Assembly: GCF_016613535.2 (NCBI RefSeq)
Contig: NZ_CP071518.1
Span: 3,658,001 to 3,722,000, forward strand
From: Lysobacter solisilvae
GTDB lineage: Bacteria > Pseudomonadota > Gammaproteobacteria > Xanthomonadales > Xanthomonadaceae
DNA: 64,000 nucleotides
Direction: 5' to 3'
In this document: one piece after another, positions 1 through 64,000 of the stretch
How the letters are laid out: each line of letters opens with the position of its first letter
Numbering within the stretch: position 1 is the first letter of the stretch
Notes under the pieces: model-generated
Databases searched by the model: none
The model's input: only the letters and a program-made list of their open reading frames with translations
Told to the model about the DNA's origin: nothing
Position numbers and translations under genes: made by a program

Positions 1-1
1 C

Positions 2-917
2 GGCACGCTGTCCGCCCCCCTCACCGGCGTTCCCGACGTGTTCGCACAAGGCCAGGGTGGCTTGCTCGACGTGGCGCTGGCCCCGGATTTCCCCACCAGC
101 AAACGCATCTACCTGAGCTACGCCGAACCCGGCGGCGACGGTACCGCCGGTACTGCCGCCGCCATGGCCACGCTGGGCGAATCCGCGATCACCGGCGTGC
201 GCGTGATCTACCGCCAGGAACCCAAGCTGGAAGGCGGCAACCATTTCGGCTCGCGATTCGCCTTCGACAACGCGGGCCACGTCTTCATCAGCCAGGGCGA
301 ACGCAACGACCGGCCCACGGCGCAGAAGCTGGACATGCTGCAGGGCAAGCTGGTGCGGCTGAACCTGGATGGCAGCGTACCGGCCGACAATCCCTTCGTC
401 GGCCGCAAGGATGCGCGCCCTGAAATCTTCAGCTACGGGCACCGCAACATGCAGGGGCTGGCCATCGACCCCCGCACGGGCACGCTGTGGGAGAGCGAAC
501 ACGGCCCGCGGCGGCGACGAGATCAACCTCCCCCGCGCGGGACGCAACTACGGCTGGCCGGTGATCACGCACGGGATCAACTACTCGGGGTTCCCGATTC
601 CCGAGTCCACGGGCCGGTCGGCGCCGGGAATGGAGCAGCCGCATCACGTCTGGCTGAAATCGCCCGCGCTTTCGGGCATGGCCTTCCTTACCGGGCATCC
701 CGGCTCGAAATGGAACGACAGCCTGTTCCTGGGGTCGCTGGTGGAGGGCAACCTGATTCGCCTGTCACTCGACGGCGACCGCATCACCGGCGAGGAGCGA
801 CTGCTGCAGGAGCGCGGCGAACGCATCCGCGACGTGCGCGTGGGGCCGGACGGGCGCGTGTACGTGCTCACCGACCAGGATGACGGCGCGCTGCTGGAGC
901 TCGCGCCACCGCGCTGA
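2..917 (+). pseudogene. PQQ-dependent aldose sugar dehydrogenase (YliI/Asd-like), 5' end outside window, frameshifted
   Basis: The gene enters the window already in frame (translation GTLSAPLTGVPDVFAQGQGG). It belongs to the soluble glucose/sorbosone dehydrogenase beta-propeller family, which oxidises aldoses with PQQ in the periplasm. Visible family motifs are SYGHRNMQG, then HGP followed by GGDEIN, and NYGWPVITHG. The reading frame changes at about 509: the first part is in the frame of base 2 and the rest (GGDEINLPRAGRNYGW onward) is one base later, ending at the stop before 918. The family motif is HGPRGGDE, and the Arg codon here has only one base, so two bases of a CGCG stretch appear to be missing. 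The C-terminus looks complete. Either the gene is dead or this is a sequencing error. The N-terminus and signal peptide lie upstream of the window. Confidence 0.8.
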
Positions 918-974
918 AGGGCCGATCGCCGCGGCATGAAGACCCGTTGACAGCCACCGGACTAGGCTGGGTGC

Positions 975-2648
975 ATGAATGCCCAGCCCTCCCCGCTTTC
1001 GCGCAGCGCCCAGATCCTCCAGTTCCTGCTGAAGTACCGCACCGCAGGCGTGTTCACCGGGCTCGACCTGGACGCGGCCGCTGCCGCGGGCGAGCCGGCG
1101 GCGGCGGGGAAACCCGAGGAATTCACCGCAGACCTGGAGGCCCTGGGGCCGACCTTCGTCAAGATCGGGCAGGCGCTGTCCACCCGTCCCGACATGGTGC
1201 CGCCGGAATACATCGATGCGCTCGAGCGCATGCAGGACGACGTGGCCCCGATCGACTTCGACCAGGTGCGCGAGGTGGTCGAACAAGCCCTGGGCGTACG
1301 CATCACCAAGGCCTTCCTCGAATTCGACGAAACCCCGCTGGGCTCGGCGTCACTTGCGCAGGTCCATCGCGCCGTGCTGCGCGACGGCCGGCACGTGGCA
1401 GTAAAGGTGCAGCGACCCGACATCGAGAACACCATCCGCGCTGATCTGGATGCGCTCGCCACCGTGGCCGGCCAGGCAGACCGGGTCACCGACCTGGGAC
1501 GCCGGGTGCACTTCGCCGACTGGGTGCACGAGTTCCGCAAGACCCTGCTGGGCGAACTGGACTACCGCAGCGAAGCGGAGAACCTGGAGCGATTCGGCGA
1601 GCACTTCGCCGCCTATCCGCAGTTGTTCGTCCCCGCGCCGGTATGGGACCTGACCTGCAGCCGGGTGCTGACGATGGACCTCGTGGAAGGCACCAAGGTC
1701 ACGCGCGTCTCGGGCCTGCGGCGCACCGAGCAGAAGATGGGCGAGCTGGCCGCGACGCTGATGCGCGCCTATCTCGACCAGACCTTCGTCCACGGCGAGA
1801 TCCACGCCGACCCTCACCCCGGCAACCTGCTGGTGACCAACGACGGCCGCCTGGCGCTGTTCGACCTGGGCATGGTCGCCCACGTCCCGCCCAAACAGCG
1901 CGAGCGCCTGCTGAAGCTGCTGTTCGCGGCGGTGGATGGCCGCGGCGAGGAAGTGGCCTACGAAGCCATCGCGCTGGGCACGCGGCTGGAGGACTTCGAG
2001 CAGGAGCGTTTCCTGCGCGAGATCGGGCAAATGGTGGCGCGCTACGCGGCACACTCGGGATCGCAGTCGCTCTCCGAGGGCCGGCTGATGCTGGACATCG
2101 TCCGCCTGGCCACTGCCTGCAACCTGCGCACGCCGCCGGAAATGAGCCTGCTGGGCAAGACGCTGCTGAACCTGGAGCGCGTGTCCCGCGTGCTGGACCC
2201 GGAACTGGACGTGAAGTGCGTGGTGGAGGAACACCTCAACCAGGTGATGCGCCAGCGCATGCGCAAGGCCTTTTCCCCGGCCAACATGGCCAGCGAACTG
2301 ATGGAAGTGCAGTCGCTGTTGCGCGAGGCGCCGCGCAAGGTCTCCGACATCCTGTCGCTGCTGTCGGAGAACCGCCTGCAGGTGCGGATGACCGGGCTGG
2401 AGGAATCGCACCTCATGGAGAACCTGCAGAAGATCGCGAACCGGATTTCCACCGGCGTGATCGTGGCCGCGCTGATCATGGCCTCGGCGCTGCTGATGCG
2501 CGTGGAGACCGGCGCGCGGCTGTTCGGCTATCCGGCGCTGGCGATCGTGCTGTTCCTCATCGCCAGCGGCCTGGGCCTGGCGATCGTCATCAGCGCCCTG
2601 CTCAGCGACCGCAAGGCCAAGCCCAGGGAAGAACCCGGTCCGCGCTGA
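975..2648 (+). CDS. ABC1/UbiB-family atypical protein kinase-like protein
   Basis: 557 aa, close to the length of E. coli UbiB, which supports ubiquinone biosynthesis at the inner membrane. The KxGQ motif (KIGQ) is at about residues 63-66, followed by the Ala-rich loop region SLAQVHRAVL and the VAIK-type lysine in HVAVKVQRP. The catalytic segment HGEIHADPHPGN is near residue 273, and the DFG-equivalent FDLG near 296. Two hydrophobic segments at the C-terminus (about residues 492-545) fit the UbiB membrane anchor. The ATG at 975 is the first in-frame start with the family N-terminus. The gene stands alone and is not beside ubiE/ubiJ, so I call the family and leave the symbol empty. It could be a ubiB paralogue acting in another quinone or lipid process. 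Confidence 0.85.
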   Translation: MNAQPSPLSRSAQILQFLLKYRTAGVFTGLDLDAAAAAGEPAAAGKPEEFTADLEALGPTFVKIGQALSTRPDMVPPEYIDALERMQDDVAPIDFDQVREVVEQALGVRITKAFLEFDETPLGSASLAQVHRAVLRDGRHVAVKVQRPDIENTIRADLDALATVAGQADRVTDLGRRVHFADWVHEFRKTLLGELDYRSEAENLERFGEHFAAYPQLFVPAPVWDLTCSRVLTMDLVEGTKVTRVSGLRRTEQKMGELAATLMRAYLDQTFVHGEIHADPHPGNLLVTNDGRLALFDLGMVAHVPPKQRERLLKLLFAAVDGRGEEVAYEAIALGTRLEDFEQERFLREIGQMVARYAAHSGSQSLSEGRLMLDIVRLATACNLRTPPEMSLLGKTLLNLERVSRVLDPELDVKCVVEEHLNQVMRQRMRKAFSPANMASELMEVQSLLREAPRKVSDILSLLSENRLQVRMTGLEESHLMENLQKIANRISTGVIVAALIMASALLMRVETGARLFGYPALAIVLFLIASGLGLAIVISALLSDRKAKPREEPGPR

Positions 2649-2716
2649 CGCCCCGAAAAAGCGCGCTGCGGCCGGGACCGCTAAACTACGGATCCCCACG
2701 CAGCACCCACCCCAGA

Positions 2717-3526
2717 ATGTCCTCCGCCTTCGGCACCGAGACCGTGCTGGACGTCCGTCACTGGACGGACGACTACTTCAGCTTCACCACCACCCGCGAC
2801 GACGGGTTCCGCTTCGACAACGGCCAGTTCGTGATGATCGGCCTGTCGGTACCGCAAGCCGACGGCAGCAGCCGCCCGTTGCTGCGCGCCTATTCGATCG
2901 CCAGCGCCAACTGGGAAGAACAGCTGGAGTTCTTCAGCATCAAGGTACCTGGCGGTCCCTTGACCTCGCGCCTGCGCGACATCCAGCCCGGCGACACCGT
3001 GCTGATCGGCCGCAAGCCCACCGGCACCCTGCTGGTCCATGACCTGCATCCCGGCCGCAACCTCTACCTGCTGGGTACGGGCACCGGGTTCGCCCCGTGG
3101 CTGGCCATCATCAAGGACCCGGCGACCTACGAGCGTTTCGAACGCGTCGTCCTGTGCCATGGCGTGCGCAGCGCGCAGGACCTCGCCTACCGCGACTACA
3201 TCGTCAACGAACTGCCCCGGCACGAATTCCTCGGCGAGCAGATCGCCGCGCAGTTGCTGTACTACCCCGCCGTCACCCGCGAGGACTTCCAGTTCGCCGG
3301 CCGCGACCATCGCGGTCGCCTGACCGACCTGATGGCCTCGGGCCGGATGATGGAACAACTGGGCCTGGATCCGCTGGATGCCCGGCACGACCGCGCGATG
3401 ATCTGCGGCAGCCCGCAGATGCTGGCGGACTTCCGCGCGCTCCTTGATGGGCGGGGCTTCACCGCCGCCCCGCGCATCGGGACGCCGGGGCAGTACGTGT
3501 ACGAGCGGGCGTTCGTGGAGAAGTGA
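2717..3526 (+). CDS. fpr: ferredoxin--NADP reductase
   Basis: 269 aa. The enzyme moves electrons between NADPH and ferredoxin or flavodoxin, using FAD, in the cytosol. The FAD-binding motif RAYS is at residues 57-60 and the NADP-binding loop GTGTGFAPW starts near residue 120. The C-terminus YERAFVEK is the extension typical of bacterial Fpr enzymes. The open frame runs on upstream inside the ubiB-like gene, but homology starts at MSSAFGTETV, so the ATG at 2717 was chosen; it leaves a 68-base gap after the upstream gene. It converges on the LytTR gene, with a GC-rich hairpin between the two. Confidence 0.92.
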   Translation: MSSAFGTETVLDVRHWTDDYFSFTTTRDDGFRFDNGQFVMIGLSVPQADGSSRPLLRAYSIASANWEEQLEFFSIKVPGGPLTSRLRDIQPGDTVLIGRKPTGTLLVHDLHPGRNLYLLGTGTGFAPWLAIIKDPATYERFERVVLCHGVRSAQDLAYRDYIVNELPRHEFLGEQIAAQLLYYPAVTREDFQFAGRDHRGRLTDLMASGRMMEQLGLDPLDARHDRAMICGSPQMLADFRALLDGRGFTAAPRIGTPGQYVYERAFVEK

Positions 3527-3530
3527 GCCG

Positions 3531-3551
3531 GGCGCGCGAGAGCCGCGCGCC
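3531..3551. terminator. GC hairpin between convergent fpr and LytTR genes
   Basis: A perfect 8-bp stem GGCGCGCG/CGCGCGCC with a 5-base loop, directly at the convergent gene ends. There is no T-run on either strand, so it is only terminator-like. Confidence 0.35.
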
Positions 3552-4444
3552 TAAGCCGCCCGTCGTTCCGGCCGCAGCGCATCCCGGTAGGTGCGGCTGC
3601 ACGGGATCGGCGTGCCGTCGCGCATCGCGATGCGGGCGTCGCCCGTGTCCAGCGGTTCGATCTCCCCGACGCAGTCCAGGTTGACGATGAAACTGCGGTG
3701 CACGCGCACGAAGCGGGCCGGATCGAGCTGCGCCTCGATGGCCGCCATCGTGGTGCGCAGGGGATAGTCCCGACCGCGCACATGCAGGTTCACGTAATTG
3801 CCGGATGCCTGGAGCCATTCGACGTCCCCCGCCGCGACGAGGAACTCCTTGCCCAGCTTGCGGACCAGGAAGCGTTCGGGCCGGTCCATCGGCTCCGCGG
3901 CGGGAGCGCCCTCCGGCGCCGCCAGCACACTGGCCTCGCCCTGCAACCGGCGCACGAGCAGCCGGTAGCCCTCGATGGTGACCACCATGCCGGCGAAGTG
4001 GCGGAAGTCCTTGAGGTACTCGTACACGAACTCGAGCAGCCAGGGACTGAAGTTGTACTGGTCGCCCTGGGCGGCGTAGATCACCTTGCGCAGGGCCACC
4101 ATCCCCGCCACGTGCAGGGCCGACCAGGCCACGCTGCCCAGGGCGAGCCAGGGGAGGCTGCGGCGCCAGGTGTCCACGTGCAGCGGAAAGCGGCGCGTGT
4201 ACCAGAGCACCGCCGGCACCAGGGCCAGGGCAACCCCATGGCTGGTCCACTCCCAGGCCGCCGGTTCCCAGGCCTCGAAGCCCAGGTCCAGCCGCCGGAT
4301 ATCCATCAGCGTGGTCAGCGAATGGGTGATGGCCCCGACCAGGTAGCTGACGATCCAGAACCCCCACTCGAAGCTGCGGCGAAATGGCTGGTAGCGGTCC
4401 CAGAGGCTGGCGTCGGGGGCGGAGGGACGGGCGGTCGATGACAT
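3551..4444 (-). CDS. membrane-bound LytTR-family transcriptional regulator
   Basis: 297 aa. The C-terminal third (about residues 195-295) is a LytTR DNA-binding domain: FLVAAGDVEWLQASGNYVN is followed by RVHRSFIVNLDCVGEIEP. The N-terminal half has about four hydrophobic segments (WGFWIVSYLVGAITHSL, VALALVPAVLWY, LPWLALGSVAWSALHVAGMV, FAGMVVTIEGYRLL) instead of a receiver domain. It is therefore a one-component membrane LytTR regulator, a layout known in xanthomonads. ATGs at 4453 and 4444 are both possible; I took MSSTARP at 4444. It is divergent from the acyltransferase gene, a natural candidate target. The ligand is unknown. Confidence 0.82.
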   Translation of the reverse strand: MSSTARPSAPDASLWDRYQPFRRSFEWGFWIVSYLVGAITHSLTTLMDIRRLDLGFEAWEPAAWEWTSHGVALALVPAVLWYTRRFPLHVDTWRRSLPWLALGSVAWSALHVAGMVALRKVIYAAQGDQYNFSPWLLEFVYEYLKDFRHFAGMVVTIEGYRLLVRRLQGEASVLAAPEGAPAAEPMDRPERFLVRKLGKEFLVAAGDVEWLQASGNYVNLHVRGRDYPLRTTMAAIEAQLDPARFVRVHRSFIVNLDCVGEIEPLDTGDARIAMRDGTPIPCSRTYRDALRPERRAA

Positions 4445-4604
4445 GGGACGCATTGTCGCCCAGCCGCCGCCGCGGCAGCTCCCGGTTCGTCCCGCCGGCC
4501 CGCGACTCGTCCCCGGGCCAGCCCGATCAATCACTTGCCGCTGCCCACGGGCCGGTCCGCCCGCGCAGCATCGTCGGCACGTCCACTTCCCCTGCCCCGC
4601 GCCC

Positions 4605-5795
4605 ATGGCTCTCGTTCCCGCCCGCCGCCACGATATCGACGCCCTGCGCGCCCTCGCCTTCGGACTGCTGATCCTCTACCACTGCTGCATGCTGTGGGTG
4701 GCCGGGGAGGACTGGGACTGGCACCTCAAGAGCACCTACCAGGGTGAATGGCTCCAGTTGCCCATGCTCTTCGTCAATCGCTGGCGGATGGACCTGATCT
4801 TCCTGATCTCGGGCCTGTCGGTGCATTTCCTGCTGCGGGACACGGCCGCGTGGCGCTTCATCGGACAGCGCAGCCTCCGGCTACTGCTGCCCCTTGTGTT
4901 CGGCTGTCTGCTGATCGTGCCCGTGCAGCCGTATCTGCAGGGCATGGCCAACGGCGTGGTCGAACCGGGCTACCTGTCGTTCCTGGCCGACTACTTTGGC
5001 GGACGGTCCTGGCCGGTGGGCGCCTTTGACGGGTGGCAGCACTCCTTCACCTGGAACCACCTGTGGTACCTGGCCTACCTGTGGTGCTACACGCTGGCCT
5101 TCGCTGTGCTGCTGCCCGTGCTGCGCCGGCTGGGCAATCCGCTGACCCGCCTGCGCGGGGCCTGGCTGCTGACCGTACCCGCGTTGCCGCTGGTGCTGTG
5201 GACCTTCACCCTGCAACCGTTCTTCGAGGACACCGGCGACCTGGTCCACGACTGGTATCGCCACGCGCTGTACTTCACTGTCTTCCTGTACGGCTGGTGG
5301 CTGGGCACGCACGAAGCGCTATGGGCCGAGCTGGTGCGCCTGCGCCGGTACGCCCTGGGCTCGGCGCTGGCGCTGTTCGCGGTGTACGCGTGGATGGTGT
5401 TCGTCCTGCCTGACGATTCGCCCGAGTGGCTGTATGCCGTGGGGCGCACGATCCGGAACTTCTACAAGTGGATGGCGCTGTGCGCGATCCTCGGCTGGGG
5501 CAAGGCGCTGCTGGACCGGCCGATGCCATGGCTGCGCTGGGCCAATGAAGCGGTCTACCCCTGGTACGTGCTGCACCAGAGCCTGATCCTGGTCTTTGCG
5601 TGGTGGCTGATGCCCATGCACCTGGGCCCTGTGCTGGAGCCCCTCGCGGTGATCACCTCCACGGTGCTCGGCTGCTGGACTCTGCATGCGGCGATCCGGC
5701 GCGTGGCGTGGCTGCGGCCGTGTTTCGGGCTGAAGGCACGCAGGCAGGATGTGGCCGCACCGACGGCGACGGGTATCGAGCCGGCGGGCGCGTAG
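4605..5795 (+). CDS. acyltransferase family 3 integral membrane protein
   Basis: 396 aa with about ten hydrophobic segments. The N-terminal signature RRHDIDALRALAFGLLILYH carries the Arg and His typical of the Acyl_transf_3 family (OPG/MdoC and OafA-like), which O-acylates glucans, O-antigen or other surface sugars. Late segments such as ANEAVYPWYVLHQSLILVFAWW fit this family well. The start is the ATG at 4605; an open frame continues upstream to 4443 but is not family-like and overlaps the divergent regulator start. The substrate cannot be told. A stem-loop follows at 5815. Confidence 0.82.
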   Translation: MALVPARRHDIDALRALAFGLLILYHCCMLWVAGEDWDWHLKSTYQGEWLQLPMLFVNRWRMDLIFLISGLSVHFLLRDTAAWRFIGQRSLRLLLPLVFGCLLIVPVQPYLQGMANGVVEPGYLSFLADYFGGRSWPVGAFDGWQHSFTWNHLWYLAYLWCYTLAFAVLLPVLRRLGNPLTRLRGAWLLTVPALPLVLWTFTLQPFFEDTGDLVHDWYRHALYFTVFLYGWWLGTHEALWAELVRLRRYALGSALALFAVYAWMVFVLPDDSPEWLYAVGRTIRNFYKWMALCAILGWGKALLDRPMPWLRWANEAVYPWYVLHQSLILVFAWWLMPMHLGPVLEPLAVITSTVLGCWTLHAAIRRVAWLRPCFGLKARRQDVAAPTATGIEPAGA

Positions 5796-5814
5796 GTTCG
5801 ATCAGCACTCCCCA

Positions 5815-5830
5815 CCCCCGCTTGCGGGGG
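5815..5830. terminator. stem-loop between convergent genes
   Basis: Perfect CCCCCGC-TT-GCGGGGG inverted repeat between the acyltransferase (plus) and GGDEF-EAL (minus) stops. The context resembles the CCCCGCTTGCGGGG elements often seen between genes in xanthomonads. There is no clear T-run. Confidence 0.4.
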
Positions 5831-5861
5831 AAGGCGGGGATTCGGGCAGCGCCATCCGGCC

Positions 5862-8800
5862 CTAATGCCGCCGCGCCACCCAGTCGATCACCGGTCGCGC
5901 GCGCGAGAACAGGAAGCCCTGCCCCATCTCGCAGCCGATCTCCAGCAGCCATTGCCGCTGTTCTTCCGTCTCGATGCCCTCGGCGATCACTTCCATGCCC
6001 AGCGTGTTGGCCAGCGCCAGCACGGCGCGCACGACGGCGGCGCTGCCCCCGCGGTCCCCCGGCTGCAGCGCGCTCACGAAGGAGCGGTCGATCTTGAGCG
6101 CATGCAGCGGGAAGCGGTGGAGGTAGCTCAACGAGGAATATCCGGTCCCGAAGTCGTCCAGCGCAGCGAGCACTCCGGCCGTGCGCAGGGCATCGAGGGT
6201 GGCGAACACTTGGTCGGGGTTGTCCAGCAGTGCGCCCTCGGTGACTTCCACGCGCACGTTCTGCGGCTTGATGTCGTGCTCGCCCAGCAGGTCGAGCAGC
6301 TGGCGCGCAAGGGCCGGCGAACGGAAATGCCGTGGTGACACGTTGAGCGTCACATAACCGCCGTTGGCCTGCAGCGCCGGGATGTCGCGACAGGTGCGCT
6401 CGAACATCTGCCAGTCGATCTGTTCCACGCTGCCGCTGTCTTCGGCGACCTTCAGGAAGTCGGCCGGCAGCAGCACGCCGCGGCCAGGATGACGCCAGCG
6501 CAGCAGCGCTTCGTAGCCCAGCACGGCCCCATCGCGCAGGCTCACGATCGGCTGGAAGTGCGGTTCGAACTCGGTGCGCTGGATCGCCCGGCGCAGGTCG
6601 CTTTCCAGGTCCAGCAACTGCAGCGCCTCCTGGTGCAGGCGCTCGTCGAAGATCTCGAAGCGCTGCCGGCCATGCGCCTTGGCGCGGTACATCGCCACGT
6701 CGGCATCGCGCAGCAGTTCCTCGGCCTTGCTGTAGCGGGCATGTCCCAGCGCGATGCCCACGCTGGCCGAGGTGAACAGTTCCTTGCCGGCGATGTACAT
6801 CGGCTCGCTGAGCGAGGCGATCGCGCGTTGCGCCGTGTGGCAGGCGTCCTCGGGCACCTGGATATCCTCCATGAGGATGGCGAACTCGTCGCCACCCAGC
6901 CGGGCCACGACGTCGCTTGAACGCACGCACGAGAGCAGCCGCTCACCGGCCTGCTTGAGCATCTGGTCGCCCGAAAGATGGCCGACGCTGTCGTTGATCA
7001 CCTTGAAGCGGTCCAGGTCCAGGAACAGCACGGCGAAGCGATGGCTGGAATCGCGATGCAGGCGCGCGAGCGCACGTTCGAGTGCGCCGTACAGGAAGTT
7101 CCGGTTGGGCAGGCCCGTGAGCGAGTCGTGCAGGTTCTCGTGCACCAGCTGCTGCTCGGCGCGTTCGCGCACCAGGATCTGCTCGCGCAGCTCCGACACG
7201 GCCGCGGCCAGTTCATGCGTGCGGTCCTGCACGCGACGCTCAAGCTCGGCCTGCACCTTCTTGCGCGCGAGCGCGGTCAGGATGTGCTGGGCGACGTAGC
7301 TCAGCAGCGCGCTGTCCTCCTCGGTGTAGTGCACGGTCGGGTCGTAGGTCTGTACGACCACCGCGCCGCGCACCTCACCCTCGGCGACCAGCGGCACGCC
7401 CAGGAAGTCCTCTGCCGGCGTGCCCAGGCCGATCCCGCCGGGCACCTGCAGCAGTTCGGCGACGTGGCGCGCGCTGCCGCGGACGGCCTGGCCCCGGCGA
7501 ATCAGGCCCAGCGTCAGGCTGCTGCGCATCTGCTCGATCGGCACCTCGAGCTCGGTGTTGTACATGTTGGTGTCTTTTTCATCGGCGAAATAGATGAAGC
7601 GCAGGGTGTTGCGCTGCGCGCTGTACAGCGCGATGTAGAAATTGCGCGCATACATCAGCTCGCCGACGACCGCGTGGATGCGCCGCAGCATCTCGCGCAT
7701 GTCCAGCTCGCTGCTGGCCAGGTCCGCGATGCTGTAGAGCGCGGCCTGCAGCCGTTCGCCGCGCTGGCGTTCGCGCACTTCCTCGGTCAGCTCGCGGGTG
7801 CGTTCCTCGACGCGCTGTTCCAGTTCGTCGTGCGCCTGCTTGCGCATCAGCGCGGTGAGGATGTGCTGGGCGACGAACCCGAGCAGGGCGCGATCCTCCT
7901 CGGTATAGCGCCCGGCCCGGTCATAGCTCTGCACCACGATCGCACCGCGGACCTGGCCGTCGCCCATCATCGGCACGCCCAGCCAATCGGCGCTGTCCGG
8001 GCCGTACTGGTTGGCGTCGGTGAGCAACCCGAATTCCTCGCGCAGTCGCTCCGAGGGACCCAGTGCCCCGCGCCCCTCGCGGATCATCGCCAGGGTGAGG
8101 CTGTTGCTGATCTGGATGGCCGGCCACTCCTGCTCGGGGTCGACGGCGCGCCGATCCTTCTCATCGGCGAAGTAGATGAAGCGCACGCTGTCGGTCACCG
8201 CGTTGTAGAGGGCGATGAAGAAGTTGCGGGCATACATCAGTTCATCGACGACGGCGTGGATGCGGCGCAACATCTCGGGCATGTCCAGTTCGCCCGCCGC
8301 GAGGTCGGCAATCGCATACAGCGCGGTCTGCAGCTTGGCGGTCTTCTCCAGGCGCTTGGCCGCCATCCGCTGCTCGGCGATGTCCAGGGCACTGCCCATG
8401 CGCGCGGCGACCACGGCGCAGAATGCGCGCCATTGGGTGCAGGCCGCATCGGCGGGCAACTCGGCAGGCGGCCAGTCGGCGAGCATCACCGCGCGGTGCG
8501 AGGGTGGCCAATGGCCCAGCGAGGTGGTCAGGCAGATCCCGTCCGACCCGGCGCCGTCGAGCGGCGGCAGCACGCGGGTGTCCAGCGCCGGGGCGTCGAT
8601 GAGTTCCGCTTCGCGCCCCGGGGCGTGCGCCAGTTCGTCCAGCAGCGGCCGGCAGGCGACGTCGGGCCAGCCTGTCCAGGCAGGGCGACCACCGTCATCC
8701 TTCCCCAGCGACCACAGCAGTCGGAGCTGGCTCGCGCCAAAAGCGGTCTGCGCGTGGCGCGCGGCGGCAGCCGCGATTTCCTCGAGGCTGGACAAGGCGA

Positions 8801-8891
8801 ACAACGCGGACACGAAGTCGGTCGCCGATTCGGTCCCTGCCCCGGTGCCGGACGCGCCGCGCGGCTCCAGATCCTGGGCGCGCGTGGCCAT
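5862..8891 (-). CDS. multi-GAF GGDEF-EAL cyclic-di-GMP enzyme
   Basis: 1009 aa, with no obvious membrane segment. The order is an N-terminal sensory region (about 1-170), two related GAF-type modules (about 180-335 and 375-535, each opening with an IADLA...LDMxxMLRRIHAVV signature and separated by short coiled coils), GGDEF, then EAL. The active site RLGGDEFAIL is near residue 665, with an intact I-site RSSD five residues upstream. EAL is present as GYEALLRWRHP near 793, and DDFGTGYSS near 914. Both catalytic domains therefore look intact, so it could make or degrade cyclic-di-GMP according to its sensors. It is clearly paralogous to the gene at 32390-35306. The start MATRAQDLEP at 8891 is the only good one. 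Confidence 0.9.
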   Translation of the reverse strand: MATRAQDLEPRGASGTGAGTESATDFVSALFALSSLEEIAAAAARHAQTAFGASQLRLLWSLGKDDGGRPAWTGWPDVACRPLLDELAHAPGREAELIDAPALDTRVLPPLDGAGSDGICLTTSLGHWPPSHRAVMLADWPPAELPADAACTQWRAFCAVVAARMGSALDIAEQRMAAKRLEKTAKLQTALYAIADLAAGELDMPEMLRRIHAVVDELMYARNFFIALYNAVTDSVRFIYFADEKDRRAVDPEQEWPAIQISNSLTLAMIREGRGALGPSERLREEFGLLTDANQYGPDSADWLGVPMMGDGQVRGAIVVQSYDRAGRYTEEDRALLGFVAQHILTALMRKQAHDELEQRVEERTRELTEEVRERQRGERLQAALYSIADLASSELDMREMLRRIHAVVGELMYARNFYIALYSAQRNTLRFIYFADEKDTNMYNTELEVPIEQMRSSLTLGLIRRGQAVRGSARHVAELLQVPGGIGLGTPAEDFLGVPLVAEGEVRGAVVVQTYDPTVHYTEEDSALLSYVAQHILTALARKKVQAELERRVQDRTHELAAAVSELREQILVRERAEQQLVHENLHDSLTGLPNRNFLYGALERALARLHRDSSHRFAVLFLDLDRFKVINDSVGHLSGDQMLKQAGERLLSCVRSSDVVARLGGDEFAILMEDIQVPEDACHTAQRAIASLSEPMYIAGKELFTSASVGIALGHARYSKAEELLRDADVAMYRAKAHGRQRFEIFDERLHQEALQLLDLESDLRRAIQRTEFEPHFQPIVSLRDGAVLGYEALLRWRHPGRGVLLPADFLKVAEDSGSVEQIDWQMFERTCRDIPALQANGGYVTLNVSPRHFRSPALARQLLDLLGEHDIKPQNVRVEVTEGALLDNPDQVFATLDALRTAGVLAALDDFGTGYSSLSYLHRFPLHALKIDRSFVSALQPGDRGGSAAVVRAVLALANTLGMEVIAEGIETEEQRQWLLEIGCEMGQGFLFSRARPVIDWVARRH

Positions 8892-8998
8892 GGGACCGGA
8901 GTGTACGCCGATCGATCAGGTGAGTAGATGCTCCCGGGTGCCGCCCATGCGGGCAGGACCGCCGGGCTTCGGCTGGCCCGGCGGCATGTCCGGTCCCG

Positions 8999-9373
8999 TC
9001 AGCCTTCCCCGTATCGCAGCCACAAGCGGGCGGTGACTTCGCTGTCGAACACCCGCGACTGGAAGCCCGCCTCGCGCGCATACAGTTCGCAGTACTCGAT
9101 CTGCTGCAGGCCACGTGGCTTGACGTGCGCGATGCGGACCGCTTCCAGGCCATGTCCGCTCAGGGCCTCGACCAGACCCCGCCAGTGCTCGGCGGTCAGT
9201 TCAGGACCGCGAAGGTTGTCGATCAGCATGATGGCGGGCACCGGCTCGCGCCGGACCTCGTCCTCGATCGCATGCCAGTAGTTCACCGTGTTGGCCAACG
9301 AACTGTGGCCTTCCACCTCGACGCGGAGGATGCCCTCCCGACGCTGGAAGCTGACAAAGGGTTCTGCGGTCAT
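8999..9373 (-). CDS. SpoIIAA/STAS-like small protein
   Basis: 124 aa, soluble. The pattern is an N-terminal beta-hairpin (REGILRVEVEGH), a helix (TVNYWHAIEDEVRR), a hydrophobic strand with an acidic end (VPAIMLIDNLRG), and a second strand-helix unit. This resembles the SpoIIAA-like/STAS fold. No phosphorylatable Ser is obvious. It starts 3 bases after the glutathione peroxidase stop, so the two are surely cotranscribed. I do not know the function; a link to peroxide defence is suggested only by the operon. Confidence 0.65.
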   Translation of the reverse strand: MTAEPFVSFQRREGILRVEVEGHSSLANTVNYWHAIEDEVRREPVPAIMLIDNLRGPELTAEHWRGLVEALSGHGLEAVRIAHVKPRGLQQIEYCELYAREAGFQSRVFDSEVTARLWLRYGEG

Positions 9374-9376
9374 GGC

Positions 9377-9862
9377 TCAGCCCAGCGCCGCCTCGATGTC
9401 GCCTGCGATCGCTTCGGGCTTCTCGGTCGGCGCATAGCGCTTGAGGACGCGTCCATCGCGCCCGACCAGGAACTTGCTGAAGTTCCACTTGATCGCGTCG
9501 ATGCCCAGCAGGCCACCCTTCTCGTCCTTGAGCCACTTCCACAGCGGATGCGCCTTGTCGCCGTTGACGTCGACCTTGGCGAACAGCGGGAAGCTGACGT
9601 CGTAGTTGAGCGAGCAGAAGTTCTTGATCTCCGCCTCGTTGCCCGGCTCCTGGTGGCCGAACTGGTCGCAGGGGAAGCCCAGGACCACCAGGCCGCGCGG
9701 ACCGTAGTCGCGCCACAGCTGCTCCAGGCCGGTGTACTGCGGCGTGAAGCCGCATTGCGAGGCGACGTTGACGATCAGCATCACCTTGCCGGCGTAATCG
9801 GATAGTGGGCGCGCCTGGCCGTCGATGTCGGTGGCGGAGAAGTCGTAGGCAGTGGTCGGCAT
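9377..9862 (-). CDS. glutathione peroxidase family (thiol peroxidase, BtuE-like)
   Basis: 161 aa. It reduces peroxides with thioredoxin or glutathione. The peroxidatic cysteine C37 sits in NVASQCGFT, and C65 in FPCDQFGHQEPG is the usual resolving cysteine of the thioredoxin-dependent type. The conserved WNF motif is present (IKWNFSKFLVG). The catalytic residue is Cys, not selenocysteine. The start MPTTAYDFSATD at 9862 matches family N-termini; an upstream in-frame start at 9889 would add nine unlikely residues. It is followed at once by the STAS-like gene. Confidence 0.9.
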   Translation of the reverse strand: MPTTAYDFSATDIDGQARPLSDYAGKVMLIVNVASQCGFTPQYTGLEQLWRDYGPRGLVVLGFPCDQFGHQEPGNEAEIKNFCSLNYDVSFPLFAKVDVNGDKAHPLWKWLKDEKGGLLGIDAIKWNFSKFLVGRDGRVLKRYAPTEKPEAIAGDIEAALG

Positions 9863-9934
9863 GGTCGTGCTCCCGGGGTTTGCGCCCACGAGGATAGCGC
9901 GCGACCGGCGGCTCGTCCTGCCATCCGGAAACGA

Positions 9935-9959
9935 CGACGCCGGGCAGGGCCCGGCGTCG
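9935..9959 (-). terminator. stem-loop downstream of the TonB receptor
   Basis: Perfect 11-bp stem CGACGCCGGGC/GCCCGGCGTCG with a 3-base loop, 62 bases beyond the receptor stop. On the minus strand it is followed by only a weak T-tract (TCGTTTCC). Confidence 0.4.
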
Positions 9960-10020
9960 CGTTGGCGTGACTGCGTTGGTGCGATCGCGCCGGCGTGATT
10001 GGCGCAGGCGCGCGGCTGCC

Positions 10021-12405
10021 TCAGAAGCTGGCCTTGAACTCCACGCCGACCGTGCGCGGCTCGTTGATGAAACCGGTCAGGTTGTTGAAGTCGATGCCAC
10101 CGACCACCTGCACCTCGTCGGTGATGTTGCGGCCGAACACGGCCACGTCGTACCGGCCCTGCCCCCAGTTGTAGCCCAGGCGCAGACCGCCCTCGACCAG
10201 CGACTTGCCGGTGAACTCGACCGAGTCGTACAGGAAGAAGTTGACCTCGCTCCGGTAGACCCAGTCGGTGAAGACGTAGAACTCGCCGCCGTCACCCACC
10301 GGCATGCCCCAGCGCAGGGTGAGGTTGTGGGTCCATTCCGGCGCCTGCGGCAGCGAGTTGCCGTCGATGTTGGCGCGCGCGGTCCAGTCCCCGGTCACCG
10401 GATCCTGCTCATACACGTGCGGATCGCGGATCGTGCAGTTGGCCTAGGGGTTGGGGAAGTTCTGGCCGGTGCCGCAGGCCGACACCACCAGGTCGGAATC
10501 CTTGATCTCCGTGTCGTTGTAGCTGCTGCCCAGGGTGAACAGCAGCGAGTCGGTCAGGTAGGCCTGGAAGTCCAGCTCGAAGCCCTGGCCCACGCTCTTG
10601 TCGGCATTGATCAGGATGTTGGCGTTGGCCGAGCCGCCCACGGCGGTGAGCTGCTGGTCCTTGACCTGGTAGTAGAACAGGCCCGCGTTGATGCGCGCGC
10701 GCTTGTCCCACAGGTCCGCCTTGACGCCCGCCTCGTAGGCGGTCGAAGTCTCGGGATCGGCGACCGACTTGCCATTGAAGGCGCCGGCGGCCTGGATGCT
10801 GCTGCCGCGATAGCCGGTGGCGACGCGCGCGTACAGGTTGACGTCGTCGTTGATCTCGTAGGTGCCCGACAGGTCCCAGCTGAACTTCTTGTCCTCGGGC
10901 GAGGCGGACAGGTCGCCGTCCGGCTCCTGTGCGGCCAGCTGCGTGATGTTGCACTTGGCCAGGTCGGGACGGCCGAACACGAACAGGTAGCGGATGCACG
11001 GGGCGAAGCCGTTGGCGAAGTATTCCTCGACGTTGAGGTCCTTCTTGTCCCACGTGTAGCGCGCGCCGGCACGCAGCTCGAGCCGGTCGGTCGCCTGCCA
11101 GGTCGCCGCACCGAACACGGCCCACGAGTCGTTGGTCTGGTTCACCCGCTCGTAGCCGTCCAGGGCACCGCCGTTGAGCGAGTCGTAGCTGAAGCTCTCG
11201 ACGTCGTAGTCCTCATTGAAATAGAACACGCCGGCCTGCCAGTTCCAGTCGCCGTCGAAGTTCGATTCCAGGCGAACTTCCTGGGTCCACTGCGAGTGCT
11301 CGGGGATGCCATCGGCGGTTTCCGAGGCGAAGGGAATCACGCCCGGGCCGGATACCGGGAGGAACACCGCGCCAAAGCCGCCGTCGATGTCGCCGCGGCT
11401 GTAGGTCTCGACCGACTCGTAGCCCGTGATGGAGTGCAGGCGGTACTGGCCGAAGTCCCACGTGAGGCGCGCGCTGGCGCCCTGGCTGTCGAGCTCGGAA
11501 TGGTTGTAGCCATCGACCGAGACTTCGTCCTCGTCGAAGCCGTCCACGAAGTCATTGGTGCCCGGCTTGATGATGTTGGCCCGGAACAGCCGCGCGGTGC
11601 CATTGAGGTGGCGCGCGTGCACGTTGAGCAGTGCTTCGAAGTTTTCGCCTTCGAACAGGGCCTGCACGCGCGCGGCCGCTTCGTCGTAGCCCTCGAAGCC
11701 ATCGTTCGGACCCGGATAGGTGTTCTTCACCCAGTCATCGCGGCGCTGGAACACGGCCGACGCGCGGCCGGACCAGCGATCGCCCAGTGGACCGCCGACG
11801 GCGCCTTCGACATTCCACATGTTGTCGCTGCCGAGGGCGACCTTGCCGTAGCCGCTGAGTTCCTGCGACGGCCGCACGGACTCGAACTTGACCACGCCGG
11901 CCGGGCTGTTGCGGCCGAACAGCGAGCCCTGCGGGCCGCGCAGCACTTCGACCTGGTCGACGTCGAACACCGGGAAGCCCTTGAGGATCGGGTTCTCCTG
12001 CACGACGTCGTCGTAGACCAGCGACACGGGCTGCGAGGTGTTGAGGCGGAAATCTGTGTTGCCGTAGCCGCGGATGTAGAAGCGCGGGAACGCGCGGCCG
12101 AACGACGACTCGATGTTGAGGCTGGGCACGCGACCGGAGAGGAACCGCACGTCGTTGCCGCCGGAGGCGAGCGCGTCGAGCTTCTCGCCGCTCACGGTGC
12201 TGACGGAAACCGGCACGTCCTGGATGTTCTCGACCTTGCGCTGGGCGGTCACCTGGACCGAGTCCAGGGTGGTCGCGGCCTTCTCCGCCGGGGCCTGGGC
12301 GGCGTCCTGTGCCGGGGCGTCCTGGGCGACGGCCAGCGGGGCGGCCAGCGACAGGGCGATCGAGACGGCGAGAAGGTGGCGACGGGCGTGGCGGTTGCGC
12401 GACAT
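10021..12405 (-). pseudogene. TonB-dependent receptor, interrupted by an in-frame TAG
   Basis: Outer-membrane beta-barrel receptor of 794 codons. A signal peptide (about 1-27, ending LAAPLAVAQD) is followed by a plug that begins TLDSVQVTAQRKVENIQDVPVSV and carries VEVLRGPQGSLFGRNSPAG. The barrel ends in a strand with terminal Phe (VGVEFKASF). Codon 654 is TAG (10444-10446). The same frame continues for 140 more residues of normal barrel sequence (NCTIRDPHVYEQDP ... GLRLGYNWGQGRYDVAVFGRN). As read, the product would lack its last strands and not fold. A single base change (TAC or CAG to TAG) explains it, either a true mutation or a base-call error. The substrate is unknown; the plug resembles the iron/vitamin/sugar receptors numerous in this family. 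Confidence 0.88.
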
Positions 12406-12556
12406 GGCGGGCTCCGGAGCGGACGGAAGGCAGGGTGACCGGCGGATGTTAGCCCATCGTTAACCGCCCGTACGCCCTGGTACGCCCCGCACGTCGCCCG
12501 GGGGGCCGGAACCCTGCCCCGGACCGGCGGCCGCCGGCCCGGTCCGCCATACGGCG

Positions 12557-12585
12557 GCGGCCACCCGGGTCAGCCGGGTGGCCGC
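12557..12585 (-). terminator. strong stem-loop after the amidohydrolase
   Basis: 12-bp perfect stem GCGGCCACCCGG/CCGGGTGGCCGC with loop GTCAG, 24 bases beyond the amidohydrolase stop. There is no T-run. The rest of 12406-12608 is very GC-rich and should also hold the receptor promoter, which I cannot pinpoint. Confidence 0.45.
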
Positions 12586-12608
12586 GCAGGGGACCGTCGG
12601 ACGCGGGC

Positions 12609-14681
12609 TCAGCGCGCCTTGCCGGTCTCGGCGCCCTTGTCGGCGGCGACCAGCTTCACCGGCGTGCTGAAGGGCGCGATGCCCATGGCGTCGAAGATCT
12701 CGCTGGGGTAGTAGGCGGTGTCGCCCTTCAGCACCAGGGCGACCTTGCGCACGTCCGCGATGTCCTTGGTCGGGTCACCGTCGACCAGGATCAGGTCGGC
12801 GCGCTTGCCGGCAGTGATCGAACCGCGGTCATCGAGCATGCGCGAATACTTGGCGCCATTCCAGGTGGCCACCTGCAGCGCCTGGGACGGGGTCAGCCCG
12901 GCTCGGACCAGCCATTCCAGCTCGCTCTGCACGGTGAAACCCGGCAGCGCGTCGGTGCCCGCCACCAGCGGAACCCCGGCCTTGTACATGCGGCCGACGA
13001 ACTCGACCATCTTGGCGTACGACTTGGCGTAGCGCGCCGCGGTGGCGTCGTCCGGGATCTTCATCTCCGCCACCTTCAGGCCACGCTGGATGTCCGGCGG
13101 CATGTGCGAGGCGACCGGGGCGTAGCTTTCCTGCACCTGGCCGGCGCGCTGGCGCAGGAACTCGAAGGTGGACATGGTGGGATCGATCACGATCTGCTTC
13201 TTCGCCAGCAATGCGATGAAGTCCTGCACCGGCTTGCTGTCGAAATCCAGGTCGGCGACCTTCTCGGCCGGCAGGTAGAAGCGTTCCAGCGTGCGGGTAT
13301 CGGTCTTCTCGTCGACCAGGAAGTTCAGCAGCACCTGGTTGATGTGCTGGATCTCGTCGTAGCCCTGCTCCACCACGTCCTGCGCGCGCATGAAGGCCGG
13401 CACGTGGCCGCTCACCCGCAGGCCCTTCTCGTGGGCGTACGCGGCGGTCTCGCGGAGCAGCTCCTTGGGGAAGGAGTTGTAGATCTTGACCTGCACGTAG
13501 CCATTGGCCGCATACCAGTCGACGGCCTTCTTCGCCTGCTCCAGGTTGCTGACGACGAAGCCGTTGCGGGCCGACATCTTGCTCTCGCCCTCGATGAAGC
13601 CGGCGGTGACCACGCGGGTCGACAACAGCGTGCCCGCCTTCTCTTCCGCGATCAGCTGCTGGAGGGTCGTATTGTCGTTGCCCATGTCGCGGACGGTGGT
13701 GACGCCGGTGGCGATGTTCAGCCCGCCGTCCCAGCGGCCCAGGTGGCCGTGCATGTCGAACAGGCCGGGCAGCAGTACGCGGCCCGCGGCGTCGACGACC
13801 TGGTCGGCGGCGCCACCGCTGCCGGCGGCGCCCACGGACACGATGCGACCGTCGCGCACGAGCACGTCCGACGCCGGGCCGAGCATGGCCTTTTCGCTGT
13901 CGAACACGCGCGCGTTCCGGATCAGCGTGGCTCCCGCCAGCGGATGGGCCACGCGCTGGTTCAGATCGACCAGCGCCTCGCCTTCAGCCTGCTTCTGGCG
14001 GGCTTCCAGCGCGGCGGCATTGGCATTCCAGCCTTCCTCGATCAGCTGCAGGAAGCCGGGGAAGATGAAGGCGAACAGGCGCGGCTCCGCTCCGGATGTC
14101 GCCCACACGAACTGCGGCGTCAGGCCGACACCGGTGATGGCCAGCAGCTGCACCTTGCGCTTGTCCTTGCCGCGCGTGACGTCCATCTCGGTGACCTTGC
14201 GCATGCGCAGCGCGCCGCCGGGGATCAGGGGCAGCTGGCCGTCGCCGCGCTTGGCCAGCGCCGCCAGGGCGACGGAGTTGCCGGCGGGCGTGCCGTTGAG
14301 CGGTGAATAGAACGCCGTTCCCGAGACGGTCTGCGCGCCCTCGTCGGAAGTCGACTTCCATTGCACCTGATCGCCATCGCGGGAAAAGGTCTCATCGACC
14401 GGGGCGCCGAAGGTCGTGGTCCCCTTGACCTGGTAACGGGTGAACGTGCCGTCGGGCGCGAGCGAGAATTCTTCCTTCAACTCCGGCCCGCGGCCGTTGT
14501 CCTTGAATATGAAGTCCACATGCGTCACCCCGTCGTCGCCGGTGGTGACGGTCTGGTGCCCGGCCTGCTTGCCGTTGTCCACCAGGGCGACGTAGCGCAG
14601 GGTCTGCGCGGCGAACGCGGGCCCGGCAATGAACAGCGCCAAAGCGCCGGCAAGCGCGGTACGGGTCAGGGCAGTCTTCAT
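12609..14681 (-). CDS. secreted amidohydrolase-family metal-dependent hydrolase
   Basis: 690 aa. A signal peptide (about 1-23, GALALFIAGPAFAA) is followed by a beta-rich N-terminal domain (about 24-240), then an amidohydrolase TIM barrel. Metal-site motifs are DMHGHLG (HxH), a candidate bridging lysine in VQVKIYNSF, histidines in VSGHVPAF and DEIQHINQ, and the aspartate in VAGTDALPG. The C-terminal beta-sandwich closes with ADLILVDGDPTKDIADV. The family includes imidazolonepropionase-like and prolidase-like enzymes; the extra N-terminal domain is typical of exported xanthomonad members. The open frame extends to 15506 but crosses the CBS gene, so the ATG at 14681 with its signal peptide is the start. 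The substrate is unknown. Confidence 0.83.
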   Translation of the reverse strand: MKTALTRTALAGALALFIAGPAFAAQTLRYVALVDNGKQAGHQTVTTGDDGVTHVDFIFKDNGRGPELKEEFSLAPDGTFTRYQVKGTTTFGAPVDETFSRDGDQVQWKSTSDEGAQTVSGTAFYSPLNGTPAGNSVALAALAKRGDGQLPLIPGGALRMRKVTEMDVTRGKDKRKVQLLAITGVGLTPQFVWATSGAEPRLFAFIFPGFLQLIEEGWNANAAALEARQKQAEGEALVDLNQRVAHPLAGATLIRNARVFDSEKAMLGPASDVLVRDGRIVSVGAAGSGGAADQVVDAAGRVLLPGLFDMHGHLGRWDGGLNIATGVTTVRDMGNDNTTLQQLIAEEKAGTLLSTRVVTAGFIEGESKMSARNGFVVSNLEQAKKAVDWYAANGYVQVKIYNSFPKELLRETAAYAHEKGLRVSGHVPAFMRAQDVVEQGYDEIQHINQVLLNFLVDEKTDTRTLERFYLPAEKVADLDFDSKPVQDFIALLAKKQIVIDPTMSTFEFLRQRAGQVQESYAPVASHMPPDIQRGLKVAEMKIPDDATAARYAKSYAKMVEFVGRMYKAGVPLVAGTDALPGFTVQSELEWLVRAGLTPSQALQVATWNGAKYSRMLDDRGSITAGKRADLILVDGDPTKDIADVRKVALVLKGDTAYYPSEIFDAMGIAPFSTPVKLVAADKGAETGKAR

Positions 14682-14799
14682 GCAGGGATCCTTGTCGAGG
14701 GTTGCGCCGGGAGCGGGGCGGAGGCAGAACCCGCAGCATCGCCCCGATCCGCCGGAGTTGCTGTAGGCCAAAGGTTGGGTCCGGCCGTCGCCGGACACG

Positions 14800-14828
14800 A
14801 AAAAGCCCCGCGCCAGCCGGCGCGGGGC
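14800..14828 (-). terminator. Rho-independent terminator of the CBS gene
   Basis: Stem GCCCCGCGCC/GGCGCGGGGC with a 4-base loop, followed on the minus strand by TTTTT. It lies 42 bases past the CBS-protein stop. Confidence 0.8.
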
Positions 14829-14869
14829 CCGGAAGTGCGCCGGACCGGGAGCCCCGGGCCGGCCGCGGC

Positions 14870-15298
14870 TCAGTGGCGCGTGCGCTCGGAGACTTCCTTG
14901 ACCACCTCGGCCGTGGCCTCGTCCTTGCCGGCCAGGGCGATGTCGGCGATGGACACGATCCCCGCCAGCTTGCCGTCCATGTCGACCACCGGGACCCGGC
15001 GAATCTGGTCGGCTTCCATCGCGCACACCACGTCTTTCAGGGAGGTCTGCAGATTCACCGTGCGCACCGGCGTGCTCATGGCGTCGCTCGCGCAGGCGGT
15101 GTTCGCATCGCGGCCCTGCGCGACCACGCGCGTGGCGATGTCGCGGTCGGTGACCACGCCGATCGGGCGCTGCGCCTCGTCCACCACCGGTATCTGGCCG
15201 CAGTCGTTGTCGACCATCATCCGGGCGACATCCCGCAGGGGCGTACTGGCGGTGCAGCACGCCGGGTTGGAAGTCATAACCGAGCTCACGTTGGCCAT
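14870..15298 (-). CDS. tandem CBS-domain protein
   Basis: 142 aa made of two CBS motifs and little else: repeat 1 about residues 8-62 (TPLRDVARMMVDNDCGQIPVVDE...GVVTDRDIA), repeat 2 about 74-128 (TSLKDVVCAMEADQIRRVPVVD...GIVSIADIAL). Such a stand-alone CBS pair binds adenosyl nucleotides and acts as a sensor module. The start MANVSSVMTS at 15298 has a strong Shine-Dalgarno (AGGAGAT) upstream; the longer open frame to 15553 lacks one. It is a single-gene unit with its own terminator. Targets are unknown. Confidence 0.82.
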   Translation of the reverse strand: MANVSSVMTSNPACCTASTPLRDVARMMVDNDCGQIPVVDEAQRPIGVVTDRDIATRVVAQGRDANTACASDAMSTPVRTVNLQTSLKDVVCAMEADQIRRVPVVDMDGKLAGIVSIADIALAGKDEATAEVVKEVSERTRH

Positions 15299-15544
15299 GG
15301 AAGATCTCCTGAAGGGGTTCATTCTGCGATGGGGGCGATCGGGGCGGCCGCGGCAGGCCTGCGGCCGGTTTGACACCACGCTGCGGCCCGGGAAGGCAGT
15401 CTGCGTTCGTCCCGGTGGGGCTGGCGTGAACCTGCCGGCCCCTGCGACCGCCTCCATGAACGGCGGCCGCCCCCTGTCTTTCGTCAGGGGTGGCGCGCGC
15501 TGCCATGGGTTAACCTCCGGCTCCCGCTCGCAGAGATCCGCCCG

Positions 15545-17767
15545 ATGAAGCACCCGCTCGCGCTGGCTGTTGCCCTCGCCCTGGCCACCGTCGCCACCCC
15601 GGTCCTCGCAAAGGACGCCACTCCGACCGCCACCACCGTGAACAAGGCCAATCCCTTCTCAGCCGACAGCCCGCTGCCGCTGAACTATCCGCAGTTCGAC
15701 AAGATCCACGACAGCGACTTCGCCCCGGCCTTCGACGCCGGCATGGCCGAACAGCTGAAGGAAATCGATGCGATCGCGAACAACGCGGACGAGCCGACCT
15801 TCGAGAACACGATCGTGGCGATGGAGAAGACCGGCCAGACGCTGAACCGGGCCACCAATGTCTTCTTCAACCTGGTGGGCACCGACAAGAACGACGCGCG
15901 CGACAAGCTGCAGACCGACTATGCGCCCAAGTTCTCGGAGCACGGCGACGCGATCTCGCTCAATCCCAAGCTGTTCGCCCGCATCAAGGCCCTGTACGAC
16001 AAGCGCACCACGCTCAAGCTCGACGCTGCCGACCTGCGCCTGCTGGAGCGCCGCTACGACGACTTCGTGCGCGCGGGCGCGGCGCTCTCGGAAGCGCAGA
16101 AGGTCCGAATTCGCGAGATCAACACCGAGATGTCCAAGCTGGGCACGCAGTTCACCCAGAACGTGCTGGCCGAAGTGAACGACTCGGCCGTCGTGGTCGA
16201 CAGCCGCGACGAGCTCAAGGGCCTGAGCGACGAGCAGATCAATGCCGCCGCCGAAGCCGCCAAGGCCCGCAAGCTGGAGGGCAAGTACGTCCTCGCCCTG
16301 CTCAACACCACCGGCCAGCCGGTCGAGTCGCAGCTGGAGAACCGCGCCCTGCGCGAGCGCCTGCACAAGGCCTCGGTCAACCGCGGCAGCCGTGGCAATG
16401 CGTGGGACAACACCGCCATCGTCTCCAAGGTCGTCAAGCTGCGCGCCGAACGCGCCAAGCTGATGGGCTTCGATACCGCGGCCAACTTCGTCCTCGCCGA
16501 CGAGACCGCCGCCAACCAGGACAACGTCAACAAGATGCTGCGCCAGCTGGCGCCGGCCGCCGTGGCCAACGCCAAGCGTGAAGCCGCCGACCTGCAGGCG
16601 ATGATCGACGCCGAGCAGAAGGCCAAGGGGCAGCCGACCTTCAAGCTCGAGCCGTGGGACTGGGCCTACTACAGCGAGAAGGTCCGCCAGGCCAAGTACA
16701 ACTTCGACGAATCCCAGCTCAAGCCGTATTTCGAGATGAAGAACGTGCTGGAGAACGGCGTGTTCTTCGCGGCCAACAAGCTCTACGGCATCAGCTTCAA
16801 GGAACGCACCGACCTGCCCAAGTACCACCCGTACACCTGGATCTACGACGTCCTCGACAAGGACGGCAAGCCGCTGTCGATCTTCATCTTCGACCCCTAT
16901 GCGCGCGAGTCCAAGCGTGGCGGTGCGTGGATGAACACCTACGTGGGCCAGTCGGCGCTGGACGGCCGCAAGCCGGTCGTCGCCAACCACCTGAACATCC
17001 CCAAGCCGTCCGCAGGCAAGCCCACGCTGATGACCTGGGACGAAGTGACCACCGCCTTCCACGAGTTCGGCCACGCCCTGCATGGCTTCTTCTCGGACGT
17101 GAAGTACCCGTACTTCACCATGAACGTGCCGCGTGACTTCGTCGAATACCCGTCGCAGGTCAACGAGATGTGGGCGGACTGGCCGGAAATCCTCGCCAAC
17201 TACGCCAAGCATCATGAAACCGGCGCGCCGATGCCGAAGGAACTGCTGGACAAGGTACTGGCGGCCTCGAAGTTCAACCAGGGCTTCGCCACCACCGAGT
17301 ACCTGGGCGCGGCGATGCTTGACCAGCGCTGGCACCAGCTGCCGGCCGACCAGCTGCCCGACGCGAGCGGCGTGATGGCCTTCGAGGCCGCCGCGCTGAA
17401 GGCAGACGGCCTGGATTACGCCCCGGTTCCGCCGCGTTACCGCACGCCCTACTTCAGCCACATCATGGGCGGCTACGCGGCCGGCTACTACGCCTACATC
17501 TGGTCGGAAGTGCTCGACGCCAACACCGTGCAGTTCATCAAGCAGCACGGCGGCCTGACCCGCGAGAACGGTGACCGCATGCGCCAGTACGTCCTGGCGC
17601 CCGGTGGCCAGATCGCGGCCGGCAAGCTGTTCCCGAACTTCGCCGGTTACGAAGCGAAGATCGGCCCGCTGCTCGAGAAGCGTGGCCTGGCCGAAGCGCC
17701 GAAGGCAGACGACTCGGCCCCGCCGGCGGACGCAGGCCCCGCGCAGGACAAGGCGAAGCAGAAGTAA
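15545..17767 (+). CDS. dcp: M3-family peptidyl-dipeptidase Dcp, secreted
   Basis: 740 aa. Zinc metallopeptidase removing dipeptides from peptide C-termini. A signal peptide (about 1-22, ALALATVATPVLA) implies a periplasmic enzyme. The zinc motif HEFGH is at residues 506-510, and the downstream acidic ligand region is in YPSQVNEMWADW. Later motifs YFSHIMGGYAAGYYAYIWSE and GLDYAPVPPRYRTPYF are typical of the Dcp/oligopeptidase A group. The length agrees with exported Dcp proteins (about 700-740 aa). The tail is charged and Ala/Pro-rich. Monocistronic, with a strong terminator after the stop. Confidence 0.9.
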   Translation: MKHPLALAVALALATVATPVLAKDATPTATTVNKANPFSADSPLPLNYPQFDKIHDSDFAPAFDAGMAEQLKEIDAIANNADEPTFENTIVAMEKTGQTLNRATNVFFNLVGTDKNDARDKLQTDYAPKFSEHGDAISLNPKLFARIKALYDKRTTLKLDAADLRLLERRYDDFVRAGAALSEAQKVRIREINTEMSKLGTQFTQNVLAEVNDSAVVVDSRDELKGLSDEQINAAAEAAKARKLEGKYVLALLNTTGQPVESQLENRALRERLHKASVNRGSRGNAWDNTAIVSKVVKLRAERAKLMGFDTAANFVLADETAANQDNVNKMLRQLAPAAVANAKREAADLQAMIDAEQKAKGQPTFKLEPWDWAYYSEKVRQAKYNFDESQLKPYFEMKNVLENGVFFAANKLYGISFKERTDLPKYHPYTWIYDVLDKDGKPLSIFIFDPYARESKRGGAWMNTYVGQSALDGRKPVVANHLNIPKPSAGKPTLMTWDEVTTAFHEFGHALHGFFSDVKYPYFTMNVPRDFVEYPSQVNEMWADWPEILANYAKHHETGAPMPKELLDKVLAASKFNQGFATTEYLGAAMLDQRWHQLPADQLPDASGVMAFEAAALKADGLDYAPVPPRYRTPYFSHIMGGYAAGYYAYIWSEVLDANTVQFIKQHGGLTRENGDRMRQYVLAPGGQIAAGKLFPNFAGYEAKIGPLLEKRGLAEAPKADDSAPPADAGPAQDKAKQK

Positions 17768-17793
17768 GGGCCTCCAGGTCCTGATTGCGAAAG

Positions 17794-17824
17794 GCGCCCG
17801 GAGCAATCCGGGCGCTTTTCTTTT
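17794..17824 (+). terminator. Rho-independent terminator of dcp
   Basis: 9-bp perfect stem GCGCCCGGA/TCCGGGCGC, loop GCAA (a stable tetraloop), then TTTTCTTTT. It starts 27 bases past the dcp stop. Confidence 0.9.
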
Positions 17825-18122
17825 GCGCGTCCGCCACGGTCAGGCGGGTGCCATGCGGCGGTACCTGCTTCGCACCCCAGCGCTGACCCGGGCCCAGTCC
17901 GATGACCCCGAGCCCTGGATGGGGGCCGCTGGCCGGGGAATCCCGCCCCACCTGACCCGCCCGGGACGCGGCAGGCTGGACCGGCGATGGCGGCCGCTCC
18001 GGTGGGCCGGATACAATTGCGGGCCGTCACGCGGGCCTTCCGACTTCCGTACGCGCGCCTGCCGCCCTCCGGGGCCAGGGAGGCGCGGGACAAACCCGGT
18101 CGCGGCCCCATGCAGGACCACT
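17825..18122. other. intergenic region between dcp terminator and tRNA-Arg
   Basis: No convincing gene. The only promoter-like element is TACAAT at 18012-18017 in an otherwise GC-rich stretch; no good -35 is seen at the right distance, so the tRNA promoter is only suggested. Confidence 0.4.
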
Positions 18123-18199
18123 GGCCCCGTAGCTCAGCTGGATAGAGCGGTCCCCTCCTAAGGGACAGGTCGCACGTTCGAATCGTGTCGGGGCCGCCA
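18123..18199 (+). tRNA. tRNA-Arg (anticodon CCT)
   Basis: Full cloverleaf of 77 bases including an encoded CCA. Acceptor GGCCCCG/CGGGGCC, D-arm GCTC...GAGC, anticodon stem GTCCC/GGGAC with loop CTCCTAA (anticodon CCT, reads AGG), T-arm GCACG-TTCGAAT-CGTGT, discriminator G. It reads a rare codon in this GC-rich genome. No integrase or att-like repeat was seen next to it. Confidence 0.95.
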
Positions 18200-18296
18200 A
18201 CACGCCCAGTGCAGAGGCAGAGGAGTGAGCAACGAGGCTGCCCCTCCGCTTCTCCCTTCTCTGCCCTTCCCCCAATTCGATCCACTTGGAGTTTCC

Positions 18297-19829
18297 ATGA
18301 CCCACCCCGTCCTCAGCGCCCTCGGCCTCACCCAGAACGAGTCCGGCACCTACCTTGGCAGCGACCAGTGGTCGACCACGCAGGACGCGGGCGTGCTGGA
18401 GCCTGTCAACCCGACCACGGGCGAAGTGCTGGGCCGCGTGCAGGCCTCCAGCCAGGCCGACTACGACCTGATCATCGAGCGGGCCCAGGCCGCCTTCAAG
18501 GTGTGGCGCACCACCCCGGCGCCGCGTCGCGGCGAGGCCATCCGCCTGTGCGCCGACGCGCTGCGTACCCACAAGGACGCGCTGGGTTCGCTGGTCGCGC
18601 TGGAGATGGGCAAGTCCAAGCCCGAGGGCGATGGCGAAGTGCAGGAGATGATCGACATCGGCGAGTTCGCCGTCGGCCTGTCGCGCCAGCTGTACGGCCT
18701 GACCATGCACTCCGAGCGCCCCGGCCACCGCATGTACGAGCAGTGGCACCCGATCGGCATCGTCGGCGTGATCTCGGCGTTCAACTTCCCGGTCGCCGTG
18801 TGGGCGTGGAATGCCTTCGTGGCCGCCATCTGCGGCGACATCACGGTGTGGAAGCCCTCGCCCAAGACCCCGTTGTCGGCCATCGCCGCGATGAAGGTCT
18901 GCAACGAGGCACTGAAGAAGGGCGGCTTCCCCGACATCTTCTTCCTGTTCAACGACGCCGGCAGCGAACTGGCGCAGCACTTCGTCGATGACAGGCGCGT
19001 GCCGCTGATCAGCTTCACCGGTTCGACCAAGATCGGCCGCAACGTGGGCGAGCGCGTCGCGCGTCGCATGGGCCGTTCGCTGCTGGAACTGGGCGGCAAC
19101 AACGCGATCATCGTCGACCAGACCGCGGACCTGAAGCTGGCCATCCCGGCGATCGCCTTCGGCGCGGTCGGCACGGCCGGCCAGCGCTGCACCACCACGC
19201 GCCGGCTGTTCGTGCACGACTCGATCTACGACGACGTGCTGGCCAAGCTGATCGCCGCCTACAAGCAGGTCGAGAAGAAGATCGGCGACCCCACCGACCC
19301 GGCCAACCTGATGGGCCCGCTCAACAGCCGTGACGGCGTCGACGCCTACCTTGACGCGGTCGAGAAGGCCAAGGCGGCCGGCGGCAAGATCGAGACCGGC
19401 GGCGCCGCGATCGAGGGCAAGGGCAACTTCGTCCTGCCGACGATCGTCACGGGCCTGACCAACGATTCGCAGATCGTCCAGCACGAGACCTTCGCGCCGA
19501 TCCTCTACGTGATGAAGTTCAAGACCATCGAGGAAGCCATCCACCTGCAGAACGACGTCCCGCAGGGCCTGTCCTCGTCAATCTTCACCGCCAACCTCAA
19601 GGCGGCCGAAGCGTTCCTGGCGGCGTCGGGTTCGGACTGCGGCATCGCCAACGTCAACATCGGCACCTCGGGTGCGGAGATCGGCGGCGCGTTCGGCGGC
19701 GAGAAGGAAACCGGCGGCGGCCGCGAGTCGGGCTCGGATTCCTGGAAGGCCTACATGCGCCGCCAGACCAACACCATCAACTACTCCGACGCGCTGCCGC
19801 TGGCGCAGGGCATCAAGTTCGACCTGTGA
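18297..19829 (+). CDS. ALDH7-family aldehyde dehydrogenase (alpha-aminoadipic semialdehyde dehydrogenase type)
   Basis: 510 aa, the usual length for the ALDH7/antiquitin family, which oxidises L-2-aminoadipate 6-semialdehyde in lysine catabolism with NAD. The catalytic Cys is C298 in [10 protein letters not shown] and the general-base Glu is E264 in LLELGGNNA. Family-specific stretches are [19 protein letters not shown] and [19 protein letters not shown] near the C-terminus. The start [11 protein letters not shown] at 18297 matches homologues; the open frame up to 18225 would run back to the tRNA. It could act on other semialdehydes or in osmolyte synthesis. A small ORF starts at its stop codon. 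Confidence 0.87.
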
Positions 19830-19849
19830 CCGGGCCGGGAGCCGCCGCG

Positions 19850-20038
19850 ATGATCCGCCGCGCCATGCAGGCAATGCGTCCGGGCCTGGTGGCCTGTGTG
19901 CTCGTCCTGGGCGCGCCGGCCCTCGCGGCCGAGCCGCCGACGCCTTTTCAGGGGACGCCTGGGCATCTTCACCAAGGCTCCCCGCTCGACGCCGCCACAA
20001 TGGGCCCGATCCTCCAGACCCTGGGCGTGGAGCGCTGA
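19850..20038 (+). CDS. small putative exported protein
   Basis: 62 aa from the ATG at 19850, or 70 aa from a GTG at 19826 that overlaps the ALDH stop. It has a good signal peptide ([13 protein letters not shown] then AEP) and a 30-residue mature tail, [20 protein letters not shown] and so on, that I do not recognise. It sits tightly between the ALDH gene and the GTG start of pyrD, one base after its stop, which supports translational coupling. It may be real, or the remnant of a larger gene. No Cys in the mature part. Confidence 0.5.
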
Positions 20039-20039
20039 C

Positions 20040-21098
20040 GTGTACGGATTCGCCCGCCCCTTCCTGTTCGGCATGGACCCCGAGCGCGCCCATGGGCTGA
20101 CCCTGGACGCGCTGGAGACGGCCTATCGCACCGGCCTGAACCCGCTGTTGTCGCGCAAGCCCGCCCCGCTGCCGACCAAGGCCTTTGGCCTGACCTTCCC
20201 CAACCCGGTCGGGCTGGCCGCCGGCCTGGACAAGAACGGCAAGCACATCGACGCCCTGCTCTCGCTGGGCTTCGGCTTCGTCGAGGTCGGCACCGTCACG
20301 CCCAAGCCGCAGGCCGGCAATCCGAAGCCGCGGATGTTCCGCCTGCCGGAACACGAAGCGATCATCAACCGCCTGGGCTTCAACAACGAAGGCCTGGAGG
20401 CGCTGGTCCGCAACGTCGAACGCGCGCAGCGCCGCACCGGCCTGCTGGGCATCAACATCGGCAAGAACAAGGACACGCCCAACGACGCCGCCGAAGGCGA
20501 CTACATGTACTGCCTGTCGCGCGTTTACGCGCTGGCCGACTACGTGACCGTCAACATCTCCTCGCCCAACACCGCCGGCTTGCGGGAGCTGCAGGAGGAA
20601 CAGGCGCTGCGCCGCCTGGTCGGCACACTGCGCGAGGAACAGGAACGCCTGGGTGCCAAGCACGGCCGCCGCGTGCCCATGCTGGTGAAGGTCGCGCCCG
20701 ACCTGTCGGAAAGCGACGTCGACGCCGCGGCGCGCGTGCTGGCGGACCTCGAAGTGGACGGTGTCATCGCCACCAACACCACCGTCTCGCGCATCCATGT
20801 CGAAGGCGCCGAGCACGCCGATGAAACCGGCGGCCTGTCCGGCCGGCCGTTGATGGGCAGTTCCACCACCATCCTGCGCATGCTGCGCACGCGCCTGCCC
20901 GAGTCGATCCCGCTGATCGGCGTCGGCGGCATCCTGGCGGGCGCCGATGCGGCCACGAAGATGGCCGCGGGCGCGACCCTGGTCCAGCTTTACACCGGCC
21001 TGGTCTACCGCGGGCCGTCGCTGGTGCACGAATGCGTGGAATCGATGCGCCGCCGCAAGGAAGCGCCGAGCCGCGGCAACCTGCCGCCGGAAGACTGA
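20040..21098 (+). CDS. pyrD: dihydroorotate dehydrogenase (quinone), class 2
   Basis: 352 aa. Fourth step of pyrimidine synthesis, at the inner membrane with FMN and quinone. The N-terminal helix pair ([19 protein letters not shown]) is the membrane extension of class 2 enzymes. FMN and substrate motifs: [39 protein letters not shown] with the catalytic Ser, and GVGGI near the end. The start is the GTG at 20040, since the family N-terminus begins there; the next ATG at 20073 would cut the helix pair. Located 1 base after the small ORF and 14 bases before murB. Confidence 0.95.
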
Positions 21099-21112
21099 GC
21101 CCACGGCCCTAC

Positions 21113-22168
21113 ATGACCGACGCCATCCGCATCGCACGCGACGCCTGCCTGCAGTCCCGCAACACGTTCGGCGTCCCGGCGAGGGCGAAAGTCCTGGTCG
21201 AGGTGGCCGATGCCAGCGCACTGCCCGCGCTCTTCGCCGATCCCGACTTCGCGGCGAACCTCTCCCTGGTGCTGGGTGGTGGCAGCAACCTGCTGTTCGC
21301 CGGCAACCCCGCCGGCGTGGTGCTCGCCCTGACCGGACACCGGGTCAGCCAGCTCGACGCCGACGACACGGCCGGAGCCAGCGACATCGCGATCGTGCGC
21401 GCCGACGCCGGCGTGGAATGGCACGACTTCGTCATGCGCACGGTACGGCAGGGCCTGTGCGGCCTGGAAAACCTGGCCTTGATCCCCGGCACCGTCGGCG
21501 CCGCGCCCATCCAGAACATCGGGGCCTATGGCGTGGAGGTGCGCGAGTTCATCCACGCGGTGGAAGCCTTCGAACCGGCCACCGGTGAAGTGCACCGGCT
21601 GCCCGCGCAGGCCTGCGCCTTCGCCTACCGTGACAGCCTTTTCAAGCACCAGCCGGACCGCTACATCGTCACCGCAGTCGAGTTCGCGCTGCCACGCACG
21701 CCGGCGGTGAAGCTCGATTACGCCGGCCTGCGCGAGGAACTCGACGCGATGGGCGTGACCTCGCCGGCCCCGCGCCACGTCGCCGACGCCGTCATCGCCA
21801 TCCGCCGGCGGAAACTGCCCGACCCGGCCGTCATCGGCAACGCGGGCAGCTTCTTCAAGAACCCGATGGTGCCGGCGGCGCAGGCGCAGGCCCTGCAGGC
21901 CGAGCACGCGGCGCTGCCCGTGTTCCGCGGCAACGACGCCGATTCGCGCAAGCTGTCGGCGGGCTGGCTGATCGACCAGTGCGGCTGGAAGGGCCATCGC
22001 GACGGCGATGCCGGCGTGGCCGCCACGCACGCGCTGGTGCTGGTCAACCATGGCCAAGCCACCGGATCGCAACTGCTGGACCTGGCGCGCCGCATCGCCG
22101 CCTCGGTGTACGCACGCTTCGGCGTGGCGCTGGAACCCGAACCGCGGGTCATCGGCGCCACATGGTGA
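21113..22168 (+). CDS. murB: UDP-N-acetylenolpyruvoylglucosamine reductase
   Basis: 351 aa. FAD enzyme reducing UDP-GlcNAc-enolpyruvate to UDP-MurNAc in peptidoglycan synthesis. Motifs: VLGGGSNLLF (FAD), GLENLALIPGTVGAAPIQNIGAYG, the FAYRDSLFK segment with the type I Tyr/Arg loop, and the proton-donor Ser in GNAGSFFKNP. The C-terminal EPEPRVIG is also typical. It follows pyrD by 14 bases and is probably cotranscribed. Confidence 0.95.
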   Translation: MTDAIRIARDACLQSRNTFGVPARAKVLVEVADASALPALFADPDFAANLSLVLGGGSNLLFAGNPAGVVLALTGHRVSQLDADDTAGASDIAIVRADAGVEWHDFVMRTVRQGLCGLENLALIPGTVGAAPIQNIGAYGVEVREFIHAVEAFEPATGEVHRLPAQACAFAYRDSLFKHQPDRYIVTAVEFALPRTPAVKLDYAGLREELDAMGVTSPAPRHVADAVIAIRRRKLPDPAVIGNAGSFFKNPMVPAAQAQALQAEHAALPVFRGNDADSRKLSAGWLIDQCGWKGHRDGDAGVAATHALVLVNHGQATGSQLLDLARRIAASVYARFGVALEPEPRVIGATW

Positions 22169-22244
22169 CCGCACGCGTGACGGCCGCCGGCCCCTGCGGC
22201 CCTCGCGCGGCCGACCGACCCGCCCACCGGCCGCACCCCGACCG

Positions 22245-23144
22245 ATGAGCAACCACACGCGCGCCGCGCTGCTGATGCTGGGCAGCACCGTGTTCTTCGG
22301 ACTCATGGCGGTGGTGGTCAAGCTCGCCTCGCAGAGCCTGCACACCTTCGAGATCGCGTTCTTCCGCAATTTCTTCGGCGTGATTGCCGCGCTGCCGCTC
22401 CTGTACCGACACGGGCCGGGGCTGCTGCGCACGACGCAGCTGCCGCGCTACCTGGTCCGCTGCGTCATCGGCGTGTTCTCCATGCTCTGCGGATTCTGGG
22501 CCATCGGCCACCTTCCGCTGGCGCAGGCCGTGTCGCTGTCGTACTCCACGCCGATCTTCGTGACGATCGCCGCGGTGATCTTCCTCGGCGAGCAGGTGCG
22601 CGCCCGCCGCTGGGCGGCGGTGGCGCTGGGCTTCGTCGGCGTGCTGGTGATCGTGCGTCCCGGCACGACGGGATTCAGCGCCGGCACCCTGATCGCGCTG
22701 GCGGCGGCCGTGCTCAGCGGCATCGTCTCGATCCAGATCAAGCAGCTCTCGGCGACCGAACCGGCCGACCGCATCGTGCTGTGGACCACGCTGCTGTGGG
22801 TGCCGATGTCGCTCCTGCCGGCCCTGTTCGTCTGGCAGTGGCCGCAGGGCATCACCTGGCTGTGGGTGGCCGCGGCCGGCCTGATGGGCACTGGTGGGCA
22901 CATGCTGTGGACGCGCGCCCTGAAGCTGGGCGATGTGTCGGCGCTGACGCCGATCAGCTTCATGCAGCTGCCTTTCGTGGCGGTGATGGGCTACCTGCTG
23001 TTCAACGAAGACCTGGACCGCTGGACGGTCATCGGCGCGGGCATCATCTTCGCGGCCAATGCCTACATCGCCCATCGCGAGGCCCAGCTGGCGCGGCGCC
23101 ACGCCACCAGCGCGCCCGTGGAAGCGGCCAAGCCCGGCGAGTAG
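22245..23144 (+). CDS. EamA/DMT-family transporter
   Basis: 299 aa, about ten transmembrane helices forming two EamA repeats (about 8-138 and 150-285). Repeat 1 shows MLGSTVFFGLMAVVVKLAS and PLAQAVSLSYSTPIFVTIAAVIFLGE; the second ends SFMQLPFVAVMGYLLFNEDL. The family exports metabolites or moves nucleotide sugars or amino acids; the substrate cannot be told. It follows murB by 76 bases and meets the HD-GYP gene tail to tail with a 5-base gap. Confidence 0.85.
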   Translation: MSNHTRAALLMLGSTVFFGLMAVVVKLASQSLHTFEIAFFRNFFGVIAALPLLYRHGPGLLRTTQLPRYLVRCVIGVFSMLCGFWAIGHLPLAQAVSLSYSTPIFVTIAAVIFLGEQVRARRWAAVALGFVGVLVIVRPGTTGFSAGTLIALAAAVLSGIVSIQIKQLSATEPADRIVLWTTLLWVPMSLLPALFVWQWPQGITWLWVAAAGLMGTGGHMLWTRALKLGDVSALTPISFMQLPFVAVMGYLLFNEDLDRWTVIGAGIIFAANAYIAHREAQLARRHATSAPVEAAKPGE

Positions 23145-23149
23145 CCGGG

Positions 23150-25135
23150 TCAGCCGGCCAGGGCGGGGCTCGGCGCGCCCAGGTAGTGCTCGATGTCGAT
23201 CTCGTCGATCTGCTCGGGACGCATGAACCGTTGCGCGTAATCGCGGAACACGCCCGAGCGCAGGAACAGCTCGAACAGGTCCGGGTCGATGTGCTGCTCG
23301 CGGCGCATGCGGGCCATGATGGTCAGCGCCTGCGATAGCGTCTTGCCCGACTTGTAGGGACGATCGGCGGCCGTCAGGGCCTCGAAGATGTCCGCGATCG
23401 CCATCATCCGCGCCACCGGACTCATCTGCTCGCGCGTCAGGCCCTTCGGGTAGCCGGTGCCATCCATCTTCTCGTGGTGGCCGCCGGCGATCTCCGGCAC
23501 GTTGCGCAGGTGCCGCGGGAAAGGCAGCTGCGACAGCATCACGATGGTCTGCACGATGTGTTCGTTGATCTTGTAGCGTTCCTCGGACGACAGCGTGCCG
23601 CGGCTCACCGTGAGGTTGTGCAGTTCACCGCGGTTGTAGAGCAGTTCCGGCACCTCCATGCGGAACCCCCACGGGTTTTCCGCCGCCACGCCCTCGCCCG
23701 GCGGCCGGGCGATGCGGTGCTCGGGCTTGTCGGCCAGCAGGGGTTCGTCGACAGGCAGCGGCGCCGGCGCGTCGGTCCTGCGCGACAGCTCGTCGCGCGA
23801 CAGCCCCAGCCGGTCGTCCAGCGTCCGCAGCCAGGTCTGCGCGCCGATGCGGCGAAGCCGCTCCTGCTGCTCGGGCGGCAGGTATTCGCCGCCCACGTTG
23901 CAGCGGGCGACGAAGGCGAACTCCTCGTCCAGCTGCATGCAGCGCGCATCGCGCTCCCGCCGCAATGCCGCTTCGTCGCCACCTTGCGCCACGGCCCGCC
24001 AGAAATCCACGTGGGCGTCGCGCTTGAGTACTTCGAAGCGCATGCGCACCTCGTGGATGCGGTCGCAGATCGTCTCCAGCTTGGTCGCCTTGTCGACGAC
24101 GTACTCGGGCGTGGTCACCTTGCCGCAGTCGTGCAGCCAGCTGGCGATGTGCACCGCCTCCCACTGGCGCGCGTCCAGGTCGAAGTCCGCGAACGGGCCT
24201 TCGCGCGTGGCGCAGGCCGCGCGCGCCAGCATGAAGGTCAGCTCCGGCACGCGTTCGCAGTGCCCCCCGGTGTACGGACTCTGCGCATCGATCGCGCCGG
24301 CGATCATGCGGATGATCGCCTCGAGGAGGTCCTTCTGGCCGCGCACCAGTTCGCGCGTCTCCAGCGACAGCGCCGCGCCGGCCGACACGGCGGTCAGGAA
24401 GCTCAGGCGCATGGGCTCCAGCGCGCGCTCACCGAACAGCAGCAGCGCACCGACGAGCGCGTCGTGGCGATTGAGCAGGGGCAGCGCCACCGCGGCCTGG
24501 TCGGCCATCGCCGGATCCAGCCCCGTCGCGAGCAGCTCGCGCGCCGACAGGGCACCGACGGCAGGGCGCTGCAGGCGCAAGGCCGTGCCCAGCAGCGCCG
24601 GTGCGGTATCGAACGGAACGTCCGGAATTCCCGGCCGGGCGGTGCTCACTTCGGCCGCGCGCAGTGCGCCAGGCACCAGCGCGTCGCCACGCGCATTGAC
24701 CAGATACAGCACGCCCGCGTGCGCCGCGCCGGCGCCCGCCATTTCCGTCAGCACCCGCGGGAGCAGCGCTTCGAAATCCTCCTCGCCTGCCAGCGCGAGG
24801 TTCAGTTCCAGGAAGCGCCGCAGCGCATCGCGCATGAGATCGACGCTTTGCGCCAGTTCGTTGATCTCGGTTACCGACGAGCGCAGCACCGCGCGATCGC
24901 TGAAATCGAAGCGGCGCACCGCCTCGGCCTCATCCGCCAGCTGTCGCAGCGGCCGGGTCAGCCAGTGCGCGATGGCCAGCGCGATGAGAATTGCGACCCC
25001 GAACAGGGCCAGGAACACCGAGGGCGTTTCGTATCGCGCGGCCACCCAGCGCATCGTGCCGCCGAGCGCGAGCACCAGCCCGAGCGACAGCGCGGTGATG
25101 TGCAGGTACAGCGGCAGAATCGGCCGAGCGGCCAT
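23150..25135 (-). CDS. membrane HD-GYP cyclic-di-GMP phosphodiesterase with GAF-like domain
   Basis: 661 aa. Two N-terminal membrane helices (YLHITALSLGLVLALGG and VFLALFGVAILIALAIAHWL), a HAMP-like segment, a GAF-like sensor (about 140-300), then HD-GYP. Catalytic motifs are WLHDCGK and GGHHEKMDGTGYPKGL, with downstream DRPYKSGKT. Such proteins hydrolyse cyclic-di-GMP to GMP. About 150 residues (MQLDEEFAFVARCN...) are inserted between the HD and GYP halves, longer than usual. The start MAARPILPLY at 25135 was chosen because it directly precedes the first helix. It lies 44 bases downstream of the PAP2 gene in the same direction. Confidence 0.87.
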   Translation of the reverse strand: MAARPILPLYLHITALSLGLVLALGGTMRWVAARYETPSVFLALFGVAILIALAIAHWLTRPLRQLADEAEAVRRFDFSDRAVLRSSVTEINELAQSVDLMRDALRRFLELNLALAGEEDFEALLPRVLTEMAGAGAAHAGVLYLVNARGDALVPGALRAAEVSTARPGIPDVPFDTAPALLGTALRLQRPAVGALSARELLATGLDPAMADQAAVALPLLNRHDALVGALLLFGERALEPMRLSFLTAVSAGAALSLETRELVRGQKDLLEAIIRMIAGAIDAQSPYTGGHCERVPELTFMLARAACATREGPFADFDLDARQWEAVHIASWLHDCGKVTTPEYVVDKATKLETICDRIHEVRMRFEVLKRDAHVDFWRAVAQGGDEAALRRERDARCMQLDEEFAFVARCNVGGEYLPPEQQERLRRIGAQTWLRTLDDRLGLSRDELSRRTDAPAPLPVDEPLLADKPEHRIARPPGEGVAAENPWGFRMEVPELLYNRGELHNLTVSRGTLSSEERYKINEHIVQTIVMLSQLPFPRHLRNVPEIAGGHHEKMDGTGYPKGLTREQMSPVARMMAIADIFEALTAADRPYKSGKTLSQALTIMARMRREQHIDPDLFELFLRSGVFRDYAQRFMRPEQIDEIDIEHYLGAPSPALAG

Positions 25136-25179
25136 GGGATACCCCCCGGTCTGTGTCCCGTCGCCAGTGTATGCCCCAC

Positions 25180-25953
25180 TCAGGCCGACCGGGGAATCGC
25201 CTTGCTTTCCCACGGGTGGCGGTTATGGCGGAAGACCATGAAAAAACAGGTCACCGTCCACACGCTGGCCGCGGTCCAGCCGGCCAGGATGTCGGACGGG
25301 AAATGTACGCCCAGGTAGACGCGCGACAGTCCCACCATCACCGTGAACGCGATCACCAGCACCGCCACCGGCCACCGCCAGCGCGTGCGCCAGCTCAGGA
25401 GCAGCAGGACCCAGGCCAGGGTCATCGACCCCATGGCGTGGCCGCTGGGAAAACTGAAGGTGTGCTCGGGCGCGATCGAATCCCACAGCGAGGGCCGGTC
25501 GCGCGCGAAGACCTGCTTCGTGGCCAGGTTGAGCAGGGCCGAACCGCCCAGTGCCAGCCCCGCGAACAGCGCCTCGCGCGCGCGGCGCCGCAGGCCCAGC
25601 ACGACCACCAGCAGGACGTCGAAGGGCACCACGCCCCACAGGTAGCCCAGCCGGGAGAACAGCAGGAAGGCGCGGTCGAAGCCATCGCGCGCCATCGCAT
25701 GGGCAAACAGCAGGATCGGATCGTCGAAGGGAAAGGGGTCGTGTTGACGCACCTCTTCGATCAGTTCGGCCAGCGCCCACAGCGGCAGCAGCAGGCCGGC
25801 AAACAGCAGCAGCAGGCGCAACCCGAAGCGCCGCAGGAAGGCCGCGCCGAAGCGCGCCTCGCGCGCGACCGTCTGTGCGACGGCCGGTGCAGGCGCGCGG
25901 GCGGTCGCCGCCCTGGTGCGTTGCGCGCGCTCAGGCCTGTGCGGCTGCGCCAT
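25180..25953 (-). CDS. PAP2-family membrane phosphatase
   Basis: 257 aa with about five or six transmembrane helices. The three phosphatase motifs are complete: KQVFARDRP (KxxxxxxRP), FPSGHAMG (PSGH), and [12 protein letters not shown] (SRxxxxxHxxxD). Members dephosphorylate undecaprenyl pyrophosphate, phosphatidate or lipid A on the periplasmic face. The start at 25953 overlaps the end of ispG by 23 bases, so the two are probably translationally coupled. The substrate is uncertain; undecaprenyl pyrophosphate would suit the isoprenoid neighbour. Confidence 0.87.
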
Positions 25954-27208
25954 AACGCCGTTCGACGTAGCGGTCGATCAGTTCGACGAACTCGCGGGCG
26001 ATGTTCTCCCCGCGCAGCGTCACCGTCTTCTCGCCGTCCTCGAACACCGGCGCGGAGGGCGCCTCACCCGTGCCGGGCAGCGAGATGCCGATATTGGCGT
26101 GGCGCGATTCGCCGGGCCCGTTAACGACACAGCCCATCACGGCCAGGGTGAGGTTCTCGGCGCCGGGGTGGGTGACCTTCCATTCGGGCATCTTGGCCCG
26201 CACGTGTTCCTGCACGGCCTTGGCCAGTTCCTGGAAGAACGAACTGGTCGTGCGCCCGCAGCCCGGGCACGCGGTGACCATCGGGGTGAACGCGCGCAGG
26301 CCCAGCGTCTGCAGCAGCTCCTGCGCGACGATGACTTCGGTGGTGCGCGACTGGCCCGGCTCGGGCGTCAGCGAAATGCGGATCGTGTCGCCGATGCCTT
26401 CCTGCAGCAGCACCGCCAGCGCGGCACTGGAGGCGACGATGCCCTTGCTGCCGATGCCGGCCTCGGTGAGGCCCAAGTGCAGCGCGTAGTCGCCGCGACG
26501 CGCCAGTTCACGATAGACCGCGATCAGCTCCTGCACGCCACTGACCTTGGCGCTGAGCACGATGCGCTCGGCCGGCAGGCCCAGTTCCACCGCGCGCGCC
26601 GCCGAATCCAGCGCCGAACGGATCAGGGCCTCGCGCAGCACCTCGGCCGCCTCCAGCGGCTGCGGCAGCAGGTGGTTCTCGTCCATCAGGCGCGTGGCCA
26701 GCGCCTGGTCGAGCGATCCCCAGTTGGCGCCGATGCGCACCGGCTTGCCGTGTTCGATCGCCAGCTCGATCAGCGTGGCGAACTGGGTGTCCTTCTTCTT
26801 GCCGAAACCGACGTTGCCCGGGTTGATCCGGTACTTGGCCAGCGCGCGTGCGCAGGCCGGCTCGCCGGTGAGGAGCTGGTGCCCGTTGTAGTGGAAGTCG
26901 CCGATGATCGGCACGTCCAGCCCCATCATCGCCAGCTTGTCGACGATGCGCGGCACGGCAGCCGCGGCCTCGGGCGTGTTCACCGTGACCCGCACCAGTT
27001 CCGACCCCGCCCGCCAAAGCTCCGCCACCTGGCGGGTGGTGCCGGCGATGTCGGCGGTGTCGGTGTTGGTCATGGACTGGACGACCACCGGGGCGCCGCC
27101 GCCGAGGTGCACGCCACCGACGATCACTTCACGCGTCGCGCGACGGGGTTGGGGGCCGAAGGCCAGGCCCGCACAGGGCGGCGGAAGGAGCGAAGAGGCT
27201 GAATTCAT
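25931..27208 (-). CDS. ispG: 4-hydroxy-3-methylbut-2-en-1-yl diphosphate synthase (flavodoxin)
   Basis: 425 aa. Penultimate step of the MEP isoprenoid pathway. The [4Fe-4S] ligands are C314 and C317 (CPGCGR) and C360, with Glu367 in [17 protein letters not shown]-terminal TIM-barrel motifs [13 protein letters not shown] and RINPGNVG are intact. It starts at the ATG 27208, 113 bases from the divergent xseA start, and overlaps the PAP2 gene at its 3' end. Confidence 0.96.
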
Positions 27209-27321
27209 GGGGCCATTGTACCTCCGGCCCCCTGACTACCCCGCAGTCGGGGGCCGGCCTGGATGCTGTTGCGCGCCGGCGCAAATCGGTAGGGTGAGCT
27301 GCCCGCCATCCCCATCGCGCA

Positions 27322-28677
27322 ATGACCCCCGACGACTCCGCCCACGTCCTCACGCCCAGCCAGCTCAACACGCTGGCCCGCGATCTGCTGGAAGACACCT
27401 TCCCGGCGGTCTGGGTCGAGGGCGAACTGGGCAATGTGTCGCGGCCCTCGTCGGGCCACCTCTACTTCGTCCTCAAGGACGAGCGTGCGCAGGTCCGCTG
27501 CGCGATGTTCAAGCCCAAGAGCTCCTGGCTGAAGTTCGTCCCCCGCGAGGGGCTGCGCGTGCTGGCGCGCGGGCGGCTCACGCTGTACGAGGCGCGCGGC
27601 GAATACCAGCTGGTGCTCGACCACATGGAGGAAGCCGGCGAAGGCGCGCTGCGGCGGGCCTTCGAGGAGCTCAAGGCGCGCCTGGCCGCCGAAGGCCTGT
27701 TCGAGGCGGCCCGCAAGCGTCCCCTGCCCGCCTTTCCGCGCCGCCTGGCCGTGATCACCTCGCCCACAGGCGCGGCGGTGCGTGACGTCCTCAGCGTGCT
27801 GGCACGGCGCTTCGGACTGGTCGACGCCGAGGTGCTGCCCGTGCAGGTGCAGGGCGCCACCGCCGCGGCGCAGATCGTGGCCATGCTGCGGCGCGCGGCC
27901 GCCAGCGGCCGTTACGACGTCATCCTGCTCACCCGCGGCGGCGGCTCGCTGGAGGACCTGTGGTGCTTCAACGACGAGCGCCTGGTGCGCGCGATCGCGC
28001 AATCGCCCGTCCCCGTGGTCTCCGCGGTCGGCCATGAAACGGATTTCAGCCTGTCGGACTTCGTCGCCGACCTGCGCGCGCCGACACCCTCGGTCGCCGC
28101 CGAACTGCTGGTGCCCTCTCGCGACGACCTGCAACGCCGCCTGCGCGCGCTGCACGCGCGCCTGGCGACCCTGCATGCGCAGCGCCTGCGCGGCGCCATG
28201 CAGCGCGCCGACCGGGCCGGACTGCGCCTGAATGCGATGCGGCCGCAGGCCCGCCTGGAAGCGCTGTGCCGGCGCCAGGCCGAAGCCCTGCGGCGTCTGT
28301 CGGCCGCCTGGCAACGGCGGCTGGAGCAGGAGCGTGCGCGCCTGCGCCACGGCGGCGCGGTGCTGCGCGCCAGCCATCCCCGCCACCGGCTGGGCCGGCT
28401 GCGTGAACGTCTCGCCGCGATCGGGCTGCGGCCGCAGGCAGCCGTTGCGCGGCGCGTCAGCCACCACGCCCTGCAACTGCGCGGCCTGGCGCGTTCGCTG
28501 GAGACGGTCAGCCCGCTGGCCACGGTCGCGCGCGGCTATGCGATCGTCCAGCACGAGGATGGCCGCGTCGTGCGCAGCGTGCTGGATGCCGCGCCCGGTG
28601 ACCGGCTGCGCGCGCGCCTGGCCGATGGCACGCTGCCGCTGCGGGTGGTCGATCCCGACGCGGAAGACCCCACGTGA
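27322..28677 (+). CDS. xseA: exodeoxyribonuclease VII large subunit
   Basis: 451 aa. Catalytic subunit of the single-strand nuclease that trims DNA ends. An N-terminal OB fold ([26 protein letters not shown], then [11 protein letters not shown]) binds DNA. The catalytic core follows: [41 protein letters not shown], and [26 protein letters not shown] long coiled coil and a C-terminal beta segment follow ([17 protein letters not shown]). No xseB is seen next to it. Confidence 0.95.
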
Positions 28678-28766
28678 TCGCATCGCAAGGCCCCGTCGGG
28701 ACCGGCTGAGCGGGCCGCCGGCCCGCATTGCCAGTCGGCGTAGACTCGAGCCACCAGGAGGGTGCC

Positions 28767-30194
28767 ATGCTCGCCAAGAAGTACCCCTACTACCTGGCCA
28801 ACCAGCCAGTGCAGGCCAATACCGACCTGGAAGTCCGCGACAAGTACACCGGCAGGATCGCCACGCGCGTCGCGCTCGCCGATGCCACCGCGGTGCGCAA
28901 GGCCATCGTGGCTGCGCACAAGGCCAGGGCGGCCATGGCCGCCTTCCCGCCCGATGCGCGCCGCGACGTGCTCGAGCACTGCGTGCGCCGATTCGGCGAG
29001 CGTGCGGAGGAGCTGGCCCAGGCGCTGTGCATCGAGGCCGGCAAACCCATCCGCGATTCCCGTGGCGAAGTCACCCGCCTGATCGACACCTTCCGCATCG
29101 CCGCCGGCGAGGCCACGCGCATCGGCGGTGAACTGATCGAGCTGCAGGTCTCGCCCCGCGCGCGCGGCTACCGGGGCATGGTCAAGCGCGTGCCGATCGG
29201 TGCGTGCAGCTTCATCACGCCGTTCAACTTCCCGCTCAACCTGGTGGCGCACAAGGTCGCCCCGGCGATCGCCGCCGGCTGCCCGTTCGTGCTCAAGCCC
29301 GCGGACAAGACGCCGGTGGGCGCGCTCATCATCGCGGAGATCCTGGCCGAGACCGACCTGCCGCGCGGCGCGTTCTCGGTGATGGTGTGCAGCACCGACG
29401 ACGCCGCGCAGCTGGTGCAGGACGAGCGGATCGCCCTGCTCAGCTTCACCGGCGGCATGGTCGGCTGGGACCTCAGGGCGCAGGCCGGACGCAAGAAGGT
29501 GACCCTCGAGCTGGGTGGCAACGCGGCCTGCATCGTCGATGCCGATCCCGGTGCGACGCTGGACCACGTCGTCGAACGGCTGGTGTTCGGCGCCTACTAC
29601 CAGAGCGGGCAGAGCTGCATCAGCGTGCAGCGCATCTACGCGCATCGCGACGTGTACGAACGGCTGCGCCGCAAGCTCAAGGCCGCCGTCGGCAAGCTGC
29701 GCATGGGCGATCCGCGTGACGAGAAGACCTTCATCGGCCCGATGGTCAACGAGGAATCAGCGCAGCGCGTGGAACAGTGGATCGCGCAGGCGCGCAAGGC
29801 CGGTGCGAAACTTCGTGCCGGTGGCGAGCGCCAGGGCAGCATGGTGCCAGCCACGCTGCTGGAAGACGTGCCCCACCACTGCGACCTCTACCGCAAGGAA
29901 GTCTTTGGTCCGGTCGCCGTGCTCGAGGCCTTCGACGATTTCGACGACGCTTTGGCGCGGGTCAACGACAGCGACTTCGGCATGCAGGCCGGTGTGTTCA
30001 TCGGCACGCTCGCCCACGCACTGCGCGCCTGGGATGTGCTCGAGGTCGGCGGCGTGATCGTCGGCGACGTGCCCAGCTTCCGCGTCGACAACATGCCCTA
30101 CGGCGGCGTGAAGAATTCCGGCGTGGGGCGCGAGGGCGTGCGCATGGCGATCGAGGACATGACCGAGCCCAGGCTGCTGGTCATCCGGGGCTGA
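28767..30194 (+). CDS. NAD(P)-dependent aldehyde dehydrogenase
   Basis: 475 aa. The catalytic Cys is C284 (QSGQSCISVQR) and the base E248 (TLELGGNAACIV). The N-terminus YPYYLANQPVQANTDLEVRDKYTG and the segment YKSxG-type NSGVGREGVRMAIEDMTE are like the lactaldehyde/glyceraldehyde-3-phosphate-like ALDH subgroup. The substrate is open. The start at 28767 was chosen because it has a perfect spacing to CAGGAGGG; the open frame to 28728 has none. Confidence 0.85.
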   Translation: MLAKKYPYYLANQPVQANTDLEVRDKYTGRIATRVALADATAVRKAIVAAHKARAAMAAFPPDARRDVLEHCVRRFGERAEELAQALCIEAGKPIRDSRGEVTRLIDTFRIAAGEATRIGGELIELQVSPRARGYRGMVKRVPIGACSFITPFNFPLNLVAHKVAPAIAAGCPFVLKPADKTPVGALIIAEILAETDLPRGAFSVMVCSTDDAAQLVQDERIALLSFTGGMVGWDLRAQAGRKKVTLELGGNAACIVDADPGATLDHVVERLVFGAYYQSGQSCISVQRIYAHRDVYERLRRKLKAAVGKLRMGDPRDEKTFIGPMVNEESAQRVEQWIAQARKAGAKLRAGGERQGSMVPATLLEDVPHHCDLYRKEVFGPVAVLEAFDDFDDALARVNDSDFGMQAGVFIGTLAHALRAWDVLEVGGVIVGDVPSFRVDNMPYGGVKNSGVGREGVRMAIEDMTEPRLLVIRG

Positions 30195-30284
30195 CCGGCG
30201 GGCGCGGCAAAAAAACTTCACGCCGGCCAACCCCGTTCGCGCGGGCGGCGCGTTTCCACAGGCAACCTGCCACGGAGACGCACC

Positions 30285-32225
30285 ATGCACCGCCTCGTCC
30301 GCCCGCACCGCCTCGCCCTCGCCCTAGCCCTGTCGCTGGCCGCCTGCAATACCACCCAGCCCGAGTTGTCCTCCGCCGACGACAAGGCCTCGGCCGAGGC
30401 CGGCACCGCCGACGAGGCGCGCCAGGCCGAGCGTGCGGCGCAAGCCGCCGCCATCAGCGCCGCCGACGCCGCCGCCGCGGTGGACGCGGCGCCCGCCGCC
30501 GCGTCTCCACGCACGGATGCCTACAAGCAGGCTTCCCAGCCGCGTCCGCGGGCCGAAGGGCTCATGGCACGACGCTCTGCATCCAGTGGAAACGTCGCCG
30601 GCCATGCCGTGGCACCGCCGCCGCCGGCACAGGTCGCGCAATTCGCGCCACCCCCGATGGAGGCCGAGGCCGCCGCGGAACTGGATGCAATCTCCGTCAC
30701 CGGCTCGCGCATCGACGAACCGGCGCTGAGGTACCTGCAGGCCGCCGCGCCGCAGTCACCGGCCAATACCGAGAAGTACGCGCACAAGGATGCCAATCCC
30801 GTCCATCGCACCAGTGAGCAGCCGGTGTCGACCTTCTCCATCGACGTGGACACCGGCAGCTACAGCAATGTGCGCCGCATGCTCGCGCAGGGTGTCCGCC
30901 CGCCCGCGGACGCCATCCGCACCGAGGAGTTCCTCAACTACTTCGACTACGGCCACCCCGGCCCCGCATCGCCCAGCACGCCGTTCCGCGTGACCACGCA
31001 GCTGGCGTCCGCACCGTGGAACAGCCAGCGCCAGCTGCTGATGGTGGGCATCAAGGGATACGACGTGCCCAAGGCCACGCTGCCGCCGGCCAACCTGGTG
31101 TTCCTGCTCGACACCTCCGGCTCCATGCAGGACGAGGACAAGCTGCCGCTGGTCAAGGCCTCGCTGCGCCAGCTGGTGAACCAGCTGCGTCCGCAGGACC
31201 GCGTGTCGATCGTGGTCTATGCGGGATCCGCGGGCCTGGTGCTGCCGCCGACATCCGGCGAAGACAAGGACGCGATCCTGGGGGCGCTCGATCGCCTGGA
31301 AGCCGGCGGCAGCACCAACGGCGGCGACGGCATCCGTCTGGCGTACGCGATGGCGCGGCAGGCCTTCGTCGAGGGCGGCGTCAACCGCGTGATCCTGGCC
31401 ACCGACGGTGATTTCAATGTCGGGACCATCGACCAGAACGCGCTGGAGACGCTGGTGGCCGACCAGCGCAAGACCGGCATCGCACTGACCACGCTGGGCT
31501 TCGGCCAGGGCAACTACAACGACCAGCTCGCCGAGCGGCTGGCCGATGTCGGCGACGGCAACCACGCCTACATCGATACCGAGCGCGAGGCCCGAAAGGT
31601 GCTGGTCGAGGAGATGGGTTCCACGCTCATGACCATCGCCCGCGACGTCAAGATCCAGATCGAGTTCAACCCGGCGGTGGTGGCCGAATACCGGCTGATC
31701 GGCTACGAGAACCGGCTGCTCAACCGCGAGGACTTCGCCAACGACAAGGTCGATGCCGGCGACATCGGCGCCGGGCATGAAGTGACCGCGCTGTACGAGC
31801 TCACGCCCGTCGACTCCGGCGCGCCCCGGCTGTCCCCGCTGCGTTATGGCGGCACGGCGGTGGCGTCGAAGGACGCGTCGACCAAAGCCGAAGTCGCGCA
31901 CCTGCGCCTGCGTTACAAGCGCCCGGGCGAGGGCAGCAGCCGCCTGATCGAAACGCCGGTCCTGCGCTCGCAGCTCACCGCCACGCCGGGACCCTCCTTG
32001 CGCTTCGCCAGCGCGGTGGCGGCCTTCGCCGATGCGCTGCGCGGCGGCACGAACATCGGCACCTAGGACTGGACGCGCATTCGCGCCGAGGTGAAGCAGA
32101 CGCTCGGCGAGGACCGCTGGGGCCAGCGCGCCGAACTGCTCGGCCTGATCGACCAGGCCGACCACCTGATCGCGACGCCCGACAGGGCGACCGCCCAGGG
32201 TCAGCGAATGACGGTGGGCCCCTGA
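30285..32225 (+). pseudogene. VWA-domain lipoprotein (YfbK-like), in-frame TAG near the 3' end
   Basis: Lipoprotein signal with LSLAAC (lipid-bearing Cys21), a Pro/Ala-rich disordered region (about 25-150), then a von Willebrand-type N-terminal domain (TFSIDVDTGSYSNVRRML), a VWA domain with intact MIDAS (DTSGSMQ; later ATDGDFN) and a C-terminal DUF3520-type domain. The exact string ELDAISVTGSRI lies in the disordered part at residues 132-143 and recurs in the anti-sigma-like protein at 36175. Codon 594 (32064-32066) is TAG where homologues have Tyr-Asp/Trp. The frame continues 53 codons (DWTRIRAEVKQTLGEDRWGQ...) to TGA at 32223-32225, just before a terminator. Probably one gene with a base error or mutation. 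Function unknown; VWA lipoproteins often act in envelope assembly or adhesion. Confidence 0.85.
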
Positions 32226-32260
32226 CTGCTGGCGGACCAAGGCAACGTCCTGCCTGGCGA

Positions 32261-32293
32261 CCTCTTCCCGCGGCGTGCGGGAAGAGGTTTTTT
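32261..32293 (+). terminator. Rho-independent terminator of the VWA gene
   Basis: 11-bp perfect stem CCTCTTCCCGC/GCGGGAAGAGG, loop GGCGT, then TTTTTT. It starts 35 bases past the TGA at 32223-32225 and so supports that stop as the original gene end. Confidence 0.92.
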
Positions 32294-32389
32294 GTTGGAG
32301 TTCGTCGCTGGGTGACGTTCCGGCCGGGCTGCGGACGCGGGACGCGGGGACCAGGAATGCATGCGTGGGCTACAGGCCCCGCGAAACCC

Positions 32390-35306
32390 TCAGAGCCGCG
32401 ACGGCGCCAGCGGCATCAGCTGCGCCATCGGGCGGCCGAACAGGAAGCCCTGCCCCATCTGGCAGCCGAGCTCGCGCAACAGCACGCGCTGCGCTTCGCT
32501 CTCGATGCCCTCGCCGATCGTGTGGATGCCCAGCGAACCGGCCAGGGCCTGGATGGCGCGGACCACGGCCATGCTTTCCGGGCGCGTGTCACCGACCAGG
32601 CCGGCGACGAAGCTCTGGTCGATCTTCAGGCATTCCAGCGGGAAGCGATGCAGGTAGCTCAGCGCGGAGAACCCGGTGCCGAAGTCGTCCAGCTGGGCCA
32701 GCACGCCGTTGCTGCGCAGCGTGCGCAGCATGCGCAGCGCGCGCGCGGTGTCGTCGAGCAGCGCCCCTTCGGTGATCTCGATGCGCAGCTTGTGTGGATC
32801 GGCGCCAGCCTGGTCGATCAGCCGCAGCAGGCGGTCGGCGAAATCGGCCGAGAGGAAATGGCGCGGCGAGACATTGACCGAGATGTAGCCCCGAGTTTTC
32901 CTTCGCAAGCCGCTGGGCGACCTGCTGGTACATGATCCAGTCGACCTCTTCGATCAGCCCGCTGTCCTCGCCCAGGCCGATGAACTCGCCGGGCGTGAGC
33001 AGGCCGCGGCGTTCATGGCGCCAGCGCAGCAGGGCTTCGTGGCCGATGACCTGGCGGTCGCTCAGGCGCACGATCGGCTGGTAGAAGGCGACGAATCCCT
33101 CGCCGTTGATGGAGCGGCGCAGGTCGGCTTCCAGGTCGAGGATGCGCATGGCTTCCTCGCGCATGGCCTCGTCGAACACCGCCGAGCTGCTGCGGCCGGC
33201 GGCCTTGGCGCGGTACATCGCGGCATCGGCGTCGCGCAGGAGTTCGGCGCCGTTCTGGTAGCGCGGGTGCCACATCGCGATGCCCACGCTGGCCGACGGG
33301 AACACCTCGCGGCCGGCGACCCAGAAGGGTTCGTTGAGCGAGAGCAGCACGCGGCGCGCGAGGTCCTCGACGATGCCCAGCCCGTCGATGTCGGTGATCA
33401 GGATCGCGAACTCGTCGCCGCCCAGCCGCGCGACCGTGTCGCCGCCGCGCACGGTGGCCACGATGCGGCGCCCGGCTTCGATCAGCAGTTCGTCGCCGGC
33501 CGAGTGGCCGACGCTGTCGTTGACGAGCTTGAAGCGGTCCAGGTCGAGGAACAGCACGGCGAAATGCCGCGCGCCCGGGCCCTGTGCCGGATCGGACTGC
33601 GCGCGGGTGATCGCCGCGGCCAGCCGTTCGAGCAGCTGGGTGCGGTTGGGCAGTCCGGTCAGCGCGTCGTGGCGCGCCTGGTAGGTGAGCTGCTGCTCGG
33701 CGCGCAGGCGTTCACCGATCTGCGAGAGCAGTTCGGCGTTGGCCTCGGCCAGCTCGCGCGTGCGCGAGGTCACGCGCTGCTCGAGCTCGCCGTGGGCCAC
33801 CAGCAGGCGGTCCTGCGCCTGCTTGCGCACCAGGCCGATGCCGATGTGGTGGGCGACGAAGGTGAGCAGTTCCTGGTCGCGCGAGGTGAAGGCGATGGCG
33901 GGCGAATAGCTCTGCACGGCGATCACGCCGACCACGATCTCCTCGCGGAACAGCGGCACGCCCAGCCAGCAATGCGACAGGGTGCCCAGGCTGCGCACCT
34001 TGCCTTCCTCCTCCAGCCGCTGGATGAAGGGACGGTCGGCAAGCAGCGCGTGGCCTTCGCGGATGACGTACTCGGTCAGGCCGGCGGCGAACTGGCGGGT
34101 GTGGCGGGTGACGTCGCGTTCGTCGATCGAGTACGGGAAGTGGATCATCCGCCCGTCTTCGGAGACCAGGGCGATGTAGAAGTTGCGGGCGTAGAGCAGC
34201 TCGCCGACCACGTCGTGGACCTGCGCGTAGAAGCGCTCCAGCGTCTCGGAGGTGATCGACAGCTCGGCGATGCGGAACAGCGCGCGCTGCAGCCGCTCGG
34301 CGCGCTGGCGTTCGATGATCTCGGCCTGCAGGTCGCGGTTGCTGTGCTGCAGGGCGCGGGTGCGTTCCTCGACCCGGCGTTCGAGTTCCTCGCGCGCCTG
34401 GCGGCGGTCGAGCGCGGTGAGGATGTGCTGGGCGACGTAACTGAGCAGCGCACGCTCATCGTCGCGGTAGACGCCGGGGCGGTCGTAGCTCTGCACCACG
34501 ATGGCGCCGCAGACGCGGTCCTCGCGGCGCATGGGCACGCCCAGCCAGTCCTCGCTGTCCGGGCCGTGCTGCGGATCGATCACCACGCCGAAGGATTCGC
34601 GCAGCTGGGACGAGGGCCCGCGCAGCGGTTCGCCGTGGCGCAGGAGGGCGACGGTCATGCTGTTGGGCATGTCCGAGGCGACCGTCTCCACCGAGGGATC
34701 GGCCACGTAGGGGTCGCGCCGGTCGGCGAAGTACAGGAAGCGCAGCGTGTCGCGCTGGTCGTCGTAGAGGACGATGTAGAAGTTCTCGGCGTACATCAGG
34801 CCGGCGACGATGGCGTGGATGCGGCGGAGCATGTCCGCCATTTCCAGGTCCGAGCCGGCCAGGTCGGCGATCTCGTACAGGGCCTGCTGCAGGCGTTCGG
34901 ATTTTTCCAGCTGTTCGGCGCGGGCGCGGGCCTGGGCGGCGGTCAGGTGCGCATCGACCAGCATCTGCGCCATAGACAGCCAGCCGCGGCGCGCGGACGC
35001 CGGCAACGATTCGGGCAGGTCGGCCAGGACCACGGCGCGACTGCTGTCCTCCCCGTCCCAGACCAGCGCCAGCAGGCGCGGGTCGTCCTTGGGCGGATTG
35101 CCGGTGGCCATCATCTGCTCGGCCAGCTGGGTCATCCGCGGCGAAACGTTGCCGGTGAGGGAGAAGCCGGGCAGGCCGGAGCCGTCGCGCCAGCGCACGA
35201 GAACCTGGGCGCCGGGCTGCAGTCCTTCCTGCAGCGCGCCTGCCAGCGCGTCTCCAAAAGCCTCGGACGTGTCCGAAGGCATCGACATCGTGCCCAACCG
35301 TTGCAC
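32390..35306 (-). pseudogene. multi-GAF GGDEF-EAL cyclic-di-GMP enzyme, frameshifted in EAL
   Basis: About 970 codons, paralogue of the gene at 5862-8891, with the same layout: sensory N-terminus, GAF modules (IADLAGSDLEMADMLRRIHAIV; then IAELSITSETLERFYAQ), GGDEF and EAL. The GGDEF site RLGGDEFAIL (near residue 629) has the I-site RGGD five residues upstream, and EAL reads GHEALLRWRHE. The frame shifts inside EAL at 32889-32892, a CCCC run on the plus strand. Removing one C joins AKENSG to YISVNVSPRHFLS, and the remainder (DDFGTGFSALSYLH, to the stop at 32390) is intact. A base-call error is the simplest view. The start is 35306, or MSMPSD at 35288. Confidence 0.87.
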
Positions 35307-35610
35307 CGGAACTTCAGCCTCCCCCTGACCGTGCCCTGAGCATAACGCGCCCCGGGGGGCCCGATGCCAACCCCGCCGGCCCAGCCCGACCGTTCATCCA
35401 GTCATGGAACTGGTTGCTCGATTTGATGGATGCTCCGATTGGCCGCCGGCCCGCGACCCCGACCGTTGCGGGCCGATGGGCTGGGGCTGGCCGCCACCTG
35501 CCCCGGAGGGCTCCACGGCCGGCGGCCGGGCGGTCGCGGCGGTGTCCACGGTGGCCAGGAGCGAAGCCGACCGCTTCCCGCCGCCGGCCGCAGCCCGTAC
35601 GCTGCCGCGC
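35307..35610. other. divergent region between GGDEF-EAL and ECF sigma genes
   Basis: No gene. A GGAAC at 35406-35410 resembles an ECF -35 element but lacks a matching -10 at 16-17 bases, so no autoregulatory promoter can be claimed. Confidence 0.35.
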
Positions 35611-36165
35611 ATGAATCCGGGCGCGGACGCCAATGACGACCTGCTGATGCTTGCCTGGGCAGGCGGGGACGTGGCCGCGTTCGAGATCCTGTACGCGCGC
35701 CACCGCGGGCCGCTGTACCGGTTCCTGCTGCGGCAGCTGCGCAACCAGGCGCTGGCCGACGAATTCTTCCAGGATGTGTGGCAGCGTGTGATCGCCGCGC
35801 GCGAAAACTGGAAGCCCGATGCGGCTTTCTCGACCTGGCTGTTCAGGATCGCCCACAACCGCCTGAACGATCATTGGCGCGCGGCGAAGCATCGCCCTGC
35901 CGCGCCGGACGATGGCGACGAGCGCGCCGCGCGCGTGCCGGACCCGTCCACGCCCGAACGCGAGCTGTCGCAGTTCGAACAACGCCGGCGCCTGCAACTC
36001 GCGCTGGAGGAATTGCCTGAGGAGCAGCGCGAGGTCCTGCTGCTGCGCCTGGAACAGGAACTGAGCCTGGAGGAGATCGGCGCCATCACCGGCGTCGGCC
36101 GCGAAACCGTCAAGTCGCGCCTGCGCTACGCGATGGACAAGCTGCGATCGAGATTGAACGAGTGA
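35611..36165 (+). CDS. ECF-type RNA polymerase sigma factor
   Basis: 184 aa. The region 2 segment is FQDVWQRVIAARENW followed by FSTWLFRIAHNRLNDHWR (-10 recognition). The region 4 helix-turn-helix is LEELPEEQREVLLLRL then LSLEEIGAITGVGRETVKSRL (-35 recognition). Regions 1.1 and 3 are absent, as in ECF factors. The start MNPGADANDDLLML at 35611 fits; a longer open frame to 35404 is not sigma-like. It is followed 9 bases later by a membrane protein that is probably its anti-sigma partner. Distinct from the RpoE at 60500. Confidence 0.9.
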   Translation: MNPGADANDDLLMLAWAGGDVAAFEILYARHRGPLYRFLLRQLRNQALADEFFQDVWQRVIAARENWKPDAAFSTWLFRIAHNRLNDHWRAAKHRPAAPDDGDERAARVPDPSTPERELSQFEQRRRLQLALEELPEEQREVLLLRLEQELSLEEIGAITGVGRETVKSRLRYAMDKLRSRLNE

Positions 36166-36174
36166 CCGCCGGAC

Positions 36175-37236
36175 ATGACTAGCCACGACCCCCGCGAACC
36201 GCTGGACGCCGACGAGCGCGAGCTTGCCGGGCGCCTGTCGCGCCTGGGACCGGTCGACGGCCCCTCGCCCGCCCTGGACGCCCGCATCCTCGCCGCCGCG
36301 CATGCCGCTGCCGCGACCCGCACCCGTCCGGCGCGCCGCCGCTGGGCGGCCTGGGCCGTGCCGCCGGCGGCCATCACCGGCGTCGGCGTGGCCGCGGCCT
36401 GCGTGCTCGCCCTGGGCGTGGTCTGGCAGATGCGGCCGCGCGTCTCGATGGCGCCGGTTGCCGCCGAATCGACCGAGGAGGTCTTCATTGCCGCCGAACC
36501 GGCCGGCTCGCGCGCGCCGGTCGACAACCCGCCGCCATTCGAAGCCGCCGCCGATGCCGCGACCGCCGCCGCGCCGCCGCAGCCGCAGGCGCGCGCCCGT
36601 GCTGGTGACGAATACGCGCAGGCCAAGGCCGCGACGGAGGCCGCCCCGGCGGTTGCGCAGGAAAGCGATGCGGCGGCGGCTCCCTTCGCCGTCGCGCCAT
36701 CGGGGTCGGCTGCCGCTGCGGCGCCGTCCTACGAGGGCTTCAGCGGCAATGCCGCGGCGAACGCCCGCGCCGACAAGGCCCTGGCCGACGACGCAGCCGC
36801 CAGCACCGGCGCGGCCGCGGCCGTCGAAGAGGCGGCCCGCCAGGAACGCCGCGCCACCTACACCTCAGCGGCGCGTGCCACCGCCGAGCGGGGGCTGCGA
36901 GCGCCCCCGGCCGCGCAGGCCGCGCCTCCCGCCGCGCCCGCGCCCGCGCCGGCGCGGGAGGCCGCTGCGTTCCCGCAGGACGAAGCAGAGGCTCCGACCG
37001 AGCTGGATGCGATCTCGGTCACCGGCAGCCGCATCGCGGCGCCTGATCTGGCGGCCATTCCCGCCCGCGACGACGCCCGCCTGAAGCGCGAAGACTGGCT
37101 CGATCGCATCCGCGCGCGCCGCGACGCCGGCGACCGGGTTGCCGCGCGCGAGAGCCTGCGCCTGTTCCGCCGCGCCTATCCGCAGGTGCGCCTGCCCGAG
37201 GACCTGCGCAGCCTGGCGACCGACGCCGCGCCATGA
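36175..37236 (+). CDS. single-pass membrane protein, probable anti-sigma factor
   Basis: 353 aa. The short acidic N-terminus (about 1-55, cytoplasmic; PREPLDADERELAGRLSRL) and one transmembrane helix (about 58-84) are followed by a long Ala/Pro-rich periplasmic part and a charged C-terminal helix pair (DDARLKREDWLDRIRARRDAGDRVAARESLRLFRRAYPQ). There is no zinc-finger HxxxCxxC. Place and topology suggest the partner of the sigma factor 9 bases upstream, but that is inference. Residues 276-287 are ELDAISVTGSRI, identical to the VWA lipoprotein at 30285, with four synonymous codon differences of twelve. Its stop overlaps the yigZ start (ATGA). Confidence 0.72.
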   Translation: MTSHDPREPLDADERELAGRLSRLGPVDGPSPALDARILAAAHAAAATRTRPARRRWAAWAVPPAAITGVGVAAACVLALGVVWQMRPRVSMAPVAAESTEEVFIAAEPAGSRAPVDNPPPFEAAADAATAAAPPQPQARARAGDEYAQAKAATEAAPAVAQESDAAAAPFAVAPSGSAAAAAPSYEGFSGNAAANARADKALADDAAASTGAAAAVEEAARQERRATYTSAARATAERGLRAPPAAQAAPPAAPAPAPAREAAAFPQDEAEAPTELDAISVTGSRIAAPDLAAIPARDDARLKREDWLDRIRARRDAGDRVAARESLRLFRRAYPQVRLPEDLRSLATDAAP

Positions 37237-37817
37237 CCGACACGCTCGCGGCGCCCGTGGCGCACGAGCTGGAGGTGAAGCACAGCCGCTTCATCGTCCA
37301 TGCCGCGCCGGCGCCCTCGCCGGAAACCGCACTGGCCTGGCTGGCGCAGGTAAGCGATGCCGCCGCCACGCACAACTGCTGGGCGTACCGCATCGGCGGG
37401 CAATACCGTTTCAGCGACGACGGCGAACCGGCCGGCACCGCGGGCCGGCCGATCCTGGCCGCGATCGACGGCCAGGGTTTCGACCAGGTCGCCGCCGTGG
37501 TCACGCGCTGGTACGGCGGCATCAAGCTCGGCGCCGGCGGCCTGGTGCGCGCCTACGGTGGTTCGGTCGCCGAATGCCTGCGCCTGGCGCCGCGGCAGCC
37601 GTTGATCGCGTGGAGCGAACTGGCCGTGGCCTATCCGTTCGACGCGACCGGTGCCGTGCATGCCGCGCTTGCGCAGTTTGGCGCGGAAAAGCGCGGCGAG
37701 GACTTCCAGCCGGACGGCGTGGTGACGCGCCTGCGCCTGCCGTCCGATCGCGTGGACGCCTTGAAAACCCAGCTGCGCGACGCCACCCGTGACCGGGTGC
37801 GCTGGCCCGACGGCTGA
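37233..37817 (+). CDS. YigZ/IMPACT (UPF0029) family protein
   Basis: 194 aa. The N-terminal domain is typical of the family: KHSRFIVHAAPAPSPETAL, HNCWAYRIGGQYRFSDDGEPAGTAGRPIL and VTRWYGGIKLGAGGLVRAYG. The C-terminal ferredoxin-like domain (DUF1949) carries ATGAVHAALAQFG. The family is linked to translation control (IMPACT in eukaryotes); its biochemical role in bacteria is unclear. It starts inside the stop of the probable anti-sigma gene (ATGA), so it belongs to the sigma-factor operon. Confidence 0.9.
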   Translation: MTDTLAAPVAHELEVKHSRFIVHAAPAPSPETALAWLAQVSDAAATHNCWAYRIGGQYRFSDDGEPAGTAGRPILAAIDGQGFDQVAAVVTRWYGGIKLGAGGLVRAYGGSVAECLRLAPRQPLIAWSELAVAYPFDATGAVHAALAQFGAEKRGEDFQPDGVVTRLRLPSDRVDALKTQLRDATRDRVRWPDG

Positions 37818-37919
37818 CCGCACGCTTTGCCCGACCGCGCGGCGCGATACGCTGCCCGGACTTGGCGAACCCGCGGCGCCCCGCGCCGGGCGCCCTCCCT
37901 CCTCCTGCCGCGTCCCTCC

Positions 37920-39679
37920 ATGCCCGACCCCGCAACCAAAGCCCCCGTTGGCAGCCTGCGCACGCTCTGGCCCTTCGTCCGGCGCCACAAGCCCCTGTTC
38001 TTCGCCTGGCTGGTGGCGCTGATGTGTTCGAGCGCCGCGACGCTGACGCTGCCCTCGGCGGGCCGCCGCATGATCGACGAGGGCTTCGCCTCCGGCAGCG
38101 GCGCGGCCATCGACCAGTCCTTCCTGTTCCTGTTCGGCGTGGCGCTGATGCTGGCCTTCGCCACCGCGGCCCGCTACTTCTGCGTGACGCTGCTGGGCGA
38201 GCGCGTCGTGGCCGACCTGCGCGAGCGATTGTTCGGCCACCTGATCGGGCTGGATGCGGGCTTCCACGACCGCAATCGCAGCGGCGAGCTGATCTCCCGG
38301 CTCACCGCCGATGCCGAACTGCTGCGCAGCACCGTGGGCTCCACGATGTCGGTCGCGCTGCGCAGTTCGATCACGGTGATCGGCTCGATCATCATGATGT
38401 TCGTCACCAGCCCGCGGCTGGCGGTGTTCGCGCTGGTGGGCATCCCCGCTGACGGTGCTGCCGATCGTGGTCGGCGGACGCCGCTTGAGGAAGATCTCGC
38501 GCGCCAGCCAGGACCGCGTGGCCGACGCCAACGCGCTGGCCACCGAAACGCTGGGGGGCGGTGCGCACGGTGCAGGCGCACGCGCGCGAACCCTACGAGC
38601 GCGGCCGCTTCGCCTCGGCGCTGGAAACCGCGGTGCGCACCGCGCGCAAGCGCATCGGCGCGCAGGCCGTGGTGACGGCGGTGGCCATCACGCTGGTGTT
38701 CGGCGCGATCATCGCGGTGCTGTGGTCGGGCGCGCACTCGGTGGTGTCGGGGCAGATGAAGCCGGGCGTGCTGTTCGAGTTCCTCTTCTATTCGCTGATC
38801 GGCGGCGGCTCCATCGCCGCGCTGGCCGAGGTCTGGAACGAAATGCAGCGCGCCGCCGCCGGCATGGGCCGGATCAGCGAACTGCTGGAAGAAACCCCGG
38901 CGGTCGTGGCCCCGGCCAATCCCCGGCCCATGCCGCCCAAGCCGCAGGGCGAGCTGGTCTTCGACCATGTGACCTTCCACTACCCGCAGCGCCCCGACCA
39001 GGCCGCGCTGGCCGATTTCAGCCTGCGCGTGCGTCCCGGCGAGACCGTGGCCCTGGTGGGTCCGTCCGGCGCGGGCAAGAGCACGGTGTTCTCGCTGCTG
39101 CTGCGTTTCCACGATCCGGAACAGGGCCTGGTGCAGGTCGACGGCAACGACGTCCGCGACCTCGACCCGGCCCAGCTGCGCGAGGCCATCGCGCTGGTGC
39201 CGCAGCAGCCGACGATCTTCGCCACCACGGCGCGCGAGAACATCCGCTACGGCCGGCTCGATGCCGACGACGCGCAGGTCCAGACCGCCGTCGAGGCCGC
39301 CCATGCCGCCGACTTCATCCGCGTGTTGCCGCAGGGCCTGGACACCGAACTGGGCGAGCGCGGCGCGCGCCTGTCCGGCGGCCAGCAGCAGCGCATCGCC
39401 ATCGCCCGCGCCCTGCTCAAGGACGCCCCGATCCTGCTGCTGGACGAAGCCACCAGCGCACTGGACGCGCAGAGCGAACGCGCCGTGCAGCAGGCGCTGG
39501 AAGCGCTGATGCAGGGCCGCACCACGATCGTGATCGCCCACCGCCTGGCCACCGTGCTCAAGGCCGACCGCATCGTGGTGATGGACCACGGCCGCGTGAT
39601 CGCCGAAGGCACGCACGACCAGCTGCTGGCGCAGGGCGGCCTGTACGCGGAACTGGCGCGGCTGCAGTTCCTGGATTGA
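37920..39679 (+). pseudogene. ABC exporter, fused membrane and ATPase domains, with two frameshifts as read
   Basis: MsbA/LmrA-like half exporter of about 586 codons after correction. Six membrane helices (FFAWLVALMCSSAATL, FLFLFGVALMLAFATAARYF and so on) are followed by a nucleotide-binding domain with Walker A GPSGAGKST, signature LSGGQQQR and Walker B ILLLDEATSALDAQ. The frame breaks twice, each time by +1: at 38444-38447 (CCCC) and 38553-38558 (GGGGGG). Removing one base in each gives continuous VGIP-LTVLPIVVGGRRLRK and ETLG-AVRTVQAHAREPY. Two independent true mutations with a perfect downstream frame are less likely than base-call errors. The start is MPDPATKAPVG at 37920. Substrate unknown: lipid A, drug or peptide. 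Confidence 0.87.
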
Positions 39680-40118
39680 GCTTCCAGCTGCTGACAGGGG
39701 CGTGGACCCTTTGCGGTTCCGCCCCCTGTCCGGCGGTCACTCGGGGAGATGGCGCCGCCTGGCGCGAACTCGTGCGGGGGTTTCCACGCCGCCGCGCGAG
39801 CTCGAATTTCTGGCCCGATGCCGGGCCACGGCTTGCCACGCGTTCGACTTTCCTGTCCCGGCGTGTCCTCGGGTTCGACTTTTTGTCCCGGCGTCGGGAC
39901 CCGGCGTGTCCTCGAGTTCGACTTTTTGTCCCGGCGTCGGGACCCGGCGTGTCCTCGAGTTCGACTTTTTGTCCCGGCGTCGGGACCCGGGTTGCCCTCG
40001 CGCGGGTCTTTTTGGTCCGGCGGAGGGCCAAAAAGTCGAACGGGAAGGTGACGAATTCGAACTGGCGGGCGACGTCGCGGGCCGCGGGCGCGGCAGGAGG
40101 CGGCGGCGCGGCGCCGCC
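39680..40118. other. 439-base intergenic region between convergent genes, repeat-bearing
   Basis: Holds the 43-base tandem repeat at 39861-39989 and an inverted repeat CTTTTTGG/CCAAAAAG around 40008-40036. Open frames here on both strands are products of the repeat and high GC, and do not look like proteins. Confidence 0.6.
39861..39989. repeat. 43-base tandem repeat, three copies, each with a hairpin
   Basis: Copies at 39861-39903, 39904-39946 and 39947-39989; copies 2 and 3 are identical and copy 1 differs by one base. Each holds GTTCGACTTTTT or similar, then the hairpin GTCCCG-GCGT-CGGGAC (6-bp stem). Degenerate partial copies flank both sides (39841-39860 and about 39990-40012). The unit is not a multiple of 3. 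The A/T run lies on the wrong side of the stem for a Rho-independent terminator on either strand. Confidence 0.92.
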
Positions 40119-41747
40119 TCAGCCCGGTAGCGCGCGTGAAACCAGCGCGGGCAGATCCAGGGTGGTTGGCAGCGTGCCCAGTACGAGCCCGTGCTCGCCA
40201 CCCAGCCGGCTGCGGCAGAACGCTTCGGCCACCGGGCTGCCCGCGCGCAGCAGGACGGCCGCCTGCAGGGCCAGGGCCATGCGTTCGACGAGCAGCCGGG
40301 CGCCGGCTTCGGCGGTGTCGCCGGCCAGCAGCGTCTGGCGCAGGGCCGTGGCGTGCGCGTCGAAGGCGCTTTGCAGCCCGGCGGCGGACTCCAGTTCGGT
40401 GAGGAACGCCTGCAGGGCCTGCGGTTCGCGCGACAGCGCCCGCAGCACGTCCAGGCACTGGATGTTGCCGCTGCCTTCCCAGATCGAGTTGAGCGGGGCC
40501 TGCCGGTACAGGCGTGGCAGCAGCGATTCCTCTACGTAACCGGCGCCGCCCAGGCATTCCTGTGCTTCGTTGACGAAGGCCGGCGCGCGCTTGCAGATCC
40601 AGTACTTGCCGACCGCCGTGGCGAGGCGGGCGAACGCGGCTTCTCCGGGATTGCCCGGCGCGGCATCGACGGCGCGGGCCACGCGCATCGACAAGGCGAG
40701 CGCGGCCTCGGATTCGATGGCCAGGTCGGCCAGCACGTTGGCCATCAGCGCATGGGCCACCAGCGGCTTGCCGAAGCTGCGGCGGTGCCGCGCATGGTGC
40801 ACGGCCTGCGCCAGCGCCATGCGCATCAGGGCCGACGACCCGAGCATGCAGTCCAGCCGGGTGAGCATGACCATCTCGATGATGGTCGCCACGCCGCGGC
40901 CCTCCTCGCCCACGCGCTGCGCCCACGCCTGCTCGAATTCGACTTCCGACGAGGCGTTGGACCAGTCGCCGAGCTTGTCCTTCAGCCGCATCAGCCGCAA
41001 AGCGTTGCGCGTGCCGTCCGGGCGCCAGCGCGGCAACAGGAAACAGGTGAGCCCGGCCGGGGCCTGCGCGAGCACCAGGAAGGCGTCGGACATCGGCGCC
41101 GAGAAGAACCATTTGTGTCCGACCAGCGTGTAGGCGTCCTCGCCCACGCTCGTGGCGGTGGTGGCATTGCTGCGCACGTCGCTGCCGCCCTGCTTTTCGG
41201 TCATGCCCATGCCGATGGTGACGCCCTGCTTGTCCTCCATCGGCAGGTCGCGTGCGTCGTAGCGCCGGCTGGCGGCCTTGGCCGCCCAGTGCTCCAGGCC
41301 GGGCTCACGACGCAGCACCGGCACGGCCGCGTGCGTCATCGTCAGCGGACAGCTGGTGCCCGGCTCGGCCTGGTTGTGCAGGTAGCTCAGCGCGGCGCGG
41401 GCGACGTGTGCGCCGGCGCCCGCCTGACCCCAGGACAATCCGGCGACACCGTGTTCGATCGCCGCGCCCATGAGTGCGTGGTAATGGGGATGGAATTCGA
41501 CCCGGTCGATGCGGACGCCAAAGCGGTCGTGGGTGCGCAGACGCGGGCGGTCGCGGTGGGCCTCGCCACCGAGGGCGAGCAGTTCACCGCCGGCCAGGGC
41601 GCCGTACGCGGCGACGGCGCTGGCGTGGACGCCGCCGCCCTCACGGCCCAGCGCTTCCCGCAGCGCGATGTCGTCGGCCCACAGGTCGCGCGGGCCGAAC
41701 TCCGGCGGCTGGTTGTCGACCGTGTGGGTGGCGAAGGCGTCGGGCAT
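40119..41747 (-). CDS. aidB: AidB-like acyl-CoA dehydrogenase family protein
   Basis: 542 aa, the length of E. coli AidB, a flavoprotein of the alkylation response. Signature stretches: TMTHAAVPVLRREPGLEHWA, MTEKQGGSDVRSNATTA, VGHKWFFSAPMSDAFLVLAQAP, and RAPAFVNEAQECLGGAGYVEES followed by LNSIWEGSGNIQCLDVLRAL. The domain order is N-terminal helix, beta-barrel, helical FAD domain and a C-terminal extension. The catalytic acid of ordinary acyl-CoA dehydrogenases is not certain. The symbol is from overall resemblance. It lies just downstream of the repeat region. Confidence 0.85.
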   Translation of the reverse strand: MPDAFATHTVDNQPPEFGPRDLWADDIALREALGREGGGVHASAVAAYGALAGGELLALGGEAHRDRPRLRTHDRFGVRIDRVEFHPHYHALMGAAIEHGVAGLSWGQAGAGAHVARAALSYLHNQAEPGTSCPLTMTHAAVPVLRREPGLEHWAAKAASRRYDARDLPMEDKQGVTIGMGMTEKQGGSDVRSNATTATSVGEDAYTLVGHKWFFSAPMSDAFLVLAQAPAGLTCFLLPRWRPDGTRNALRLMRLKDKLGDWSNASSEVEFEQAWAQRVGEEGRGVATIIEMVMLTRLDCMLGSSALMRMALAQAVHHARHRRSFGKPLVAHALMANVLADLAIESEAALALSMRVARAVDAAPGNPGEAAFARLATAVGKYWICKRAPAFVNEAQECLGGAGYVEESLLPRLYRQAPLNSIWEGSGNIQCLDVLRALSREPQALQAFLTELESAAGLQSAFDAHATALRQTLLAGDTAEAGARLLVERMALALQAAVLLRAGSPVAEAFCRSRLGGEHGLVLGTLPTTLDLPALVSRALPG

Positions 41748-41780
41748 TGTCGTCGGCGCGGCAAGGGACCGGCCCCGACT

Positions 41781-43019
41781 CTACCCGACCCCTGGCGGCG
41801 CGGCGCCGCTGATGCGCGCCAGGAACTCCGGTTCGAGCGGCCAGACACCCAGCCAACCGGTGCGTGTCCCGGTGAGGATCCGCAGCATCTGCCGGCGGCC
41901 GATCGGCAGGCGGCCCAGCGGATGGAACACGCGGTCGCGCACGGCGGCCAGCGTGTCGCGTTCGGACTGGAACAGCGGCGTCAGCCAGCGGCTCCAGAAG
42001 TGGTAGGCCCGCACGTGTCGGCGACGCTCGCGTTCGAAGCGATCCAGTGCCGCGGGCAGGTCGGGGGCATCGCGCAACGCGTCGCACAAGGCGAGCGCAT
42101 CGATCAGCGCCATGTTCGCGCCCTGCCCCAGCTGCGGGCTCATCGCGTGCGCGCTGTCGCCCAGCAGCACCGCGCGGCCGCCGTGCCAGCGGCGCACCAG
42201 CGCGTCGCGATAGCGCGCGGCCGCCAGGCCCTGCGGCACCGGCGTGTCGTGCAGGCGCTGGGCGGCCTCGGGCCAGAGCGCGGCCACGTCCTCGCGCCAC
42301 TGCGCGGGATCGGCGGAGGCCTGCAACGCGTCGGTGCGCAGGCTCCAGAAGAAACTCAGCCGGGGCGTATCGTCGCCCGGGCGCGTGCCTACCGGCAGCA
42401 TGCCGATCATCCGGCGTGCAGCGGCGTAACGCTGTCGCAGTTCATTGGGAAACGCCCAGTCCCCCTGCGGCACCAGGCACCATTGCGCGCCCCAGGGATA
42501 GGGCCGGTCCAGGGCCACCTCGCCCACCTGGCCGCGCAGGCGCGAGGCCGCGCCATCGGCCACCAGGACCAGGTCGAAAGGTCCGTGCGTGTCGCCCTGG
42601 GCATCGCGCAGCAGGCCACGCTGCACGTCGACCTCGTCGATGCGGCGGCCGCAGTGCACCTGCCGGCCTTCGCGCCAGGCCGCGTCGAGCAGCGCGAACA
42701 GCGCGCCGCGCTGCATGCCCAGGCCGAACAGGCGCGGGTCGAGCTCGCGGTAGCGCATGTCCATCACCGCACGTCCCTGGTGCGAGTGGCCGATCAGGCG
42801 GTCCACGCGGGCGCCATGCGCAAGCGCCGCGTCAAGCAGGCCCAGGCGCCACAGCGCCACCATGCCGGTGGGCTGCAACAGGAACCCCGCGCCGACGGGC
42901 CCCAGCGCGGGGGCCTGTTCGAACACCTCAACCCGGTGGCCGGCGCGCGCCAGCAGCAGGGCGCTGGTCTGCCCGGCGGTGCCATAACCGACGATGGCCA
43001 CCCGCAGCGATTGCTTCAT
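41781..43019 (-). CDS. FAD-dependent monooxygenase (UbiH/PHBH-like fold)
   Basis: 412 aa. FAD-binding GxGxxG near the N-terminus (VAIVGYGTAGQTSALLLA), then RAGHRVEVFEQAP and the DG-type segment LVLVADGAASRLRGQVG. The second FAD motif is GDSAHAMSPQLGQGANMALIDA. These mark the group A aromatic hydroxylase family. The substrate is unknown; ubiquinone genes are not adjacent. The start at 43019 is immediately ahead of the Rossmann fold. It reads towards aidB with a 33-base gap, so the two may be cotranscribed. Confidence 0.87.
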   Translation of the reverse strand: MKQSLRVAIVGYGTAGQTSALLLARAGHRVEVFEQAPALGPVGAGFLLQPTGMVALWRLGLLDAALAHGARVDRLIGHSHQGRAVMDMRYRELDPRLFGLGMQRGALFALLDAAWREGRQVHCGRRIDEVDVQRGLLRDAQGDTHGPFDLVLVADGAASRLRGQVGEVALDRPYPWGAQWCLVPQGDWAFPNELRQRYAAARRMIGMLPVGTRPGDDTPRLSFFWSLRTDALQASADPAQWREDVAALWPEAAQRLHDTPVPQGLAAARYRDALVRRWHGGRAVLLGDSAHAMSPQLGQGANMALIDALALCDALRDAPDLPAALDRFERERRRHVRAYHFWSRWLTPLFQSERDTLAAVRDRVFHPLGRLPIGRRQMLRILTGTRTGWLGVWPLEPEFLARISGAAPPGVG

Positions 43020-43081
43020 GTGTCTGTGTGCTCTTGCCGCCCTGCTCCATCCATCGCCGGCGGGCGATGATGCGGAACAAG

Positions 43082-43106
43082 AAAAAGGCCCCGCCGGAGC
43101 GGGGCC
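43082..43106 (-). terminator. Rho-independent terminator downstream of the cold-shock gene
   Basis: 8-bp stem GGCCCCGC/GCGGGGCC with loop CGGA; on the minus strand it is followed by TTTTT. It lies about 115 bases past the cold-shock stop, leaving a long 3' untranslated part. Confidence 0.82.
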
Positions 43107-43221
43107 TGGGAAAGTCGTTCAAGGCGGGCGCCTGCGCGCCGCCGGATCAGTCGGCGTGACCACGTGGAGGTGCTCACGCTGCCGGAAGCTGGCGCTGCCG
43201 GAAGATCACGCTACCGAAAGA

Positions 43222-43428
43222 TCACGCCGCCGGCGTGACTTCGGACGCCTGTGCGCCCTTCGGACCCTGGGTCAGCTGGTAGCTGACGCGCTGGCCTTCG
43301 GCCAGGCTGCGGAAGCCCTTGGCATTGATCGCGGAGAAGTGCACGAACACATCTGCGCTGCCGTCCTCGGGCGAGATGAAACCGAAGCCCTTGGCGTCGT
43401 TGAACCATTTCACGGTGCCGTACTGCAT
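43222..43428 (-). CDS. cold-shock protein (CspA family)
   Basis: 68 aa, the size of a single cold-shock domain. RNP1 is [11 protein letters not shown] and RNP2 is VFVHFSAI; it binds single-stranded RNA/DNA as a chaperone. The start [14 protein letters not shown] at 43428 is the family N-terminus; the upstream open frame to 43524 is its leader. The protein starts MQYGTVKWF rather than the usual MxxGTVKWFN of cspA, a minor difference. It has its own terminator. Confidence 0.95.
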
Positions 43429-43482
43429 GTCCTGGGTGACCTCATGCTGGAGTGCGATGACAAGCGCCGGCCCCTGACGGCG

Positions 43483-43517
43483 CCAAGCGAGTATGCCCAA
43501 AACCTGAACGAGCGCAA
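43483..43517 (-). promoter_or_regulatory. possible promoter of the cold-shock gene
   Basis: Minus-strand TTGCGC (43512-43517) and CATACT (43490-43495) with a 16-base spacer; the predicted leader is about 55 bases. Matches are modest. Confidence 0.4.
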
Positions 43518-43575
43518 CCGGCAAAATGTACCGTTTTGTATCGACTCGCCAGCCGCGCGGGCATCCCCCTCGCGG

Positions 43576-44328
43576 TCACCCGGCGAGCAGGGCGCGCAGC
43601 AGCGCGGGCAGTCCCGCCGATGCCGCCGCGACGTTGTCCAGGACGTCCTGCAACGTAATGACTTCGTCCACGTCGGGGCCCGCGCCGGCCGCCCAGTTGG
43701 CCACGATGGCCAGGCAGGCGTAGTCCAGCCCGAGTTCGCGGGCCAGCGCCGCCTCGGGCATGCCGGTCATGCCCACCAGGTCACAGCCGTCGCGCCGCAT
43801 GCGGGCGATCTCGGCACGCGTTTCCAGGCGCGGCCCCTGCGTGGCGCCGTAACAGCCGCCATCCACCAGGTCGACGCCGGCCGCACGCGCGGCGGCGAGG
43901 ACGCCGGCACGCAGCTCGCGCGTGTACGGCTCGCCGAAATCCACGTGCAGCACCTCGGTGCCGGGTTCCTCGCAGAGCGTGGAGATGCGCCCCCACGTGT
44001 AGTCGATCAACTGGTCCGGGCAGGCGAGCACGCGCGGACCGAAACGCCCGGTGATGCCGCCGACGGTGTTGAGCGCGAGCACGCGCCGGGCCCCGATCGC
44101 CTGCAATGCGGCCAGGTTGGCGCGGTAGTTGATCAGGTGCGGCGGATGCGCGTGGCCTTCGCCATGGCGGGCGAGGAAGGCGACGCGATGCCCGTCCAGC
44201 ATGCCCACGCGGATCGGACCGGACAGCGCGCCGTAGCGCGTGACCGGCTGGTGGGCCTGCGGGCCCTGGAGTTCGGCCAGCTGGTACAGGCCGGTGCCGC
44301 CGATCACGGCCAGGGCGATGTCGTTCAT
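43576..44328 (-). CDS. S-methyl-5'-thioinosine phosphorylase
   Basis: 250 aa, purine nucleoside phosphorylase family 2 (MTAP-like). The enzyme clears methylthioadenosine after deamination. Motifs: GTGLYQLAEL phosphate loop, FLARHGEGHAHPPHLINYRANLAAL, LNTVGGI and VDGGCYGATQGPRLETRAEI followed by VGMTGMPEAALARELGL. These are typical of MTIP of Pseudomonas/xanthomonad type rather than eukaryotic MTAP. It is last in the nagZ-hpt-MTIP run, 121 bases after hpt, consistent with purine salvage. It could have methylthioadenosine activity itself. Confidence 0.82.
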   Translation of the reverse strand: MNDIALAVIGGTGLYQLAELQGPQAHQPVTRYGALSGPIRVGMLDGHRVAFLARHGEGHAHPPHLINYRANLAALQAIGARRVLALNTVGGITGRFGPRVLACPDQLIDYTWGRISTLCEEPGTEVLHVDFGEPYTRELRAGVLAAARAAGVDLVDGGCYGATQGPRLETRAEIARMRRDGCDLVGMTGMPEAALARELGLDYACLAIVANWAAGAGPDVDEVITLQDVLDNVAAASAGLPALLRALLAG

Positions 44329-44449
44329 GGGAGCTCGTCCTCCTGTCTTGCGGCCGCGTCCATGATCGGATCAGCGGCGTGGGGTCTGGGCGTGGCGGCG
44401 GTCGGCCTGCCTGCGAAAAACTTCGCGACGATGCGGCAGCGCCTGGCGC

Positions 44450-45016
44450 TCAATCCCGCAGTGCGTAGATCGCCGGCAGGGCGCGGCCCTGTTCGTGGAA
44501 ATCCATGCCATAGCCGTAGACGTAGCGGTCGGGCACGTCGACGCCAAAGTAGTCCGCATGCAGGCCGGGGACGCAGCGGTCGTGGCGCTTGACCGCCAGC
44601 GCGGCGATGCGGATCTGCGCGGCGCCCTGCTCGCGGCACCAGTCGCGGACCGCCGCCAGCGTGTGGCCTTCGTCGACGATGTCGTCGACCAGCAGCACGC
44701 GGCGACCGCGCAGCGAGGTGGCCGGACGGTGCTTCCAGGTCAGCGTGCTGCTGCCGGTGGTCGCGCCGCGGTAGCGCGTGGCGTGCAGGTATTCGAACTC
44801 CAGGTCCTGTCCAAGCGCGCCCAGTTCCAGCGCGAGCTGCCCGGCGAAGGGCAAGCCGCCGTGCATGACGGTCACGAACAGCGGCACGCTGCCGGCGAAA
44901 TCATTGCGGATGGCCACGGCCATCCTGGCGATGGCGGTTTCCAGTACCTGCCGGTCGTGGATGAGGTCGCTGCTGGCCAGCGCGGCCTGCAGGTCCGGGC
45001 GCGATGCGTCGTTCAT
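44450..45016 (-). CDS. hpt: hypoxanthine-guanine phosphoribosyltransferase
   Basis: 188 aa. It converts hypoxanthine or guanine plus PRPP to IMP or GMP. The PRPP-binding loop is VLLVDDIVDEGHTL. Other family segments are VTVMHGGLPFAGQLALEL, YRGATTGSSTL and the C-terminal VPDRYVYGYGMDFHEQGR. The N-terminus overlaps the end of nagZ by four bases (ATGA), so translation is coupled. Confidence 0.92.
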   Translation of the reverse strand: MNDASRPDLQAALASSDLIHDRQVLETAIARMAVAIRNDFAGSVPLFVTVMHGGLPFAGQLALELGALGQDLEFEYLHATRYRGATTGSSTLTWKHRPATSLRGRRVLLVDDIVDEGHTLAAVRDWCREQGAAQIRIAALAVKRHDRCVPGLHADYFGVDVPDRYVYGYGMDFHEQGRALPAIYALRD

Positions 45017-46008
45017 GCCAGGCCTTCCTGGCGGCTGCGGGCCTCACCGTAACGGGCATCGGCAAGCAGGCCTTCCCAGGCCACGGCGCCGCGTCCGATC
45101 AGGTTGGCCAGCGCCATGGTGTTGAGGTTGCGGTCGGACACCGCGGCCAGCGATTCCTCGACCAGTTCCGGATGGCAGACCAGGACCACGTCGCAGCCGG
45201 CGTCCAAGTGCGCATCGACGCGGGCCTTGATGCCGCCGGCGGAGAACGCTGCGGCCATGCCGATGTCGTCGCTGAAGACCACGCCGCGGAAGCCCATCTG
45301 CGCGCGCAGGATGTCCTGGATCCACACCTTCGAATATCCGGCCGGTTCCGGCGACACGGCCGGGTACACGACGTGCGCCATCATCACCGCGTCGGCCTTG
45401 GCCTGGATGCCGGCAACGAAGGGCACCAGGTCGAGCGCCTGCATCTGTTCCAGCGTGCGCGGGTCGACCGCATCGTCGAAGTGCGTGTCCTCCAGGACCG
45501 AGCCATGGCCGGGGAAATGCTTGAGCGTCGCCGCCATGCCCGCCGCGTGCATGCCGCGCACGTAGGCGCGGGTGAACTCGGCGACGACCTGCGGGTCCTC
45601 GGAGAACGCGCGGTTGCCGATCGCGCGGTTGCCCCGGCCCAGGTCGACCACGGGCGCGAAGCTCAGGTCGACGCCGGTGGCGCGCACTTCGCTGGCCATC
45701 AGCCAGGCGTGCTCCTCGGCCATCTGCAGCGCGGCCTGCGGGTCACTCGCGTACAGGCGGCCGAACGGCTCCAGTGGCGGCAAGGCGCTGTACCCCTCGC
45801 GGAAACGCTGCACCCGGCCGCCTTCCTGGTCCACGCAGACCAGTTGCGGGCGTGGCGCGGCCTCGCGGATCGCCTGCGACAGCTCGGCGACCTGGGCCTT
45901 GGAGGCGAAGTTCCGACTGAACAGGATCACGCCGGCGCAGGCGTCGTTCTGCAGCCAGTCGCGCTCCTGCGCGGTGAGTTCGGTGCCGGCGACGCCGATG
46001 ACGAGCAT
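45013..46008 (-). CDS. nagZ: beta-N-acetylhexosaminidase of peptidoglycan recycling
   Basis: 331 aa, glycoside hydrolase family 3. It removes GlcNAc from anhydro-muropeptides in the cytosol. Motifs: CVDQEGGRVQRF (substrate site), KHFPGHGSVLEDTH with the mobile catalytic His loop, and the nucleophile Asp in VFSDDIGMAAAF. No signal peptide, as expected. Its stop overlaps the hpt start (ATGA). Confidence 0.94.
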   Translation of the reverse strand: MLVIGVAGTELTAQERDWLQNDACAGVILFSRNFASKAQVAELSQAIREAAPRPQLVCVDQEGGRVQRFREGYSALPPLEPFGRLYASDPQAALQMAEEHAWLMASEVRATGVDLSFAPVVDLGRGNRAIGNRAFSEDPQVVAEFTRAYVRGMHAAGMAATLKHFPGHGSVLEDTHFDDAVDPRTLEQMQALDLVPFVAGIQAKADAVMMAHVVYPAVSPEPAGYSKVWIQDILRAQMGFRGVVFSDDIGMAAAFSAGGIKARVDAHLDAGCDVVLVCHPELVEESLAAVSDRNLNTMALANLIGRGAVAWEGLLADARYGEARSRQEGLA

Positions 46009-46165
46009 GGGAGGTTCCTCGGGAGTTCTGGGAGTTCTTGCAGTTCCGGGCGCCCGCCGGATGGGCGGCGCCGGACGGCGAAGGCGTTACGTTAGCCGAT
46101 CGGAGGTCGCTGCCGCGTGGTCCGCGTAGCAGTCCGGAACCGTCCGCCGAAGCGGCTGCGCGCTG

Positions 46166-46684
46166 TCAGCCCGCGTCGGTGGCCGCGCGCTCCGGATCGG
46201 TCCAGGCCGCGTAGGGGCGCGTGGCCAGGGCCAGGTTGTAGTAGCGCTTGAGGTGGGTGACCTCGGCGCCAATCCACGCCGGCGGGTCGAAGGCTTCATC
46301 GGCACTGTCCAGCTCGATCTCGGCCACGACCAGGCCGGCGTTCTCGCCCAGGAATTCGTCGACTTCCCACAGCCAGCCACCGACCTCGACGTAGTGCCGT
46401 CGCTTGTCCACCACTCCGCCCACGCTGAGCGCCATCAGGCCTCGGGCGTCGTCCACCGGAATGGCGTAGTCGAACTCCTGCCGCGTGTGGCCCAGTTCGC
46501 GTGACTTTAGGTTGAGGTAGGCCTCGTCGCCCTGGATGCGCACGCGCACCGATGCCTTCATGGCGCCGGTATCCATCGCGGCCAGGTCGTTGAGGTAGCC
46601 CTGCGTCATGGGCACCACTTCGCGCGCGGCCGCGCGCCAGGCGTCGCCGGTGACGAGGAATTTGCGTTCGATTTCGATGGGCAT
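46166..46684 (-). CDS. CYTH-domain protein (triphosphatase-like)
   Basis: 172 aa. The N-terminal ExExK motif reads EIERKFLV at about residues 3-10, and the strand set MTQGYL, SVRVRIQGDEAYLNLKS and EIELDS follows the CYTH tunnel pattern. The family includes inorganic triphosphatases and class IV adenylate cyclase. The size and end LKRYYNLALATRPYA fit the small stand-alone group. The start at 46684 was taken because the ExExK must be near the N-terminus. Separated from rlmD by 189 bases. Confidence 0.85.
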   Translation of the reverse strand: MPIEIERKFLVTGDAWRAAAREVVPMTQGYLNDLAAMDTGAMKASVRVRIQGDEAYLNLKSRELGHTRQEFDYAIPVDDARGLMALSVGGVVDKRRHYVEVGGWLWEVDEFLGENAGLVVAEIELDSADEAFDPPAWIGAEVTHLKRYYNLALATRPYAAWTDPERAATDAG

Positions 46685-46873
46685 GGGGAGGCCGGGGGCA
46701 GGCGGAAACGGGGAAGAAGAATCAGGAACGCAAACGGGGGAGCAAATACGGGAGCCAGGCAAGAACAAGAAGGAGCCGCGCGGTGAGGATGGTGGGGACG
46801 AAACCGCAATCGCTGGAATCTTCCGCTTTCCCGTTCCCTGCTCCCCGTTGCCGGTTCCCCGCCCCGCCTTCGC

Positions 46874-48202
46874 TTACCTCTCGAACATCGCGATCGATTC
46901 CACGTGCGCAGTGTGCGGAAACATGTCCATCACGCCCGCGGCACGCAGTTTCCAGCCGTGCTGGTTGACCAGGTAGCCCGCGTCGCGCGCGAGCGAGGCC
47001 GGGTGGCAGCTGACGTAGACGATGCGGCGGAACTGCTTGAGTGGCAACTGGGTGAGGACGAAGTCGGCGCCCGAACGCGGCGGGTCGAGCAGCAGGCGAT
47101 CGAAGCCCTCGCGCATCCACGTGTGGTCGCTCAGATCCTTGCCCAGGTCGGCGGCATGGAACTGGGCGTTGGCGATGCCGTTGTGCTCGGCGTTCTCGCG
47201 CGCGCGGCGCACCAGGCCGGCCTCGCCTTCCACGCCCACCACCTCGCGCACGCGGCGCGCCAGCGGCAGGGTGAAGTTGCCCAGGCCACAGAACAGGTCG
47301 AGCACGCGGTCGCCCGGCTGCGGATCGAGCAGGTCGAGGGTGGACTGGATCATGCGGGTGTTGAGCCCGGCGTTGACCTGGATGAAGTCCAGCGGACGGA
47401 ACAGGAACTCGACGTCCCACTCGGGCAGCCGGAACGCCAGGCGCGGATTGGCCGGCCACAGCGGGTGCACGGTGTCCACGCCGCCGGGCTGCAGGAAGAT
47501 CGCGAAGCCCTCGCGCTGGCCGAAGGCCGTCAGTGCGTCGCGATCGGCGTCGGACAGCGGGCTGAGGTGGCGGAAGGTCAGCGCGATGCCGCTGAAGCCA
47601 TCGGCCTGCGGGTCGCCGGCGATGAACTCGATCTGCGGGATGTCGCGGCGCGCCTGCAGTCCGTCCACCAGTTGCGCCAGGCCGGTGATGCGGCCGCCGA
47701 TCTGCTCGATGACCGTGTGGCACTGGCTGAGGTCGGCGACGAAGCGTGGGTCGTTCTCGCGGAAGCCGACGAGGGTCTTTTCCTTCTTCTCGACCCGTCG
47801 CACCGAGAACCGTCCCTTGCGGCGATAGCCCCACTGGCGGTCCACCAGCGGCGGCAGCACGCGTTCGGGCGTGACGTGGCCGATGCGTTCCAGGTTTTCC
47901 ATCAGCACGCGCTGCTTGGCCAGGATCTGCTGGCTCTCATCCAGGTGCTGCAGCGCGCAGCCGCCGCAGGTGCCGAAATGCGGGCAACGGGGCTGGACGC
48001 GGTCGGGGCTGGCCTGCAGGACCTCCAGCGTGGCCGCTTCGTCGAAGTGGCGCGACCGCGAAGTCTGTTTGGCCATCACGCGTTCGCCGGGCAGCGCACC
48101 GGCGATGAAGATGGCCTTGCCGTCGCGGCGCGCGACGCCGCGGCCGTCGTGGGTCAGGCCGGTGATTTCAATTTCGAAGGGCGTCTGGTCGATGCGGGCC
48201 AC
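46874..48202 (-). CDS. rlmD: 23S rRNA (uracil(1939)-C(5))-methyltransferase
   Basis: 442 aa. SAM-dependent methylation of U1939. The N-terminal TRAM domain (FEIEITGLTHDGRGVARRDGK) is followed by Fe-S cysteines C73, C79 and C82 (CPHFGTCGGC) and a fourth in LSQCHTV. The Rossmann motif is VLDLFCGLGNFTLPLA and the catalytic Cys is in VYVSCHPASLARD near the C-terminus. The start MARIDQTPFEI fits. Upstream neighbour is ydbL. Confidence 0.95.
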   Translation of the reverse strand: MARIDQTPFEIEITGLTHDGRGVARRDGKAIFIAGALPGERVMAKQTSRSRHFDEAATLEVLQASPDRVQPRCPHFGTCGGCALQHLDESQQILAKQRVLMENLERIGHVTPERVLPPLVDRQWGYRRKGRFSVRRVEKKEKTLVGFRENDPRFVADLSQCHTVIEQIGGRITGLAQLVDGLQARRDIPQIEFIAGDPQADGFSGIALTFRHLSPLSDADRDALTAFGQREGFAIFLQPGGVDTVHPLWPANPRLAFRLPEWDVEFLFRPLDFIQVNAGLNTRMIQSTLDLLDPQPGDRVLDLFCGLGNFTLPLARRVREVVGVEGEAGLVRRARENAEHNGIANAQFHAADLGKDLSDHTWMREGFDRLLLDPPRSGADFVLTQLPLKQFRRIVYVSCHPASLARDAGYLVNQHGWKLRAAGVMDMFPHTAHVESIAMFER

Positions 48203-48306
48203 GGGGACACTGCCGGGATTGCGAAGCCGGCTATTGTCGCAGAAGCGCCTGCGCGCCCTGCCCCGCGGCCGCCATGCACCCGGGCACCCCGCGGGAACAG
48301 CCCCCG

Positions 48307-48340
48307 AAAACGCGGACGGCCCGCGCAGGGCGGGCCGTCC
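48307..48340 (-). terminator. stem-loop terminator of the ydbL gene
   Basis: 11-bp perfect stem GGACGGCCCGC/GCGGGCCGTCC with a 5-base loop; minus-strand sequence then has GCGTTTTC. It starts 35 bases past the ydbL stop. Confidence 0.7.
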
Positions 48341-48374
48341 GGAGGCGCAGGGCTGGCTCGGCCTTACTTCCGCT

Positions 48375-48998
48375 TCACTTCTGCTTCCAGGCCCCGCCGC
48401 TCTGGTACCACCAGCCGCTGCGGGCGCTGGCGATCCACTGCTTGGCGAAAACGTCGCGGATCTGGGCCTCCCATTCGGGGTGCCCGTTGGCCACGGCCAC
48501 CTCGCGGTAGACCGCCTTGCGGTCGCGGTTGTCGTCGGCGACGGCCTGGTTGACGGCGACGCGGTCCTTCAGCGCCAGCTTGCCGGCGTCACGCACGACG
48601 ATGGTGCCGTCGCCCGCGAAACCCAGCGCGCCCGCGTCGAAGCCCGCGCGCAGGTCCTTGTCGAAACGCCCGGCCATGCGCGCCTGGATGGCCTGGATGG
48701 CCGGCGTCTTGATGGTGATGTCCGGCTGCGACTGCGCGTGGGCGGAACCGATGCCGACCAGCGACAGCAGGTCCACGTGGGCCAGCAGATGCTCCAGGCC
48801 CTGCGCCGGCTGCATCGCCATGCCACCGCCCTCGCCCGGCTTGGCCGGCTCCTGGGCTTTGTCGGCTTCCTCGCCGATCACCTTCTCGACGAATTCCTTG
48901 GCCGCTTCCTTCGCCTCCGCGGCGGGAAAGTAGACGTTGATGGTGACGCAGGCCGTGAGTACGACGGCGGCGACGGGCAGTCCGAGGAGGCGGCGCAT
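48375..48998 (-). CDS. YdbL/DUF1318 protein with a lipoprotein N-terminus
   Basis: 207 aa. A lipoprotein signal (VVLTAC, Cys17) is followed by VTINVYFPAAEAKEAAKEF, a linker and a C-terminal DUF1318 domain (about 105-200, DRVAVNQAVADDNRDRKAVYREVA followed by AIASARSG-like and WWYQSGG). E. coli has a small lipoprotein YnbE and a separate YdbL; here the lipobox and the YdbL domain lie in one protein, and no other ynbE is seen between the genes. It follows the ydbH-like gene with a 166-base repeat-bearing spacer, in the ydbH-ynbE-ydbL order. Probable role: chaperone or partner of the AsmA-like YdbH in envelope lipid transport. Confidence 0.82.
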   Translation of the reverse strand: MRRLLGLPVAAVVLTACVTINVYFPAAEAKEAAKEFVEKVIGEEADKAQEPAKPGEGGGMAMQPAQGLEHLLAHVDLLSLVGIGSAHAQSQPDITIKTPAIQAIQARMAGRFDKDLRAGFDAGALGFAGDGTIVVRDAGKLALKDRVAVNQAVADDNRDRKAVYREVAVANGHPEWEAQIRDVFAKQWIASARSGWWYQSGGAWKQK

Positions 48999-49069
48999 TG
49001 CAGGTTCTCCGAGAGTTGTACGGGCCGGACGTCGGCCGGAAATTGCGGGTGGGATCGGGAAGTGGGATC

Positions 49070-49137
49070 GGGGAATGGAATCGGGGAATGGAATCGGTCG
49101 CTGGAATCAGGAATCAGGAATCAGGAATCAGGAATCG
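49070..49137. repeat. short tandem repeats between ydbH and ydbL
   Basis: Two perfect 13-base copies of GGGGAATGGAATC (49070-49095), then GGAATCA four times and GGAATCG once at 49103-49137 (7-base unit). They lie in the spacer between two cotranscribed genes. Confidence 0.9.
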
Positions 49138-49164
49138 GCGGTGGTGAAGCCGGACGCGGCCACT

Positions 49165-51189
49165 CTACTGGACGACGGGTTTCACCTCGCCCTGGCCGAT
49201 GGCGCCCAGGCGCTCGACCAGCGTGGGCCAGTCGACCTGGCGGTTGAAACCCACCACCGTGAGCCGCGGCAGGCCCGAACCTTCGACGATAATAAATCCC
49301 TGTCCCGCTGAACCAAGCCCGTCCATGGCGCACACGTCGTCGGCGAGGTGGCAGTCGATCCCGATCCGGCGGTAGCCGAAATCGTCGAAGAAGCCGATCA
49401 GCCGTGACTGCAGCGAAGTGACGACACTGGCGTCGCCCACGCTCGACAGGTCCTGCACGGCGCGCTGGCTGATGCGCTGGCGCGTGCCCTTCGCGCGCGC
49501 GGCGGCGCGGTCGGTGCGCAGACTGGCGTCGAAGGCGACCGCCTGCCAGTCGACCATGCGCAATGCGCCGATGCGACCATCGAGCCGGCCCGAGACGCTG
49601 CCGAAGCCGAACACGCCGGTGAGGGATTCCATGTCCAAGTCGTCCAGTTCCACGTCGGCCGACAGCGTGGGCGCCACGCCGAAGGGCCGTTCCATCGCCA
49701 GGCTCGACACCGACACGCTGCCGTCGAAGATCTGCATGGACAGGCCGCCGTCGAAGACCAGCGTCTCGTTCACGTAATGCGCCTGCGGGATCGACCCGGT
49801 GAGCTGGCCGGTGAAGGCAGGCCATTGCAGGGCCTTGGCCAACTGGGCGACGTCCAGCTGCTCCAGGCTCATGCCGAAACGCACGTCCAGGCCCTGCCCG
49901 GCGGAGGGGGGACGCAGGCGCAGCTGGTCGAAGCGGATCTGGCCGCCGAGCATGGGCAGCACGATCGGCGCCCGCGAGCGCAGCTCACCCCCGCTGCTGT
50001 CCAGCGGAATCCGCGCGGCACCGAAATTGAGTCCGTAGAGCTGGCCCGATTGCCACTGCAGCTCCGATGTCGCGGTGCCTGAGGACGACAGGCGCACGTC
50101 ACCCTCGAGCTGATGGAAGCCGAAGCGCTGCTGCGGATCGTCGATGTCCACCGCGCGCAGGACGACGTCGAAATCCGTCAACGCGCCGTCGCGCACGTGC
50201 AGTCCGGCGTCGGCCGCACCGCGCAGCGCGATGTCGGATACGCCGGCCACGCCCAGCAGGCCGGTCAGGTAGGCGTCGCGCAACGGCGCCAGGTCGGGAG
50301 TCTCCAGGCGCAGGTCGAGCGTGCGCAGGGAGGCATCCGGTCCGAGCGTGGCCGTGCCCTGCGCGGTGAGGATGCCCGGGTCGCGCCAGGAGAGCGTGGG
50401 CACCTGCCATTCGTTGCCCGCCTGCACGGCGTCCAGTTGCAGTGCCACGCGTCGCTGGCCCAGGGCGATGTACGCGTTGCCGAACAGCAGTTCTCCGCCG
50501 CGCAGGAAACCGTCCACCCGCACGCGATCGCGTTCTGCGAAGCTCAGGTCCAGGTTGAGGGAGGCGGCCAGGTTCTCCGCCGCGGTCAGGCCATCGGCCG
50601 TGTCGAGGGCACCACCGGCGAGCGTGAGCGGCCCGGTCACCCGCAACGGCGCGTTGGCCGCGGCGATGACCTGCATCCGGCCGTCCAGCGTGCCCGCCTT
50701 GAGGTTGCCCGCGGGCCAGGCCTGCGCGAGCAGGGCCTGGGTCCAGACCAGCGGCACGTGGGTGAGATCGATGTCGGTGATGTCCGGCGTGGCCGCGCTG
50801 CGATGCACGCCCAGTCGCGCGCCGCCACGGCGCAGCTCCACATCGGTGGTGGCCGGGCCCAGGGCCAGGTGCAACATCGCCGGCGCGCCGCGCCCCTGGC
50901 GTATCGCCCCATCGCAACGCCATCCGCCCTGGCCGTCGCGGTGCAGCGGACAACGCCAGTCCAGGTCGGTGAAGCGATAGCCCAGGTCGGCCGCCGCCAC
51001 GCGCCGCGCCTGCAGCCGCAATTGCCCCTGCGCGGCCTGGGCGGGCCAATCCAGCTGCACGCGCACGCCTTCCAGCGTCGCCACCGGGGTGATGACGCGG
51101 CCGATGCGCGCCGTCATCGCGCGCGCATGCGCACCGCCGGCCAGGGCCAGCAGCAGGCATACAGCGGTGAGGCGTACCATCGCGCGCAT
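49165..51189 (-). CDS. YdbH-family AsmA-like envelope protein
   Basis: 674 aa. The family bridges the periplasm as a beta-rich groove and carries phospholipids towards the outer membrane with TamB and YhdP. The C-terminal part is highly typical: SVSGRLDGRIGALRMVDWQ, QRISQRAVQDLSSVGDA, SRLIGFFDDFGYRRIGIDC and LPRLTVVGFNRQVDWP. It is shorter than E. coli YdbH (about 880 aa). The N-terminal hydrophobic run ends in AGGAHARA, a possible signal-peptidase site, whereas an uncleaved anchor is expected. Starts at 51189 and 51180 are both possible. It is divergent from the REC-HPt gene (35 bases). Confidence 0.85.
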   Translation of the reverse strand: MRAMVRLTAVCLLLALAGGAHARAMTARIGRVITPVATLEGVRVQLDWPAQAAQGQLRLQARRVAAADLGYRFTDLDWRCPLHRDGQGGWRCDGAIRQGRGAPAMLHLALGPATTDVELRRGGARLGVHRSAATPDITDIDLTHVPLVWTQALLAQAWPAGNLKAGTLDGRMQVIAAANAPLRVTGPLTLAGGALDTADGLTAAENLAASLNLDLSFAERDRVRVDGFLRGGELLFGNAYIALGQRRVALQLDAVQAGNEWQVPTLSWRDPGILTAQGTATLGPDASLRTLDLRLETPDLAPLRDAYLTGLLGVAGVSDIALRGAADAGLHVRDGALTDFDVVLRAVDIDDPQQRFGFHQLEGDVRLSSSGTATSELQWQSGQLYGLNFGAARIPLDSSGGELRSRAPIVLPMLGGQIRFDQLRLRPPSAGQGLDVRFGMSLEQLDVAQLAKALQWPAFTGQLTGSIPQAHYVNETLVFDGGLSMQIFDGSVSVSSLAMERPFGVAPTLSADVELDDLDMESLTGVFGFGSVSGRLDGRIGALRMVDWQAVAFDASLRTDRAAARAKGTRQRISQRAVQDLSSVGDASVVTSLQSRLIGFFDDFGYRRIGIDCHLADDVCAMDGLGSAGQGFIIVEGSGLPRLTVVGFNRQVDWPTLVERLGAIGQGEVKPVVQ

Positions 51190-51224
51190 CGGGCAAGGAT
51201 ACCCATGACGAAGGCAAGGACCGC

Positions 51225-51992
51225 ATGACGACGACACGGCTGCTGCTGGTCGAGGACGATCCCACCAGCCTCGAGTTCCTGCGCACGGCCCTGATGGCGT
51301 TGCCTGCTTGGGTCGACAGCGCGACCAGCCTCGCCACGGCCGTCGCGCTGGCACGGACGCGACGCCACGACCTGTGGCTGATCGATGCCCACCTGCCCGA
51401 TGGCGATGGCGCCCAGCTGCTGGCGTGCCTGCGATCGATGGACGCCTGCGTGCCAGCGCTGGCGCACACCGCCACGACCGATCACGGCATCATCCGCGGC
51501 CTGCTTGCACAGGGCTTCGCCGACGTGATCACCAAGCCCGTGACGGCGGCACGCCTGCGCGAGCGGGTGGCCCCGCATCTGCAGCGTGGCGGGCAGGCCG
51601 CAGCGCCGCGGCATCCGCACGTGGAGACGACCGACGACGGCGCGCCGGCGTGGGACGACACGGTGCCCGTATGGGATGACGCGGCGGCCGCCGCGGCCTT
51701 GAATGGAAACCTGGCCCACGTGGCCGCGCTGCGCGGCCTGTTCGTGGCGGAACTGCGCGGCGCCTGCGAGGCGGTGCTCGCAGCGGCGCAAGCCGGTCAC
51801 ACCGAGGCGATGGCCGCACAGCTGCACCGGTTGCGCGCAAGCTGCGGGTTCACGGGTGCCAGGTTGCTGGGCGACGCGGCGCGCGCACTGCACGCCGCCG
51901 GCATCACGCCGGAACGACTGGAGCGTTTCGAGTCCGCCACGCGGCGCACGCTGGCGGCGTCGGCGGAATTGCGGATCGAACGCACCTGGTGA
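51225..51992 (+). CDS. response regulator with C-terminal HPt domain
   Basis: 255 aa. The receiver domain (1-120) has phosphoacceptor Asp54 in LWLIDAHLPDG, acidic cluster VEDDP and Lys104 in ITKPV. A linker is followed by an HPt four-helix domain (about 160-250), whose phosphorylatable His is H201 in AAQLHRLRASCGF. There is no output DNA-binding domain, so it acts within a phosphorelay or by protein contact. No histidine kinase is nearby, hence an orphan. It is divergent from ydbH and convergent with recO. Confidence 0.87.
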   Translation: MTTTRLLLVEDDPTSLEFLRTALMALPAWVDSATSLATAVALARTRRHDLWLIDAHLPDGDGAQLLACLRSMDACVPALAHTATTDHGIIRGLLAQGFADVITKPVTAARLRERVAPHLQRGGQAAAPRHPHVETTDDGAPAWDDTVPVWDDAAAAAALNGNLAHVAALRGLFVAELRGACEAVLAAAQAGHTEAMAAQLHRLRASCGFTGARLLGDAARALHAAGITPERLERFESATRRTLAASAELRIERTW

Positions 51993-52059
51993 GCGCCTGC
52001 GGTCTGCCTGGCCGATCGCATCCAAGTCCATCGGCGTGCGCACGTGGCGCAACGCGTCG

Positions 52060-52800
52060 TCACTCCTGCCGGGGCGGCGTCACGACGCGGGCAAGTTCGC
52101 CAAGCATGGTCCACGACGCCAGGCCGCGCGGGCCGAGGTGGTGGGCGATGACTTCGCGCAGGGGCCGCCGCAGGCTGGCCAGGTCGTCATCGGGTGGGCG
52201 CTCGTCGCTGCCCAGTGCCAGCAGCGCGCGTCCGGTCGCCGCAGCACGACGATCGGCCTCGCCACGATCGAGCAGAAGGCGGCGCGGGCCGTGCTCGGGT
52301 TCCAGCCGATAGCGCGCGGCGGGGTCGATGTCGGCGCCCTCGCCGTCGACCGTCCATTCGAACCCCAGGCCCAGGCCTTCGAGAAGATCCCGCTCGAAAC
52401 GACGCAGGGTCCAGGCCAGCGATTCGCCCTGCCCCAATCGATCGCGCGCCTGCGCATAGGCGCCGAACACTTCGTCGGACGGGTCGCCGCGCGGCGCCAT
52501 GCGCAGGGTCAGCTCGTTGAGGTAGAAGCCGGCCAGCAGCGCGTCGCCGGCGAGACGGGGAGCGGCGTCCAGGGCTTCGGCCGCACTGAGCGTGGCCAGT
52601 TCGCCACGCTGCACGGCATCGAACCGGATGTACTGCAGCGGCTGCAGGGCCGCACGCAACAGCTGCCGCTTGGGCCCGTGCACGCCGCGGGCGACCAGCC
52701 CCAGCCGTCCATGGGCGGCGCTGAGGACCTCCACCAGCAGGCTGGTTTCCCGCCAGGGCCGGGTGTGCAGGACGAAGGCGGGTTCGGCGGACAGGCGCAT
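52060..52800 (-). CDS. recO: DNA repair protein RecO
   Basis: 246 aa from [20 protein letters not shown]; an upstream ATG at 52842 would add 14 Pro/Arg-rich residues. RecO loads RecA with RecR in recombination repair. The N-terminal OB fold ([21 protein letters not shown]) and the helical C-terminal part ([18 protein letters not shown]) are typical. It lacks the zinc-finger cysteines, as in many gammaproteobacteria. It is last in the lepA-lepB-rnc-era-recO series, 93 bases after era. Confidence 0.92.
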
Positions 52801-52893
52801 GGGGCGGGTGGACCGGGGACGGGGGAGAGGCGTGGATGGCAAGGAACGACGTGTTGATTCGTCCCTCAGTCCTGTGCCGGCTCCACTGTCGCC

Positions 52894-53790
52894 TCAGTCG
52901 TTGTAGCCGAACGCGCGCAGCGCGGCCTCGTCGTCGGACCAGCCTTCGCGCACGCGCACCCAGGTTTCCAGGAACACCTTGGAGCCGAACAGCCGTTCCA
53001 TCTGGAGGCGCGACTTCATGCCGATCTCGCGCAGGCGCTCGCCGCCCTTGCCGATCACGATCAACTTCTGGCCGTCGCGCTCGACCCAGATCACCGCGCC
53101 GATGCGCAGCAGGTTGCCGTCCTCGACGAAACGCTCGATCTCCACGGTGGTCGCATACGGCAGTTCTTCGCCGAGCTGCCGCATGAGCTGTTCGCGCACC
53201 AGTTCGCCGGCGAGGAAACGCTGGCTCTTGTCGGTGATCTCATCCTCGCCGTAAAGCGCGGGTTGTTCGGGCACATGGGTGAGGACGGTCTTCACCAGCG
53301 CTTCCAGGCCGCTGCGCTTGAGCGCGGAGATCGGATGCACGCCGGCGAATTCGCGGCCCTCGCTCACCTTGGCCAGGTAGGGCAGCAGCTTGGTCTTGTC
53401 GGTGATGCGGTCGACCTGGTTGACCACCAGCACCACCGGCAGGCCCGCATCGCGCAGGGCGTCATAGGCCAGCGTGTCCTCGTCGTCCCACTGGCCGGCG
53501 CGCACCACGAGCAGGGCCGCGTCGACGCCTTCCAGCGCGCCGCGCGCGGCGCGGTTCATCAGGCGGTTCATCGCGCGCTTCTGCTCGCGGTGGATGCCGG
53601 GGGTGTCGACCAGCAGCAGCTGCCCTTCCGGGAAGGTCGCGATGCCCAGGAGCCGATGGCGGGTGGTCTGGGGGCGCGGCGAGACGATGCTGACCTTGGC
53701 GCCCACCAGGGCGTTGACCAGGGTCGACTTGCCCACGTTGGGGCGGCCGATGACGGCCACATGGCCGGCGCGGTGAGGGGCTGTATTCAT
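52894..53790 (-). CDS. era: GTPase Era
   Basis: 298 aa. It assembles the 30S ribosome, binding 16S rRNA. G1 [16 protein letters not shown]3 DTPGIH, G4 NQVD and a C-terminal KH domain ([25 protein letters not shown]) are all present. The start [20 protein letters not shown] at 53790 is 60 bases after rnc. Confidence 0.97.
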
Positions 53791-53850
53791 GGACTGATTG
53801 TAGGCGATGGAGGCGCAGTCCCCGGCGAAACGCCGGATGCGCGCAATGGA

Positions 53851-54507
53851 TCAGTCGACGGCGAGTTCGCGCAGGGCGGCGTCGGCCGCGGCCTGTTCGG
53901 CCGCCCGTCGGGAGTTGCCCTCCCCCTGGGTGACCAGGGCGGGGTGCTGCAGGGTGCAGGTGACCAGGAAGCTCTTCGCGTGCTCTTCGCCGCTCTCCGA
54001 CAGCAGGGCGTAGGTCGGCAGGGGCTTCTGGCGGCCCTGCACCCATTCCTGCAGCCTTGTCTTGGCGTCCTTGCCCACTTTGTGCGGTGGCGGAAGGGCG
54101 GCCATCGCCTCTTCGAACCAGGGCAGCACGGCGGCGCGGCAGGCCTCGAAACCGGCGTCGAGGTAGATGGCGCCGATCAGCGCTTCCAGCGCGTCGGCCA
54201 GGATCGAGTCGCGCCGGTGGCCGCCGGACTTCATTTCCCCCGGACCCAACGTCAGCTGGGAGCCCAGGTCGAGCGTGCGGGCGATGGGGGCGAGCGCGGA
54301 TTCGCGGACCAGTTCGGCACGGGCGCGGGTCAGGGCGCCCTCGTCAGCCTGTGGCCAGCGGGTGTACAGCGCCTCGGCGACCATCAGGTTGACCAGGGCG
54401 TCGCCCAGGAATTCCAGGCGTTCGTTATGCGGTGCTCCGGCGCTGCGGTGGGTCAGCGCCTGGAGCCGGAGTTCAGGACGGGAAAAATGGTGTCCGGAAT
54501 GTCCCAC
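53851..54507 (-). CDS. rnc: ribonuclease III
   Basis: 218 aa. Double-stranded RNA endonuclease for rRNA and regulatory processing. The signature [20 protein letters not shown], catalytic acids in [16 protein letters not shown], and the C-terminal dsRBD ([11 protein letters not shown] ... [17 protein letters not shown]) are complete. The start is a GTG at 54507 that directly abuts the TGA of the DUF4845 gene with no gap, indicating coupled translation. Confidence 0.96.
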
Positions 54508-54885
54508 TCACTCGCCTGCCCGACGCTGGATCACCTTCTCGGCGTGGAACTTGGCCACCACGTCCAGGTTCGCGATCATCTCGCGGCGGTTCTCGTAGTC
54601 GACGGTCAACTTATAACCCGTCTCGGCGCGTTCGATCTTCAGATGATCGCGCTTCACGTTCAGCGCGTAGCTCATGTTGAGGCGCTTGAAGAAGAGTTCC
54701 TGGATCTTCTGCGGGCCCTTGTCCACCAGGCCCGGTTCGGACTCCAGGCTGGCCAGCGCCTTCTTCACCGCATAGAACTCGGTGTACATCGGTACGAGCT
54801 TCATGCCGACGTAGATGAACAGACCGGCGACGGCCAGTACGATCACGAACCCGATGAGGGTCATGCCCCGTTGCTTGTGCTTCAT
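54508..54885 (-). CDS. DUF4845 family small membrane protein
   Basis: 125 aa. One N-terminal membrane helix (GMTLIGFVIVLAVAGLFIYVG) resembling a pilin-like prefix RGMTLI, then a small periplasmic part. The family is always found between lepB and rnc in gammaproteobacteria and its role is unknown. The ATG at 54885 follows a good GGGGAGAAG Shine-Dalgarno. It is sandwiched: 31 bases after lepB, zero bases before rnc. Confidence 0.87.
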   Translation of the reverse strand: MKHKQRGMTLIGFVIVLAVAGLFIYVGMKLVPMYTEFYAVKKALASLESEPGLVDKGPQKIQELFFKRLNMSYALNVKRDHLKIERAETGYKLTVDYENRREMIANLDVVAKFHAEKVIQRRAGE

Positions 54886-54916
54886 GCCACTTCTCCCCGT
54901 TTGAGTGCGCTGGCGA

Positions 54917-55720
54917 TTACCGGATGCTGGTCCCGATACGCCGGAATTCGAAGCCCCCGTCAAAACTCATCCAGATCATGAACGCCTTGCCCCTCAACTG
55001 GCGTTCCGGCAGGACGCCCCAGTATCGACTGTCGTCGCTGTGGTCACGGTTGTCCCCCATCACGAAATAGTGCCCCGCCGGAACCTCCCAGTCGCCCTCG
55101 CCTGAATCGAGGAACGGGGAACCGTCGGTTTCCAGGACGGCGTGGGGCCGTCCGGGGAGATTCTCACGCAATTCGGTCGCTCCGGTCATCTCCACGCCCT
55201 TGCCGCGGCCGGTGTAGGTCCCGACCCGCTCGTAGCTGACCACCTCGCCGTTCACGGTGACCTGGTTGTCGTGGTAACCGATGCGGTCGCCCGGCAGGCC
55301 GATCACGCGCTTGATGAAATCCACGCCCTTGTTCGGGTCGTCGGCGCCACGGCCGGGGAAATGGAACACCACCACGTCACCGCGCGCCGGTTCGCCGATG
55401 GCGACGAACTTGGTGTTGCTGATCGGCAGCCGCAGCCCGTAGGCGAACTTGTTGACCAGGATGAAGTCGCCCGTGAGCAGGGTCGGCATCATCGAGTTGG
55501 AAGGAATGCGGAAGGGCTCGGCCACGAAGCTGCGCAGGATCAGCACGATCGCCAGCACCGGGAAGAACGCCTTGGAATAGTCGATGACGACCGGTTCCTC
55601 ACCCTCTTCGAGCAGGCCCGCACTGGCCTTGCGGCGCTTGGCCAGGAACAGCTTGTCCAGCAGCCACACCAGGCCGGTGAACGCGGTCAGGACGACGAGG
55701 ATGATTTCAAACCACTTCAT
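54917..55720 (-). CDS. lepB: signal peptidase I
   Basis: 267 aa, two N-terminal membrane helices. It cleaves signal peptides at the periplasmic face of the inner membrane. The nucleophile Ser76 is in PSNSMMPTL and the general-base Lys137 in DFIKRVIGLPGD. The box E segment GDNRDHSDDSRYWG is complete. A 204-base gap with a stem-loop separates it from the upstream lepA. Confidence 0.96.
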   Translation of the reverse strand: MKWFEIILVVLTAFTGLVWLLDKLFLAKRRKASAGLLEEGEEPVVIDYSKAFFPVLAIVLILRSFVAEPFRIPSNSMMPTLLTGDFILVNKFAYGLRLPISNTKFVAIGEPARGDVVVFHFPGRGADDPNKGVDFIKRVIGLPGDRIGYHDNQVTVNGEVVSYERVGTYTGRGKGVEMTGATELRENLPGRPHAVLETDGSPFLDSGEGDWEVPAGHYFVMGDNRDHSDDSRYWGVLPERQLRGKAFMIWMSFDGGFEFRRIGTSIR

Positions 55721-55889
55721 TTAGAGTCCCTTTGCCAGGAGCCGGAACGGATGCGTGTTGTGCGGGTACGTGGAGCGCGCCACGGCTGACGACCACCCCG
55801 GACACGATGACGGCGCCAGGCGCCGTCGCGCCGAGCATAGCGGGGCAACGGCGGGACATGGAACTGCCCCTTGGCATGGAGACGGGGAA

Positions 55890-55916
55890 GGCACGGCGGC
55901 CGGGGGGCGCCGTGCC
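55890..55916 (-). terminator. stem-loop downstream of lepA
   Basis: 9-bp stem GGCACGGCG/CGCCGTGCC with a 9-base G-rich loop, 8 bases past the lepA stop. No T-run, so it may be only a partial attenuator before lepB. Confidence 0.35.
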
Positions 55917-55924
55917 CGGAAGCA

Positions 55925-57719
55925 TCACTTGCTGTCGACCTGCAGCACCGCCAGGAAGGCTTCCTGCGGAATCTCCACCCGGCCCACCTGCTTCATCCGC
56001 TTCTTGCCCTCTTTCTGCTTCTCGAGGAGCTTCTTCTTGCGGCTGATGTCGCCGCCGTAGCACTTGGCCAGCACGTTCTTGCGCATCGCCTTGACCGTGC
56101 TGCGCGCGATGATCTGCGCGCCGATGGCGGCCTGGATGGCGACGTCGAACATCTGCCGGGGGATGAGTTCCTTCATCTTCTCGCACAGCTCGCGGCCCCG
56201 GCGATCGGCGTGGTTGCGGTGGCAGATGCTGCTCAGCGCGTCGACCTTGTCGCCGTTGATCAGCGTGTCCACGCGCACGAACGGACCGGGCTCGAAGCGC
56301 AGGAAGTGGTAGTCCAGCGAGGCATAGCCGCGCGACACCGACTTGAGCTTGTCGAAGAAGTCCAGCACCACTTCGGCCATCGGCAGCTCGTAGCTGATCT
56401 GCACCTGGCTGGCCATGTACTGGATGCCGACCTGCACGCCTCGCTTGTCCTCGCACAGCTTGATCACGTTGCCGATGTATTCCGGCGGCGTGAGGATGTT
56501 GGCGCGGATGATCGGTTCGCGGATCTCCTGGACCAGGTTGGCCTGCGGCAGCTTGGCCGGGTTGTCCATCGGGATCACGGTGCCGTCGGTCTTGAGCACT
56601 TCGTAGATCACCGTCGGCGCGGTGCTGATCAGGTTGAGGTTGTATTCGCGCTCCAGCCGCTCCTGCACGATTTCCATGTGCAGCATGCCCAGGAAGCCGC
56701 AGCGGAAGCCGAAGCCCATCGCTTCGGAGCTCTCCGGCTCGAACTTCAGGGCGGCGTCGTTGAGCCGGAGCTTGTCCAGCGCCTCGCGCAACGCGGGATA
56801 GTCCTCGGCATCGACCGGAAACAGGCCGGCGAACACGCGCGGCTGCATGGCCTCGAAGCCCGGTAGCGCAGTGGCGGCAGGATCGGAGGCCAGGGTGAGC
56901 GTGTCGCCCACGGGGGCGCCATGGACGTCCTTGATGCTGGCGTTGATCCAGCCCACCTCACCCGCACCGAGCCTGGCCAGCGGCTTGCGCTTGGGCGTGA
57001 AAACGCCCACGCCGTCGACCTGGTGGACGCGACCGGTCGACATGACGAGGATCTTGGTGCCGGGGACGATCTCGCCCTGCATCACGCGCACCAGCGAGAC
57101 CACGCCCAGGTAGTTGTCGAACCACGAGTCGATGATCAGCGCCTGCAGCTTGGTGGTGTCGCGCGGCTTGGGCGGCGGGATCCGGTGCACGATGGCTTCC
57201 AGCACCTCGATCACGTTCAGGCCGGTCTTGGCGCTGATGGCCACCGCGTCCTCGGCGTCGATGCCGATCACCGCCTCGATCTCGGCCTTGGCGCGGTCGA
57301 CATCGGCGGTGGGCAGGTCGATCTTGTTGAGCACCGGGACCACTTCCAGCCCCTGCTCCACGGCGGTGTAGCAGTTGGCCACCGACTGGGCCTCCACGCC
57401 CTGCGCGGCGTCGACCACCAGCAGCGCGCCTTCGCAGGCGGCGAGCGAGCGGCTGACTTCGTAGCTGAAGTCGACGTGGCCCGGCGTGTCGATGAAGTTG
57501 AGCTGGTAGGTCAGCCCGTCGCGCGCCGTGTAGGGCAGCGAAACCGACTGGGCCTTGATGGTGATGCCGCGCTCGCGCTCGATGGGATTGGAGTCGAGGA
57601 CCTGCGCTTCCATCTCGCGGGCTTCCAGGCCACCGCACAGCTGGATGATGCGGTCGGCCCAGGGTCGATTTGCCGTGGTCGACGTGGGCGATGATGGAGA
57701 AATTGCGGATCAGATGCAT
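55925..57719 (-). pseudogene. lepA: elongation factor 4 (LepA), frameshifted near the start as read
   Basis: About 597 codons after correction. Ribosomal back-translocase GTPase. G1 [11 protein letters not shown]2 [11 protein letters not shown]3 [13 protein letters not shown]4 NKIDLP and the C-terminal domain ([32 protein letters not shown]) are all present. The N-terminal [20 protein letters not shown] is in one frame and [19 protein letters not shown] onward is in the next. One extra G (CCC at 57658-57660 on the plus strand) is enough; the corrected joint is STLADRIIQL. lepA is highly conserved, so a base-call error is favoured. Confidence 0.93.
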
Positions 57720-57907
57720 ACGGGCGGCGGACAGCCGTCTTCCGGAAAGTTAACGCGCGATTATCGCACAGGCGACTGCGCCCGCCTTGAGGCGGACGCA
57801 GTCGTGGGCTCGCTGGTTGTCACGGCCACCAGCGCAGCCGGGCTCCCTCGCGGGCGGCAAACCGGCCGCTGGGGACCCCGGGGTGGCCGGAGCGGGCGCC
57901 TGCGGGC

Positions 57908-59438
57908 TCAGCCCGCTTCGGCCTCGCCCGCGGTGACGGCGACGAACTGGGTCTGCTGGCCGCGACGCACGAGCAGCATGACCGTCTGACCTTGCCGGAC
58001 GCCGTTCAGGGCGCGATCCAGCGCCGCCGCGTCGCCGACACTGGCCCGTCCCACCGACAGGATGATGTCGCCGGCCTGCAGACCGGCCTCGCCCGCGGCG
58101 TCCCCGATCTTGGCCAGGCGCACGCCTTCACCCGCCTGCAGCCCCATTTGCTGGCGCTCGGCGCTGGTCAGGTCGCGTCCCACCCAGGCCCAGCGGATTG
58201 CCCCGGCCCGTGGCCGGTGCTTCCTCACGGTCGCCCGGCGCGGGCGCATCCGCGGCACCGCCGGCAAAGGTTTCATCGAGCGCGTCCAGAGTGACGGTCA
58301 CGTCGCGCGGCTTGCCCTCGCGCAGGATGCTCAGGCGCACCTTCGAACCCGGCGCCAGGCCGCCGATCAAGGGCGGCAGGTCGCTGGACACGATCACCGG
58401 CTTGCCGTTGACGGCCCGGATGACGTCCATCCGCTCCACGCCCGCGCGCCCCGCGGCGCTGCCGGGGAGGATTTCGAACACGAGCGCGCCGGTGGAATCG
58501 GGCAGGCCGAGGCCGCGCGCTTCGTCGGCATTGATCGCCTGGACGCGGACGCCCAGCTGTCCGCGGCTGACCTTGCCGGTCGCCTTGAGCTGGTCGACCG
58601 CGTTCATCGCCACGTCGATCGGAATGGCGAAGCTCACGCCCATGTAGCCGCCCGAATTGCTGAAGATCTGCGAGTTGATGCCCACGACCTCGCCGGAGGT
58701 GTTCAGCAGCGGGCCGCCGGAGTTGCCCCGGTTGATGGCCACGTCGGTCTGGATGAAGGGCACGTAGCGCTGGTCGGCATAGGGATTGGCGCGGCCGACG
58801 GCGCTGACGATGCCGGCGGTCACCGACTGGTCCAGGCCGAACGGGGAGCCGATGGCCACGACCCACTGCCCCGGGCGCAGCCGGGAGGAGTCGCCCAGCC
58901 GCAGGGCCGGCAGATTGGTGGCGGAGACCTTGAGCAGGGCGACGTCGGACTGCGCGTCACTGCCGACCACCTTGGCCTTCAGCTCGCGACGGTCGGACAG
59001 GCGGATGGTGACCGTGTCCGCGCCTTCGACCACGTGGTGGTTGGTCAGCACGTAACCGTCCGTGGAGATGAGGAATCCGGTACCCATCGCACGACCGCGC
59101 GGACCTTCGGGCACCTGCGGCGCGTCGGGCCCTTCGAACATGCCCGGCGGCAGCATGCGCCGGAAGATCTCGGGGATTTCCTCCCCGCCGGGCTGGGTCC
59201 GGCTGACGCGTTGCGGCGACGCCTCCGCACTGACATTGACCACGGCTGGCCCCACGCGGTCCACCAGGGCGGTGAAATCCGGCAGTCCGGTGACCAGGGG
59301 CGCCGCCGGCGCGGATGACTGCGCGGTGGTGGCGGCGGCAGCGGTCGCAGCGTTGCCGGGAGGCTGCGCGGTGCAGGCGACCGGAAGGGTGGCGGCGAGG
59401 ACGCCGAGCACGGCCAGGGAGCGAAGCGATCGGTTCAT
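57908..59438 (-). pseudogene. mucD: periplasmic serine protease MucD/DegQ-type, frameshifted before PDZ2 as read
   Basis: About 510 codons. Signal peptide (about 1-22), trypsin-like domain with catalytic His135 (TNHHVV), Asp165 (QSDVALL), Ser240 (GNSGG), PDZ1 (VSRGQLGVRVQAINA) and PDZ2 (GEGVRLAKIGDAAGEAGLQAGDI). After residue about 410 the frame moves by +1 somewhere between 58179 and 58204, in one of the CCC/CCCC runs; the first frame would otherwise end in unrelated residues at 58128. PDZ2 then runs cleanly to 57908. It degrades misfolded periplasmic proteins and lies directly downstream of rpoE and rseA, as in xanthomonads. A base-call error is likely. Confidence 0.9.
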
Positions 59439-59627
59439 GGGTGTGCGCGAGGTGTGGGGGGAAGGGAAAACGCGCGGCGGAGCCGCACGCAGGTGACCTC
59501 GAACGGATTAGCAGGAACCGGAACCGGTATGCAGGCACCGGCAGACACAAACGGGGAACCTCCAGCGATCCGGGGTATCCGGACGGGAACCGGGCCCGGG
59601 GACGTCGCCTGTCTCACGTCCCGTTCG

Positions 59628-60503
59628 TCAGGGCGGCGGAACATCCTCGTCCTGTGTCGCGGGCGGCTGCGTCACTTTCGGTTCGAAGGGATAGAAGGAT
59701 GGCGAAGGCGCGGCACCACCGAGCCCGACCGTGAAGGCGCCAGCGGCCGCCGAATCCGGCAGCACGGCGCGGGGCCAGGGACGCGTGACGACGTCATCGA
59801 CCGGCGGGTGGAAGGGCTGGGCCGGCGCGGCGGCGACGACGGTGACAGCCGGTGCCTCCGGCTGGGCCGCGCCTGCGGCGGCCGGACGGGAACGGGTGAT
59901 GGTCCGGGCCGGGCGCGGTGACGAGGCCAACCGGGTCGGGACCGGCGCAGGCGCCGGCGCGACGGCAATGACGGAGTCATCGCCACCCGTGGTCGCGGGC
60001 GGGGGCGTCGCAATCGCGGGGAGGGTGGACGGCGTCACCTGCTGGGCTACCGCAGGCGGGGCCTGGGAACCGGACGGAGACGAAAACGGCTTGACCACCA
60101 GCACGGCCGCCAGCGCAACCGAGGCGGCCAGCGCCGCGCCACCTGCCCAGCGGCCCCACGCGGCGGGCCGGGCCCTGGCGGGGACGACCGGCTGCGCCTG
60201 CACCTGCCCCGCGGGGATCTGGCCCAGCGCCCGTACGACGCCCTCGGCGAAGTGCACGGGCGCCGCGGCGGTCGATTCCCCGCGCAGCAGGTCGCCGAGC
60301 ATCTGCCAGCGGCCGCAGGTGTCCTGCCATTGCACGTCGTGTTCGAGTCGCTTCAGCGCGAACCGCGTGGCGTCACCCGGCAGCTCGCCGTCGAACAGCG
60401 CGCTGAGGGTCTCGCGATCGTCGCGCGGCTGGAGCGCCGGCGTAGGCCCGCCGACGCCGTGGGCTTCGTGATTGCCGCCGCCTTGGTTTGAACCGCCCGT
60501 CAT
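59628..60503 (-). CDS. rseA: anti-sigma-E factor, RseA-like
   Basis: 291 aa. The N-terminal cytoplasmic domain (about 25-85) has the RseA signature RETLSALFDGELPGD and WQMLGDLLRGE. One transmembrane helix (about 120-142, WAGGAALAASVALAAVLVV) is followed by a Pro/Ala/Thr-rich periplasmic tail. It overlaps the rpoE stop by four bases (ATGA), hence coupled. No rseB is visible between it and mucD. Confidence 0.9.
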   Translation of the reverse strand: MTGGSNQGGGNHEAHGVGGPTPALQPRDDRETLSALFDGELPGDATRFALKRLEHDVQWQDTCGRWQMLGDLLRGESTAAAPVHFAEGVVRALGQIPAGQVQAQPVVPARARPAAWGRWAGGAALAASVALAAVLVVKPFSSPSGSQAPPAVAQQVTPSTLPAIATPPPATTGGDDSVIAVAPAPAPVPTRLASSPRPARTITRSRPAAAGAAQPEAPAVTVVAAAPAQPFHPPVDDVVTRPWPRAVLPDSAAAGAFTVGLGGAAPSPSFYPFEPKVTQPPATQDEDVPPP

Positions 60504-61129
60504 CGGTGTGCTCGCTCCCGGATGTTCGCGTCCTGGTCCAGCAGGGGTCGCAGTTGCTGGTCGATGGCCTCGCGGGCGCGGAAGATCCGCGAACGCACGG
60601 TGCCGATCGGGCAGTCCATCCTGGCTGCGATCTCCTCGTAACTGAGCCCTTCGACCTCGCGCAGGCTGATGGCCATGCGCAATTCCTCGGGCAAGGCTTC
60701 GACCGCGCGCATCACGGTAAGTTCGATTTCCTGCCGCAACAGTTCATGTTCCGGGGTCGCCGTGTCCCGCAGGCGGCTTCCGGAGTCGTACTGCTCGGCA
60801 TCGACGGCGTCGACGTCATCGGTCGGCGGCCGGCGGTTCTGGGCGACGAGGTGGTTCTTGGCAGTGTTCACGGCGATCCGGTGCAGCCACGTATAGAACT
60901 GGGAGTCGCCCCGGAAATTGGGCAGCGCGCGGTACGCGCGGATGAAGGCCTCCTGCGCCACGTCCTCGCACTCGCTCCAGTCCGAGACGTAACGCCCGAT
61001 GAGGGCGACGATACGGTGCTGGTACTTGCGCACGAGCGCGTCGAACGCGGCGCCATCGCCACGCTGCACGCGCCGGACCAGCTCCTGGTCCAGGTCGGAT
61101 TCCGGGGTCAACGCATTCTCGGCCATCAC
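60500..61129 (-). CDS. rpoE: RNA polymerase sigma factor RpoE (sigma-E/AlgU)
   Basis: 209 aa, extracytoplasmic stress sigma factor. Region 2 has SDWSECEDVAQEAFIRAYRAL and FYTWLHRIAVNTAKNHL; region 4 has LPEELRMAISLREVEGLSYEEIAARMDCPIGTVRSRIFRAREAI. The start is GTG at 61129 or ATG at 61126; GTG is ten bases from AGGAG and therefore slightly better. Own sigma-E type promoter upstream. First gene of rpoE-rseA-mucD. Confidence 0.96.
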   Translation of the reverse strand: MMAENALTPESDLDQELVRRVQRGDGAAFDALVRKYQHRIVALIGRYVSDWSECEDVAQEAFIRAYRALPNFRGDSQFYTWLHRIAVNTAKNHLVAQNRRPPTDDVDAVDAEQYDSGSRLRDTATPEHELLRQEIELTVMRAVEALPEELRMAISLREVEGLSYEEIAARMDCPIGTVRSRIFRAREAIDQQLRPLLDQDANIRERAHR

Positions 61130-61167
61130 CGCGCCGGCACTCCTGTCAGCTCGGTGAGACCGAACCG

Positions 61168-61195
61168 TGGGACCACCCTGGGGAAGAAAAGTTTC
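61168..61195 (-). promoter_or_regulatory. sigma-E type promoter of rpoE
   Basis: On the minus strand GAAACTT (61189-61195) is followed by exactly 16 bases and then TCCCA (61168-61172), matching the sigma-E pattern GGAACTT-N16-TCnnA with one mismatch at the -35. The predicted leader is about 30-40 bases. Confidence 0.72.
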
Positions 61196-61416
61196 ATGGC
61201 ATCAGGGTGCGGTTGCGGACCATACGCTTCAAGCGCCATGCGTCATGGTCGGACCATACGGTTTGACGCCGCGGAAACAAGCTTCCGATCATAGGCCTTC
61301 GCCGCCGGTCGCGCCGCCCTCCCCGGAGGCGGCCGGCAGCGGTCCCGGGTGCCCAGGCACCGTCTCCCGCCACGTTCCCCGCCCCATTTTTCCCCCATTC
61401 TTCAGGAAGGTTCCGC

Positions 61417-63459
61417 ATGATCGCTGGCCTCGACGGTCTACGCCTCCAGCACTGGCAACTGCAACCGCGCGACGACGGCGTGGTGGTGCTGTCGTTCGAT
61501 CGCGCCGGCGCGGCGGTCAACACTTTCGCGCAGGAAGTGCTGATCGAGCTGGACAGCCTGCTCGAACGGCTGGCGCTGGACCCGCCCAAGGGGCTGGTGC
61601 TGCGATCGGCCAAGACGTCCGGCTTCATCGCCGGCGCCGACATCCGCGAATTCGCGCAGTTCGACGCCAAGGGCAATACCGCCGACGCGATCCAGCGGGG
61701 CCAGCAGGTCTTCCAGCGCCTGGCCGAACTGCCCTGCCCCACCGTCGCGGCGATCCACGGCTTCTGCATGGGCGGCGGCACCGAGATCGCGCTGGCCTGC
61801 CGCTACCGCGTCGCCAGCGCGGATGCCTCCACGCGCATCGGCCTGCCCGAAGTGAAGCTCGGCATTTTCCCGGGCTGGGGCGGCAGCGTGCGGCTGCCGC
61901 GCCTGGTGGGCGCGCCGGCCGCCTTCGACATGATGCTGACCGGCCGCTCGCTGTCGGCCTCGGCCGCGCGCGCGATCGGGCTGGTCGACAAGGTCGTCGA
62001 TCCGGCAACCCTCGTGGACGAGGCGGCACGACTGGCCCTGCAGGGCGCGCCCCGCCCGTTCAAGCAGCGCTTCATGGCCTGGGGCACCAACACCTGGATC
62101 GCCCGCAAGGTTCTCGCGCCGATGCTGGTCAAGCAGGTGGCGCGCAAGGCCCGGCGCGAGCACTACCCCGCGCCCTACGCGCTCATCTCCACCTGTGAGC
62201 GCGCCAGCGGCGGCGTGCAGGCGCTGCTGGGCGCCGAACGCAAGGCGGTGGTCAAGCTGGCGTCCACGCCCACCGCGCGCAACCTGATCCGCGTGTTCTT
62301 CCTGCAGGAACGGCTGAAGTCGAGCGGCGGAAAGGACCATGGCATCGAACGCGTGCACGTGATCGGCGCCGGCGTGATGGGCGGCGACATCGCGGCCTGG
62401 TCGGCCTACCGCGGCTTCCAGGTCACGCTCAATGATCGCGAGCAGCGCTTCATCGACAACGCGATGACCCGTTCGGGCGAACTGTTCGCCAGGAAGGTCA
62501 AGGACGAAAGCAAGCGCGCCGCCGTGGCAGCACGCCTGCGCGGCGACCTGGCGGGCGACGGCGCGGCGCAGGCGGACCTGGTGATCGAGGCGATCATCGA
62601 GCAGGCCCAGGCCAAGCGCGACCTGTACGCCGCCGTGGAGCCGCGCATGAAGCCCGGCGCCCTGCTGACCACCAACACCTCGTCGATCCCGCTGGTCGAA
62701 CTGCGCGATCACCTCGCGCGGCCGGCGCAGTTCGCCGGCCTGCACTACTTCAATCCGGTCGCGCTGATGCCGCTGGTGGAGATCATCCGCCACGACGGCA
62801 TGAGCCCGGAGACGGAACAGCGCCTCGCCGCCTTCTGCAAGGCGATCGACAAGCTGCCCGTGCCGGTGGCCGGCACGCCCGGCTTCCTGGTCAACCGCGT
62901 GCTGTTCCCGTACCTGCTCGAGGCGGTGACGGCCCTGTCGGAAGGCATTCCCGGCCCGGTCATCGACAAGGCGGCGGTGAAGTTCGGCATGCCGATGGGG
63001 CCCATCGAACTGGTCGACACCGTGGGCCTCGACGTCGGCGCCGGCGTTGCGGCCGAACTCGCGCCCTTCCTCGGAATCGAAGTTCCCGCCGCGCTGGCCG
63101 GTGGCGTGGAAGCCGGCAAGCGTGGCAAGAAGGACGGACAGGGCCTGTACAAGTGGGAGAACGGCAAGCCGGTGAAGCCGGCCGTCCCCGATGGCTACCG
63201 CACGCCCGATGATCTCGAGGACCGCCTGATCCTGCCGCTGCTCAACGAAGCGGTCGCCTGCCTGCACGAGGGCGTGGTGAGCGATGCCGACCTGCTGGAC
63301 GCCGGCGTGATCTTCGGGACCGGTTTCGCGCCATTCCGTGGCGGCCCGATCCAGTACATCCGCGACACGGGCGTGGACGCGCTGCTTGCGCGTCTGGCTG
63401 CATTGGAAACCCGGTATGGCGCCCGCTTCGCGCCCCGCGCCGGGTGGGACCGCGTCTGA
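61417..63459 (+). CDS. fatty-acid oxidation complex alpha subunit (enoyl-CoA hydratase/3-hydroxyacyl-CoA dehydrogenase)
   Basis: 680 aa. The N-terminal crotonase domain (about 1-190) has both catalytic Glu residues (GGGTEIALACRY and LPEVKLGIFPGWGG) and the oxyanion segment FIAGADIREF. The dehydrogenase domain starts near residue 312 with HVIGAGVMGGDIAAW, and its catalytic His region is GLHYFNPVALMPLVEII. This is the FadB/FadJ architecture without a thiolase partner nearby. The Shine-Dalgarno AGGAAGG precedes the ATG by a proper distance. I leave the symbol open between fadB and fadJ. A long hairpin follows the stop. Confidence 0.93.
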   Translation: MIAGLDGLRLQHWQLQPRDDGVVVLSFDRAGAAVNTFAQEVLIELDSLLERLALDPPKGLVLRSAKTSGFIAGADIREFAQFDAKGNTADAIQRGQQVFQRLAELPCPTVAAIHGFCMGGGTEIALACRYRVASADASTRIGLPEVKLGIFPGWGGSVRLPRLVGAPAAFDMMLTGRSLSASAARAIGLVDKVVDPATLVDEAARLALQGAPRPFKQRFMAWGTNTWIARKVLAPMLVKQVARKARREHYPAPYALISTCERASGGVQALLGAERKAVVKLASTPTARNLIRVFFLQERLKSSGGKDHGIERVHVIGAGVMGGDIAAWSAYRGFQVTLNDREQRFIDNAMTRSGELFARKVKDESKRAAVAARLRGDLAGDGAAQADLVIEAIIEQAQAKRDLYAAVEPRMKPGALLTTNTSSIPLVELRDHLARPAQFAGLHYFNPVALMPLVEIIRHDGMSPETEQRLAAFCKAIDKLPVPVAGTPGFLVNRVLFPYLLEAVTALSEGIPGPVIDKAAVKFGMPMGPIELVDTVGLDVGAGVAAELAPFLGIEVPAALAGGVEAGKRGKKDGQGLYKWENGKPVKPAVPDGYRTPDDLEDRLILPLLNEAVACLHEGVVSDADLLDAGVIFGTGFAPFRGGPIQYIRDTGVDALLARLAALETRYGARFAPRAGWDRV

Positions 63460-63471
63460 GATCCGCGCCTG

Positions 63472-63514
63472 GCGCAGTGGGAGCATCGGTTCTTAACCGT
63501 GCTCCCTGCTGCGC
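63472..63514. other. long imperfect hairpin after the fadB-like gene
   Basis: Three stem blocks: GCGCAG/CTGCGC, GGGAGCA/TGCTCCC and CGGTT/AACCG, with loop CTT and small bulges, giving 18 paired bases. It starts 13 bases past the stop and faces the pilZ end. No T-run, so it is a possible RNA stabiliser or a bidirectional end signal. Confidence 0.6.
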
Positions 63515-63519
63515 GTCGC

Positions 63520-63583
63520 GCATCGGGTGAGATCCGCATCGGGTGAGATCCGCACCGGGTGAGATCCGCATCGGGTGAGATCG
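63520..63583. repeat. 16-base tandem repeat, four copies
   Basis: Unit GCATCGGGTGAGATCC in copies at 63520-63535, 63536-63551, 63552-63567 (one change) and 63568-63583 (last base changed). Not a multiple of 3; found between convergent fadB-like and pilZ genes. Confidence 0.92.
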
Positions 63584-63690
63584 CGCCGTGCGCGCCGGGA
63601 ACGCGCGCAGTTGCATTGACCCCAGGTCCGCAAGTCGGCGCCGGCGCGCGCTGGTGCAAGGCAACGCCGCCCTCGGGCGGCGCTTGCCGG

Positions 63691-64000
63691 CTACATCGTA
63701 TGCGTGGGTCGCTCGGCGGTCAGCGAGCCGGCCAGCAGTGCTTCGATGCGGCCCTTCACGGTTTCGCCTTCGGCTGTGTCGGGGAACTGCACACCGATGC
63801 CCGCGGGACGATTGCCCTGCGCGCCCGGCGGCGTCACCCAGACCACGCGTCCTGCCACCGGCAGGCGCTCGGTCGACTCCGGAAGCGTCAGCAGCATGAA
63901 CACCTCGTCGCCCAGGAAATACCTCCGGGCGGTGGTGACGAAGATGCCGCCATTTTTCAGGAAAGGCATGTACGCGGTGTACAGCGCCGCCTTGTCCTTG
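63691..64000 (-). CDS. pilZ: PilZ-domain protein (type IV pilus), 5' end outside window
   Basis: The visible part, 103 codons, reads KDKAALYTAYMPFLKNGGIF, then FLGDEVFMLLTLPESTERLP and VAGRVVWVTPPGAQGNRPAG. It is the single-domain PilZ protein of type IV pilus assembly. The DxSxxG-type cyclic-di-GMP motif is not obvious, which is usual for this subgroup. The frame is still open at base 64000, so the start, about 20 residues further, is missing. Confidence 0.88.
   Translation of the reverse strand, partial: KDKAALYTAYMPFLKNGGIFVTTARRYFLGDEVFMLLTLPESTERLPVAGRVVWVTPPGAQGNRPAGIGVQFPDTAEGETVKGRIEALLAGSLTAERPTHTM

Follow-up and report, generated by a model that had tools for sequence, protein, structure and literature searches.

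A putative TonB box shared by a YfbK-family VWA lipoprotein and an anti-sigma-like protein beside an ECF sigma factor gene in Lysobacter solisilvae

The window analysed here is a stretch of 64,000 nucleotides of Lysobacter solisilvae (contig NZ_CP071518.1, positions 3,658,001 to 3,722,000). The genes and features used in this study are listed below, with coordinates counted from the first nucleotide of the window.

30285-32066, + strand: YfbK-family VWA lipoprotein, 593 aa to an in-frame TAG (Pfam; lipobox LAAC)
30678-30713, + strand: putative TonB-box peptide ELDAISVTGSRI, residues 132-143 of the VWA lipoprotein, in its disordered linker
32390-35306, - strand: GAF-GGDEF-EAL gene between the VWA and sigma genes, read in two frames
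35611-36165, + strand: ECF sigma factor, with 35611 as its probable start inside an ORF listed from 35404 (NF009166, 2.3e-74, matched from ORF residue 74 onward)
36175-37236, + strand: anti-sigma-like protein, named from its layout, with no Pfam match
37000-37035, + strand: putative TonB-box peptide ELDAISVTGSRI in the anti-sigma-like protein, shortly before its C-terminal helical domain, residues 276-287
12238-12267, - strand: TonB box TLDSVQVTAQR of the window's TonB-dependent receptor, for comparison

From the VWA gene onward the gene order is GGDEF-EAL, sigma, anti-sigma-like and UPF0029, and the GAF-GGDEF-EAL gene is not thought to be part of the module. No receptor gene was found from the VWA gene through the gene after the anti-sigma-like one, the window's receptor lying near 12.2 kb. 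The three YfbK-family domains (vWF_A, VWA and YfbK_C) were all recognised in the VWA protein. Since the reading frame continues behind the TAG at 32064-32066 and only 146 of 184 YfbK_C positions precede it, the window copy is truncated or mis-sequenced. Searched by fold, the VWA model matched general VWA folds. The anti-sigma-like protein consists of short N-terminal helices, one hydrophobic helix, a long disordered linker and a C-terminal helical domain, whose pattern WLxRIRxRxxxGDxxxARxSLxxFxxxYPxxxxPxDL was kept in 47/47 usable family frames. By hydropathy its short cytosolic N-terminus and single transmembrane helix, encoded directly after the sigma gene, match the layout of a Class I anti-sigma factor, and Pfam and NCBIfam profiles recognised no anti-sigma domain in it; the name anti-sigma-like reflects where its gene lies, its layout and a weak pattern at the N-terminus. 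A promoter scan of 30100-37400 returned no sigma-70-type site and is uninformative on ECF promoters.

The initial annotation had reported an identical 12-residue peptide in both proteins with four synonymous codon differences and no changed residue, and this was confirmed: 8/12 codons are identical and 4/12 differ synonymously. The wider string EAEAxxELDAISVTGSRI is common to both proteins at 16/18 positions. Given how seven genes of the window use codons, 6.8 ± 1.6 of 12 codons would agree by chance. The agreement lies within this expectation, so the DNA bears no sign of a recent copy; a fresh duplication of the peptide was rejected, as had been suggested before, in a test to which 12 codons give little power. 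The disordered setting proposed earlier agrees with the AlphaFold2 models, where the peptide lies within the low-confidence stretch 66-144 of the VWA protein (28-sequence alignment) and at the edge of the low-confidence stretch 247-279 of the anti-sigma-like protein (single sequence). Both copies are thus predicted to occupy flexible segments, as a TonB box should, and the lipobox of the one protein and the hydrophobic helix of the other place them probably on the periplasmic side. A Pfam search of both proteins gave no plug or barrel match, in line with the earlier statement, and neither protein belongs to the TonB-dependent receptors, which have a plug and a beta-barrel.

In Xanthomonas the TonB-box consensus is tLDXVXV, which the available text of PMC1790865 describes as present in all Xcc receptors studied. 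The window peptide fits the local receptor pattern L-D-x-[VI]-x-V and fails the strict published LDxVxV by an I at the first V, as does ELDAIQVTGSRI, a box of the genome's own receptors; another of these boxes is TLDTVTVTGSRIKK. The genome also has 13 TonB_C matches. A looser DNA pattern was uninformative, with 38 places in this genome versus 53 in the reversed control. On sequence evidence we identify the peptide common to the two proteins as a TonB box, and as a docking tag derived from receptor N-termini.

Among the loci of the window's family, L[DE]x[VI]xV occurred in 33/64 VWA linkers (16/26 genera; 0.14 expected in shuffles) and in 29/51 anti-sigma frames (14/24 genera; 0.44 expected), or 29/47 after leaving out four unfit frames, while the strict LDxVxV was seen in 15/64 and 8/51, respectively. 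In other families of the order the box was present in only 2/10 loci. It was missing from the homologues examined in E. coli, Vibrio and rhizobia, so the box is dispensable for basic YfbK function. The six-residue pattern was absent from 31/64 VWA linkers and 18/47 usable anti-sigma frames; absence from orthologues, which the initial annotation had named as a refutation, thus applies in part. A ten-residue form of the motif occurred in 56 of 5741 frames of at least 100 aa from the 71 family loci, namely 27 VWA, 27 anti-sigma and 2 others. Because almost all of these are VWA or anti-sigma frames, chance is excluded. Inspection showed that one of the two others belongs to a split VWA gene, of which it is the N-terminal part; the remaining one, like one frame counted as anti-sigma, is a beta-propeller protein (Pfam run on one of these two).

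The genes are also linked, VWA, sigma and anti-sigma lying on one strand in 49/71 family loci, with neither partner found beside the VWA gene in 14/71. This linkage and the near restriction of the motif to the two proteins in the loci examined favour the previously suggested connection between the VWA lipoprotein and the sigma factor; the peptide may also affect sigma signalling. Co-occurrence was tested in 44 loci, of which 21 had both boxes, 13 neither and 10 one only (Fisher p 6e-4, phylogeny ignored); without unfit frames, 40 loci gave 21, 10 and 9 (p 0.002, phylogeny ignored). The letters varied together as well, since the two copies within a genome were identical at 8.24/12 positions versus 7.12 when permuted (0 of 20000 permutations reached this), with a value of 0.0018 at genus level (9 genera). 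The co-conservation in relatives that had been proposed as a check was therefore found in both presence and letters. Column identity was 0.54-0.77 in the motif versus 0.10-0.26 in the flanks, which are unalignable. A conserved core, such flanks and a variable position are those of a short linear motif, which supports the docking tag of the initial annotation; its shared partner need not be a mystery, because the obvious and likely partner of a TonB box is the TonB C-terminal domain.

The pairing recurs in three lineages, each with its own receptor-type N-terminus. In sphingomonads the gene order is sigma-VWA-anti-sigma, and the box was present in the VWA protein of 6/6 loci (one degenerate, judged by eye) and in the adjacent anti-sigma-like gene of 5/5 complete loci, with longer receptor-like copies around it. 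At locus L223 a 49-residue receptor-like stretch was 52% identical to a Novosphingobium protein annotated as a receptor (E 2e-3). One Bacteroides VWA protein carried a SusC/RagA N-terminus including the TonB box (E 1.2e-27, profile 1-106), as did the anti-sigma-like protein of the same Bacteroides (E 1.3e-29, profile 3-95). A Bernardetia VWA protein had a SusC-type N-terminus match (E 3.1e-25) ending a few residues past LEEVVVTGY; the Bacteroidota sample, drawn from plasmid records, comprises two VWA proteins, one without an annotated sigma neighbour. According to the available text of PMC7782687, B. theta requires the SusC box (VDEVVV, which in the structure reads DEVVVTG) for function. The longer sphingomonad copies and the Bacteroides SusC N-termini show that the box comes from receptor N-termini. 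Only six to twelve residues are common in most members of the window's family, as independent convergence on a V-T-G-rich beta strand of other use, e.g. a protease site, would have it; the SusC N-termini (E about 1e-27 and 1e-29) and the L223 stretch argue instead for common origin with receptors and make convergence highly improbable.

Further searches were run on the linkers. Pfam Plug gave 0 matches to nine longer linker segments (two with approximate last letters), and NCBIfam on five segments gave weak receptor matches in two (TIGR01785, E 0.012 and 0.011) and a chance-like match in a third. Searching receptors with the linker of Sphingomonas naasensis returned no match, and no relative of the VWA family was found in viral contigs. 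Of the receptor loci tried, 22/38 gave a box by the rule used, the best Plug matches leaning to one receptor type. In Azotobacter the sigma gene lies directly upstream of a fused VWA gene. Fused rhizobial VWA proteins were considered as a sigma-anchored Rosetta stone and set aside, as the N-terminal profile comparison by hhalign of the anti-sigma-like protein with fused alphaproteobacterial VWA N-termini was not significant (E 0.17).

The longer receptor-like tails show varying decay, and together with the many orthologues without a box they might suggest a functionless by-product, in which recombination of Ala/Pro-rich disordered linkers with receptor N-termini drops in decaying receptor pieces and gene conversion makes the two copies within a genome alike. 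We consider this quite unlikely. Both partners retain the pieces down to the TonB box, and among the 5741 frames the motif was confined to the VWA and anti-sigma proteins and a single beta-propeller family. The two copies agree in codons no more than codon usage predicts, and in a Bacteroides the proteins are paired in the same way with a receptor N-terminus of another structure. The earlier alternative of a receptor remnant therefore holds for the origin of the peptide and not for its fate: origin from a receptor N-terminus does not imply a dead remnant, because the box is kept in both proteins in lineage-specific form, and the tag looks retained.

In the reading that we regard as probable, TonB boxes from receptor N-termini sit on the periplasmic linkers of the VWA lipoprotein and of the membrane-anchored anti-sigma-like protein. 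We infer that TonB binds both boxes and thereby acts on sigma. The TonB C-terminal domain would bind each box by beta-strand addition, as on receptors, and the two proteins would be rivals of the receptors for the energised Ton motor. When the anti-sigma linker is pulled, or when the pull is lost as receptors occupy TonB, the hold of the anti-sigma on its sigma factor or its cutting by proteases would change, with the VWA lipoprotein as an envelope partner setting the response. In this way the module would let transcription follow the state of the Ton system.

A receptor-derived strand might instead be gripped by a periplasmic domain other than TonB (e.g. an STN-like signalling domain, or one within the partner protein) that joins VWA, anti-sigma and receptors. 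The signalling domain of FpvA binds the receptor's own TonB box (available text of PMC9249621), and the C-terminus of the Bacteroides anti-sigma-like protein gave a weak TonB_C match (E 7.8e-5, 23.5 bits versus a cut-off of 24.6) and TIGR01352 at E 0.015, so that a TonB_C-like end could take the VWA box directly. In the window, however, the C-terminal domain of the anti-sigma-like protein is modelled as helical with its family-wide pattern, and the peptide of the VWA model is not docked, so we hold this alternative to be unlikely. Returning to TonB as the partner, a further-reaching version is put forward tentatively: energised TonB would pull the anti-sigma and VWA boxes, passing proton-motive force and receptor traffic to transcription without a receptor in the chain, and the arrangement would have arisen repeatedly, each lineage grafting the N-terminus of its own receptors onto the same two proteins. 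With such a shared handle, a motor for import may at the same time work a switch of gene expression.

TonB is usually regarded as an import motor that grips receptors and, when hijacked, bacteriocins, and YfbK/VWA lipoproteins are widespread and little studied. If the proposal is true, TonB would be a direct input to gene control through a handle on resident regulators, the YfbK/VWA lipoproteins would gain a cellular place, and their frequent adjacency to ECF sigma genes would be explained. A regulatory client is one possible use for the genome's TonB_C matches.

Literature searches found no description of the system, and the initial annotation likewise knew of none. Like the boxes of receptors (Xanthomonas; SusC DEVVVTG), those of the module have the same kind of residues, a flexible periplasmic position and lineage-specific letters, whereas their carriers have no plug or barrel match. 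Cell-surface signalling systems (FecA-FecR-FecI, FpvA, FoxA-FoxR) share the ECF sigma factor, membrane anti-sigma factor and Ton system, as far as the available texts of PMC9249621 and PMC11637429 describe them. In those systems the outer-membrane transducer carries the TonB box, while in the module it is on the anti-sigma-like protein and the VWA lipoprotein, and the receptor gene that marks a FecR-type locus is missing from the stretch between VWA and UPF0029. The Dma anti-sigma factors of Bacteroides resemble the module in their transmembrane helix and long disordered tether and differ in their C-terminal beta-barrel (available text of PMC13088901); a word search of the main text of that paper returned TonB once, in the introduction, and no carboxypeptidase domain, VWA or plug. 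TonB boxes on non-receptors are found in B-group colicins and klebicin C (available text of PMC11658791), which are imported bacteriocins, in contrast to the resident proteins encoded here beside a sigma gene. TonB/TolA-like vWA force transducers, whose vWA fold is compared with YfbK and which are linked to a Ton/Tol-type motor (available text of PMC12204202), bear a motor-binding helix, whereas the VWA protein of the module carries a box on which a TonB would pull.

The genome containing the window is a single contig of 3.93 Mb, in which the following genes carry or adjoin the peptide ELDAISVTGSRI:
30285-32066, plus strand: VWA lipoprotein of the YfbK family (Pfam domains vWF_A, VWA and YfbK_C)
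35404-36165 as listed, probable start 35611, plus strand: ECF sigma gene
36175-37236, plus strand: anti-sigma-like gene, starting nine bases past the sigma gene

The initial annotation had placed one copy of the peptide in the VWA gene (30678-30713) and one in the anti-sigma-like gene (37000-37035), and both positions were correct. In AlphaFold2 models, the VWA copy was inside a low-confidence stretch and the anti-sigma copy was at the edge of one, shortly N-terminal of a confident helical domain at the C-terminus. The anti-sigma-like protein had no match in Pfam or NCBIfam profile searches. Close to its end, the VWA gene has an in-frame TAG (32064-32066, plus strand), and the downstream frame resembles the ends of related VWA proteins; a stop inside a VWA match was also found in six further family genomes. 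A GAF-GGDEF-EAL gene (32390-35306, minus strand) is spread over two frames with the frame change inside EAL. Two adjacent genes broken in a span of 5 kb may reflect sequencing errors or decay. A UPF0029-family gene (37233-37817, plus strand) shares four bases, ATGA, with the anti-sigma gene at the stop of the latter, which suggests that the two genes are translationally coupled.

A TonB-box consensus of tLDXVXV was reported in all Xanthomonas campestris receptors studied (Blanvillain et al. 2007, PMC1790865). When L[DE]x[VIM]xVT[GA] was searched as a DNA pattern, 15 places were found in the window's genome, which translated into receptor N-termini (for example TLDTVTVTGSRIKKADLETQ and ELDAIQVTGSRI), the VWA and anti-sigma-like genes, and several seemingly unrelated frames. 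A looser DNA pattern was uninformative in the same genome (38 places versus 53 in the reversed control). This genome (G000) also had 13 TonB_C matches (E 0.01) versus 13 Plug matches (E 1e-5); TonB-like domains were about as numerous as the receptors found. Given the Xanthomonas consensus and the receptor N-termini, ELDAISVTGSRI is, judged by its residues, the same kind of peptide as the TonB box of the organism's own receptors. These receptor boxes are compatible with the putative placement in Lysobacteraceae given in the initial annotation.

Of 149 family genomes, 70 (counting the one with the window) had a VWA homologue. We compared 80 stretches: the 69 other genomes gave one apiece, one of them gave a second, and ten belonged to different families of the order; the window and the family stretches gave 71 family loci. 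Seven were left out of the VWA count, three without a recognised lipobox and four without a recognised linker, one of which covered the anti-sigma region instead. The pattern L[DE]x[VI]xV was present in 33 of 64 VWA linkers (shuffle mean 0.14, the observed count never being reached in 1000 shuffles) and in 29 of 51 anti-sigma frames against 0.44 expected (last 260 residues scanned). Four of these frames were unfit, three cut by contig ends and one a beta-propeller protein, and all four were without the pattern there, leaving 29 of 47 usable frames. At least one positive was found in 16 of 26 genera for VWA and 14 of 24 for anti-sigma, and a box in 2 of the 10 loci from other families. Orthologues without the box are many, and truly so.

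The flanks of the box were unalignable even inside one genus (identity 0.16-0.26 over 15 residues on each side), and identity across the 12 motif columns was 0.58 for VWA and 0.77 for anti-sigma. Certain motif columns were fixed by the search rule itself; the free columns L, S and R were also conserved. The distance from box to lipobox in VWA proteins ranged from 17 to 112 residues. Among the 5741 frames at these loci that reach 100 aa, the ten-residue form occurred in 56, of which 27 were VWA, 27 were scored as anti-sigma and two were neither. Of these two, one proved on inspection to be the N-terminal part of a split VWA gene. The other is a beta-propeller protein, as is one frame scored as anti-sigma (PF09826, Pfam being run on the L189 protein); the two loci are:
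L189:4585-6657, minus strand: beta-propeller protein with TTLDRI[QE]VTGSR, PF09826
L166:5209-7287, minus strand: beta-propeller protein with TTLDRI[QE]VTGSR
In the two genomes concerned, both of a single genus, its gene and an extra VWA copy are about 6 kb apart; the protein is a third sort of non-receptor protein carrying a TonB box.

The VWA, sigma and anti-sigma genes were all found in 49 of the 71 family loci, always on the same strand, ordered VWA-sigma-anti-sigma (with or without an inserted gene) or sigma-VWA-anti-sigma; VWA was alone in 14, and 8 had other partial sets, one owing to the stretch chosen. Among 44 loci with both proteins counted, both boxes were present in 21, neither in 13 and one only in 10 (Fisher p 6e-4, not phylogeny-corrected); with unfit frames excluded, the counts were 21, 10 and 9 of 40 (p 0.002, likewise uncorrected). 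Box letters were identical at 8.24 of 12 positions in same-genome pairs versus 7.12 between genomes (0 of 20000 permutations), and this likeness held at 0.0018 with one locus drawn per genus (nine genera). The window's fully identical pair is the extreme of this trend, equalled by a single further pair among the 21. Its copies agree in 8 of 12 codons versus 6.8 expected, which does not favour recent copying. The within-genome likeness would be explained either by a partner common to both proteins or by old gene conversion. The latter would speak for the peptide being functionless receptor debris, a reading we consider quite improbable.

Beyond the family, the boxes belong to other receptor types and are often longer. 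From a genome-collection scan the best 80 of 585 relatives were kept, 75 with a readable linker; the loose pattern was present in 15 of these 75, and 14 were judged TonB-box-like by eye. Where titled, the 14 came from sphingomonads, Caulobacter and Hyphomonas relatives, or otherwise unplaced alphaproteobacteria or proteobacteria, while none of the rhizobial loci, many among these best 80, was accepted as having a box. The sphingomonad, Caulobacter and Hyphomonas groups are rich in receptors. By eye, sphingomonad VWA linkers had a receptor-like start in 6 of 6, one degenerate. The gene after VWA had the anti-sigma layout, with TPRs confirmed by Pfam in the single protein tested, and carried one or two boxes in all five complete loci (the sixth was cut); by eye, several had a tail resembling a plug. 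In a phylum-wide draw, the vWF_A domain was found in 46 of 200 genomes; 30 loci were read, six linkers were unreadable, and 3 of 23 readable linkers besides the window's had a box (L217, L231 and, by eye, L223). A 49-residue stretch of the L223 linker was 52% identical to an annotated Novosphingobium receptor (E 2e-3) and matched seven records in all, two annotated as receptors.

In a small Bacteroidota sample of two VWA proteins from plasmid records, that of a Bacteroides finegoldii record had a SusC/RagA N-terminus (carboxypeptidase-like domain and TonB box), as did the anti-sigma-like protein of this record (NCBIfam TIGR04056, E 1.2e-27, profile 1-106 and E 1.3e-29, profile 3-95, respectively), whose gene follows a sigma gene located on the opposite strand about 2.5 kb from the VWA gene. 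The Bernardetia VWA protein also had this N-terminus (E 3.1e-25, profile 1-87), the match stopping a few residues after LEEVVVTGY; no annotated sigma gene was present within 6 kb. The SusC box VDEVVV is described as required for function in B. theta (PMC7782687). By eye, no box was present in the YfbK of an E. coli plasmid record or in a Vibrio plasmid VWA protein with a sigma neighbour, and Bacteroides ihuae, a control genome among the receptor matches, was absent from the vWF_A matches. The Bacteroides anti-sigma-like protein L316:1303-2436 (minus strand) had a weak TonB_C match besides the SusC N-terminus, and its search matches included a Segatella protein annotated as energy transducer TonB and a Parabacteroides M56 metallopeptidase, both with similar stretches. 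NZ_OY725907.1 (L363), named plasmid 5, may be a chromosomal piece because zapA, dinB, ribonuclease Y and lipid synthesis genes are annotated on it.

In conclusion, we showed that proteins encoded beside a sigma gene own a TonB handle, as read from their residues. The box joins the TonB C-terminal domain as a beta strand, and proton-motive force reaches the outer-membrane protein via the Ton complex (PMC9249621). Were TonB to grip the boxes on the anti-sigma and the VWA lipoprotein, both would become Ton motor clients competing with receptors, and sigma activity would be set by the pull on the anti-sigma linker or by its occupancy. Binding by TonB, with a role in regulation, appears probable; its strongest form, in which the Ton motor directly works the sigma switch with no receptor in the signalling chain, is tentative and rather doubtful. 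That a strand-binding partner other than TonB takes the peptide is unlikely. In the open-access literature, most subscription papers being outside its scope, no paper was found that describes an anti-sigma factor or a VWA/YfbK protein as carrying a TonB box. Bacteriocins are known to have TonB boxes outside receptors (PMC11658791), and the nearest idea, yet a different one, is the proposal that vWA proteins are force transducers (PMC12204202).
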